Source of the DNA: Roseburia sp.
GTDB taxonomy: Bacteria > Bacillota > Clostridia > Lachnospirales > Lachnospiraceae
NCBI GenBank assembly: GCA_023667765.1
Contig: JAMOZS010000018.1
Coordinates: forward strand, 1 to 45,233
Direction of reading: 5' to 3'
Length of the DNA stretch: 45,233 nt
A program made the position numbers and the translations under genes. The notes under the pieces were generated by a model. That model worked only from the letters and a program-made list of their open reading frames with translations, was not told the DNA's origin and did not search any database. This document shows, in pieces, positions 1 to 45,233 of this stretch (within the stretch, counting starts at the first letter, position 1; every line of letters starts with the position of its first letter).

Positions 1-93
1 ATGGCGGAAGAGCCGAGCGCTGTAGAGCAGGAAGAAATGGCGGAAGAGCCGAGCGCTGTAGAGCAGGAAGAAATGGCGGAAGAGCCGAGCGAC
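1..93 (+). repeat. 36-bp in-frame tandem repeat encoding an acidic linker
   Basis: Bases 1-36 and 37-72 are identical and a third copy starts at 73 and diverges after about 20 bases. Each unit encodes 12 residues rich in Glu. More copies may lie before the window. Confidence 0.85.
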
Positions 94-489
94 ACAGCAC
101 AGGGAGCGGAAGAGTCCGGAATCGAGAATCAAGGTAATGAACTGTCGGAGGACGGAGTTTATACTTCGAAGGAGGATGTCGCATTATATATTTATCTATA
201 TGGACATCTGCCATCAAATTTTATTACCAAAAAGGAGGCGGAGGCTCTGGGATGGGAAGGCGGCTCCCTGGAGCCATATGCGCCGGGGAAATGTATTGGC
301 GGCAGTCGTTTTGGAAATTATGAGGGCTTGTTGCCCGATAAGGACGGGCGTGTCTATACCGAGTGTGATATTGACACATTGGGGGCGGACAGGCGCGGAG
401 CCAGGCGAATCGTATTCTCTAATGACGGGCTGATTTACTATACGGAAGACCATTATGAATCCTTTGAGCTTTTGTATGGGGAGGAATGA
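1..489 (+). CDS. Barnase-type guanyl-specific ribonuclease, 5' end cut by window
   Basis: The C-terminal ~105 residues follow Bacillus barnase closely. Every catalytic position can be placed: K77 (barnase K27), E121 (general base, E73), R132 and R136 (R83, R87) and H151 (general acid, H102). By family this is an RNase that cleaves single-stranded RNA after G, usually exported. Ahead of the domain lies an acidic linker made of a 12-residue unit beginning MAEEPS, two full copies and one partial. The ATG at base 1 lies inside this repeat and sits at the window edge, so the true start, and any signal peptide, is probably upstream. The stop overlaps the barstar-like gene at ATGA. Confident on family; N-terminus unknown. 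Confidence 0.92.
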   Translation: MAEEPSAVEQEEMAEEPSAVEQEEMAEEPSDTAQGAEESGIENQGNELSEDGVYTSKEDVALYIYLYGHLPSNFITKKEAEALGWEGGSLEPYAPGKCIGGSRFGNYEGLLPDKDGRVYTECDIDTLGADRRGARRIVFSNDGLIYYTEDHYESFELLYGEE

Positions 490-491
490 GT

Positions 492-764
492 ATGCGTATT
501 TGTGTATTAGACGGGAGAGATATCAGGGATAAGGAAGCGCTTCATGATATGTTGACTGTCGCATTGAAGCTGCCGGATTGGTATGGTCGGAATATGGACG
601 CTTTATATGACTGCCTGACGGACGTGCAGGAAGAGACAGAGTTTCGGATTCTGCATGAAAGAGAGATGGAGGAGCATTTGGGGAATTATGCCAGGGTATT
701 GAGGGCGGTTATCCGCAGAGCAGCCGAGACGAATCCCAGAATATGCTGGAATATCAACGGATAA
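492..764 (+). CDS. Barstar-family ribonuclease inhibitor
   Basis: A 90-residue protein with the barstar signature WYGRNMDALYDCL. It carries the two Asp residues that in barstar (D35, D39) plug the barnase active site; barstar Y29 is Trp here. Its role is to bind and neutralise the upstream RNase in the cytoplasm. An ATG at 486 overlaps the RNase stop (ATGA), but GGGGAGG at 478-484 is only one base from it. The in-frame ATG at 492 has a 7-base spacer and is preferred. Overlap and order imply translational coupling of toxin and antidote. Confidence 0.9.
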   Translation: MRICVLDGRDIRDKEALHDMLTVALKLPDWYGRNMDALYDCLTDVQEETEFRILHEREMEEHLGNYARVLRAVIRRAAETNPRICWNING

Positions 765-808
765 AAAATATTTTCCTGTAAATCCTGCTTTTCCTTATGG
801 ACTCAATC

Positions 809-817
809 TGCTATAAT
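809..817 (+). promoter_or_regulatory. Extended -10 promoter for the GGDEF gene
   Basis: TGCTATAAT is a perfect extended -10 element 39 bases before the start at 856. The -35 position (789-794) has only a weak TTTTCC. Confidence 0.55.
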
Positions 818-855
818 AAACGATATAAATCCAGTCTCAACGTGAGTGGGGGAAA

Positions 856-2727
856 ATGATGAAACACAAGATTATGATGTTGACCAGTATATGGAAATCA
901 GAATTTGTATGCAGGGTGACAAGCGGTGTACATAGGCGGCTGCAGAGAGATAATTATGACCTGTATATCTTCAATGCGTATGACATGCGGGGAAATGAGA
1001 ACTGTTTTATGCAGGAGCATCGGATTTACAAGCTGCCTGATATCAGTGATTTTGACGGTATTATCATTGCTATTAATTCCGTGGGAACAGAGCATATGGT
1101 CAGGGATATTGTGGAAAGATGCAGAGTCCTGAATAAGCATATCTTCTGTATCGACCAGAAATTTGAGGGAGCATGCTTTGCAGGGATAGATAATTATGCC
1201 TCCATGTATCAGATGGTAGAACATATGATTCAAGTTCATGGCTGCAAAATCTTTAATTATCTGGGCGGCCCCGAGCTGCATGACGAGAACAAACAGCGGT
1301 ATCAGGCTTTTTGTGATTGTCTGGAAAAGTATCATCTGGAGATAGCGCCGGAGCGGGTATCCCACAGGGGATTTCTGTTATCGGACGGAAGACGGGCTTA
1401 TCAGGACTGGAAGAAAAAGAATCTGCATTTACCGGATGTTGTAATCTGCGCCAATGATGAAATGGCGCTGGGCTATAGTCTTACAGCTCAGGAGGACGGA
1501 TTACGTGCCCCTGAGGATTATAAAATTACGGGTTTTGACAATATGGAGGACGGCCAGAATAATTTTCCGTCCATATCCAGCATACAGCGTAACTGGGAAG
1601 AACTTGGGTATCGGAGCGCCGATATTCTGATGGAAAGTATTCAGGGCAGACAAAAGCTGCAGGATATTTATATTTCCGGAGGCTGTGTATTGAATGAGAG
1701 CTGCGGCTGTATGGCAGGTGTGCGGAATGCCCGCAGAGCATTTACACAGCTGTATCAGGAAATGAAAGGGAAAGAGGTAGAGGAGGAGAATCAGAGAAGT
1801 GTGAGACAGCTTCTCTGCGAATGTGAGGATGAGCAGGAGTTGCAGGAAAGACTGATTTTTAGCTGTGACTTTTTGAAGATTTCGGAGGTTGCTATCTGTA
1901 TCAATCAATATCAGGACGGGGAGGAAGGAATAAGGGATTTTGCCTCGAGGGTACGTGTGTTGAGCGGTGGCGTCAGTGAGGAAATAGATACGCACAGGCA
2001 GCTGGTACCGACGAAGTGGCTGGAGGCGGAGGATTCTCAAATTTATCTGTTTGGCTCATTATATTGTGGCAGGAATGCCTCCGGTTATTGTGTGATGCAT
2101 TATGAGCCGGATTTTCTGGCAAACAGAATGCATAAAACCTTCCTTGAGAGCATTGGCCTGTCTCTGGACAGTATTCTGCGGAGAAAGGAGCTCAACGAAT
2201 CCAATATTAAGCTGAGTAAATTATATATACAGGATTCGCTGACCGGTTTATATAACCGATTTGGCTATAAGCAGGAGGGAACAAGGTTCTTTCAAGCTCA
2301 TAAGGGAGCGGTGTATATGGCCTTTCTGGATGTGGACGGCTTGAAAAACATCAATGATATCTATGGTCACGCGATTGGTGATTTAGCTATTTGCGGTGTG
2401 GCGGAGGCGATGCGGGAAGTGTTTAAGGAGGGGCAGGTATTGGTGCGCATGGGCGGCGATGAATTTCTTGTCATCGGAGCCATGACGGAAGATGTGGATT
2501 TTGAGGAGAAACAGCAGCGCATCGGACTGTATTTGGAGCATTACAGCGAGGAAAAAAGACTTCCGTTATTATTGCAGGCAAGTATGGGCTTTGTTTGGAA
2601 TGATACGGATGACGACAATATGGAATTGTTGGTGCAGAAAGCCGACAATCAAATGTATCTGATAAAGCAGCAGAGGAAGCGGGAAAAGAAACGGAAGAAA
2701 GAACCGGAAACGATAAAAGAGGAATAA
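856..2727 (+). CDS. LacI-fold sugar-binding sensor fused to GGDEF diguanylate cyclase
   Basis: Residues ~1-285 resemble the periplasmic-binding-like effector domain of LacI/GalR regulators, but the DNA-binding helix-turn-helix is absent and the protein begins directly in the ligand domain. A middle region (~290-455) of unknown fold follows, then a GGDEF domain starting near DSLTGLYNR with the active-site loop GGDEF at 533-537. It should make cyclic di-GMP from GTP. The inhibitory RxxD site upstream of GGDEF is replaced by KEGQ, so feedback inhibition is not expected. No membrane segment is visible, which suggests a cytoplasmic sensor for a small ligand, perhaps a sugar (inferred). A second ATG at 859 is an equally good start. 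Confidence 0.85.
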   Translation: MMKHKIMMLTSIWKSEFVCRVTSGVHRRLQRDNYDLYIFNAYDMRGNENCFMQEHRIYKLPDISDFDGIIIAINSVGTEHMVRDIVERCRVLNKHIFCIDQKFEGACFAGIDNYASMYQMVEHMIQVHGCKIFNYLGGPELHDENKQRYQAFCDCLEKYHLEIAPERVSHRGFLLSDGRRAYQDWKKKNLHLPDVVICANDEMALGYSLTAQEDGLRAPEDYKITGFDNMEDGQNNFPSISSIQRNWEELGYRSADILMESIQGRQKLQDIYISGGCVLNESCGCMAGVRNARRAFTQLYQEMKGKEVEEENQRSVRQLLCECEDEQELQERLIFSCDFLKISEVAICINQYQDGEEGIRDFASRVRVLSGGVSEEIDTHRQLVPTKWLEAEDSQIYLFGSLYCGRNASGYCVMHYEPDFLANRMHKTFLESIGLSLDSILRRKELNESNIKLSKLYIQDSLTGLYNRFGYKQEGTRFFQAHKGAVYMAFLDVDGLKNINDIYGHAIGDLAICGVAEAMREVFKEGQVLVRMGGDEFLVIGAMTEDVDFEEKQQRIGLYLEHYSEEKRLPLLLQASMGFVWNDTDDDNMELLVQKADNQMYLIKQQRKREKKRKKEPETIKEE

Positions 2728-2734
2728 TGTAAAA

Positions 2735-3382
2735 ATGACAAAGAAGCAGCGAGCTTTGGAGATTATCGAGAGGCTGAAAAAGGAATATCCGGATGCAGGT
2801 TGTACGCTGGATTATGATGAAGCCTGGAAACTGTTGGTCAGTGTTCGACTGGCGGCTCAATGTACGGACGCCCGGGTAAATGTTGTGGTAGAAGGACTTT
2901 TTGAAAAGTACCCAAGCGTGGACGCCCTGGCGGAGGCAGAGGTTTCCGAGATAGAGAAAATAGTTCATCCCTGCGGTTTGGGGAATAGCAAGGCCCGGGA
3001 TATCAGCGCCTGTATGAAAATGCTCAGAGACGAATACGGAGGCAAAGTGCCCGGAGAGTTTGAGGCTTTGCTCAAGCTTCCCGGAGTGGGAAGGAAGAGC
3101 GCCAATCTGGTGATGGGGGATGTGTTCGGGAAACCGGCTATTGTGACGGATACCCATTGCATACGTCTGGTAAACCGTATGGGTTTGGTGGACGGCATCA
3201 AGGAGCCTGCCAAGGTGGAAAAGGAGCTTTGGAAAATAATTCCCCCTGAGGAGGGCAGCGATTTCTGTCACAGACTGGTATATCATGGCAGAGAAATCTG
3301 CACGGCCCGTACAAAGCCCTATTGTGACAGATGCTGTTTGCAGGATATCTGTAAAAAGGCGGGGCTGTCAGAGAAGAGATGA
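2735..3382 (+). CDS. nth: Endonuclease III (DNA glycosylase/AP lyase)
   Basis: A 215-residue HhH-GPD protein that removes oxidised pyrimidines and nicks abasic sites in base excision repair. The helix-hairpin-helix LPGVGRKSANLV carries catalytic K121, and D139 follows in VTDTHC, matching E. coli K120/D138. The C-terminal iron-sulfur cysteines are C189, C197, C200 and C206, giving C-X7-C-X2-C-X5-C, one residue longer in the first gap than the usual X6. It starts 7 bases after the GGDEF gene and is probably cotranscribed. Normal length for the family. Confidence 0.95.
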   Translation: MTKKQRALEIIERLKKEYPDAGCTLDYDEAWKLLVSVRLAAQCTDARVNVVVEGLFEKYPSVDALAEAEVSEIEKIVHPCGLGNSKARDISACMKMLRDEYGGKVPGEFEALLKLPGVGRKSANLVMGDVFGKPAIVTDTHCIRLVNRMGLVDGIKEPAKVEKELWKIIPPEEGSDFCHRLVYHGREICTARTKPYCDRCCLQDICKKAGLSEKR

Positions 3383-3487
3383 GTGTGTTTCAAGCGGAGG
3401 GTGTAGCGGGAGAAGCGTTTTTATGCATGTGTGTCGTTATCAGGAATGCTGCATATAATAGAGCAATGACCTGTTTAGGGGACTTAC

Positions 3488-4624
3488 ATGAGTATTTATG
3501 TGGTTTCATCAGAGGATACGGTAGACCGTATTGCGGCTGCAACCAATACAGAGGTGCAGCAGATTATTTATGACAATCAATTGGTTTATCCTTATGAGCT
3601 TGCCTTAGGGCAGGCTCTTTATATTGCCGAGCCGGAGAGGCTTGCCACTCGCAGCATATATGTCGGAGGTTATGCGTACCCTTTTATCAGCGAATGGGTG
3701 CTTGACCAGACGCTGCCATATCTTTCGGAGCTGCCTGTCTTTTCTTATGGCTTTTCCCGGGAGGGGGTTTTGATTGCGCCTTTGTGGGAGGATGAATGGC
3801 TGATAGAGGCGGCGTTAAACTATGGCACCAGACCGATACTCACCCTGACGCCTTTTGATGCAAGCGGTAATTTTAACAATAATCTGATTCATTCCGTGGT
3901 GAACAACAGCTCCTATGCCCAGACGCTGATAGAGGAATTGGTTATCATCATGGGACAGAAGGGATACCAGGGGGTGGATATTGATTTTGAATACATTCTG
4001 GCAGAGGACAGGGATGCCTTTACTACCTTTGTGGGAAGAGTGGCAGAGGTGATGAGAGGTTATGGCTATACGACCTCCGTAGCGCTGGCGCCCAAAACCA
4101 GCGCAGACCAGCAAGGGCTTCTATATCAGGGAAAGGATTACGCGGCCTTGGGAGCGGTTGCGGATTATGTGCTGCTTATGACCTATGAATGGGGTTATAC
4201 CTATGGGCCTCCTATGGCGATAGCGCCGATTCATCAGGTGCGCAGAGTTGTGGAGTACGCTTTGACGGAAATCCCGGCAGAGAAGATAAATCTTGGGATT
4301 CCCAATTATGGCTATGATTGGCCTCTGCCCTATGAGAGAGGGGTGACGAAGGCGCAGACGCTGGGTAATATACAGGCGGTTCGACTGGCGGTCTCTCAGG
4401 GAGCGGAAATCCTGTTTGATGAGTTGGCGCAAAGTCCTTATTTTCGTTATACCGAGAACGGTAGGGAGCATGAGGTATGGTTTGAGGATGTGCGCAGTCT
4501 GAACGCCAAATTCAACCTGATAGAGGAATATGGTTTAAGAGGCTGCGGCTACTGGCAGATTATGCAGTGGTTTCGGGCAAATTGGCTTCAGCTGCAGTCG
4601 AGATTTTATATTATCAAAGAGTAA
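3488..4624 (+). CDS. LysM plus GH18 hydrolase, spore cortex-lytic type (SleL/YaaH-like)
   Basis: One LysM peptidoglycan-binding motif occupies residues ~1-47 and a glycosyl hydrolase 18 domain fills the rest. The catalytic signature DxDxE is D164-I-D166-F-E168, E168 being the proton donor. B. subtilis YaaH/SleL-type enzymes are N-acetylglucosaminidases that act on spore cortex fragments and usually carry two LysM units; only one is present. No signal peptide is visible, as is common for spore-targeted members. Spore role is inferred from family and the nearby sporulation genes. Confidence 0.85.
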   Translation: MSIYVVSSEDTVDRIAAATNTEVQQIIYDNQLVYPYELALGQALYIAEPERLATRSIYVGGYAYPFISEWVLDQTLPYLSELPVFSYGFSREGVLIAPLWEDEWLIEAALNYGTRPILTLTPFDASGNFNNNLIHSVVNNSSYAQTLIEELVIIMGQKGYQGVDIDFEYILAEDRDAFTTFVGRVAEVMRGYGYTTSVALAPKTSADQQGLLYQGKDYAALGAVADYVLLMTYEWGYTYGPPMAIAPIHQVRRVVEYALTEIPAEKINLGIPNYGYDWPLPYERGVTKAQTLGNIQAVRLAVSQGAEILFDELAQSPYFRYTENGREHEVWFEDVRSLNAKFNLIEEYGLRGCGYWQIMQWFRANWLQLQSRFYIIKE

Positions 4625-4672
4625 CGGCCTGTAAAATAACTGCCCCGAATACTCCCCAAAAGGGAGAATATA

Positions 4673-4681
4673 TGTTACAAT
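4673..4681 (+). promoter_or_regulatory. Extended -10 promoter
   Basis: TGTTACAAT lies 30 bases before the serine hydrolase start, with AAGGAG at 4699-4704. No good -35 is seen, as is usual for extended -10 promoters. Confidence 0.5.
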
Positions 4682-4711
4682 ACAGAAAACGTGTATTGAA
4701 AGGAGCGGTTT

Positions 4712-5836
4712 ATGAAACGGGAAGCGATTACAGAATATCTTGATTCCCTTTTGGAAAGGGGGATTCCCAGCGTAGATTGTATTATCTATAAGGGACATCA
4801 GCAGATTTACCGTCATATGAACGGCACGGTCGATGGAGGGCGCAGCAAAAGGATTCAGGGAGATGAGCGGTATTTGATGTTTTCTATGACCAAGGTAATG
4901 ACGATGACAGCGGTGATGCAGCTGGTGGAGCAGGGAAAGATAGATTTGGAGGAGGAGGTGTCCCGGTATCTGCCCGCCTATGGAAAGCTCACTGTGGAGA
5001 GGAACGGCAGAGTGGAGACGCTTTCTGCGCCTCTCAAAATCAAGCATCTGCTTTCCATGCAGTCAGGCCTTGATTATGATTTGGAGAGACCGGGTATTTT
5101 GCGGGTGCTTAAGGAGAAGGGGGCGATGGCATCCACCAGGGAATTAGTGGATTCGTTTGTGGAAACTCCTTTGAAATTTGTGCCGGGAGAGCATTTTATG
5201 TACAGCTTAAGTCATGATGTGGCAGCTGCGGTGGTTGAGGTGGTTTCGGGAATGCGATTTGGCGACTGGATGAAGGAGAAGATTTGGGAGCCCCTGCAAA
5301 TGAAGGATACCTTCTTTGCCGCGCCTGTCAATGAGAATACAGAGAGACTGGCCACACAGTTTATCTGTGAGGAAAATGGCGCTATTGTTCCTATGGAGCC
5401 CACCTGTAATTATCAGCTTTCGGAGAAGTATGAGAGCGGCGGGGCAGGGCTTATCAGCTGTACGGAGGATTATGCGGCGCTTGCGGATACCCTGGCCTGC
5501 GGGGGAATCAGTAAAGAGGGCAGGCGCATCCTGAAGCCGGAAAGCATTGCCCTGATGAAGAAAAATTTGCTGGGGAAGGCCTCTTTAAAGGATTTGGCAG
5601 AAAATATGGGGCGGACGGGCTATGGATATGGCTGCGGCGTTCAGGTATTGATGCATCCCGAGCTGATTCAGGCGAAAGCGCCGGCAGGAGTATTCGGCTG
5701 GGACGGAGCCGCCGGCAGCTGTATTATTATGGACACGGAGTCAGAGCTTTCCCTGGTGTATGTGCAACATGTAAGGAACTGCGGGATGGCTTATGGAGAG
5801 ATACATCCAAGGCTCAGGGACTTGATGTATCTGTAG
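4712..5836 (+). CDS. Serine hydrolase of the beta-lactamase/esterase EstB family
   Basis: A 374-residue class C beta-lactamase-like protein (COG1680). The nucleophile motif SxxK is S58-M-T-K61. The second motif is Y164-S-L, where Asn of YxN is lost, and the third motif region is W330-D-G332 within a Gly-rich strand, as in EstB-type esterases rather than true beta-lactamases. No signal peptide is seen, so a cytoplasmic esterase or peptidase is more likely than an antibiotic resistance enzyme; the substrate cannot be told. It has its own promoter and AAGGAG site 7 bases before the ATG. Confidence 0.85.
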   Translation: MKREAITEYLDSLLERGIPSVDCIIYKGHQQIYRHMNGTVDGGRSKRIQGDERYLMFSMTKVMTMTAVMQLVEQGKIDLEEEVSRYLPAYGKLTVERNGRVETLSAPLKIKHLLSMQSGLDYDLERPGILRVLKEKGAMASTRELVDSFVETPLKFVPGEHFMYSLSHDVAAAVVEVVSGMRFGDWMKEKIWEPLQMKDTFFAAPVNENTERLATQFICEENGAIVPMEPTCNYQLSEKYESGGAGLISCTEDYAALADTLACGGISKEGRRILKPESIALMKKNLLGKASLKDLAENMGRTGYGYGCGVQVLMHPELIQAKAPAGVFGWDGAAGSCIIMDTESELSLVYVQHVRNCGMAYGEIHPRLRDLMYL

Positions 5837-5864
5837 AGACAGGCCTGTGACAGAAGTCGCCTTT

Positions 5865-5918
5865 AGCGATGGATTGTAATCCGCTGAGGACAAAGGGGGA
5901 TTACTGCGATAAATCGCT
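5865..5918 (+). promoter_or_regulatory. Foldable RNA leader of pdp with alternative pairings
   Basis: AGCGAT (5865-5870) can pair with ATCGCT (5913-5918), and inside it GTAATCC (5876-5882) with GGATTAC (5898-5904). Competing local hairpins exist: GGATT/AATCC at 5871-5882 and GCGAT-AA-ATCGC at 5906-5917. The block ends 8 bases before the pdp ribosome binding site. No known riboswitch class recognised. Confidence 0.4.
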
Positions 5919-5935
5919 TAGAAATGAGGATTATT

Positions 5936-7240
5936 ATGAGAATGTATGACATCATTATGAAGAAGCGAAACGGCGGGGAATTAAGCCGGGAGGAAATAGA
6001 ATTTTTTGTGAAAAATTATACCTGCGGACAGATTCCGGATTATCAGGCGGCGGCATTGATGATGGCGGTTTACTTCCGGAAGATGACGGAGGAAGAGACG
6101 CTGGCGCTTACCATGGCTATGGCTCATAGCGGAGATATGCTGGATTTATCGGAGATTCAGGGCATTAAGGTGGATAAGCACAGCACCGGAGGCGTGGGGG
6201 ACAAGACCTCCATTGCCTTGATTCCCATGGTGGCGGCATGCGGTATTCCCGTGGCAAAGATGAGCGGGCGGGGACTTGGCCATACGGGCGGTACTATCGA
6301 TAAGCTGGAAAGCTTTCCCGGATTTCACACGGCGCTTACCAGAGAACAGTTTATCGGGAATGTGAACAGAATCGGTATCGCTATTATGGGACAGACTGCG
6401 GATTTGGCCCCGGCGGACAAGAAACTGTATGCCTTGCGGGATGTGACGGCTACGGTGGACAATCTGTCGCTGATTGCCAGCTCTATTATGAGTAAAAAGC
6501 TGGCGGCCGGGGCAGACGCCATTGTGCTGGACGTAAAGACCGGCAGCGGCGCCTTTATGAAAAGGCCGGAGGATTCCTTTGCGCTGGCTGAAGAGATGGT
6601 GAAAATCGGAAATAACGCCGGCAGGGAAACTATCGCGGTGATATCAGATATGGATCAGCCCTTAGGCCGGGCGGTGGGAAATGCTCTGGAGGTGAAAGAG
6701 GCCATTGCTATGTTAAACGGAGACGGGCCCGAGGATTTCCTTACATTGTGTCTTACCCTGGGAGTGCAGATGCTTCTGGCAGGAGGCAGAGCTCGTACAA
6801 AAGAGGAGGCGGAGGCCATGCTGAGGGCGGTGATTACAGACGGCAGCGCTCTTAGGAAGCTTGGGGAATTTGTGGAAGCCCAGGGGGGCGAGCCGGAGGC
6901 CGTTTATGATACCGACAGGCTGCCCGGAGCAAAGATAATAAGGGAAGTTCCCGCGCCAAAGGAGGGTTATATCAGTCAATTGGTCTGTGACGAGATTGGC
7001 CGCTGCTCGCTGCTTTTGGGAGGCGGCCGGGAGACGAAGGACAGTGTGATTGACCTTGGCGTAGGTCTGATATTGCAGAAAAAGGCAGGGGATAAAGTAA
7101 AGGCAGGGGAGACGCTGGCGGTACTTTACGCCAATGATGAAGGGCGCTGTCAGGCAGCTGCCGAGCAGTTTCTCAAAGCCTGCGTTATTTCGGGTAAGGC
7201 TCCCGAGCCCCGGCCTCTCATCAGGGGAATTATCCGCTGA
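5936..7240 (+). CDS. pdp: Pyrimidine-nucleoside phosphorylase
   Basis: Splits uridine, deoxyuridine or thymidine with phosphate into base and (deoxy)ribose 1-phosphate for nucleoside salvage. The family signature KMSGRGLGHTGGTIDKLES and the phosphate-binding KVDKHSTGGVGD stretch are intact, and the protein aligns end to end with B. subtilis Pdp. An ATG at 5924 is possible, but the one at 5936 matches the family N-terminus (MRMYDII) and has GAGGA 5 bases upstream. The 434-residue length is normal. It is followed 20 bases later by the sporulation gene yqfC, which has its own putative promoter inside the gap. Confidence 0.95.
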   Translation: MRMYDIIMKKRNGGELSREEIEFFVKNYTCGQIPDYQAAALMMAVYFRKMTEEETLALTMAMAHSGDMLDLSEIQGIKVDKHSTGGVGDKTSIALIPMVAACGIPVAKMSGRGLGHTGGTIDKLESFPGFHTALTREQFIGNVNRIGIAIMGQTADLAPADKKLYALRDVTATVDNLSLIASSIMSKKLAAGADAIVLDVKTGSGAFMKRPEDSFALAEEMVKIGNNAGRETIAVISDMDQPLGRAVGNALEVKEAIAMLNGDGPEDFLTLCLTLGVQMLLAGGRARTKEEAEAMLRAVITDGSALRKLGEFVEAQGGEPEAVYDTDRLPGAKIIREVPAPKEGYISQLVCDEIGRCSLLLGGGRETKDSVIDLGVGLILQKKAGDKVKAGETLAVLYANDEGRCQAAAEQFLKACVISGKAPEPRPLIRGIIR

Positions 7241-7255
7241 GAGAACGCATATAAT
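7227..7255 (+). promoter_or_regulatory. Sigma-E-like sporulation promoter for yqfC
   Basis: GAATTAT at 7227-7233 and CATATAAT at 7248-7255, 14 bases apart, differ by one base each from the sigma-E pattern (kmATAww, then CATACAAT). B. subtilis yqfC is a sigma-E gene. The predicted transcript would begin at about the yqfC ATG. Confidence 0.45.
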
Positions 7256-7260
7256 GTGGC

Positions 7261-7548
7261 ATGAAGAAAAAAATATTAAAACCCGTATCCGTACAAAAGG
7301 AGAATTTAATTGACACATTAAAGCTTCCCAAGGACGTGTGCATGGGAGCCCTGAGCGTGACTCTTACAGGTAATAGAGAGGCCTGGATTGAGAACTACAG
7401 GGGGATTCTGGAATATACGGATAAGCTGATACTATTGCAGACGAAATCCTGTCAGGTCTGCTTTGAGGGAAACAGGCTGTCTATTGATTATTATACCAAT
7501 GAGGATATGAAAATCAGCGGTAATATCTGCAGCGTGCGCTATTTGTAA
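7261..7548 (+). CDS. yqfC: Sporulation protein YqfC
   Basis: A 95-residue YabP/YqfC-family protein, conserved next to yqfD in endospore formers and made in the mother cell; its biochemical role is unknown. The core ELPKDV-like start, TLTGNREAWIENYRGI and the C-terminal strands match the family. The ATG at 7261 has no clear Shine-Dalgarno sequence. An AAGGAG at 7297-7302 lies 6 bases before an in-frame ATT at 7309, so the exact start is uncertain. Confidence 0.85.
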   Translation: MKKKILKPVSVQKENLIDTLKLPKDVCMGALSVTLTGNREAWIENYRGILEYTDKLILLQTKSCQVCFEGNRLSIDYYTNEDMKISGNICSVRYL

Positions 7549-7581
7549 TAGCATGAAAACAATCGAAGCATGGGGTTTGAC

Positions 7582-8811
7582 ATGATTGCATTTCTGAAAT
7601 TTTTAAGGGGATACCTGCGTATCAAATTGTGGGGCTTTTCTCCCGAGCGTTTTTTGAACTTGTGCAGTAATAAAGGGATTCTGTTATGGGATATAGAGGG
7701 GAAGGGCGATTCCTATGAGATGTGCATCAGCCTGAGCAATTTTTACAGACTGCGTCCGATTGCGAAAAAGACAGGAACCAGGGTAGCCATATTGCAGAGA
7801 TATGGACTACCCTTTTTAGTGCCCGTGCTGTTAAAGAGAAAGATTTTTATCACAGGACTGGTTTTGACCGTTGCTTTCTGGATAGGGTCTTCCTATTTTA
7901 TCTGGGATATAGATTTAGTCGGAAACTATCAAATTACGGAGGATGTGTTTGAGGGTTTTTTAAAAGAGGAGCATGTATCTATCGGTATGGCGAAAAACAA
8001 GCTGGATATCGGCATGCTGGAAAAACAGATTCGCAGAAAGTTCTCCCAGGTTACCTGGACTTCCGTGAAGCTCACCGGTACCAGGCTGGAAATCAGTATC
8101 AAGGAAAATGACGCCCCCATTGTGAAGGAGGAAGAGCAGGACAGCAGCGGTCGGGATTTAGAGTCGGAATACGATGGCGTGATTGTATCCATGATTGTGA
8201 GAAACGGCGTCCCTATGGTGAAGATAGGGGATACGGTGGAAAAGGGGCAGATTCTGGTGAACGGAAAGGTGCCGGTATATAATGAGGACGGCACGGTGCG
8301 GGAGTATCAGTATGTGGATGCGGATGCGGATATGATGCTGGAGCATACCGTCAACTTTCGGGAGACGCTGGATTCCTGGCATATAAAAAAGGAATACACG
8401 GGGCGCAGTAAAAAGAATTACTATCTGCATGTAGGGCAGAAGGAGTGGAAGCTTCCGGAGAACAGGCCCTTTTTTACATATGACACGGTGGTGAAGGAGA
8501 GCAGGCCCCTGCTGTTAGAAAAGCTCTCTATTCCCGTCTACGGGGTGGTATGCACCCACAGGGAATATCAAAATGTGGAATATGAATACACTCTGGAGGA
8601 GGCTAAAGAGCTGCTTTCCAAAAAATTAAGCGCTTTTCTTGCAACTTTAGAGGAAAAGGGGGTACAAATTATTGAAAAAAATGTTAAAATAGATACTGAG
8701 AATAACATGTGGGTAATTTGCGGAGAATTTCTGGTGAGGGAGCCTGTGGGAAAAAGCGTTGCCACGAAAAAAGCGGATGAGACAGAACAGCCGGAAAAAA
8801 CAGAGGAATAA
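7582..8811 (+). CDS. yqfD: Sporulation protein YqfD
   Basis: A ~409-residue YqfD-family membrane protein paired with YqfC in spore formers. One membrane segment is clear at about residues 90-110 (FITGLVLTVAFWIGSSYFIW), followed by a large presumably extracytoplasmic part with POTRA/FtsQ-like strands, and a Lys/Glu-rich tail. The ATG at 7570 is possible, but the one at 7582 gives the usual N-terminus (MIAFLKFLRGY). The gene sits 33 bases after yqfC; its 3' end is close to phoH. Confidence 0.9.
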   Translation: MIAFLKFLRGYLRIKLWGFSPERFLNLCSNKGILLWDIEGKGDSYEMCISLSNFYRLRPIAKKTGTRVAILQRYGLPFLVPVLLKRKIFITGLVLTVAFWIGSSYFIWDIDLVGNYQITEDVFEGFLKEEHVSIGMAKNKLDIGMLEKQIRRKFSQVTWTSVKLTGTRLEISIKENDAPIVKEEEQDSSGRDLESEYDGVIVSMIVRNGVPMVKIGDTVEKGQILVNGKVPVYNEDGTVREYQYVDADADMMLEHTVNFRETLDSWHIKKEYTGRSKKNYYLHVGQKEWKLPENRPFFTYDTVVKESRPLLLEKLSIPVYGVVCTHREYQNVEYEYTLEEAKELLSKKLSAFLATLEEKGVQIIEKNVKIDTENNMWVICGEFLVREPVGKSVATKKADETEQPEKTEE

Positions 8812-8839
8812 CGCAAACGGCGCGGGAATGAGGAGAACA

Positions 8840-9832
8840 ATGAGTGAAGCGTTTATTTCAAAACAAATGAACATACCTGTAGAGCATATGCAGAAGATTT
8901 TCGGCACACAGGATATGTTTCTTAAGAAGCTGGAGAGGGATTTTCATGTGAGCGTGATAAACCGTAACGGCAGCGTGAGCATCTCCGGCGCCAGGGAGGA
9001 TGTGGAACAGGCTGCAGGCGTGTTGGAACAGCTTACGATTATCTCGGAGAGAGGAAATGAAATAGAGGAGCAGAATGTGGACTATGCCATTACCATGGGG
9101 AAGGAAAACAAAGAGGAGGCGCTGAGCCAGATTGACGGCGACTGCATCTGCCACACGGTAAACGGTAAGCCTATCAAGCCTAAGACTCTGGGGCAAAAGG
9201 CATATGTAGATGCCATACGCAAAAATATGATTGTATTCGGACTGGGCCCGGCGGGCACCGGTAAAACCTATCTCGCCATGGCCATGGCCATTACGGCATT
9301 TAAAAATGATGAGGTCAGCAGAATAATCCTGACCCGTCCGGCGATTGAGGCGGGCGAAAAGCTGGGATTTCTGCCGGGAGATTTGCAGAGCAAGGTAGAC
9401 CCTTATTTAAGGCCGCTGTATGACGCCTTATATCAGATTATGGGAGCGGAGAGCTTTGCCAAAAATATGGAAAAGGGCCTGATTGAGGTGGCTCCGCTGG
9501 CCTATATGAGAGGGCGCACATTGGATAACGCCTATATTATTCTGGACGAGGCACAGAACACGACCCCGGCGCAGATGAAGATGTTTCTGACCCGTATCGG
9601 CTTCGGCTCAAAGGTGGTGGTGACCGGCGATTCTTCTCAGAAGGATTTGGCTCCGGGAGTAAAATCGGGCCTGGATGTAGCGGCCAGAGTTTTGGGAAAA
9701 ATAGAGGATATTGCATTCTGCAATCTTACAAGCAAGGATGTGGTGCGTCATCCGTTGGTACAGAGAATTGTGAAGGCTTATGATGATTATGAGGCGAAAG
9801 AAAAGAGCAAAAACAGATATGGACGAAAGTAA
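8840..9832 (+). CDS. phoH: PhoH-like ATPase
   Basis: A 330-residue PhoH-family protein with an N-terminal RNA-binding-like KH segment (~1-75) and a P-loop NTPase domain. Walker A is GPAGTGKT at 136-143 and Walker B is YIILDEAQN. PhoH proteins are linked to RNA metabolism and usually neighbour ybeY, as here. The reading frame is open back to 8759 inside yqfD, but the family N-terminus and AGGAG at 8831-8835 support the ATG at 8840. Confidence 0.92.
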   Translation: MSEAFISKQMNIPVEHMQKIFGTQDMFLKKLERDFHVSVINRNGSVSISGAREDVEQAAGVLEQLTIISERGNEIEEQNVDYAITMGKENKEEALSQIDGDCICHTVNGKPIKPKTLGQKAYVDAIRKNMIVFGLGPAGTGKTYLAMAMAITAFKNDEVSRIILTRPAIEAGEKLGFLPGDLQSKVDPYLRPLYDALYQIMGAESFAKNMEKGLIEVAPLAYMRGRTLDNAYIILDEAQNTTPAQMKMFLTRIGFGSKVVVTGDSSQKDLAPGVKSGLDVAARVLGKIEDIAFCNLTSKDVVRHPLVQRIVKAYDDYEAKEKSKNRYGRK

Positions 9833-10997
9833 AAGACGAAGTATTTGGCGTGAGCCTTTGGCAGAGTTTGGCTGCGGTATTCTGGCGGCTATAGGTATTT
9901 ATCTGATTTCCGTAAACGGACAGAGGGCCCAGGATACGGTGGTGAGCAATATTGTTCTTACGCTGCTGGGCATTGCCACTCTCAGTTATTTTTTGCGGGT
10001 GCAATATCTGGAGGAAAAATTGGATTATAATAATGGAGAGCATCTGCTGCGTTTCTGGCTGAGTTTCCTGGCAGGACTTGCCCTTGCTTTGGGGTGCTGC
10101 TTTCTGCCTGTCAGCGGATGGCCCTTTCCGGCGGTATTTGTACTTTTGACCTTCTTCAGCAATCTGACCATAGGCATTCTTGGAAGCTCCGTGCTGATGA
10201 TGATACCCATGCTGATTACAGGGGCAGGCGCGGGAGATTTCTTCTTGTATTTTATCAGCGGAGCTTTTGCGGCCATCCTGTTCAGAAAGCTGGAGAATGA
10301 TTTTAAAATCGGTGTCCCTCTGTTTTTGAGCCTTTTTTGTCTGCTTCTTTGCGAGATGGCGCAGGTCATGCTTTTGACGAATGCCAGACCAAGCCTGGAG
10401 ACATTTTCGGTGTCCCTTGTGAATATCGTTATCAACGGAAGCCTGTTTATCGGAATTATTAAGTTCTTTTCCGTTATGGTGGTATATCAGTACAGGGAGC
10501 GCTATCTGGAGTTAAACGACACGGAAAACGAATTGTTGAGCGCTTTTAAGGAGCGCTCTAAGGGAGATTATTTACAGTGCGTTCATACGGCCCATTTTTG
10601 TGAAAGGATTGCAAAGCAGCTGGGTATTTCGGAGGATGCGCTGCGTTGTGCTGCCTATTATTATAAATGGGGGGAGGAGCTTCCCGGGCTGATGAAGGAA
10701 AAGGATTTTCCTCCGCCCGCAAGGGAAATTCTTCAGGAGTATACGGAGAGAAGGGGCGCCGTAACCCATAAGGAAACGGCGGTTTTAATCTGCACTGATA
10801 CGGTTCTGTCCTCTATTCTGTATATGATGAACAGCAATCAGGACAAGCCTCTGGACTATGACCAGATTATTGATACCGTTTTCAGGCGTTTTCTGGACAG
10901 GGGTGATTTTAAGGAGAGCGACCTGATGTTTCGGGAGCTTGAGCAGATGAGGACCATTTTTAAGGAGGAAAAGCTGTATTATGACTTTTTACGTTGA
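9780..10997 (+). CDS. Degenerate PgpH/YqfF-like membrane protein with inactive HD domain
   Basis: This gene holds the place of yqfF (pgpH, the 7TM-HD cyclic-di-AMP phosphodiesterase) between phoH and ybeY. It has 6-7 membrane segments (~25-235) and a C-terminal HD-like domain, but at 405 residues it lacks the large extracytoplasmic domain of PgpH (about 700 residues). H269 of the first HD motif remains, yet the His-Asp dyad is Y295-K296 and the later HH pair is also gone, so phosphodiesterase activity is not expected. It overlaps phoH by 53 bases; ATG 9783 has better spacing from GAAGG (9772-9776). A regulatory or scaffold role is inference. Confidence 0.75.
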   Translation: MMIMRRKKRAKTDMDESKRRSIWREPLAEFGCGILAAIGIYLISVNGQRAQDTVVSNIVLTLLGIATLSYFLRVQYLEEKLDYNNGEHLLRFWLSFLAGLALALGCCFLPVSGWPFPAVFVLLTFFSNLTIGILGSSVLMMIPMLITGAGAGDFFLYFISGAFAAILFRKLENDFKIGVPLFLSLFCLLLCEMAQVMLLTNARPSLETFSVSLVNIVINGSLFIGIIKFFSVMVVYQYRERYLELNDTENELLSAFKERSKGDYLQCVHTAHFCERIAKQLGISEDALRCAAYYYKWGEELPGLMKEKDFPPPAREILQEYTERRGAVTHKETAVLICTDTVLSSILYMMNSNQDKPLDYDQIIDTVFRRFLDRGDFKESDLMFRELEQMRTIFKEEKLYYDFLR

Positions 10998-11481
10998 AAA
11001 CGAGACAGACGCAACCTTTCCTTTTTCGGTAGAAGAGCTGATAGAGCAGGTGGCAGAGGAGGTTCTGAAAAGCGAGAACTGTCCCTATGAGGTACAAATC
11101 AATGTGCTGCTCACCGATAATGCCGGAATCCGGGATTATAACAGGCAGTATCGGGATATTGACAGGGAGACGGACGTCCTTTCCTTTCCAAATCTTTCTT
11201 ATAAAAGGGAGGCGGATTTTTCTGCGGCGGAGGAGAACCCGGCCGGTTGTTTCGAGCCGGACAGCGGGGAATTGATTCTGGGGGATATTATTGTGTCCGT
11301 TGACAGGGTGCGGGAGCAGGCGGAATGCTATGGGCATAGTATACGGAGAGAACTGGCTTTTTTGATAGCCCACAGCATGCTGCATCTTTGCGGCTATGAC
11401 CATATGGGGGAGGCTGAGGCTGCGGTAATGGAGAAAAAACAGGAGACGGTGCTGAACAGGCTGGGAATCACAAGAGATTAA
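10981..11481 (+). CDS. ybeY: rRNA maturation endoribonuclease YbeY
   Basis: A 166-residue UPF0054 zinc metalloprotein required for 16S rRNA 3' processing and ribosome quality control. The metal-binding signature HSMLHLCGYDH (H-x3-H-x5-H) is intact near residues 130-140. The start overlaps the preceding gene by 17 bases, and AAGGAGG lies about 12 bases upstream, indicating coupled translation within the yqf operon. Normal length. Confidence 0.95.
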   Translation: MTFYVENETDATFPFSVEELIEQVAEEVLKSENCPYEVQINVLLTDNAGIRDYNRQYRDIDRETDVLSFPNLSYKREADFSAAEENPAGCFEPDSGELILGDIIVSVDRVREQAECYGHSIRRELAFLIAHSMLHLCGYDHMGEAEAAVMEKKQETVLNRLGITRD

Positions 11482-11498
11482 GATACGGGAGATTACTT

Positions 11499-13103
11499 AT
11501 GAGTAAGATGGATGTGAGAAGAAAACAGGTCGAGTTTTTCTCTGCCGCATTGGCAGTACTGATTCTGTGGATATTCGGGGAAAGGGTCGGGGAGTACGGC
11601 ATAGCATATCTGACAGGGGCTTTGCTTTGCATGGCGGCACTATGGACCATGATAGGCGTTCACCTGGCTGAGGCTCTGGGAAAGATGCTGCGCAGCAGAA
11701 ATGCCAGAGGGCAGTATCGGAATGCGGCGGGAAGCCGCAGAAATATCATGACGCTTCAGGGCGCTTTCGGTCTGTTGGGCAGTCTTGCCCTTTTATTTCT
11801 GGCAGCTCCCATTGCGCAGGGACTGATAGGAATGGCAGAGTGTACATTGATTATCAGAGTATTGGCGCCTTATTTGTTTTTGCACACCATTGCTTCTGTG
11901 CTGAAGGGATATCTGCTGGGGGCCAGGGCTGAATTGCCGGTATGTATCGGCAGTCTTTTAAGACAGGCGTTGATACTGTTTTTCGGCCTTTTGCTTGAGG
12001 GAAGGTTCCATGCCTACGGAGATATGGTAAGCGCTCTGTTGGGGCCCCGGAAATTTTCCTATATGTATGGCGTAGTGGGAATTTGTATCGGCTTTTCTTT
12101 GGCGGAGCTGGTTGAGATACTCTTCTTGTTTGTGATGTATCAAAGATTCGGTAAAATGTCATATAAGCAGGAAGCCGAGGGCAGGAGAATCACGGAGAGC
12201 TTTGGCACGCATCTGCGGGTGGCCTATGGTTATCGGTGGCCGGCGCTTCTTATGAGAGCGCTGGAGCTTTTGCCTTTTTTTGCGGGAACCTGTCTGTTTA
12301 TGCAGAAGCAGACGGATAAGAATACGGCGGTGGTAAATCTGGGAGGATTTTTTGGCGGATATCTGGCGCAATGCGGTTTTATTGTGCTGTTATCGGCAGG
12401 ATTGCTTCTTCCTGTCTGTACAAGAATCGTGAGCCTGATGCGAAAGGAGGAGCAACGCTATGCAAGAAGCTGTTTCCTTGGCGGGCTGCATGCGGGAATT
12501 GTTCATGCTCTTTTTTGGTCGGTTCTACTTATGGTGCTGGCGGAGCAGGCCGGAGAGCTTCTGCCCTTGGGGGGACAGCTTACAGGCAGACTCCTGGCCC
12601 AGGGAGCGGCGTTGATTTTGCCGGCAGTCCTTTGCTTTTATTTTTTCAGATTACTGACAGGCTTTGGAGGCCAGTATCTGGTAGCGGGAATCAAGGTAGT
12701 GGGAGCCATTGTATTTGTGGCGGTCTTTTTGATTTTGTCGGGCAATGGACAGGGAATACAGGCTATGGTGCCCGGCCTGTTGATTTCGGCCGTTATCGAA
12801 TGTCTTTTATCGGGCTTTCTGGTATTTCGGCAGCTTCGGGCGGGTGCGGATTTGCTGCTCTGTGGGGTGGCGCCCACAGGGGCTGTCTGCGGCGTCGGCC
12901 TTCTGTGTCTGCTTCTCAAGAAGCTGTTGATGCCTCATCTGGGCGCTATGGTGACGATGGCGATTTGCGTAGTGTGCGGAGGCTTTGTCTATTGGAGTTT
13001 ACTGATATTGCTTCGCAATTTTAAGGAGGAGGAGCTGGAGATAATTCCCGGAGGGAAAATAATCAGAGCCATGGGAGAAATGCTGCATATCTATAAGGTC
13101 TAA
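11499..13103 (+). CDS. MOP-superfamily (MATE/flippase-like) membrane protein, SpoVB/MurJ-like
   Basis: A 534-residue integral membrane protein with about 12-14 hydrophobic segments and a charged loop near residues 65-85. Topology and length fit the multidrug/oligosaccharidyl-lipid/polysaccharide (MOP) exporter superfamily, which includes SpoVB and MurJ lipid flippases. I see no diagnostic motif that fixes the substrate. Its place at the end of the yqf sporulation operon (17 bases after ybeY) suggests lipid-linked precursor transport, possibly for spore envelope, but that is inference. Its stop codon lies inside a repeated hairpin element. Confidence 0.6.
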   Translation: MSKMDVRRKQVEFFSAALAVLILWIFGERVGEYGIAYLTGALLCMAALWTMIGVHLAEALGKMLRSRNARGQYRNAAGSRRNIMTLQGAFGLLGSLALLFLAAPIAQGLIGMAECTLIIRVLAPYLFLHTIASVLKGYLLGARAELPVCIGSLLRQALILFFGLLLEGRFHAYGDMVSALLGPRKFSYMYGVVGICIGFSLAELVEILFLFVMYQRFGKMSYKQEAEGRRITESFGTHLRVAYGYRWPALLMRALELLPFFAGTCLFMQKQTDKNTAVVNLGGFFGGYLAQCGFIVLLSAGLLLPVCTRIVSLMRKEEQRYARSCFLGGLHAGIVHALFWSVLLMVLAEQAGELLPLGGQLTGRLLAQGAALILPAVLCFYFFRLLTGFGGQYLVAGIKVVGAIVFVAVFLILSGNGQGIQAMVPGLLISAVIECLLSGFLVFRQLRAGADLLLCGVAPTGAVCGVGLLCLLLKKLLMPHLGAMVTMAICVVCGGFVYWSLLILLRNFKEEELEIIPGGKIIRAMGEMLHIYKV

Positions 13104-13124
13104 GGAAGCGCTGATTATATCAGC
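13101..13124 (+). repeat. Palindromic element TAAGGAAGCGCTGAT with hairpin
   Basis: GCTGAT-TAT-ATCAGC (13110-13124) forms a perfect 6-bp hairpin extending imperfectly outward. The first 15 bases recur with one change at 16905-16919. No U-run follows. Confidence 0.5.
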
Positions 13125-13150
13125 ATTTCTCTAATATACTTTGAATAAAT

Positions 13151-13178
13151 CTGACAAAAACTGCTGATACTGTATAAA
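13151..13178 (+). promoter_or_regulatory. Sigma-A promoter
   Basis: CTGACA (13151-13156) and TATAAA (13173-13178) with a 16-base spacer, 23 bases before the start at 13202. Confidence 0.6.
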
Positions 13179-13201
13179 AATGGTATATCAGGTGAGGGAC
13201 T

Positions 13202-13903
13202 ATGAAGGTTATAAAAGGTATCGGTTTGTTTTTGATTTATCCGTTATTTATGCTGATTTTGGGCTTCTTTGCAGGAGTAAAGACGATGCAGTTTTTTTAT
13301 CCCGGTATGGGCTCCCAGGCGGAGCTTATAACTGCCGGGGAGGAAGAGAATCCGTCCACAGGACTACCGGAGAGTCTGCATACGGCTTCCGCGGATGCAG
13401 ATTTGGGCGGTAATGCGGGAGCCGGGGAGTCCGGTTTTATGGATGTATCCGCCAGGGAGGCGACTCTGAGTGTGGACACGGAATATATTCTGGAAGAAAA
13501 TGACATTTTACGAAATTCGGTGGTAGAGACCAGGTGGAGGCTGCCGGCTAAGTATGTGGGTATGAACAGGGAACAGTTTATCAAGGCTATGAAGCAATAT
13601 GAAACAACGCCGCCTCTCTCGGAGCAGGAGAGGGGCTTCGTGAGTCTGGAGGTTATGCAGTTTTCCAGAGAGCGGGTAGTGATACAGATGAATTATCGGT
13701 ATGTGCAGCCCAGCTCCAGTTTTTATCTTGCGGTGAGTAATAATGAGGTAGTAGTGCTTTTAGAGGACAAGGAGACGGTCTATATCAATACAGGCATCCG
13801 TCTGGAGGAATTACCGGAGGAGACCCAGCAGGAGATAATCGAGATGTTATATGTGGAGAATGAGGTAAAGCTCTACGATATATTGGAGACCTATTCCAGT
13901 TAA
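13202..13903 (+). CDS. Exported or membrane-anchored protein, possible BofC-like C-terminal domain
   Basis: A 233-residue protein. Residues ~5-25 form one hydrophobic segment (signal anchor or signal peptide), followed by a low-complexity Gly/Ser/Ala stretch (~40-80) and a folded region (~95-233). The end pattern, a Trp/Arg-rich strand, then FYLAVSNNEVVVL, then a VKLYDILETY tail, is reminiscent of BofC, the intercompartmental signalling inhibitor of the sporulation protease SpoIVB; the similarity is by eye and weak. It has its own promoter and GAGGGA site. Function otherwise unknown. Confidence 0.5.
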   Translation: MKVIKGIGLFLIYPLFMLILGFFAGVKTMQFFYPGMGSQAELITAGEEENPSTGLPESLHTASADADLGGNAGAGESGFMDVSAREATLSVDTEYILEENDILRNSVVETRWRLPAKYVGMNREQFIKAMKQYETTPPLSEQERGFVSLEVMQFSRERVVIQMNYRYVQPSSSFYLAVSNNEVVVLLEDKETVYINTGIRLEELPEETQQEIIEMLYVENEVKLYDILETYSS

Positions 13904-13922
13904 GGCTTTGGGGGAGCCTGGA

Positions 13923-13985
13923 TTTGAAAGATATGCGCATGCGTTTGAAGAGTATACGCATGCGTTTGAAGGGGATACGCATGCA
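13923..13985 (+). repeat. 21-bp tandem repeat, three copies, before a flavoprotein gene
   Basis: Three adjacent 21-base units start at 13923, 13944 and 13965, each TTTGAA followed by a variable few bases, then ATACGCATGCG or near it. The core CGCATGCG is palindromic in copies two and one; copy three ends in CATGCA. Each unit contains an ATG and is a multiple of three, so the repeat is open in several frames, but none joins the flavoprotein frame. Confidence 0.85.
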
Positions 13986-14029
13986 GGAGCACGCAGGGAG
14001 GTACGGATACGAAGAACAGAAAACGGAAA

Positions 14030-15247
14030 GTGGCTGTGATAGGCGGAGGCGCCGCCGGTATGACGGCCGCCATTACGGCGGCGGAGGCAGGGGCGGATGT
14101 GACTTTGCTGGAAGCGGGCGAAAGGGTTGGGAAGAAGCTTTTGGCCACCGGCAATGGGAAGTGTAATTTAAGCAATTTAAAGATAGCAAAGGAAGATTAT
14201 TATGGCGGAGAGCCCGAATGGATTCAGGCGGCTTTGCAGAAATTTTCCCCGGAGGATACCATCCGCTTTTTTCAGGGCCTCGGCCTGATGATTAAGAACA
14301 GAAACGGTTATCTGTATCCTCTGGGAGAGCAGGCTTCGGCGGTGCTGGATGTGCTGCGGTTCGGGCTGGAGGAGCGGAAGGTTCGCGTTCTGACTTCCCG
14401 AAAGATACATAAGGTTTCACAGATAAAGACGGGAGAGCTGCGGGTGTATGGCGACTCTCTGGAAGAGGAGTTTGACGGCGTGATTCTGGCCTGCGGAGGA
14501 AGAGCCGCGCCTAAGACAGGGTCTGACGGAAGCGGGTATCTTTTGGCCAAAGAGCTGGGGCACAGAATCGTGCCGGTAGTTCCCGGGCTGGTACAGCTTC
14601 GTTGCAGAGAGGATTATTTTAAGACGGTGGCGGGAGTGCGCAGCGAGGGAAGGGTTATTTTGCTGGGGGACGGAAGGCCTGTAGCCGAGGAGCAGGGAGA
14701 AATCCAGTTTACGGAGTATGGAATCTCCGGGATACCGGTATTTCAAATCAGCCGACAGGTGAGTTACCTGTTAAGGAAGCAGAGGGAAGCGGCTGTGGAG
14801 CTGAGATTGCTGCAGGAGGACGAAAAAAGCCTTCGGCAGTTTGGCCGCGACAGGGAGAGCTTGCAGAAGGGCCGTACGGTGGAACAATATTTTACGGGCA
14901 TGCTGAACAAAAAGCTGATGCTTTTGTTTATCAAGCTGGCAGGGTTGAATCCCTCGCAGCCGGTGGAGAAGGCTGACAGAGAGAAGCTCTGGCAGGTATT
15001 TTCTTTGTGTCAAAAATGGCGGGTGCATGTGACGGCGGCCAATGGGTTTGAAAACGCTCAGGTATGCGCCGGCGGAGTGGACGTCAGTCAGATTACGGAA
15101 AAAATGGCTTCCCGGCTTGTACCCGGGTTATACTTTGCAGGGGAGCTGATTGACGTAGACGGAAGATGCGGCGGTTATAATCTGCAGTGGGCGTGGAGCA
15201 GCGGTTCTATTGCAGGAAAAGCGGCGGCGGAGGGAGTAAGAGAATGA
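14030..15247 (+). CDS. HI0933/YhiN-type FAD-dependent oxidoreductase
   Basis: A 405-residue flavoprotein. The N-terminal dinucleotide-binding motif VIGGGAAGM is followed by the family hallmark GKKLLATGNGKCNLSN, and the C-terminal FAD motif RCGGYNLQWAWSSG is present. Family substrate unknown. The only canonical start is the GTG at 14030, which has no convincing Shine-Dalgarno. A strong GGGAGG at 13996-14001 sits 7 bases before an in-frame ACG (14009), which would add seven residues typical of the family's Lys/Arg-rich start. Real start therefore unclear. Stop overlaps the next gene (ATGA). Confidence 0.85.
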   Translation: MAVIGGGAAGMTAAITAAEAGADVTLLEAGERVGKKLLATGNGKCNLSNLKIAKEDYYGGEPEWIQAALQKFSPEDTIRFFQGLGLMIKNRNGYLYPLGEQASAVLDVLRFGLEERKVRVLTSRKIHKVSQIKTGELRVYGDSLEEEFDGVILACGGRAAPKTGSDGSGYLLAKELGHRIVPVVPGLVQLRCREDYFKTVAGVRSEGRVILLGDGRPVAEEQGEIQFTEYGISGIPVFQISRQVSYLLRKQREAAVELRLLQEDEKSLRQFGRDRESLQKGRTVEQYFTGMLNKKLMLLFIKLAGLNPSQPVEKADREKLWQVFSLCQKWRVHVTAANGFENAQVCAGGVDVSQITEKMASRLVPGLYFAGELIDVDGRCGGYNLQWAWSSGSIAGKAAAEGVRE

Positions 15248-16890
15248 TTCAGATACAGCAGTTGAAGCTTCGGGCAAATCACAGTCCGGAACAGCTTAAG
15301 AAAAAGGTCGCATCCCTATTGCGGATACCCGAACAGGATATTCTTCGCTTAGAACGGCTCAGGCAGTCCATAGACGCCCGGAAAAAACCGGATATCTTTT
15401 ATATTTATTGCGTGGAAGCCCAGGTAAACAGAGAAGAACAGGTGTTGAAGAATGCGCAGAGGAGAAAGGGAGGTCTCGAAAAGATAGGTAAAAGCGAGAG
15501 AGTCGTCTATCAGTATCCGAAGGCCCGGGAAGGGAAGGCCTATGAACCTGCGGTGGTGGTAGGAGCAGGCCCCGGGGGATTATTCTGCGCATACCTTTTG
15601 GCGCTTGCGGGATTGCGGCCGATACTGCTGGAGAGAGGCTGTTCTGTGGAGGAAAGACAGGCTGCGGTAGAGAATTTCTGGCAGACCGGCAGGCTGGATG
15701 GAGATTCCAATGTACAGTTCGGAGAGGGTGGCGCAGGCACTTTCTCGGATGGTAAGCTCAATACTCTTGTGAAGGATAAAGAGGGAAGAAACAGGGCGGT
15801 GCTGGAGATTTTTGTGAAATTCGGCGCCGACGAGAGAATTTTGTATGACGCTAAGCCTCATATCGGCACGGATGTTTTAGCTGTCATTGTTTCCAATATG
15901 CGTAAGGAAATTATTGCTTTGGGAGGACAGGTGCGTTTTCAAAGCCGGGTGACGGATATTCTTCTGGAAGGGGACCGGGTGGCCGGGGTGATGATAAACG
16001 ACAGGGAGACGCTTGCCTGCAGGCAGGTGGTCCTGGCGATTGGGCACAGTGCCCGGGATACGTTTCAGATGCTGTATGAAAGGGGGATTCCCATGGAAGC
16101 GAAAGCTTTTGCTGTAGGCTTTCGCGTGGAACATCCCCAGGAGATGATAAACCGGGCCCAGTATGGAATGGCCCAGCCGGGGTTTTTGGGAGCTGCTCCC
16201 TATAAGCTGGCGGCGCAGGCCTCCAATGGCCGGAGCGTCTATTCTTTCTGTATGTGCCCCGGAGGCTATGTGGTCAATGCCTCCTCCCAGGAGGGATATC
16301 TGGCAGTAAACGGCATGAGCTATAGCGGCAGGGACGGAAGGAATGCAAACAGCGCTATTATTGTATCGGTAGACCCGAAGGATTACGGCTCGGCGCATCC
16401 GCTGGCCGGCGTCGCTTTTCAGAGGCAGTTAGAGAAGCGGGCCTATGAGCTGGCCGGCGGGAAAATACCGGTACAAAGCTATGGGGACTTTAAAAGGCAT
16501 GTAGCGGCAAGGGGGGCTTTAGAGGAGGCTTCGGGACATATAACGCCCTGCTGTAAGGGGGATTACGCCTGGGCGGATTTGAGCGGTATTCTTCCGGAGG
16601 AATGTAATCAGGCTTTTGTGGAGGGGATGGAGCAATTCGGAAGGCAGATACCGGGCTTTAACAGGTCGGACGCCGTTCTTTCCGGTGTGGAAAGCAGAAC
16701 CTCCTCCCCGGTGAGAATCCCAAGGGATAAAGAACTGCAGTCTGTGATAAAAGGACTGTATCCCTGCGGTGAGGGAGCGGGTTATGCAGGAGGGATTACC
16801 TCTGCGGCTATGGACGGTATGCGGGTGGCGGAGGCAATTATCAAGGGCGAATCCCAGGGTATGATTGACGGACGAAAGAAAATAAAGTAG
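15244..16890 (+). CDS. FAD-dependent dehydrogenase of the COG2509 family
   Basis: A 548-residue protein. Residues ~1-95 form a small alpha/beta domain (IQIQQLKLRANHS start), followed by a Rossmann FAD motif GAGPGGLFCAYLLA near 103-116 and the family block GDSNVQFGEGGAGTFSDGKL. The C-terminal motif YPCGEGAGYAGGITSAAMDG closes the FAD domain. Substrate unknown for the family. The frame is open upstream to 15187, but ATG 15244 follows GGAGGGAG and overlaps the previous stop, so the two flavoprotein genes are coupled. Confidence 0.88.
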   Translation: MIQIQQLKLRANHSPEQLKKKVASLLRIPEQDILRLERLRQSIDARKKPDIFYIYCVEAQVNREEQVLKNAQRRKGGLEKIGKSERVVYQYPKAREGKAYEPAVVVGAGPGGLFCAYLLALAGLRPILLERGCSVEERQAAVENFWQTGRLDGDSNVQFGEGGAGTFSDGKLNTLVKDKEGRNRAVLEIFVKFGADERILYDAKPHIGTDVLAVIVSNMRKEIIALGGQVRFQSRVTDILLEGDRVAGVMINDRETLACRQVVLAIGHSARDTFQMLYERGIPMEAKAFAVGFRVEHPQEMINRAQYGMAQPGFLGAAPYKLAAQASNGRSVYSFCMCPGGYVVNASSQEGYLAVNGMSYSGRDGRNANSAIIVSVDPKDYGSAHPLAGVAFQRQLEKRAYELAGGKIPVQSYGDFKRHVAARGALEEASGHITPCCKGDYAWADLSGILPEECNQAFVEGMEQFGRQIPGFNRSDAVLSGVESRTSSPVRIPRDKELQSVIKGLYPCGEGAGYAGGITSAAMDGMRVAEAIIKGESQGMIDGRKKIK

Positions 16891-16904
16891 AATAAAAACT
16901 TAAA

Positions 16905-16934
16905 TAAGGAAACGCTGATGAAAGCGCTTCCTTA
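16905..16934 (+). repeat. 12-bp hairpin between the flavoprotein gene and proB
   Basis: TAAGGAAACGCT pairs with AGCGCTTCCTTA around a GATGAA loop with one A-C mismatch. No U-run follows, so it is not a standard terminator. Its left half matches the element at 13101. Confidence 0.6.
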
Positions 16935-16944
16935 GAAATCTGAG

Positions 16945-16995
16945 ATGACAAAACGAAGGGAAATACCGGTTACTCCAGGTGTGCCGGACAGGTAA
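16945..16995 (+). other. Possible 16-codon leader ORF before proB
   Basis: ATG at 16945 opens MTKRREIPVTPGVPDR and stops at TAA 16993-16995, 5 bases before the proB GTG. It has three Pro codons near its end. The Shine-Dalgarno is poor (GAG only), so translation is uncertain. Confidence 0.25.
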
Positions 16996-17000
16996 GATAC

Positions 17001-17870
17001 GTGGAAGATTTAAGAGAGCTCATCAGAGATAAAAAGAGAATTGTTGTAAAAATCGGTTCTTCCTCTCTCCAGCATAAGGAGACAGGAGACCTGGATTATA
17101 TTCGATTGGAAAAGCTGGTCAGGGAGCTGTGCGATATCCGCAATCAGGGTAAGGAGGTGGTGCTGGTGACCTCCGGGGCAATAGCGGCAGGCAAGAAGGC
17201 TGTGGGTCTAAAGGAAATTTCAGGAGAGAGCCAGGCGGAGACAATGGCGGTAAAGCAGGCATGCTCCGCTATCGGACAGGCCCGGCTGATGATGACCTAT
17301 CAGAAGCTGTTTGCCGAATATAATCAGGTGGCGGCGCAGATTCTGATGACTAAGAATACCATTGTGGATAATTTGAACCGCTATAACGCCCATAATACTT
17401 TTTCGGAGCTCTTAAAGATGGGAGTTATTCCGATTGTCAACGAGAACGACACGGTGGCTACCTATGAGATTGAAATCGGGGATAATGATACTCTGTCGGC
17501 GATTGTGGCGGCATTGATTCAGGCCGACCTGTTGATTTTGCTTTCCGATATTGACGGACTCTTTACGGATGACCCCAGAACGAATCCCGATGCCAGATTC
17601 ATCGAACAGGTGGAGGAGCTGAACGAGGAGCTGATGGGTATGGGCAAGGCCAGTACGGGAAGCGATGTGGGCACCGGCGGCATGAATACCAAGCTGATTG
17701 CCGCCAGGATTGCCACCAGTTGTGAGGTGGATATGATTATAGCAAACAGTAAGGATATCGGCGTTTTACACAGAATACTGGACGGTAAAAAGGTAGGTAC
17801 TTTATTTGTGGGGCATAAGGATAATAGCTTTGATTTGCCGGAATTTGTGGAGAATCTGCATAAGGATTAG
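17001..17870 (+). CDS. proB: Glutamate 5-kinase
   Basis: Phosphorylates L-glutamate, the first and feedback-regulated step of proline synthesis. The amino acid kinase fold is complete: VVKIGSSSL near the start, VTSGAIAAGKKAVG, and SDIDGLFTDDPR with the conserved TGGMNTKL loop. At 289 residues it lacks the C-terminal PUA domain of the E. coli enzyme (367), a known short form. The start is GTG; the upstream ACAGG spaced 8 bases away is a moderate binding site. proA lies two genes downstream. Confidence 0.95.
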   Translation: MEDLRELIRDKKRIVVKIGSSSLQHKETGDLDYIRLEKLVRELCDIRNQGKEVVLVTSGAIAAGKKAVGLKEISGESQAETMAVKQACSAIGQARLMMTYQKLFAEYNQVAAQILMTKNTIVDNLNRYNAHNTFSELLKMGVIPIVNENDTVATYEIEIGDNDTLSAIVAALIQADLLILLSDIDGLFTDDPRTNPDARFIEQVEELNEELMGMGKASTGSDVGTGGMNTKLIAARIATSCEVDMIIANSKDIGVLHRILDGKKVGTLFVGHKDNSFDLPEFVENLHKD

Positions 17871-17901
17871 AGAAGGGGTTCTGAAAGGACGAGGTGTTTG
17901 G

Positions 17902-18105
17902 ATGAATATGGAGGAGCGCATTGCGCGGATTAACGAACTATATCATAAGTCAAAGGAAACAGGTCTTTCGGAGGCTGAAAAGGAAGAGCAGAACCGTTTG
18001 AGAAAAGAATATGTGGCCAGCGTCAGGGGGAATCTGAGGGCGCAGCTGGAGAATATTACGATAGAGCGGCCGGACGGCAGGATAGAAAAGCTAAGGAAGC
18101 GTTGA
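17902..18105 (+). CDS. DUF896 (YnzC-like) small protein
   Basis: A 67-residue, mostly helical, highly charged protein starting MNMEERIARINELYHKSK and containing RKEYVASVRGNLRAQLENI, the DUF896 core also seen in B. subtilis YnzC and YneR-region paralogues. Function is not known. The ATG at 17902 follows GAGG with a 7-base spacer; a second ATG at 17908 is also possible. It sits between proB and the folate gene, presumably in one operon. Confidence 0.88.
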   Translation: MNMEERIARINELYHKSKETGLSEAEKEEQNRLRKEYVASVRGNLRAQLENITIERPDGRIEKLRKR

Positions 18106-18126
18106 GGAAGGATAGGGAGCGCAGGT

Positions 18127-18711
18127 ATGGAGGACAGGAATGACGCGCAATTACAGATAGAAAAGAAAAGACTGCGCAGAGAAATGTTAAAACTACGGGA
18201 TGCTTTAAGTCCCCGGGAGCGGGAGCGGGCAGCCGTTTTGCTGACGGAGCGCATTTTGGGACATCAATGGTTCTACCGTTCCGAAATCCTTCTGGGTTTT
18301 GTGAGCTATGGAAGCGAGATAGATACCCGGATGATTCTGGAGGAAGCCTTTCGGAAGCAGAAGAGAGTGTATCTTCCAAGGGTGGAAGGGGAGAAGCTGG
18401 TATTTTACCGTACCGGCAGCTTAGAGGAGCTGAGGGAGGGGTATAAGGGGATTTTGGAGCCTGACGGCTGTACGGAAGTTTTTGACATAGAGCGGGCGCT
18501 GCCGGATAAGACTTTGATGCTGATGCCGGGTGTGGCCTTTGATTTAAGACGAAACAGGATGGGCTACGGAAAGGGCTTTTATGACAGGTATCTTAGGGAT
18601 AAGCCCGACTTGCAGTTGAGGACGATTGCGTTGGGATACGCCTGTCAGCTGATAGGGGAAGTACCCTGTACCAGAGAGGATATCAGGCCTTATCAGGTCA
18701 TATGTGTTTAA
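18127..18711 (+). CDS. 5-formyltetrahydrofolate cyclo-ligase
   Basis: A 194-residue MTHFS-family enzyme (YqgN-like) that uses ATP to turn 5-formyl-THF into 5,10-methenyl-THF, returning stored folate to one-carbon metabolism. The N-terminal [15 protein letters not shown] helix and the C-terminal signature [12 protein letters not shown] are clear. It begins 21 bases after DUF896 and ends inside the upstream open frame of proA, so it lies within the proB-proA gene string. Confidence 0.93.
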
Positions 18712-18733
18712 GAAGAAAGGGAATGTGAAAAAT

Positions 18734-19981
18734 ATGATTGATTTGACAAAGATGGGAAGCAGAGCGGCGGCAGCAAAATATGAATTGCAAAAATTGCGGA
18801 CAGAGGAAAAAAATCATGCCCTTTTACATGCTGCCGCGAAGCTGATAGAGAATCGGGAGCTGCTGCTTGAAGAAAACGAAACGGATGTGGCAAAGGGCGA
18901 GAGAAATGGTATGCATCCCGGACTGCTGGATCGTCTGCGGCTTACAGAGGAGCGCATAAAGGCGATGGCGGAGGGATTAACCCAGATTGCCGGGCTGCCG
19001 GATCCGGTGGGAGAGGTGACAGAAAGTTTTTCCCGCCCGAACGGATTGCAGATTCAGAAGCGTAGAGTGCCGATAGGGGTGGTCGGTATCATTTATGAAT
19101 CCCGGCCCAATGTTACGGCGGATGCCTTTGGCCTGTGCTTTAAAACGGGGAATGCAGTCATTTTAAAGGGAGGAAGCGACGCTCTTTCTTCTAACAGGGC
19201 GATTGTGAAGGTATTGCGTGAGGCTTTAAAGGATTGCGGCATTCCCGAGGATGCGCTGCAGCTGATAGAGGATACGGACAGGGCTGTGACAGCTGCATTT
19301 ATGAAAATGAAAGAGTACGTGGATGTGTTAATTCCGAGAGGGGGAGCGGGACTGATACGGAGCGTAGTGGAGAACAGTACGATTCCTGTGATTGAGACGG
19401 GAACGGGAAACTGTCACATTTATGTGGATAAGGATGCCGATACGGATATGGCGGTGAGGATTATTCTGAATGCAAAGACCCAGCGAATCGGCGTTTGTAA
19501 TGCCTGTGAATCTCTGGTCATTCACAGGGATATCAGGGAGGCTCTTCTGCCGAAGCTTTCGGAAGCGCTTCGCGAAAAGAAAGTAGAACTTCGCGGGGAT
19601 GAAGGAATCCGGGAGTATGTGCAGGATTGTATTCCTGCCTCGGAAGAGGATTATGCCACGGAATATCTGGATTATATTTTGTCCATAAAGACAGTGGACA
19701 GTCTGGAGGATGCGATTGCACATATTAATAAATATAATACCGGCCATTCCGAGAGTATTATTACGGAAAATCCTGAGGCGGCGGAACAGTTTTTGAATCA
19801 GATAGATGCCGCCTGCGTGTATGTGAATGCTTCCACCCGCTTTACGGACGGTTTTGAGTTTGGCTTTGGCGCGGAGATTGGAATCAGTACCCAAAAGCTT
19901 CATGCGAGAGGGCCTATGGGCCTAAAGGAACTGACCTCCTATAAATATACGATTACAGGCACGGGACAGATACGAGGATAA
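18734..19981 (+). CDS. proA: Gamma-glutamyl phosphate reductase
   Basis: Reduces gamma-glutamyl phosphate with NADPH to glutamate semialdehyde, the second step of proline synthesis. It is a 415-residue aldehyde dehydrogenase-fold enzyme. The catalytic Cys lies in [15 protein letters not shown], and [12 protein letters not shown] and [14 protein letters not shown] are family blocks. The frame opens at 18704, overlapping the previous gene, but ATG 18734 gives the usual length (E. coli 417) and has AAAGGGA 11 bases upstream. Confidence 0.95.
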
Positions 19982-20015
19982 ACAAAAAACGATTAAAAAG
20001 GAAAAAGGGATACTT

Positions 20016-21518
20016 ATGAGCAGCATGAGAGGAATCGATACGCCTGTCAGACAGATACGCAGACGGGTTTTTAAGGAAGTGGCTAATCTGGCCTATGAAT
20101 CTACGAATTTAAAAGATGATATGGAGGCCCTGCCCTATAAGATTGTAGATTATGACGAGTCCGATTATTGGGAGAGCGTTTATCGTGACAGAGCCATTAT
20201 CCGTGAACGAATCCGTCTGGCCATGGGTATGAGTCTGCGGCCGGAAAACCGGGAACATCCGGGGCATCTGACAGAAGGCCTGGAGGAGAGTAATATTGAT
20301 GAAAAATATTATGAGCCTCCGCTGATGCAGGTGATTCCGTCGGCATGTAACGCCTGTCCCGAAAATCGTTTTGAGGTCACCGATTCCTGTATGGGCTGTC
20401 TGGCGCATCCCTGTCAGGCGGTATGTCCCAGGGGCGCTATCAGCTGGGTGAACGGGAAATCGGTTATTGACCAGGATAAATGTATCAAATGCGGTAAATG
20501 CCAGGCGGTATGTCCCTATGACGCCATCTGTCATAAGGAGAGGCCCTGCAAGGCGGCCTGCGGAATCGGCGCCATTCAATCAGATAAGCGAAACAGAGCC
20601 ATCATTGACAATGAAATGTGTGTGTCCTGCGGTATGTGTATGGTAAGCTGTCCTTTCGGGGCGATTGCGGATAAATCTCAGATATTCCAGCTGATTCGTT
20701 CCATGCAGTCCGGCAGGAAGATTATCGCTCAGGTAGCGCCTGCTTTTGTGGGCCAATTCGGGCCGAAGGTGACGCCGGAAATGTTTAAAACCGCTTTGAA
20801 GGAGCTGGGCTTTGCGGATGTATATGAGACGGCGGTGGGCGCAGATATGGGCTGCATGGCCGAGGCAGAGCATTATGTGAGGGAGGTGGCCACAGGTAAT
20901 CAGGCCTTTGCCCTCACCTCCTGCTGTCCCTCCTGGTCTGTGCTGGCGAAGCATTTTTTCCCTGGAACCATTGATAAAATCAGCAATGAACTGACGCCCA
21001 TGGTTGCCACCGCGCGTCTTATCAAAAAGGAGCATCCTGACGCCTCGGTGGTATTCATTGGTCCCTGCGCTTCCAAAAAGCTGGAGGCCAGCAGAAGGAC
21101 CGTGCGTTCAGACGTAGATTTTGTCATTACCTTTGAGGAGCTGACCGGAATGTTTGAGGCGAAGGGAATCCTGCTGGAGGAAATAAAGGCCATGGACGAA
21201 ATGAAGGACGCCACCGGAGCAGGACGGGGCTACGGCGTGGCGGGCGGAGTGGCCAATGCCATTGAACAGTGTATCAACACCTATTATCCGGGCACAAAGG
21301 TAAATATTCGGCATGCGGAGAGTCTTACCGAATGTAAGAAGATTCTGGCGCTGGCAAAGGCCGGTAGGATGGACGGCTGTTTAATTGAAGGAATGGCTTG
21401 TCCCGGAGGCTGCGTGGCCGGAGCGGGGACAAATATCGCTGTCTCTCAGGCCATGAAGGAAGTAGACAGGTTTAAGAATGCCGCCGCACAGTCGGTGCCG
21501 GATGAGGGCGTGGGATAA
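20016..21518 (+). CDS. Monomeric [FeFe] hydrogenase, group B-like
   Basis: A 500-residue iron-only hydrogenase. An N-terminal region (~100-225) carries several Cys clusters for 4Fe-4S centres, including CIKCGKCQAVCP and CVSCGMCMVSCP. The H-cluster ligands are present in all three loops: TSCCPSW (C303), GPCASKK (C351) and EGMACPGGC (C462, C466). The second loop has Gly where well-studied group A enzymes have Met, and there is no 2Fe-2S domain, fitting group B. Likely a cytoplasmic enzyme exchanging electrons with ferredoxin; direction unknown. It starts 34 bases after proA without an obvious promoter. Confidence 0.9.
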   Translation: MSSMRGIDTPVRQIRRRVFKEVANLAYESTNLKDDMEALPYKIVDYDESDYWESVYRDRAIIRERIRLAMGMSLRPENREHPGHLTEGLEESNIDEKYYEPPLMQVIPSACNACPENRFEVTDSCMGCLAHPCQAVCPRGAISWVNGKSVIDQDKCIKCGKCQAVCPYDAICHKERPCKAACGIGAIQSDKRNRAIIDNEMCVSCGMCMVSCPFGAIADKSQIFQLIRSMQSGRKIIAQVAPAFVGQFGPKVTPEMFKTALKELGFADVYETAVGADMGCMAEAEHYVREVATGNQAFALTSCCPSWSVLAKHFFPGTIDKISNELTPMVATARLIKKEHPDASVVFIGPCASKKLEASRRTVRSDVDFVITFEELTGMFEAKGILLEEIKAMDEMKDATGAGRGYGVAGGVANAIEQCINTYYPGTKVNIRHAESLTECKKILALAKAGRMDGCLIEGMACPGGCVAGAGTNIAVSQAMKEVDRFKNAAAQSVPDEGVG

Positions 21519-21598
21519 AGCGAGGTAAAAACGGCGTTTCAATCCAATTAAAACGATACATCAATAAGGCTGGAGGAGGAAGCCGAAAAGATTCAAGA

Positions 21599-21627
21599 TA
21601 GACTTTGCAAAAAGAGTGTGTTATAAT
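21599..21627 (+). promoter_or_regulatory. Promoter of gltX
   Basis: TAGACT (21599-21604), a 17-base spacer, then TATAAT (21622-21627) preceded by TGT, an extended -10. The transcript would carry a leader of about 100 bases. Confidence 0.65.
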
Positions 21628-21657
21628 GCTGAAAGTCAATAGGTCAGTATATTAAGA

Positions 21658-21717
21658 ACACACAGTGTTTCGGCCAGTGCCGGCGCTTTTGCATCGACAG
21701 GGTTGTCGGCTGTGTGT
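21658..21717 (+). promoter_or_regulatory. Possible three-way-junction RNA in the gltX leader
   Basis: ACACACAG (21658-21665) pairs with CTGTGTGT (21710-21717) and encloses two hairpins: CGGC-CAGT-GCCG (21671-21682) and CGACA-GGGT-TGTCG (21695-21708). The first hairpin can extend (AGTG 21664-21667 with CGCT 21684-21687) and is followed by TTTT, which would compete with the closing stem. It ends 8 bases before the gltX binding site. I do not recognise a T-box or any known class. Confidence 0.4.
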
Positions 21718-21735
21718 ACAGAAATGAGGTTAATT

Positions 21736-23193
21736 ATGACAAAAATCAGAACAAGATATGCACCCAGTCCTACCGGTAAAATGCATGTAGGCAATCTGCG
21801 TTCTGCATTGTATGAATTTTTAATTGCAAAGCATGAGGGCGGAGATTTCATACTTCGAATAGAGGATACCGACCAGGAGCGTTTTGTGGAGGGCGCTACG
21901 GAAATCATTTACCGTACCATGGCGAAAGCGGGGCTTGTACATGATGAAGGCCCTGATAAGGACGGAGGGTTTGGCCCCTATGTACAGAGTGAAAGAATGA
22001 AAACAGGCGTATATATGAAATATGCCCGGGAGTTGATTGATAAGAAAGAAGCCTATTATTGCTTTTGCGATAAGGAGAGATTGGCGTCCCTTAAGACAGA
22101 GGTGGTGGAGGGCAAGGAAATCAGTATTTATGACAAGCATTGTCTGAGCCTTTCAAAGGAGGAGGTAGAGGAAAATCTTGCCGCCGGAAAGCCCTTTGTC
22201 ATTCGTCAGAATAATCCCAGGGAAGGTTCCACGACCTTTCATGATGAGCTGTATGGAGCTATTACGGTGGAGAATGCAGAGCTGGATGACATGATTTTGA
22301 TTAAAACGGATGGTTATCCTACCTACAATTTTGCCAATGTGGTGGATGACCATATGATGCAGATTACCCATGTGGTAAGGGGAAATGAATATCTATCCTC
22401 CTCGCCGAAGTATCAGAGACTGTATGATGCCTTTGGCTGGGAGAGTCCGGTGTATGTGCATCTGCCCCTGATTACGGATGAGAATCATAAAAAGCTTTCC
22501 AAGAGGAGCGGTCATTCTTCCTTTGAAGATTTGCTGGAGCAGGGCTTTTTGACGGAGGCTGTCATAAATTATATTGCGCTGCTTGGCTGGAGCCCTGAGG
22601 ATAACAGGGAGATTTTCAGCCTGGAGGAGCTGATAAAGGAATTTGATTATCGTCGTATCAGCAAATCGCCGGCGGTGTTTGATATGGTCAAGCTTCGCTG
22701 GATGAATGGCGAGTATATTAAGGCCATGGATTTTGACGCCTTTTATGAGCTGGCGGAGCCCTTTTTAAAGGCTGTGCTGACAAAAACCTTTGATTTAAAA
22801 AAGATTGCGGCTATGGTAAAGACCCGTATAGAGGTGTTTCCCGATATTGCAGGGCATGTGGATTTTTTTGAGGAGCTGCCCGAATATGACCCTCAGATGT
22901 ATACTCACAAGAAGATGAAAACCAACAGCGAAACCTCGCTGGAGGTACTGAAGGATTTGCTTCCGATTCTGGAGGCACAGGAGGATTACAGTAATGACGG
23001 GCTGTATGCCCTTCTGGTAAAATATGTGGAGGAAAAGGGCGTTAAAAACGGCTATGTGATGTGGCCTGTGCGTACGGCTCTCAGTGGTAAGCAGATGACG
23101 CCTGCCGGCGCTACAGAGATTATGGAGATACTGGGCAAGGAAGAGTCCTTAGCCCGAATCAGAAAAGGCATTGCGCTTTTGGAGAATGCTTAA
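21736..23193 (+). CDS. gltX: Glutamyl-tRNA synthetase
   Basis: Charges tRNA with glutamate; a class I synthetase. The nucleotide-binding motif HVGN (HIGH type) follows [10 protein letters not shown] at the start, and KLSKRSG is the KMSKS motif. The frame is open to 21703, but ATG 21736 gives the usual N-terminus and has GAGG 6 bases upstream. Length of 485 residues is normal. It overlaps the downstream helicase gene by 8 bases. Whether it is a discriminating or non-discriminating type (charging tRNA-Gln too) cannot be told by eye. Confidence 0.96.
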
Positions 23194-25138
23194 ACTGCGG
23201 GAATTAAATGATGCACAGCGAAAAGCCGTGGCTTATGGGGCGGAGGATCCGCTATTGGTATTGGCGGGTCCGGGCTCCGGGAAAACCTTCACCCTGACAA
23301 AGCGTATTCTCTTTCTGATAGAGCAGGCACATATTTCTCCCGAAAAAATTCTGGTTCTGACCTTTGCCAAATCAGCGGCGCTTGATATGCAGCGCAGATT
23401 TCAGGAACAGCCGGAACTGAAAAATCAGACTTATCCCGTCAATTTTGGTACGTTTCATTCGGTATTTTATTCTATATTATGTCAGTCACATGTCTTAAAA
23501 CCGGAGTGTTTCTTATCGGAGTCAGGAAAAAGAAATCTATTGCTTCCCCTAATCAAAGATTATTTTGCCGAAAAAAAGGAGGGCTATATAGGCAGTCCTT
23601 ACAAGGAAGCGGCAGACCTGTTATCGGCCTTTAGTTTTTATAAGAATACCTGGGACAGGGAAAAAACGCTGCAAAGACTGTCTCCTGTCTGGAAGGACGC
23701 CTTTGACGGCATATTTCATATGTATGAGCAGAAGCGCATAAGCTGTGGAGGATTCGATTTTGATGATATATTACTGGAATGTCTGAAACTGTTTCGACAG
23801 AATCAAAATGGTCTGCATAGCTGGCAGGAACGCTTTCCCTATCTGCTTTTGGACGAATTTCAGGACATTAATCCGGTACAATACCAGGCTATCAGATTAT
23901 TGGGGGAGGCGGGGCGTATTTTTGCGGTAGGGGATGACGACCAGTCCATTTATGGTTTTCGAGGCTCCAGCCCTGCCTGTATGCGGCAGTTTGCAAAGGA
24001 TTTTCGGGCAAAACAGATACTTCTGGATGTGAATTATCGCAGCAACCCGGATATTGTAAAGGCCTCTCTTTTGGTAATCGGGGAGAATCAGGAACGCTTT
24101 CCTAAGAATCTTAGAGCGTATAAGAGCTCAGAGACAGAGGAAGATACGGTAAAGGTGCGGTATTTTCCCCAAAGGCAGGAGCAGACGGCCTATCTGTTGG
24201 AGCAGCTGGGGAAGATTCCCGGCGCACAGACCGGCGCCGTGCTGTTTCGGACGAACATACAGATGCAGCGTGTGGCGGCCTCCCTGAAACGGGCGGGTAT
24301 TCCCTATACCGTGCGGGAAAAAAGTCAGAATATCTATGAACATTTTGTCGTAAGGGATATGATGGCGTATTTGACTCTGGCCGACAAAGCGGGTAAGAGT
24401 AAGTCTGACGACCTTCTTCAGATTATCAATAAGCCCATGCGATATGTCAGCAGGGAGGTGATGGCTATGGGGCAGCCCGACCTGCCCAAATTGCTGGCCT
24501 ATTACGAACAGAGCCCGGAAAGCGCCGGAAAGGAAGCTGCGATAAAGGAACTGGTAAAGCTTCAGCAGCAGTTAAAAAGAATGGAGGGGATGTCTCCTTT
24601 TCTGGCGATACAATATATTCGTAAGGTAGTGGGTTACGAAAATTATCTGTACCGGCTTGCAGGAAAAAACGAAAGAGAATGGACAGAATGGAGAGAGCTT
24701 TTGGAGTGGTTATCCGGGGAAGCGGTATTTTTTGAGAATGTTCAGGATTGGACGGTGTTTCAACGGCAGAAAGACCGGGTCAAAGCAGCTCCCGTCAGGG
24801 AGCCGGAAAATCACTCTGTTCAGTTGATGACGGTACATGCTTCCAAGGGACTGGAGTTCGACAGAGTCTGGATTCCGGATTGCAATGAACGGATTTTCCC
24901 CTATGGTCAAATGCACGATTCAGAGACGCTGGAGGAGGAGAGGCGGATTTTTTATGTGGCTATGACAAGAGCAAAAAAAAGCCTGGAGCTGCTCTGCCTT
25001 ACCGGCACAGCAGACAGCCCCAGACAACCCTCGCGCTTTTTGACGCCTATTCCTCGACTATTTCATCAAATTCACAGTTGTCAAGATACTCGTCAAAGGC
25101 ATCCGACACCTTTTCATACTCCTCGTCGTCCTCGATAA
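23186..25138 (+). CDS. UvrD/PcrA-like ATP-dependent DNA helicase
   Basis: A ~650-residue superfamily 1A helicase. All motifs are present in order: AGPGSGKT (Walker A), [48 protein letters not shown] and [12 protein letters not shown]. It should unwind DNA 3' to 5' in repair or recombination. It is shorter than PcrA (about 730). The ATG at 23186 has a binding site too close; a TTG at 23171 is the alternative. The last ~25 residues, rich in His, Pro and Arg, are read from the antisense of the opposing DUF1292 gene, so the natural C-terminus may have been lost. Confidence 0.88.
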
Positions 25139-25364
25139 AGTCCAAAACAGGCTCTTCATCGGAATCATCAGGATTTTCGCTATAACGATAGAACCATACC
25201 TCGCCGTCCTGATTCGTACCGTCCTTCTCTAAAGGAAGCAGTACAATATAATCCTGGTTTTCCACTGTCAGAATAGTGATTACTGCACAATTTACGACAG
25301 CTCCGTCCTCTAATTCCAGTTCGACGGTCATTTCCTCATCCGGTAAATCATTGTTGTTTGCCAT
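25047..25364 (-). CDS. DUF1292 protein (YrzB-like)
   Basis: A 105-residue, very acidic protein with the DUF1292 pattern: VELELEDGAVVNCAVITIL, then YIVLLPLE, then EVWFYRY. Function unknown; homologues often lie near the alaS-yrrK region in Bacilli. On the minus strand an AAAAGGAG lies 8 bases before the ATG. Its 3' end overlaps the helicase gene by 92 bases on the opposite strand. Confidence 0.88.
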   Translation of the reverse strand: MANNNDLPDEEMTVELELEDGAVVNCAVITILTVENQDYIVLLPLEKDGTNQDGEVWFYRYSENPDDSDEEPVLDFIEDDEEYEKVSDAFDEYLDNCEFDEIVEE

Positions 25365-25393
25365 AACAGAGTCTCCTTTTTTATGATATTTGC

Positions 25394-25422
25394 TTGTGAT
25401 TTATGTCATAATCTTTTATAAT
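25394..25422 (+). promoter_or_regulatory. Promoter of the GH13-like gene
   Basis: TTGTGA (25394-25399) and TATAAT (25417-25422) with a 17-base spacer, ~78 bases before the ATG at 25500. Confidence 0.65.
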
Positions 25423-25499
25423 ACCTATGTATCAATATAACTTGTCAGGCAGAAAAAAGCAAGCAGTATTGACAGGAAGAGATGAAAGGCGGAGGCAGT

Positions 25500-27356
25500 A
25501 TGAATAATAGACAATCACCATATCCCTTGGGGGCGCATTATGAGAAGGGGAAAATCCGTTTTGCCTTTGCTTCCGTACACGAAAACTGTGGTGTGCTGTT
25601 ATATGATAGAAAAACAGGCGCATTACTGGACAAAAGACCTTTCCGGGTAAAAGACAGGATAGGGAATATTTATGGCAGCTGCATGAAGCTGGCCAATCCG
25701 AATGCTGTGACTTATCAGTTTTATGAGGAAGATAAGGTCATACCGGATGCTTATGCAAGGGCTTTTTCGGACAGGGGAGTCTATGGCAGGGCATGCAGGC
25801 CGGAGGAATTAAAAGCAGTTATCTATACAGACCGTTACGATTGGGGAGAGGATGTAAATCCCCGGATTCCCTATGAAAACTGTCTGTGTTATTGTCTGCA
25901 TGTGAGAGGATTTACCGCTCATAAATCCTCTAAGGCGGCGGCAAGGGGAACCTTTGCAGGATTGATGGAAAAGCTTCCCTATTTAAAGGAAACGGGTATT
26001 ACGACGCTGGAGTTTCAGCCCCTTTATGAATTTGTGGAGCATCCCGTAGCCCAAGAGGAAGAACTTTTTTTGCAGCCCAATCAGGAGAGCAAATTGAATT
26101 ACTGGGGTTATACAAAGGGCTATTATTATGCGCCGAAGGGAAGCTACAGCGCCTGTCAGGATGCCGTCAGGGAATGTAAGGATATGATTCGGAGCCTGCA
26201 TAAGAACGGGATGGAGGCCGTGCTGCAATTTTATTTCGACAGGAATACCACCGGAAGAGAAATTCTGGATATCCTGCGCTTTTGGGTGTTGGAATACCAT
26301 GTGGACGGGTTTCATCTGATGGGAGCGGATTTACCCGTTCAGGATTTGGCAAGAGACCCTATGCTCGCGGATACGAAGCTCTGGTATTATAGCTTTGACG
26401 GGATAGGCATAAAGGATAAGGAGGCCTGGAGCCATTTGGCCCGGCTTGCGGTATATGAGGATTCCTATCTTTTTGATATGCGCAAATATCTGAAGGGCGA
26501 TGAGGATATGGTGGCAAAGGTGCTTTATCAGATGCGCCATATTCCCGAGGGGACAGGACGGATTCATTTTCTCAGTAATTATTATGGCCTGACATTGATG
26601 GACACATTTTCCTATGACAGAAAGCATAATGAGGCGAATGGCGAGGATAACCGGGACGGCGGCGATTACAATTGCAGCTGGAATTGCGGCGAGGAGGGAG
26701 CTACCCGTAAGAAAAGGATTCAGCGGTTGCGAAAACAGCTATATAAAAATGCATTGTGTATGTTGTTTTTCACAAGCTCGACGCCCCTGATTTTTATGGG
26801 GGATGAATTTGGAAATTCTCAGGGGGGAAATAATAATCCCTATTGTCAGGACAATGATACCACCTGGCTGAATTGGCGGGATTTGGATAAAAACAGAGAA
26901 TTGTATACATTTTTCTGCAGTCTTGCCCGGTTGAGAAGAGAGCATCCGGTTCTGCGCCCGCAGGCAGAGCCGAGAGTCATGGACTATATTTCCTGTGGTT
27001 ATCCCGATTTGTCCTATCATGGGCAGAACGCCTGGAGGCCGCAGCTGGAAAGCTATAGCAGGCAGGTAGGAATGATGTATTGCGGCAAATATGCCAGAAC
27101 AGGCAACAGAAGGACGGATGATTTTTTCTATGTGGCCATGAATATGCACTGGGAACCTCACGAACTGGCGCTGCCCAGGCTGCCGAAGGATTTGAAATGG
27201 CAGCTTTCTATTCATACAGATATGTCGGGAGCGCAGACAGGGACGGAAACAAAAGGAGAGGGCGAGAAGGAACTCTTGCCGGCCCTTGCCGGACAGGAGC
27301 CGGTAAAACAGGTTGCCCCCCGCAGTATTTGTATTTTTACAAGCGTAAAGGCTTAA
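25500..27356 (+). CDS. Catalytically dead GH13 protein (glycogen debranching/isoamylase-like)
   Basis: A 618-residue homologue of isoamylase/GlgX debranching enzymes: an N-terminal CBM48-like sandwich (~1-115) and a TIM barrel that keeps KHNEANGEDNRDG, WNCGEEG and MGDEFGNSQGGNNNPYCQDN. The three catalytic carboxylates are gone: the nucleophile Asp in VDGFxxD is M274, the acid/base Glu is Y297, and the HD of region IV is Y361-Y362. Hydrolysis is thus not expected; glucan binding or regulation is inferred. ATG 25482 is possible, but 25500 has GGAGG 4 bases upstream. It has its own promoter. Confidence 0.85.
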   Translation: MNNRQSPYPLGAHYEKGKIRFAFASVHENCGVLLYDRKTGALLDKRPFRVKDRIGNIYGSCMKLANPNAVTYQFYEEDKVIPDAYARAFSDRGVYGRACRPEELKAVIYTDRYDWGEDVNPRIPYENCLCYCLHVRGFTAHKSSKAAARGTFAGLMEKLPYLKETGITTLEFQPLYEFVEHPVAQEEELFLQPNQESKLNYWGYTKGYYYAPKGSYSACQDAVRECKDMIRSLHKNGMEAVLQFYFDRNTTGREILDILRFWVLEYHVDGFHLMGADLPVQDLARDPMLADTKLWYYSFDGIGIKDKEAWSHLARLAVYEDSYLFDMRKYLKGDEDMVAKVLYQMRHIPEGTGRIHFLSNYYGLTLMDTFSYDRKHNEANGEDNRDGGDYNCSWNCGEEGATRKKRIQRLRKQLYKNALCMLFFTSSTPLIFMGDEFGNSQGGNNNPYCQDNDTTWLNWRDLDKNRELYTFFCSLARLRREHPVLRPQAEPRVMDYISCGYPDLSYHGQNAWRPQLESYSRQVGMMYCGKYARTGNRRTDDFFYVAMNMHWEPHELALPRLPKDLKWQLSIHTDMSGAQTGTETKGEGEKELLPALAGQEPVKQVAPRSICIFTSVKA

Positions 27357-27396
27357 GAGGTATTCGGGCTAAACTGCTCTGACAGGGAGGATTCGT

Positions 27397-27939
27397 ATGA
27401 GCAAGTTTTGGAAGCATTTAAAAACCATATCCTATCATAAATATCTGGTTGCCAGAGGCTGTTTTCAGATAGGGCTGTATAAGCAGGGACTTTTGCATGA
27501 TATGTCCAAGTACAGTCCGACGGAATTTTTAGTAGGAGTAAAGTATTACCAGGGGAACCGGAGTCCCAATAATGCGGAGAGAGAGGACAGGGGCTATTCT
27601 GCGGCATGGCTCCATCACAAGGGACGTAATAAGCATCACTACGAATATTGGATTGACTACAGCGTTCAAAGCGCCGAGGGAGGCATGGTGCCGGTTCCCA
27701 TGCCGGACCGTTATATTGCGGAGATGATAATGGATCGTATCGCCGCCGCCAAGGTTTATGAGGGCGATAAGTATACAGATGCATCGGCTCTAAGGTACTA
27801 TTGCAAGAGAGGAACGGGTCAGGCTCCGATTCATGAAAAGACCGCAAAAAAGCTGCTTTATTATCTGGAGCTGCTTGCACAGGAGGGAGAAAAGGCTGCT
27901 TTCGCCCGCATCAAAAAGGAGTTGGCGGGTAAAAAATAA
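27397..27939 (+). CDS. DUF5662 family protein
   Basis: A 180-residue protein starting KFWKHLKTISYHKYLVARGCF, with LLHDMSKYSPTEF and HHKGRNKHHYEYW blocks typical of DUF5662. The HD and multiple His suggest a metal site like HD-domain proteins, but activity is unknown. It starts 40 bases after the GH13-like gene with GGGAGG before the ATG and probably shares its transcript. Confidence 0.8.
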   Translation: MSKFWKHLKTISYHKYLVARGCFQIGLYKQGLLHDMSKYSPTEFLVGVKYYQGNRSPNNAEREDRGYSAAWLHHKGRNKHHYEYWIDYSVQSAEGGMVPVPMPDRYIAEMIMDRIAAAKVYEGDKYTDASALRYYCKRGTGQAPIHEKTAKKLLYYLELLAQEGEKAAFARIKKELAGKK

Positions 27940-28007
27940 TGGTGTACAGGCAAACTTTATCCGGAGGAGGAATATGATAAGATAAAGCCTATAAAGGGTA
28001 TCATCTT

Positions 28008-28322
28008 ATGAATTGCTGGATTATTTTCATTTTGCTGCTTTTTTGCGGCGGAAATAATGGATGCGGATGCAATAACGCAGGAGATTGCAGAGAAAGTCGC
28101 CAGAACGGAGACTGTGGCTGCGGCCGTGACAGAGGCCGTGACAGAGATTGCGACAGAAACCGCGACAGAGACCGTGACTGTGATTGTGACAGAGACCGTG
28201 ACAGGGATTGTGACAGAGACAGCGACTGCGGATGCAACGACAGAATTCCTTCTCCCAGAAATAATGATTTTCCCAGTTACAACAGCTGTGGAGAGAACCG
28301 CGGATGCGACAGGGATTCATAA
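28008..28322 (+). CDS. Small Cys-rich protein with Arg-Asp repeats
   Basis: A 104-residue protein: a hydrophobic N-terminus (MNCWIIFILLLFCGG), a Gly/Asn/Cys segment, then ~45 residues of alternating Arg and Asp with interspersed Cys, and a Cys-containing tail. It resembles by eye the small high-cysteine proteins common in Lachnospiraceae (some databases name them chorion-class high-cysteine proteins). Role unknown; a surface or spore-coat location is a guess. The binding site is weak (AAAGGG). A terminator follows. Confidence 0.55.
   Translation: MNCWIIFILLLFCGGNNGCGCNNAGDCRESRQNGDCGCGRDRGRDRDCDRNRDRDRDCDCDRDRDRDCDRDSDCGCNDRIPSPRNNDFPSYNSCGENRGCDRDS
28122..28230 (+). repeat. Short-period GAC/AGA repeat encoding Arg-Asp
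   Basis: Degenerate units of about 6-18 bases built from CGTGACAGA-like words fill the middle of the Cys-rich gene. All frames lack stops here, which creates spurious overlapping ORFs on both strands. Confidence 0.7.
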
Positions 28323-28352
28323 AAAATCGGTAAATGAATTAAAAAGGGAATG

Positions 28353-28384
28353 GACTGCGGCAGAGGCTGCAGTCTTTTTCTTTG
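28353..28384 (+). terminator. Rho-independent terminator
   Basis: GACTGCGGC (28353-28361) pairs with GCTGCAGTC (28366-28374) around AGAG, with one G-U pair, followed by TTTTTCTTTG. Confidence 0.85.
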
Positions 28385-28458
28385 TTTGTCCGAAGCAGGC
28401 GCTTTTATGAATGCGGGCTGAACTGTTACTTTTGAAAGGCAAATTTTAGGAAAAAGAA

Positions 28459-28486
28459 TTTACAATGATAAATTTTGTGGTACAAT
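28459..28486 (+). promoter_or_regulatory. Promoter of the lactonase-like gene
   Basis: TTTACA (28459-28464), a 16-base spacer, TACAAT (28481-28486) preceded by TGG (extended -10). Confidence 0.65.
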
Positions 28487-28517
28487 AATCTAAATGCGAA
28501 TAAAGGAGGCGTCAGCT

Positions 28518-29570
28518 ATGGAAAAAGCAAAATATGTGGCGTATGTCTCTACTTATACACAGGGAGACAACCACGGCATTAAAATATATGATGTGGATAT
28601 GAAGAAGGGCCGGTTTATTGAAAAGGATAAGGTGGAAATCAGCAATTCCTCTTATGTAAGTATTTCTCATAATGGGAAATATTTGTATTCTATTACTGAT
28701 TTTGGGGTGGAAGCCTATGTGATTATGCCCGACGGAAGTTTGGAATTTATGAATTTTGCGCCAATCAACGGTATGAGAGGCTGTTATGTATCTACCGATT
28801 ATACGGACGGCTATCTGTTTGTGGCAGGTTATCATGACGGTAAGCTCACCGTCCTCAGGCTGAAGGAGGACGGTTCTATCGGCGAGATTACGGATGAAAT
28901 ATTCCATAAAGGGCTGGGCAGCGGTGTGGAGCGTAATTTCAGGCCCCATATCAACTGTGCGAGAATGACGCATGACAATAAATATCTGTTGGTGGCAGAC
29001 CAGGGAATGGACCATGTAAATGTATATGAATTCAATGTGGATTATGGTACGGTGAAGCTGGTGGATATCATTAGAAGCGAGTTGGAGTCTGCTCCGAGAC
29101 ATATTAAAATTTCCAAGGACGGACGCTATATCTATATTGTCCATGAATGGAAATGCTATATTGCCGTCTATTTATATGAGGAGAGAAACGGTAATCCGTA
29201 TTTCGAAAAGGTTCAGACGATACAGACGGTTTCCATGCCTCGAGGCAGCAATAATGCCGCTTCGGCGTTAAGCTTTTCCGCGGATTATAAATATCTTTTA
29301 AGCTCCAATGCGGGCGATAATTCCGTGGTGGTCTATCATGTAAATGAAAAGGACGGCACACTGACTCAGAATTTTTGTCTGCCTATCAGCGGAGAGTATC
29401 CTAAGGATGCGGAGCTGTTTCCCAATAATAAATTTTTAGTGTCTCTCAATCATGAGACCAATACTATGACCTTTTTCCATATAGATTTGGAGAAGGGAAC
29501 CATGGTTATGAACGGCGCTCCCGTCAAGGTGAACCAGCCGAACTGTATTGTGTTTCACAAAATTTCCTGA
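28518..29570 (+). CDS. Lactonase-family beta-propeller protein (6-phosphogluconolactonase-like)
   Basis: A 350-residue seven-bladed propeller of the YkgB/Pgl lactonase family (COG2706). Repeating blades such as SHNGKYLYSI, THDNKYLLVADQG, SKDGRYIYIVHE and SADYKYLLSSNAGDN are visible, and RPHINCAR and NHETNTMTFF match the family. Members may hydrolyse 6-phosphogluconolactone in the pentose phosphate pathway, but many have unproven activity. ATG 28518 follows AAAGGAGG with an 8-base spacer; an upstream ATG at 28494 is less likely. Own promoter and terminator, so a single-gene unit. Confidence 0.85.
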   Translation: MEKAKYVAYVSTYTQGDNHGIKIYDVDMKKGRFIEKDKVEISNSSYVSISHNGKYLYSITDFGVEAYVIMPDGSLEFMNFAPINGMRGCYVSTDYTDGYLFVAGYHDGKLTVLRLKEDGSIGEITDEIFHKGLGSGVERNFRPHINCARMTHDNKYLLVADQGMDHVNVYEFNVDYGTVKLVDIIRSELESAPRHIKISKDGRYIYIVHEWKCYIAVYLYEERNGNPYFEKVQTIQTVSMPRGSNNAASALSFSADYKYLLSSNAGDNSVVVYHVNEKDGTLTQNFCLPISGEYPKDAELFPNNKFLVSLNHETNTMTFFHIDLEKGTMVMNGAPVKVNQPNCIVFHKIS

Positions 29571-29573
29571 ATC

Positions 29574-29606
29574 AAAAATCCCGGGGCGTTAAGTCGCGGG
29601 ATTTTT
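29574..29606. terminator. Bidirectional terminator between lactonase gene and aroC
   Basis: AAAAATCCC (29574-29582) pairs with GGGATTTTT (29598-29606), with an inner GCG/CGC pair. It has a T-run on both strands and lies between convergent genes. Confidence 0.85.
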
Positions 29607-29665
29607 AAACCATAAAAAGCAAAAAACAGCAAGAGCCGGGAATTGTGTTTGCATAAGGCTTCTCA

Positions 29666-30766
29666 TTATTTGTGGTAAAAGGCAGTCATGTCCTCCAGTT
29701 TTGCAGACATGTTGAGCATCATGGCGTCCAGCAGGGTAATGGCAGTCATGCATTCCATTACCACAACGGCCCTGGGGACGATAACCGGGTCATGGCGTCC
29801 TTTGATGTGGATGTCAATATTTTCACCGTCCCGGTTTATGGTCTGCTGCGTGGAGAAGATGGAGGGGGTGGGCTTCACGGAAGCTTTGATGAAGATAGTA
29901 TCTCCATCGCTGATGCCGCCCAGAATGCCGCCTGCATGGTTGGTACGCTTGCCGATTTGTCCCTCTGCGGAGAAGAAGGCGTCATTATTCTTGCTGCCTC
30001 TGCGTGTGCTTACGGCGGTGCCTGCGCCTATTTCCACGGCCTTTACGGCTCCGATGGACATGATGGCTTTAGCCAGGTTGGCGTCCAGCTTTTCAAATAC
30101 GGGGTCGCCGATGCCGGCGGGCATGCCTTGCACTTCACAAATCATACTGCCGCCTGAGGAGTCGGTTTCGCTTTTTAATTGTTCTATATAAGCTACGGCT
30201 TCCCTGTCAGCCTGATAATCGGGCATAGCTGTGGCTGTGGTAAGCCGGGCCGTCTCGTCAAAGCGGGAAAAATCCACCGTTACAGGGCCGATGGAATAGG
30301 TATAAGCCCTTACGGTGACGCCCATCTGTTCCAGAAGCTTGCAGGCAATGGCTCCGGCGGCCACACGGCCAATGGTCTCTCTGCCGGAGGAGCGTCCTCC
30401 GCCTCTGTAATCCCTGAAGCCATATTTTTTGTCAAAGGTATAATCGGCATGTCCGGGCCGGTAGTATTCGGCAATCTCTTTATAATCCCCGGATATCTGG
30501 GAGGTGTTTCGCACCATGAGAGAGATGGGAGTGCCTGTGGTGCGTCCCTCGAATAGGCCGGAGAGGATTTGGATAGTATCGTCCTCTTTGCGAGGAGTGG
30601 TAATGCTGCTGGCGCCGGGCTTTCTTCTGTCCAGATAGCGTTGAATATCGTCGCCGCACAGCGCAAGGCCTGCGGGACAGCCGTCTATGACAACGCCCAG
30701 AGCTTCTCCGTGAGATTCCCCCCATGTTGTAATGCGAAAAATGGTGCCGAATGTAGAACCTGCCAT
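29666..30766 (-). CDS. aroC: Chorismate synthase
   Basis: Makes chorismate from EPSP, the last shikimate-pathway step, using reduced FMN. Family signatures are intact: TFRIT-like start, GESHGEALG, RPGHADYTFDKKYG with FRDYRGGGRSS, and the C-terminal RHDPVIVPRA block. The frame extends six codons upstream to a TTG at 30784, but GGAGGT lies 7 bases before the ATG at 30766. At 366 residues it is a normal length. It is the only aromatic-pathway gene in the window and has its own promoter. Confidence 0.96.
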   Translation of the reverse strand: MAGSTFGTIFRITTWGESHGEALGVVIDGCPAGLALCGDDIQRYLDRRKPGASSITTPRKEDDTIQILSGLFEGRTTGTPISLMVRNTSQISGDYKEIAEYYRPGHADYTFDKKYGFRDYRGGGRSSGRETIGRVAAGAIACKLLEQMGVTVRAYTYSIGPVTVDFSRFDETARLTTATAMPDYQADREAVAYIEQLKSETDSSGGSMICEVQGMPAGIGDPVFEKLDANLAKAIMSIGAVKAVEIGAGTAVSTRRGSKNNDAFFSAEGQIGKRTNHAGGILGGISDGDTIFIKASVKPTPSIFSTQQTINRDGENIDIHIKGRHDPVIVPRAVVVMECMTAITLLDAMMLNMSAKLEDMTAFYHK

Positions 30767-30799
30767 CTGAATGACCTCCTGCAAATGATTTCAAAGGAA

Positions 30800-30828
30800 A
30801 TTATATCGGAAAGCATTCCAAAAGGCAA
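30800..30828 (-). promoter_or_regulatory. Promoter of aroC
   Basis: On the minus strand TTGCCT (30828-30823) and TATAAT (30805-30800) with a 17-base spacer, 34 bases before the ATG. Confidence 0.7.
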
Positions 30829-30956
30829 CTTTTTTAGAAAAAATAGTGCATATCTGTGAAAAGTATGATAATATGCAATTAAAAGTAACAGTTATCATAG
30901 GCTTACAGTAGTCATATTGGCTTTTGACAACAGATATAAAAAGGATTTGGGAACCC

Positions 30957-32030
30957 ATGAAAAAGACTCTGGAAGAGCGCATCAAATCAAGATGTATTAA
31001 ATTCGGCAGGAAAAACAGATTGTGCAGTATCCTGATAGTACCTGTACTGGTGGTCAGTATGTTTTTTTTGCATGCATGCAGATATTTACGGGACAATACA
31101 AAAAGGCTTGCCATGGCGTCCATGGCCTTTTGTCTGTTTACCGTTTACAGCAGCTTTTCCTTTCCCATGTTTATCAGTGAGAATGGGCAGAGAAGTATGT
31201 TCGATGAGATGCTGGACGCTTCGGGGCGCACGGTAACGCTGGCCCAGGAGGAGGTTCTGGATTTAGAGAATGTGGAGATTCTGGAGGACGAGGACGTCAT
31301 AGAGGACGGCGAGTATGACGAGGCGTCTCACGGGCTTACGATTATTGATAAGTATGAAGCGGATGAAATCTTATCTTCTATCCGGAACAGATATCCTGAC
31401 AATGACGGGAAGCAGGAGACGGAGCCGGAGGATATCCGGGAGTATTGCTTCTCGCCGGACGACTGGAGGCTGGTACTGATTAATAAGCAGCATTCTATCC
31501 CTGAGGATTACAGCTTTACCTTCGGTACGATTAATACCTTAAAGGGAAAGATGCAGTGCGACGAGAGAATTATAGATGATTTGTCCGATATGCTTACCGC
31601 CGCCAAGGAGGAGGATATCCATCTGACAATCTGTTCTCCTTACCGGGATTTGGAATATCAGAAAATGTTGTTTAACCGTAAGATAAACCGTTATCTGAAG
31701 AAGGGAATGTCCTATGTGGAGGCCTATAGACTGTCCAGCCAGGTGGTTACCGTTCCGGGAGCCAGCGAGCATCAGCTGGGTCTTGCGCTGGATATTGTAT
31801 GCAGCAGCTATCTGGATTTGGACGAGGGCTTCAGCGAAACGCCGGCGGGTATCTGGCTGGCTCAAAACAGTTATAAATATGGTTTTATTCTGCGCTATCC
31901 GAAGGGTAAGGAAGCGATTACGGGCATCGATTATGAGCCATGGCATTTCCGTTATGTGGGAGTGGAGGCCGCTACGGTCATGACGCAGGAGGAATTGACA
32001 TTAGAGGAATTTTGGGAGGAATATCTATAG
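30957..32030 (+). CDS. VanY-like D-Ala-D-Ala carboxypeptidase, membrane anchored
   Basis: A 357-residue protein with a hydrophobic segment at ~24-41 and a second near ~57-70, an acidic linker, and a C-terminal VanY/peptidase M15B domain. Zinc ligands are H272 and D279 in SEHQLGLALD and H330 in EPWHFRYVG; E327 is the likely general base. It would trim the terminal D-Ala from peptidoglycan stem peptides outside the membrane. ATG 30957 is chosen over a TTG at 30924. No vanRS/HAX genes are nearby, so this is probably housekeeping wall maturation and not glycopeptide resistance. Confidence 0.88.
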   Translation: MKKTLEERIKSRCIKFGRKNRLCSILIVPVLVVSMFFLHACRYLRDNTKRLAMASMAFCLFTVYSSFSFPMFISENGQRSMFDEMLDASGRTVTLAQEEVLDLENVEILEDEDVIEDGEYDEASHGLTIIDKYEADEILSSIRNRYPDNDGKQETEPEDIREYCFSPDDWRLVLINKQHSIPEDYSFTFGTINTLKGKMQCDERIIDDLSDMLTAAKEEDIHLTICSPYRDLEYQKMLFNRKINRYLKKGMSYVEAYRLSSQVVTVPGASEHQLGLALDIVCSSYLDLDEGFSETPAGIWLAQNSYKYGFILRYPKGKEAITGIDYEPWHFRYVGVEAATVMTQEELTLEEFWEEYL

Positions 32031-33164
32031 ATGTATCATTTGCTGAAGCAGGAGGGACGGGCAAAACGGGGAGAGCTGGTGACGGTTCATGGAGTGATTC
32101 AGACACCGGTATTTATGAATGTGGGGACGGCTGCGGCTATCAAGGGCGCCGTGTCCTCGGCAGATTTGGAGGAAATCAAGACACAGGTGGAATTGTCTAA
32201 CACCTATCATCTTCATGTGCGGCCCGGAGACGAGATTATCAGGAAGTTGGGCGGGCTGCACCGGTTTATGTCCTGGGAGAAGCCGATTCTCACGGATTCC
32301 GGCGGCTTCCAGGTATTTTCTTTGGCTGGCTTACGGAAAATTAAGGAAGAGGGCGTTTATTTTCACTCTCATGTGGACGGACGCAAGATATTCATGGGAC
32401 CGGAGGAGAGTATGCAGATACAATCCAATCTTGGTTCTACCATAGCCATGGCATTCGACGAATGTGCGCCCAGCAAGGCAGAACGAACCTATGTGCAGGC
32501 TTCCGTTGAACGGACTACCCGATGGCTGGTGCGGTGCAAAAAGGAAATGGACAGGCTGAACAGCCTTGAGGATACCGTTAACAGGGAGCAGCTGCTCTTT
32601 GGCATCAATCAGGGGGCCGTCTATGACGATATTCGCATGGAGCATGCAAAACAGATTGCGGAGCTTGATTTGGACGGTTATGCCGTGGGAGGTCTGGCGG
32701 TAGGAGAGAGCCACGAGGAGATGTATCATGTATTGGAACAGGTGGTGCCGCTTCTTCCCAAGGATAAGCCCACTTATTTGATGGGAGTGGGGACGCCTGC
32801 GAATATTCTGGAAGGAGTGGAGCGGGGCGTGGATTTCTTTGATTGTGTTTATCCTACCAGAAACGGACGCCACGGCCATTTATATACAAATCATGGCAGA
32901 ATCAATCTGTTCAATGCCAGATACGAGTTGGATTCCAGACCGATTGAGGAGGGCTGCGGATGTCCTGCCTGCAGCCGTTATTCCAGAGCTTATATCCGGC
33001 ATTTATTAAAGGCGGGGGAAATGCTGGGAATGCGGCTTTGCGTATTGCATAATCTGTATTTTTATAACACGATGATGGAAGAAATACGGGATGCGCTGGA
33101 CCGGGGCGGCTTTGCCGCCTATAAAAAAGAAAAGCTGGAGCGGATGAATACCCCCATAGATTAA
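32031..33164 (+). CDS. tgt: tRNA-guanine transglycosylase
   Basis: Exchanges guanine 34 of GUN-anticodon tRNAs for a queuine precursor. The 377-residue protein has the substrate pocket motif LTDSGGFQVFS, the nucleophile block DCVYPTRNGRHG and the zinc site CGCPACSRYSRAYIRHL. It begins on the base after the VanY stop codon, so the two are translationally linked. yajC follows, as in many bacteria; queA is not in the window. Confidence 0.95.
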   Translation: MYHLLKQEGRAKRGELVTVHGVIQTPVFMNVGTAAAIKGAVSSADLEEIKTQVELSNTYHLHVRPGDEIIRKLGGLHRFMSWEKPILTDSGGFQVFSLAGLRKIKEEGVYFHSHVDGRKIFMGPEESMQIQSNLGSTIAMAFDECAPSKAERTYVQASVERTTRWLVRCKKEMDRLNSLEDTVNREQLLFGINQGAVYDDIRMEHAKQIAELDLDGYAVGGLAVGESHEEMYHVLEQVVPLLPKDKPTYLMGVGTPANILEGVERGVDFFDCVYPTRNGRHGHLYTNHGRINLFNARYELDSRPIEEGCGCPACSRYSRAYIRHLLKAGEMLGMRLCVLHNLYFYNTMMEEIRDALDRGGFAAYKKEKLERMNTPID

Positions 33165-33210
33165 ATTCCGAATCTAAGGAAACATTTTCGTTGGCATTTC
33201 CCTGAAATAA

Positions 33211-33240
33211 ATTTCTGAAATTTTTTATTTCTGAAATTTT
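33211..33240 (+). repeat. 14-bp direct repeat upstream of yajC
   Basis: ATTTCTGAAATTTT occurs at 33211-33224 and 33227-33240, period 16, just before the yajC promoter. It could be a regulator site; nothing identifies the protein. Confidence 0.5.
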
Positions 33241-33252
33241 GTTGAAAAGGAC

Positions 33253-33281
33253 TTGCCTCCTTACGGGATTTTGTGTATCAT
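33253..33281 (+). promoter_or_regulatory. Promoter of yajC
   Basis: TTGCCT (33253-33258), a 17-base spacer, TATCAT (33276-33281), 48 bases before the ATG. Confidence 0.65.
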
Positions 33282-33328
33282 ACTTACTTGAGAGTTTTCA
33301 TGGCGTCAGTCGCCGGATAGGAGGAATA

Positions 33329-33655
33329 ATGGGTATATTATTGAGTGAGGCAGGTGCGGATGCTGCAGGTACGGGAGCGGTAAGCCTGATTGGTACGTTT
33401 TTACTTTATGCCGTATTTTTGGTGGCAATGTGGTTTATCCTGATAAGGCCTCAGAGTAAAGAAAAGAAGAGGGTAGCGGCGATGCTTTCTTCTATGGAAA
33501 TCGGCGATTGTGTGTTGACCACGTCCGGTTTTTACGGAATTATCATTGATATTACGGATGACACCGTGATTGTTGAATTTGGCAATAACAAGAATTGTCG
33601 TATCCCCATGGACAAGTCAGCTATCAGCCGTATTGAAAAAGCCGGTGAGAATTAA
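33329..33655 (+). CDS. yajC: Preprotein translocase subunit YajC
   Basis: A 108-residue protein with one membrane helix (~20-42) and the YajC core ILIRPQSKEKKR followed by a beta-barrel-like cytoplasmic domain (IEIGDCVLTTSGFYGII). It associates with SecDF to assist protein export. The frame is open back to 33239, but ATG 33329 has GGAGG immediately upstream and gives the family length. secDF does not follow; a terminator ends the unit. Confidence 0.92.
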   Translation: MGILLSEAGADAAGTGAVSLIGTFLLYAVFLVAMWFILIRPQSKEKKRVAAMLSSMEIGDCVLTTSGFYGIIIDITDDTVIVEFGNNKNCRIPMDKSAISRIEKAGEN

Positions 33656-33669
33656 GAGAAAAGAGAAAG

Positions 33670-33695
33670 GCAATGCCGGAAGGCATTGCTTTTTT
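33670..33695 (+). terminator. Rho-independent terminator after yajC
   Basis: GCAATGCC (33670-33677), loop GGAA, GGCATTGC (33682-33689), then six T. Confidence 0.92.
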
Positions 33696-33716
33696 ATTAT
33701 CTTTCATGGCTAACAG

Positions 33717-33745
33717 TTGAAATTTGGCGGGGAATCGGTTATTAT
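33717..33745 (+). promoter_or_regulatory. Promoter of leuB-ilvD-ilvB
   Basis: TTGAAA (33717-33722), a 17-base spacer, TATTAT (33740-33745). The leader to the ATG is only ~60 bases and shows no T-box or attenuator. Confidence 0.65.
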
Positions 33746-33811
33746 GATAAAAGTGATGTTTTATAAATTACAGAAATTATGTCAAATAACAGATAAAAAG
33801 GGAGGTTTTGT

Positions 33812-34900
33812 ATGGAATTAAAGATTACCTGTATTCCCGGTGACGGCATTGGCCCGGAGATTGTAGCGGAGGCAAAGAAGGTTTTAGATAAGGTGGCGGA
33901 GGTTTACGGACACCGGATAAGCTATACGGATATCCTGATGGGCGGCGCATCCATTGATGTGTACGGAGTGCCTCTTACCGAGGAGGCTGTTGCCGCAGCG
34001 AAGGCTGCGGACGCCGTATTGATGGGCTCGATTGGCGGTAATACCACAACCTCTCCCTGGTATAAGCTTCCGCCCGAAAAAAGACCGGAGGCGGGTCTTT
34101 TGGCCATGCGCAAGGCATTGAATCTGTTTGCGAATCTCCGTCCGGCGGTATTGTATGACGAACTTTCCGGTGCGTGTCCCCTGAAGGAGGAAATCAGCAA
34201 AAAAGGCTTTGATATGATGATTATGAGAGAGCTTACCGGCGGCCTGTATTTCGGAGAACGCAGAACGATAGAGGAAAACGGGGTAAAGAAGGCCATTGAT
34301 ACGCTGACCTATGACGAGAACGAAATCAGACGGATTGCCGTCAAGGGCTTTGACATTGCCATGAAGCGCAAAAAGAAGGTTACCAGTGTGGATAAGGCCA
34401 ATGTGCTGGATTCCTCCCGGCTCTGGAGAGCAGTGGTGGAGGAAGTGGCAAAGGATTATCCCCAGGTGACGCTGGAGCATATGCTGGTGGACAACTGCGC
34501 CATGCAGCTGGTAAAGGACCCTGCCCAGTTTGACGTCATTCTTACAGAAAATATGTTTGGGGATATCCTTTCGGATGAGGCCAGTATGGTGACGGGATCT
34601 ATCGGCATGCTTGCCAGCGCCAGCTTAAACGACAGCAAATTCGGTCTGTATGAGCCCAGCCATGGCTCGGCTCCTGATATTGCCGGGCAGGATATTGCCA
34701 ATCCAATTGCCACGATTCTGAGTGCAGCCATGATGCTGCGTTACAGCTTTGATTTGGACAAAGAGGCGGATGCCATTGAGGCGGCCGTGAAAAAAACGCT
34801 GCAGGAGGGCTATCGCACGGTGGATATTATGTCTGAGGGCTGTACAAGAGTCGGCTGTTCCCGGATGGGGGATTTGCTGGCGGAGCGTATTCAAGTTTAG
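33812..34900 (+). CDS. leuB: 3-isopropylmalate dehydrogenase
   Basis: Oxidises and decarboxylates 3-isopropylmalate with NAD in leucine synthesis. The 362-residue protein has [11 protein letters not shown] at the start, the substrate block LRPAVLY and [14 protein letters not shown], and the metal-binding [14 protein letters not shown] with [19 protein letters not shown] lies 7 bases before the ATG. It heads an operon with ilvD and ilvB; leuA and leuCD are not in the window. Confidence 0.96.
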
Positions 34901-34970
34901 GGAAACAACGATGAAAATAAAGAGGCCGGTATGTGGTCAGAGTACGCCAGAAGGCATATAGGAGGTAGAT

Positions 34971-36641
34971 ATGAGAAGTGATTCCGTTAAGACAGGCGCT
35001 GCGCAGGCGCCTCACAGAAGTCTTTTTAATGCATTGGGTTATACGGAGGAGGAGCGCCGTCGCCCTATGATTGGCATTGTAAGCTCTTACAATGAGATTG
35101 TGCCCGGACATATGAATCTGGATAAAATTGTGGAGGCCGTAAAGATGGGCGTGGCCATGGCCGGCGGTATGCCGGTGGTATTTCCGGCCATAGCGGTATG
35201 TGACGGTATTGCCATGGGGCATATCGGCATGAAGTATTCTCTGGTGACCAGAGATTTGATTGCGGACAGCACCGAGTGTATGGCGCTTGCTCACGGCTTC
35301 GACGGTCTGGTGTGCGTGCCCAATTGTGATAAGAATGTGCCGGGGCTTTTGATGGCTGCGGCAAGATTAAATATTCCTACGATATTTGTTTCCGGCGGCC
35401 CGATGCTGGCCGGTCGTGTGAAGGGACAGAAGAGAAGTCTGTCCTCCATGTTTGAGGCAGTAGGCAGCGTGTCTGCAGGTACAATGACAATGGAGGAGCT
35501 TTGTGAATTTGAGGAAAAGGTATGTCCTACCTGCGGTTCCTGCTCCGGCATGTACACGGCGAACTCTATGAACTGTCTGACGGAGGCTATCGGTATGGGC
35601 CTTAGAGGCAACGGTACGATTCCTGCGGTGTATTCCGAGCGTATTCGATTGGCGAAGCGTGCCGGCATGAAGATTATGGAGCTTGTAGAGAAGGATATCA
35701 AACCCCGTGATATCATGACGGAAGAAGCGTTCCTGAATGCGCTTACCGTGGATATGGCACTGGGATGCTCCACGAATTCCATGCTGCATCTGCCTGCCAT
35801 TGCCAGAGAGGCCGGAGTGGATTTGAATCTGGATATTGCCAACGAGCTGTCGGCCAGGACGCCCAATCTCTGCCATCTGGCCCCGGCAGGCCCTACTTAT
35901 ATAGAGGATTTAAACGAGGCCGGCGGCGTATATGCGGTTATGAAGGAATTGACAAAGAAAGATTTGCTGAATCTGGACTGCATGACCGTAAACGGTACGA
36001 CTATCGGAGAAAATATTAAGGATTGTAAGAACCTGAATCCTGAGGTTATCCGTCCTGTGGAGAATCCTTATTCGGAGACCGGAGGCATTGCCATTCTGAA
36101 AGGCAATCTGGCTCCGGACAGCGGCGTGGTGAAGCGTTCCGCTGTTGTGCCTGAGATGATGGTGCATGAGGGCCCTGCAAGAGTATTTGACTGCGAGGAG
36201 GACGCTATCGAGGCAATTAAGGGCGGCGATATTGTGGCAGGCGACGTGGTGGTCATTCGCTATGAAGGGCCTAAGGGAGGCCCCGGAATGAGAGAAATGC
36301 TGAATCCCACCTCCGCCATTGCGGGCATGGGACTGGGCTCTTCCGTGGCGTTAATTACGGACGGACGTTTCTCCGGTGCATCCAGAGGCGCATCCATCGG
36401 TCATGTCTCTCCTGAGGCGGCTGTGGGCGGCCCGATTGCACTGGTGGAAGAGGGGGATATCATTCGAATCGATATTCCTGCCAATAAACTGGATGTGCTG
36501 GTTTCCGATGAAGTGCTGGCTGAGAGAAGAGCAAAATGGCAGCCCAGGGAGCCGAAGGTGACAACGGGATACCTCTCAAGATACAGAGAGCTTGTAACAA
36601 GTGGTAACCGAGGAGCGGTTTTGGAGGTACCCGGAAAGTAA
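34971..36641 (+). CDS. ilvD: Dihydroxy-acid dehydratase
   Basis: Removes water from dihydroxy-isovalerate and dihydroxy-methylvalerate in valine and isoleucine synthesis, using an iron-sulfur cluster. The 556-residue protein contains the cluster cysteine regions CDKNVPG and [16 protein letters not shown] and the family block [25 protein letters not shown] precedes the ATG. The 70-base gap from leuB holds no clear promoter, consistent with one transcript. Confidence 0.96.
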
Positions 36642-36678
36642 GGTAAATAAGGATATCTGAATATAGGAGGAAAGACCA

Positions 36679-38358
36679 ATGCAGTTAAATGGTTCGGAAA
36701 TCATATTAGAATGTTTAAAGGAGCAGGGAGTGGATACCGTATTCGGATATCCGGGCGGGACTATCTTAAATGTCTATGACGCCCTGTATAAGCACAGCAG
36801 CGAGATTCGCCATGTGTTGACCAGTCACGAGCAGGGAGCCGCTCATGCGGCCGACGGTTATGCCAGAGCTACCGGGAAGGTAGGAGTCTGTATGGCTACC
36901 AGCGGCCCCGGAGCCACTAATCTGGTGACGGGTATTGCCACCGCATATATGGATTCTGTGCCCATAGTAGCGATTACGGCTAATGTGAATCTGCCCCTTT
37001 TGGGAAAGGATACCTTTCAGGAGGTGGATATCGCCGGGGTGACGATGCCGATAACAAAGCATGGTTTTATTGTGAAGAAGGTGGAGGAGCTGGCGTCTAC
37101 GGTGCGTAAGGCCTTTGCCATTGCAAGGAGCGGCAGACCCGGTCCTGTGCTGGTGGATGTGACCAAGGATGTGACGGCTGCAGTCTGTGAGTTTACCCCT
37201 GCGCAGCCGGAGAAAAAGGAGCATAGGGACAGCTATACCCAGGAGGATTTTGAGAGAGTTCTTCAATATATAGAGGAGTCCCAAAGGCCTTATATTTATC
37301 TGGGAGGAGGCGCGATTCTTTCGGGCGCCTCCGAAGAGGTTGCGGCTTTTGCGGAGCTGATTGACGCTCCTGTGTGCGACACTCTGATGGGGAAGGGAGC
37401 CTTTGACGGCTACAGTCCCCGATATACCGGTATGATAGGAATGCATGGAACCAAGACTTCTAATCTCGGCGTAAGCCGGTGCGACCTTTTGATTGCGCTG
37501 GGCGCAAGATTCTCTGACCGTGTTATCGGTAACCCCAAACGCTTTGCGGAAGGGGCAAGAGTGATTCATATGGATATCGATGCGGCTGAAATTAACAAGA
37601 ATATCCGTGCGGACGCCTGTCTGGTAGGAGATTTAAAGAGTGTTTTACAGAAGCTGAACAAGAGTCTGCATAAAAAGGAAAACAGAGAGTGGATGCAATC
37701 CATTCAGGAGCTCAAGACGAAATATCCCTTGAAATATGATAAAGAGGAATTGTCCTGTCCTTATGTGATAGAGGAGCTTGACCGGATTACGAAGGGAGAC
37801 GCCATCATTACTACGGATGTGGGACAGCACCAGATGTGGGCAGCTCAGTATTATAAGTATACAAAGCCCCGTACCTTCCTGTCCTCGGGAGGACTGGGAA
37901 CCATGGGTTATGGCCTCGGAGCGTGTATCGGGGCGCAGGTAGGCCGGCCGGATAAGCTGTGCGTCAATATTGCAGGCGACGGGTGCTTTCGGATGAATAT
38001 GAACGAGCTGGCGACCGCCAGTCGTTACAACATCCCCCTGATACAGATAGTTATCAATAATCATGTGCTGGGAATGGTTCGTCAGTGGCAGACCCTGTTT
38101 TATGAGAAACGGTATTCTCAGACAGTGCTGCATGACAAGGTGGACTTTTGTAAGGTGGCGGAAGGACTGGGCTGTACGGCCATCCGTGTCACAAAAAAGG
38201 AAGAGGTGGCACCTGCCATTGAGAAGGCGATTTCCTTAAAAGCTCCGGTATTGATAGAATGTATTATTCCCGATGACGACAAGGTTTTCCCCATGGTGCC
38301 GGCCGGAGCGCCTATCAGTGAGGTGTTTGACGGGGATGATTTGAAAAGGCAGTCTTAA
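36679..38358 (+). CDS. ilvB: Acetolactate synthase large subunit
   Basis: Thiamine-diphosphate enzyme that joins two pyruvates, or pyruvate and 2-oxobutyrate, in branched-chain amino acid synthesis. The 559-residue protein has the activating Glu in SHEQGAAHAADGYARA, FAD/ThDP domains, and the Mg-ThDP motif GDGCFRMNMNELATA with NNHVLG. No regulatory subunit (ilvN) lies beside it. AGGAGG 8 bases before the ATG. The downstream transpeptidase begins on the base after its stop. Confidence 0.95.
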   Translation: MQLNGSEIILECLKEQGVDTVFGYPGGTILNVYDALYKHSSEIRHVLTSHEQGAAHAADGYARATGKVGVCMATSGPGATNLVTGIATAYMDSVPIVAITANVNLPLLGKDTFQEVDIAGVTMPITKHGFIVKKVEELASTVRKAFAIARSGRPGPVLVDVTKDVTAAVCEFTPAQPEKKEHRDSYTQEDFERVLQYIEESQRPYIYLGGGAILSGASEEVAAFAELIDAPVCDTLMGKGAFDGYSPRYTGMIGMHGTKTSNLGVSRCDLLIALGARFSDRVIGNPKRFAEGARVIHMDIDAAEINKNIRADACLVGDLKSVLQKLNKSLHKKENREWMQSIQELKTKYPLKYDKEELSCPYVIEELDRITKGDAIITTDVGQHQMWAAQYYKYTKPRTFLSSGGLGTMGYGLGACIGAQVGRPDKLCVNIAGDGCFRMNMNELATASRYNIPLIQIVINNHVLGMVRQWQTLFYEKRYSQTVLHDKVDFCKVAEGLGCTAIRVTKKEEVAPAIEKAISLKAPVLIECIIPDDDKVFPMVPAGAPISEVFDGDDLKRQS

Positions 38359-39801
38359 ATGAAACGGAAACCAAGACCAAAGCTAAAATTTTATAGTAAA
38401 TTGCTTCTATTATGCTGCGCTGCCATATATGTGGCGATGGTAATCTATTTTTGGAACCGTTTTGCGCCGAATGTATGGATTAACGGAATCTACTGTACGG
38501 GAAAGACGGCGGAGGAGGTCAACCGGGAGCTTCTGGCGTCTGCGGTATTGCCTGAAAAGCTGGTGGTGACCGGTTATCTCTCGGAAGAGGGGACAGAGGG
38601 CTCTCAGACTCTTGTGCTTGCGGATATCGCTTTTTCCATGGACTATCTGGAAGAGCTGAAAGAGCATATGAACAATCAAATCCCCTGGCGGTGGCCTGCC
38701 TGTCTGACTGCTTCCCAAAATCATGAGGTGCCTGCGGCTTACTCTTACGATACGGCTAAGCTGATAAGTTGTCTGGAAAGCATGTCGGTATATACGCAGG
38801 AGGATATGCCGGAGGACTACTTTATTCAATATGCAGGCTCGGGCCAGGGTTATACGCTTTATGACGGCATGATGAACCGCCTGGATACGGAAGCGGCGGT
38901 GAAATGTATCAAGGAGGCTCTGACAAAGGGACAGGAAGAAGTGAATCTCATGGAGAGCGGCTGCTATTATGATGTACCGCTGTCCCGGAAGCAGGAGAAT
39001 ACAAGGCTTCTCTGGACAAAATTGGAGAGCTTTCAGCAAAACAGTCCCAGTTATGATTTTGAGGAGGAAAAGCTTCAGTTAAGTCCCGACGATATGGTTT
39101 CCTTTATACAAAAGAGCGACGATAGACTTCCCCTTGTGGATGAGGAGGGCGCCTTTGTGCTGGACGAGGAGGCTATCGCGCTGTTTGTGGAGAAAATGGC
39201 GAATGAATACGATACCTATAAGAAAGATTGGAGCTTTTTGAGTACCAGGGGCGACACGGTTGCCGTTCAGGGAGAGACCTATGGAGGAATTATCGACAGA
39301 GAGACAGAAATCCTTTGGCTGACGGAATATCTGAACCGGCTGCTTCAGGGGGAACCAATAGCGGCGGAGGAAAAAATACATATACCTGTTTACCGACAGG
39401 AGCCCTATTATCGGGGAAAGGATTCTGTCGGCCCTACTTATATAGAGGTGGATATGACCGAACAAAGGCTTTATTATTATGACGAGGGACGCCTGACGCT
39501 GGAGACAGACGTCGTTACGGGAAGTGTCAGACCGAAGAGAGAGACGCCGGAGGGCGTGAACTATGTTTATGCAAAGCAGCAAAACAGAACGCTTCGAGGG
39601 CCGGGCTACGCAACCTTTGTAAAATACTGGATGCCGGTAAACGGGAATATCGGGCTTCATGACGCCTCCTGGCGGAAGGAATTCGGCGGAGACATTTACC
39701 TGACGAACGGCTCCCACGGCTGTGTCAATCTTCCCTCGGACAAGGCAGACGAGCTGTATCAGGAGGTGGAAATAGGTACTCCTGTAGTGATGTTCTATTA
39801 A
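38359..39801 (+). CDS. L,D-transpeptidase with N-terminal membrane anchor
   Basis: A 480-residue protein: Lys/Arg-rich start, one membrane helix (~12-30), two repeats of a putative peptidoglycan-binding domain (~45-320) and a C-terminal YkuD domain (~350-480). The catalytic motif is SHGCVNLP with H453 and C455, preceded by IGLHDASWR. It would form 3-3 crosslinks in peptidoglycan outside the cell. It abuts the ilvB stop codon with an AAAAGG nearby, so it rides on the amino acid operon, with no functional link apparent. Confidence 0.9.
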   Translation: MKRKPRPKLKFYSKLLLLCCAAIYVAMVIYFWNRFAPNVWINGIYCTGKTAEEVNRELLASAVLPEKLVVTGYLSEEGTEGSQTLVLADIAFSMDYLEELKEHMNNQIPWRWPACLTASQNHEVPAAYSYDTAKLISCLESMSVYTQEDMPEDYFIQYAGSGQGYTLYDGMMNRLDTEAAVKCIKEALTKGQEEVNLMESGCYYDVPLSRKQENTRLLWTKLESFQQNSPSYDFEEEKLQLSPDDMVSFIQKSDDRLPLVDEEGAFVLDEEAIALFVEKMANEYDTYKKDWSFLSTRGDTVAVQGETYGGIIDRETEILWLTEYLNRLLQGEPIAAEEKIHIPVYRQEPYYRGKDSVGPTYIEVDMTEQRLYYYDEGRLTLETDVVTGSVRPKRETPEGVNYVYAKQQNRTLRGPGYATFVKYWMPVNGNIGLHDASWRKEFGGDIYLTNGSHGCVNLPSDKADELYQEVEIGTPVVMFY

Positions 39802-39829
39802 AAAAACAGGAAAAAATGTAACAATTTGG

Positions 39830-39858
39830 TTGACGAAAGAAAGCAGAAAGTTTATCCT
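39830..39858 (+). promoter_or_regulatory. Promoter of serC-serA
   Basis: TTGACG (39830-39835), a 17-base spacer, TATCCT (39853-39858), 56 bases before the serC ATG. Confidence 0.6.
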
Positions 39859-39914
39859 ATAGCTAATGGTTTTTTTATAATTATGAAAAATATATTTCCA
39901 GGAGGATTTTGAAA

Positions 39915-41000
39915 ATGGCAAGAGTGTACAATTTTTCGGCCGGCCCTGCAGTACTGCCCGAAGAGGTGTTAAAGGAAGCTGCTGAGGAGATGCTTGACTA
40001 TAAGGGTACAGGCATGTCTGTTATGGAGATGAGCCATCGTTCTAAGGCTTACGAGACAATCATCAAGGAAGCGGAAGCTGATTTACGAGAGCTGATGAAC
40101 ATTCCTGACAATTATAAGGTATTGTTTCTTCAGGGCGGCGCCAGCCAGCAGTTTGCAATGATTCCCATGAATCTGATGAAGAATAAAGTAGCTGACTATA
40201 TTGTAACTGGCCAGTGGGCAAAGAAAGCTTATCAGGAAGCTTCCATTTACGGTAAAGCAAATAAGATTGCATCCTCCGAGGATAAGATGTTCTCTTACAT
40301 ACCCGATTGTTCTGATTTACCTGTCAGTGATGATGCGGATTATGTATATATCTGTGAAAACAATACGATTTACGGTACAAAGTTCAAGACGCTGCCCAAT
40401 ACGAAGGGCAAGCCCCTGGTGGCGGACGTATCCAGCTGTTTTCTGTCTGAGCCTGTAGATGTGACGAAATACGGTGTAATTTATGGCGGCGTGCAGAAGA
40501 ATATCGGGCCTGCAGGCGTTGTCATTGTGATTATTCGTGAAGATTTGATTACGGAGGATGTATTGCCCGGTACACCTACCATGTTGAAATATAAGATTCA
40601 TGCCGATAATGAATCTCTGTACAATACGCCTCCTGCTTACGGCATTTATATCTGCGGCAAGGTATTTAAGTGGTTAAAGAAAAGAGGCGGCCTGGAGGCC
40701 ATGAAGGAATACAATGAAAAGAAGGCAAAGCTTCTGTATGACTTCCTGGATGGAAGTAAGCTCTTTCAGGGCACTGTCCGCAAGGAGGACCGTTCTTTAA
40801 TGAATGTGCCTTTCGTCACCGGCAGCGAGGAGCTGGATGCCAAATTCGTACAGGAGGCAAAGGCGGCCGGCTTTGAGAATCTGAAGGGCCACAGAACCGT
40901 GGGCGGTATGCGCGCCAGCATTTATAATGCCATGCCTATTGAGGGCGTGGAGAAGCTGGTGGAGTTTATGAGAAAGTTTGAAGCAGAGAATAGGAAATAA
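39915..41000 (+). CDS. serC: Phosphoserine aminotransferase
   Basis: Pyridoxal-phosphate enzyme making phosphoserine from 3-phosphohydroxypyruvate in serine synthesis; it may also serve vitamin B6 synthesis. The 361-residue protein begins VYNFSAGPAVLP, has LQGGASQQFAM for cofactor phosphate, and the Schiff-base lysine in YGGVQKNIGPAG. GGAGGA with an 8-base spacer fixes the ATG at 39915. serA follows after 24 bases. Confidence 0.96.
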   Translation: MARVYNFSAGPAVLPEEVLKEAAEEMLDYKGTGMSVMEMSHRSKAYETIIKEAEADLRELMNIPDNYKVLFLQGGASQQFAMIPMNLMKNKVADYIVTGQWAKKAYQEASIYGKANKIASSEDKMFSYIPDCSDLPVSDDADYVYICENNTIYGTKFKTLPNTKGKPLVADVSSCFLSEPVDVTKYGVIYGGVQKNIGPAGVVIVIIREDLITEDVLPGTPTMLKYKIHADNESLYNTPPAYGIYICGKVFKWLKKRGGLEAMKEYNEKKAKLLYDFLDGSKLFQGTVRKEDRSLMNVPFVTGSEELDAKFVQEAKAAGFENLKGHRTVGGMRASIYNAMPIEGVEKLVEFMRKFEAENRK

Positions 41001-41024
41001 TACAGAGCTAAAAGGAGGATGAAC

Positions 41025-42188
41025 ATGTTTAAGATAAATTGTCTGAATCCCATCTCCAAAGTGGGACTTGAGAATCTGACTGCCGATTATACCATGACGG
41101 AAGAGGTGAGCGAGGCGGAGGGTATTTTGGTGAGAAGCGCATCCATGCATGAGATGGAGCTGTCCGACAGCCTGTTGGCAGTAGCGAGAGCCGGCGCGGG
41201 CGTCAATAATATTCCCCTGGAAAAATGTGCCGAAAAGGGTATCGTGGTATTTAATACGCCCGGAGCAAACGCCAACGGTGTAAAAGAGCTGGTGATTGCC
41301 GGTATGCTGCTGGCTGCCCGTGATGTGACAGGCGGCATTGAATGGGTCAAAGGCGCAGCTGGTGATGAAACGATTGCAAAGACGGCGGAGAAGGAAAAGA
41401 AGAATTTTGCGGGAACTGAAATTCAGGGAAAGAAGCTGGGTGTTATTGGCCTGGGCGCTATCGGCGTCAAGGTGGCGAATGCCGCCGTCGGGATGGGCAT
41501 GGATGTTATCGGTTATGACCCTTATCTTTCGGTGCATGCTGCATTAAGCCTGACCCGTTCCGTTAAGGTGGTTACTGCCGTGGAGGATATTTACAGTGAA
41601 TGTGACTATATCACGATTCATGTGCCTCTTCTGGACTCCACCAAGGGTATGATTTGCAAAGAAGCAATTGCACAGATGAAGGATGGCGTTGTGATACTGA
41701 ACTTTGCAAGAGACCTCCTTGCCAGGGAGGAGGATGTGCTGGAAGCAATAGAAGCAGGGAAAGTGCGCAAATATGTTTCTGATTTTCCGAACACCACTAC
41801 GGCGGGCAAAAAAGGTTGTATCGTGCTTCCCCATCTGGGCGCAAGCACTGAGGAGAGCGAGGATAACTGTGCGGTAATGGCAGTACAGGAAATAATGGAT
41901 TATCTGGAGAACGGTAATATTAAAAACAGTGTAAATTATCCTGAATGTGATATGGGTGCCTGCACCAAGGCTGGTCGTGTGGCAATTTTCCACAAAAATA
42001 TCGCTAATATGATTACGAAATTTACAGCGGAGTTTGGCAATAAGGGCATTAATATCACGGATATGACTAATAAATCCCGGGGTGAATATGCTTACACATT
42101 ATTTGATATTGAGACGCCTGCCCATGAGGACGCATTGAAAAATCTTGAGTCTATTGAAGGCGTATTCAGAGTTCGGATTGTAAAATAA
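41025..42188 (+). CDS. serA: D-3-phosphoglycerate dehydrogenase, atypical active site
   Basis: First enzyme of serine synthesis, NAD-linked. The 387-residue protein has a substrate domain, the Rossmann motif GLGAIGVKVANAA, and an ACT-like regulatory C-terminus (~310-387). Catalytic R229 and H270 (PHLGAST) are present, but the usual ARGG is ARDL and the relay Glu expected before the DVFP-like turn is T257. This variant sequence seems conserved in related gut anaerobes (from memory). ATG 41019 has no room after AGGAGG, so 41025 is used. Confidence 0.9.
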   Translation: MFKINCLNPISKVGLENLTADYTMTEEVSEAEGILVRSASMHEMELSDSLLAVARAGAGVNNIPLEKCAEKGIVVFNTPGANANGVKELVIAGMLLAARDVTGGIEWVKGAAGDETIAKTAEKEKKNFAGTEIQGKKLGVIGLGAIGVKVANAAVGMGMDVIGYDPYLSVHAALSLTRSVKVVTAVEDIYSECDYITIHVPLLDSTKGMICKEAIAQMKDGVVILNFARDLLAREEDVLEAIEAGKVRKYVSDFPNTTTAGKKGCIVLPHLGASTEESEDNCAVMAVQEIMDYLENGNIKNSVNYPECDMGACTKAGRVAIFHKNIANMITKFTAEFGNKGINITDMTNKSRGEYAYTLFDIETPAHEDALKNLESIEGVFRVRIVK

Positions 42189-42192
42189 AGCT

Positions 42193-42259
42193 ATAATACA
42201 AAAGGGCTGTTACACCGACGATTTTCAAAGTCTCAGTGCAACAGCCTCTTTTGCATTAT
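42193..42259. terminator. Long hairpin between serA and the opposing small gene
   Basis: Bases 42193-42211 pair with 42240-42259 through 18 base pairs with one mismatch and one bulge, with inner CAC/GTG and GAC/GTC pairs. It lies between convergent genes; the T-rich parts are inside the stem. It may terminate both genes or be a dispersed palindromic element. Confidence 0.6.
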
Positions 42260-42280
42260 AAAACTTGTCTGCTTTGTTCT

Positions 42281-42559
42281 TCAGCGAAACAACAGGGGCA
42301 TGTCCTCGCCTAAATTCAAATCCTGCAGATTTTCTTTCAGCTTCGCCTCGGATGCACAGGCGGCTTCGCTCTGTAAATCCATATACAGGATAAAGAAATC
42401 TTCCAGGGACATACCTTCCTCGTCGGCAATTTCCTGCATAATGGGTTTGAGCCTGGAGAGCTGCATGGAAACCTGTACCTTCTGAGGGTCGATATCACCC
42501 AGCGTTTTCTCCGCATAAGCATTTACTCTGTTTAATATTTCGCGTTGTTTTTCAGTCAT
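42281..42559 (-). CDS. Small conserved-looking hypothetical protein
   Basis: A 92-residue, soluble, helical and acidic protein (MTEKQREILNRVNAYAEKTL start). I do not recognise a family. It has a plausible AGAGG site 11 bases upstream and an extended -10 promoter, and its codon use is like its neighbours, so it is likely real. Confidence 0.65.
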   Translation of the reverse strand: MTEKQREILNRVNAYAEKTLGDIDPQKVQVSMQLSRLKPIMQEIADEEGMSLEDFFILYMDLQSEAACASEAKLKENLQDLNLGEDMPLLFR

Positions 42560-42637
42560 AAATCATCACACCTCTTTTTCCCTGTTAAAATCATCCTTTT
42601 CGGAAACGATATCTTTGTATGGCATTTCCACGGGCTT

Positions 42638-42666
42638 ATTATAGCATGAACCACTTGTTATGCCCA
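42638..42666 (-). promoter_or_regulatory. Promoter of the small minus-strand gene
   Basis: On the minus strand TGGGCA (42666-42661), a 17-base spacer, TATAAT (42643-42638) preceded by TGC. It overlaps the divergent promoter at 42655-42683. Confidence 0.55.
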
Positions 42667-42683
42667 GTGTTTTTTGATATACT
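42655..42683 (+). promoter_or_regulatory. Promoter of the DUF1015 gene
   Basis: TTGTTA (42655-42660), a 17-base spacer, TATACT (42678-42683) preceded by TGA. Confidence 0.6.
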
Positions 42684-42726
42684 TAGGGAAAAGCTTGGGA
42701 TAAATTATCACGGAAATGAGGTAAAT

Positions 42727-43995
42727 ATGGCAGAAATCAGACCCTTTAGAGCATACAGGCCGGCTCCCGGACGGGAAGCGGAGATTGCGGCGCTCCCCTA
42801 TGATGTATATAACAGGGAGGAGGCCTGTGCAGAGGTACAAAAGCATCCGAATTCCTTCCTGGCAATCGACAGAGCGGAGACACAGTTTAGCCCTGAGACG
42901 GATATGTATGCGCCGCAGGTGTATCGGAAAGCGAGAGAGCTGCTTGAGGAATGGATTGCAGAGGGTAAATTCATACAGGAGGAGATTCCCTGCTATTATC
43001 TTTACGAGCAGGTGATGAACGGCCGCAGCCAGACAGGAATTGTGGCCTGCGCTTCTATAGACGATTACTGTAATCAGGTCATTAAGAAGCATGAGAACAC
43101 CAGAGCTGATAAGGAGCAGGACCGTATCAATCATGTAGATATCTGCAATATGCAGACAGGCCCTATTTTTCTGGCTTATCGGGAGAATATTGTATTACGT
43201 GCAGCGATTGAGGAAGGGAAACGGCAGACGCCGGCCTGTGAGTTTGTCTCTGAAGATTCTATCAGTCATCGGGTATGGGTACTTTCGAATCAGAGCATGA
43301 TAGCCGAGATTCGCGAGGCTTTTAAAAAAATAGCAGCGATTTATATTGCAGACGGCCATCATCGCTGTGCCTCTGCCGTGAAGGTAGGTTTAAAGCGCAG
43401 AAGAGAAAACCCGGGCTATACCGGGGAAGAAGAATATAATTATTTTCTGTCTGTTTTATTTCCGGAGGACGAGCTGCATATTATGGACTATAACAGAATC
43501 GTAACCGATTTAAACGGATGGAGCAGAGATGCTTTTTTGACAAAGCTTTCCGAGAGCTTTGAGGTGGCCTTGGAGGGAACGCAGCCTTATGTCCCGGAGA
43601 GAAAGGGGTGCTTTGGCATGTATCTGCATCATGAATGGTACAGCCTTAAGATAAAGAAGGAGCTTTTGAGTACGGATGTTGTGGCGGGGCTGGATGTGTC
43701 TGTGTTACAGGAGCATCTTCTGGGGCCTGTTCTGGGCATTGCAGACCCAAAGACGGACAAAAGAATCGACTTTGTAGGAGGAATCAGGGGACTAAAGGAA
43801 TTGGAGAGGCGCTGCGGGGAACTCCCTCAGGATGCAGTGGCATTTTCCCTGTATCCCACTTCGATACAGGAATTGTTTGCGGTGGCGGATGAGGGAAGGC
43901 TGATGCCTCCCAAATCCACATGGTTTGAGCCGAAACTGAGAAGCGGGTTGTTTTTGCATGACATTGGCGGCCCTTCTCATGGTGCGCAGAAATAA
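42727..43995 (+). CDS. DUF1015 family protein
   Basis: A 422-residue protein starting IRPFRAYRPAPG, with ENTRADKEQDR and IADGHHRCASA, hallmark blocks of DUF1015 (once called putative HTH-containing, but no HTH is evident). Function is unknown; in many Clostridia it sits beside serC and serA, as here, which suggests a role tied to serine metabolism (inference). The frame is open to 42619, but ATG 42727 has GAGG 5 bases upstream and the family N-terminus. Confidence 0.88.
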   Translation: MAEIRPFRAYRPAPGREAEIAALPYDVYNREEACAEVQKHPNSFLAIDRAETQFSPETDMYAPQVYRKARELLEEWIAEGKFIQEEIPCYYLYEQVMNGRSQTGIVACASIDDYCNQVIKKHENTRADKEQDRINHVDICNMQTGPIFLAYRENIVLRAAIEEGKRQTPACEFVSEDSISHRVWVLSNQSMIAEIREAFKKIAAIYIADGHHRCASAVKVGLKRRRENPGYTGEEEYNYFLSVLFPEDELHIMDYNRIVTDLNGWSRDAFLTKLSESFEVALEGTQPYVPERKGCFGMYLHHEWYSLKIKKELLSTDVVAGLDVSVLQEHLLGPVLGIADPKTDKRIDFVGGIRGLKELERRCGELPQDAVAFSLYPTSIQELFAVADEGRLMPPKSTWFEPKLRSGLFLHDIGGPSHGAQK

Positions 43996-44016
43996 ATAAA
44001 AGGATGGTATTTTTAT

Positions 44017-45233
44017 ATGACAGGCAAATTATATAAGCTGATGAACTGGCCCAAAATCGAGGAGATTGTTTACTCTGAATGCGATGCTCCTCATACCTGC
44101 CTCGGGCCCCATAAGGCAGGCAGCCAGATGTTATTACAGGCATTTTTCCCGGATGCCGTGAAGGTAAAGGTAAGCTACAGGAAGGAGAAGAATCAGGCGC
44201 CTGTGGAGACAGAGATGGAGCTGGCAGATGAGGAAGGCTTTTTTGCGGCTCTTTTGCCGGTAAAGCAGTTAAAGGCAAAGGATTATGAGTATCTTGTGAG
44301 CTATGAGGACGGTACGGTAAACCGGGTCAGAGATTCCTATGCTTTTGAGCCTCAGATTACCGTTAAAGATACGGACAGGTTTAAAAACGGTATTCATTAT
44401 ACTATCTACGAAAAGCTGGGAGCCCATCCTATGACCATCGACGATGTGGAGGGAACCTATTTTGCGGTGTGGGCTCCCGCAGCCATGCGAATCAGTGTGG
44501 TAGGGGATTTTAATCTCTGGGACGGTCGTGTTCACCAGATGAGACGGCTGTGGGATTCCGGCATTTTTGAGCTGTTTATCCCTGCCGCGAGGACAGGGGA
44601 CAATTATAAGTTTGAATTGAAGCTGAAAAACGGCGCAACCTATCTGAAGGCAGACCCCTATGGCAGTCGGGCCCAGCTTCGTCCCGAGACGGCCTCCGTC
44701 ATTGAAGATTTGCGGAACTTCTCCTGGGAGGACGAGGCGTTTGTGGCCGGTCGGAAGGCGTTTCAGACAGGGGATGTGCCTGTGAGCATTTATGAAATGT
44801 ATTTGGGCTCCTTCATGGCTCCCAAGGAGGGAGAACTGTATGCGAATTATAGGGAGCTTGCCCCCCGGGTCATTGCCTATGTGAAAGAGATGGGCTACAC
44901 CCATGTAGAACTGATGCCGGTTATGGAGCATCCTCTGGACAGTTCCTGGGGCTATCAGGTGATTGGTTATTATGCGCCCACGGCCCGATATGGCAGCCCG
45001 GAGGATTTCATGTATTTTATAAATGAGCTGCACAAGGCCGGAATCGGTGTAATTCTGGACTGGGTGCCGGCGCATTTCCCCAGAGATACGTATGGATTAT
45101 CTAATTTTGACGGGACCTGTCTTTATGAGCACCAGGACCCCCGCCAGGGCGCGCATCCTCATTGGGGCACGTTAATTTATAATTATGGCAGACCGGAGGT
45201 CTCCGATTAGCTGATTGCCAATGGCCTGTATTG
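44017..45233 (+). pseudogene. glgB: 1,4-alpha-glucan branching enzyme with in-frame UAG; 3' end beyond window
   Basis: The frame encodes an N-terminal domain, a CBM48 (GTYFAVWAPAAMRISVVGDFNLWDG, split here by reference) and the start of a GH13 barrel (HVELMPVMEHP, GIGVILDWVPAHF, LIYNYGRPEV). By family it adds alpha-1,6 branches to glycogen. An amber codon at 45208-45210 ends the ORF at residue 397, before the catalytic Asp and Glu. The same frame continues after it as LIANGLY, exactly the GlgB continuation, so the stop interrupts a full-length gene. TAG ends other genes here, so recoding is unlikely; mutation or sequence error fits better. AAAGGATGG precedes the ATG. Confidence 0.85.

Follow-up and report, generated by a model that had tools for sequence, protein, structure and literature searches.

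In the CAZy classification, GlgX is filed under GH13_11. A non-catalytic isoamylase, ISA2, is known from plants, where it has been retained over long evolution; why the dead copy keeps being selected is called not understood in the available part of one article (PMC12510319). According to a review available in excerpt (PMC12892837), glucose binding by ISA2 is confined to the C-terminal segment, and ISA2 raises the activity of ISA1. For bacterial glycogen metabolism, the accessible sections of PMC10395257 describe GlgD as a regulatory, non-catalytic paralogue. The residues of Streptomyces venezuelae GlgX that contact acarbose are named in PMC9530166, likewise available in part; Streptomyces GlgX also has a c-di-GMP site. 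No report of a bacterial dead isoamylase was found among open-licence PMC papers.

The window, the whole stretch of 45,233 nucleotides of a Roseburia sp. contig that was analyzed, encodes on its plus strand an isoamylase/GlgX-type GH13 protein, termed pseudo-isoamylase here. The reading frame is open from an ATG at 25482 to a stop ending at 27356 (624 aa). An in-frame ATG at 25500, with GGAGG at 25491-25495, 4 nt upstream, yields a product of 618 aa. Residue numbers are counted from ATG 25482, and those from the start at 25500 are 6 lower; M274, Y297 and Y361-Y362 of an earlier, sequence-only reading correspond to M280, Y303 and Y367-Y368. The protein has the isoamylase fold with N-domain, barrel and C-domain. 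Its N-domain aligns with that of GlgX in fold, and no match to Pfam CBM_48 was obtained at the N terminus at E 0.001. The features of the locus are as follows, with counts referring to the 174 clade sequences described below.

25394..25422, + strand: promoter-like site TTGTGA, 17, TATAAT; a 10/12 consensus match only
25500..27356, + strand: pseudo-isoamylase CDS, 618 aa from ATG 25500 (624 aa if from ATG 25482); nearest to GlgX/isoamylase by NCBIfam, PDB sequence and fold
26103..26111, + strand: W208 and Y210 (W222 and Y224 of S. venezuelae GlgX); W in 174/174, Y in 165/174; contacts from the available part of PMC9530166
26217..26249, + strand: former conserved region I, residues 246-256; Asp replaced by Q249, Asn by D253, His by R254; next loop absent
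26304..26321, + strand: former nucleophile region DGFHLM, residues 275-280; Arg replaced by H278, nucleophile Asp by M280 (codon 26319-26321)
26388..26390, + strand: former acid/base Glu, now Y303, from phmmer alignment and motif positions
26580..26585, + strand: former His-Asp pair, now Y367-Y368, from phmmer alignment and motif positions
26616..26699, + strand: conserved loop KHNEANGEDNRDG..., residues 379-406, with E388 (E470 of S. venezuelae GlgX); E in 173/174; pLDDT mostly <50
26811..26852, + strand: conserved loop GNSQGGNNNPYCQD, residues 444-457, with N452 and Y454 (N534 and Y536 of S. venezuelae GlgX); N in 172/174, Y in 164/174; pLDDT <50
26952..27353, + strand: C-terminal beta domain, residues 491-624 (491-583 compared), motifs PDLSYHG..AWRP and NMHWE
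27397..27939, + strand: DUF5662 gene, 40 bp downstream, possibly co-transcribed, with no terminator-like site between; HD-domain-like model (suggestive only)
28352..28375, + strand: terminator-like hairpin with T tail, downstream of DUF5662 and an Asp/Arg/Cys-rich ORF; consensus match only

In phmmer alignments to solved isoamylases and GlgX, the canonical nucleophile Asp, acid/base Glu and His-Asp pair fell on M280, Y303 and Y367-Y368. The sequence-only reading had claimed that all three catalytic residues were replaced, by Met, Tyr and Tyr-Tyr within 26298..26590, and the alignments agree in residues and codon positions. The loss extends further than it had stated. Region I no longer has its Asp, Asn and His, the Arg that precedes the nucleophile is replaced, and two stretches of the canonical enzymes are missing: a loop lying between region I and region II, and a segment of ~14 residues that follows the nucleophile. 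The conserved scaffold motif that it had pointed out, KHNEANGEDNRDG, is present at residues 381-393. Its description of the gene as promoter-driven stands as far as promoter-like sites lie upstream on the plus strand; these are consensus matches only.

Relatives were collected as the best 80 of 257 from a contig search, together with draws from relatives, family, order and phylum. The 263 profile hits gave 224 distinct cores, 174 of the clade and 50 canonical. The clade set comprises the window, 82 sequences from family-wide sets and otherwise near relatives; the canonical set was defined by the motif [DN]G[FI]RFD and includes two pullulanase-like rows (L040, L041). A quick-method tree of 155 rows, midpoint-rooted and carrying a long-branch warning, separated 106 clade rows by a branch of support 100 from 49 canonical rows, Lachnospiraceae GlgX among them. 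Because the clade appears to lie apart from canonical GlgX, a single catalytic loss is the simplest account.

Matches were found in 22 of 24 genomes of the genus; the remaining two are 59% and 81% complete. The clade profile matched 229 of 250 Lachnospiraceae genomes (249 genera) at E 0.001, and a clade member, meaning a profile match that no canonical protein explains, was assigned in 200 of the 250. Residues were read in the 174 distinct sequences rather than in all 200 carrier genomes, with G078 excluded as ambiguous. In the order draw 86/147 genomes matched at E 0.001; among the matches listed, scores better than 1e-140 occurred in 17 genomes, all Lachnospiraceae, and 13 loci from other families (L196-L208) had canonical residues. 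The phylum draw gave 4 matches in 398 genomes at E 1e-60, three from Lachnospiraceae and one with canonical motifs. Outside Lachnospiraceae, the other-family loci read were canonical or not of the clade. Two metagenome-assembled records titled Gastranaerophilales and Muribaculum (L049, L055), names that belong to other phyla, carry a clade member and are perhaps mislabelled or mixed bins. A short clade branch in Lachnospiraceae (L255-L276) consists mostly of proteins of ~570-600 aa that lack ~20 residues after the former acid/base region; DUF5662 still often lies downstream of it.

Orthologues retaining the D/E/D triad were looked for, and none was found among the 174 distinct clade sequences: all three residues were lost in 134, and one or two were kept in 40. 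The sixth residue counted from D275 was Asp in 1/174 clade sequences versus 50/50 canonical ones, the nucleophile column being open by gap placement. Thirteen residue types occupied the nucleophile place across the clade, and the sole sequence with Asp there (L263) lacks the acid/base residue. Among the 86 columns that are >=96% identical in the 50 canonical sequences, the clade keeps 35 in >=90% and 30 in <10% of its members, with 21 in between, and the majority of the 30 lie around the former active site. Conservation of the Met/Tyr/Tyr-Tyr set in orthologues, raised in the sequence-only reading, was not found; the combination occurs in only 32/174 sequences, the residues at the former catalytic positions having drifted. 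For want of such conservation, an alternative catalytic set formed by Met/Tyr/Tyr-Tyr was rejected. As judged from the alignments, the conserved property of the clade is the absence of the full catalytic set, not Met/Tyr/Tyr-Tyr as such.

The pseudo-isoamylase is under purifying selection, with dN/dS of 0.05-0.14 (median 0.095) in 20 close pairs; 21 pairs were computed and one was dropped for saturated dS. Constraint along the protein was compared with that on canonical GlgX in 13 genomes that have both proteins, giving 78 pairs that share genomes and hence are not independent. Conservation was lower in the clade member than in canonical GlgX in the N-domain (0.34 versus 0.64) and the barrel (0.53 versus 0.71), the largest drop being in residues 246-370 (0.40 versus 0.76). 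The two substrate loops gave 0.77 versus 0.83. In the C-domain (residues 491-583) the order was reversed, with 0.455 versus 0.359 and a higher value for the clade member in 74 of the 78 pairs. This domain also holds D501, the only clade-specific conserved residue at the thresholds used. By this comparison, constraint has left the active-site barrel in favor of the C-terminal domain, and the two substrate loops are still strongly conserved. The pattern looks like that of a protein whose work left the active site, rather than that of a new active site.

Relative to the acarbose contacts in the accessible text on S. venezuelae GlgX, those of the hydrolytic step are lost in the pseudo-isoamylase, and five others (W208, Y210, E388, N452 and Y454) are near-invariant. 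The correspondence was derived from the phmmer alignment; numbering was offset by three, as anchored on H449-D450. Of two further residues on that contact list, R212 falls in a variable stretch and was left out of the counts, and W380 is mostly Phe in the clade (105/174). Since pLDDT is <50 over much of the length of the substrate loops, a remnant cleft stays putative, and the loops may be structural because canonical enzymes conserve them equally well or better. Where S. venezuelae GlgX has E470, Trp (NGW) is found in many of the canonical GlgX sequences from Lachnospiraceae (L124-L153), and the dead clade keeps Glu; across all 50 canonical sequences the position is Trp in 31, Glu in 18 and Asn in 1.

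No glg cluster surrounds the pseudo-isoamylase in the window, nor was one found among the recurring neighbors of 40 loci from other genera. These neighbors are DUF5662, an ABC-F-like ATPase and a helicase, the last two named by reading the sequences. The neighbor of DUF1292 is presumably a helicase. A DUF5662 gene follows on the same strand, at a distance of at most 1 kb, in 53 of 112 genomes; these 112 appear both among the listed clade matches (179 genomes) and among the listed DUF5662 matches (150 genomes). Gaps are <150 bp in 43 of the 53 and 212-853 bp in 10. DUF5662 occurs in 209/250 Lachnospiraceae genomes versus 0/14 control genomes. Its invariant residues in 88 rows are H14, H34-D35, H73-H74, H80-H81 and D113. 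VIA-align ranked HD or HD-GYP proteins 1-6 for its model, weakly, with Z from 6.8 to 5.8, all <8. No paper naming DUF5662 was found among open-licence PMC papers. Further downstream, a small ORF at 28008-28322 is Asp-, Arg- and Cys-rich and based on a 12-nt repeat; in 46/81 loci, window included, ORFs of the same cluster are located downstream of the pseudo-isoamylase.

Canonical GlgX, scored as TIGR02100 at E under 1e-100, was detected in 85/250 Lachnospiraceae genomes, 52 of the 250 being over the curated cut-off. It was not detected in 122 of the 200 carriers, and in 89 carriers both GlgX and type I pullulanase went undetected. One of these is the window's assembly (93.7% complete), in which no GlgX exceeded the cut-off and type I pullulanase had no match at E 1e-80. 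On these counts and on the window's own assembly, the idea that GlgX is in general an obligate partner was rejected. Canonical GlgX is nevertheless commoner in carriers (78/200) than in non-carriers (6/49; Fisher p 0.0003, with kinship ignored). Because glgA over its cut-off is near-universal (246/250 genomes), its co-occurrence is uninformative. A GlgB-type branching enzyme at 44017-45210 is cut by the contig end, and a second, complete GlgB is on another contig of the assembly.

We favor, with a probability of about 0.6, a non-catalytic glucan-binding protein of glycogen metabolism that serves as scaffold or regulator and is not tied to an active isoamylase. The pseudo-isoamylase probably works by holding or organizing glycogen, not by cutting it. 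It would sit on intracellular glycogen and grip alpha-glucan chains by the putative remnant cleft (W208, Y210, E388, N452, Y454) and, above all, by the C-domain, acting as scaffold or regulator of glycogen turnover. The retained contact residues, the C-domain conservation and the plant ISA2 precedent are what suggest glucan binding or regulation, a possibility already raised in the sequence-only reading. Since most carriers lack canonical GlgX, an active GlgX subunit would be a less likely partner than the DUF5662 product or some other protein of glycogen metabolism. A bolder form, which we regard as quite unlikely, is a dedicated Lachnospiraceae glycogen receptor: C-domain and remnant cleft would hold glycogen, and the emptied barrel would recruit the HD-like DUF5662 product to the particle, where it would serve as a metal-dependent phosphohydrolase with glycogen phosphate or a nucleotide messenger as its substrate.

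Among the other explanations, a decaying pseudogene is hardly credible. Loss of the catalytic residues is the sole point in its favor; the frames are full-length and open in many genera, the gene is widely retained, and decay was rejected because of the open frames and the dN/dS of 0.05-0.14 in the 20 pairs. The sequence-only reading, which had taken the intact frame to mean more than simple decay, is upheld on this point. Strong purifying selection with several invariant polar residues would also suit a neo-enzyme whose barrel gained a different catalytic site. This is very improbable given the wide variation at the former catalytic positions, the relaxation of residues 246-370 and the location of D501, the one clade-specific conserved residue, in the C-domain. 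The near-invariance of the five glucan-contact residues speaks against conservation for a non-glucan role such as docking of the DUF5662 product, an improbable reading that does accommodate the frequent position of DUF5662 directly downstream and the recurrence of neighbors other than glg genes.

An ISA2-like subunit would form a hetero-oligomer with an active GH13 enzyme (canonical GlgX if present, else GlgB or another GH13) and tune its activity. The nearest kin by structure and sequence include ISA1 and ISA1-ISA2 complexes, and the enrichment of canonical GlgX among carriers points the same way. Against this stand the 122 carriers without canonical GlgX, the 89 that also lack type I pullulanase and the same double absence in the window's assembly, and we consider such a subunit possible but unlikely. 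The glucan-binding scaffold or regulator remains our preferred reading. The dead isoamylase is commoner in this family draw than the living one (200 versus 85 of 250 genomes) and often occurs without it, so the clade could serve to study what a non-catalytic isoamylase does when no active partner is present. Counts of glgX homologues in surveys of gut bacteria may include dead copies. The two glgX homologues reported for Blautia obeum in the available sections of PMC10395257 are an example of counts to which this caution may apply.

Compared with GlgX/isoamylase (GH13_11; TIGR02100; S. venezuelae GlgX, 7u3d; rice ISA1, 9j60), the pseudo-isoamylase lacks the catalytic Asp, Glu and His-Asp, region I and two stretches, and its TIGR02100 score of 285.3 bits is below the equivalog cut-off of 640.9. 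GlgD, the regulatory paralogue of GlgC, is likewise a non-catalytic glycogen paralogue, of another enzyme, fold and step, and compares by analogy only. With plant ISA2 (9xvi_C, 9j6x_C), as described in the available parts of the sources, it has in common an isoamylase fold without catalytic residues and a lineage-wide loss of the nucleophile and most of the other catalytic residues. ISA2 complexes with active ISA1, whereas most carriers of the pseudo-isoamylase show no canonical GlgX. Profile scores, as distinct from a tree, give no sign that the dead forms share descent: against the clade profile ISA1 reached 350.6 bits, and ISA2 189.7 and 169.0 bits. By its sequences, the clade appears to be a non-catalytic isoamylase paralogue, of a kind known from plants, in bacteria and widespread in one family.
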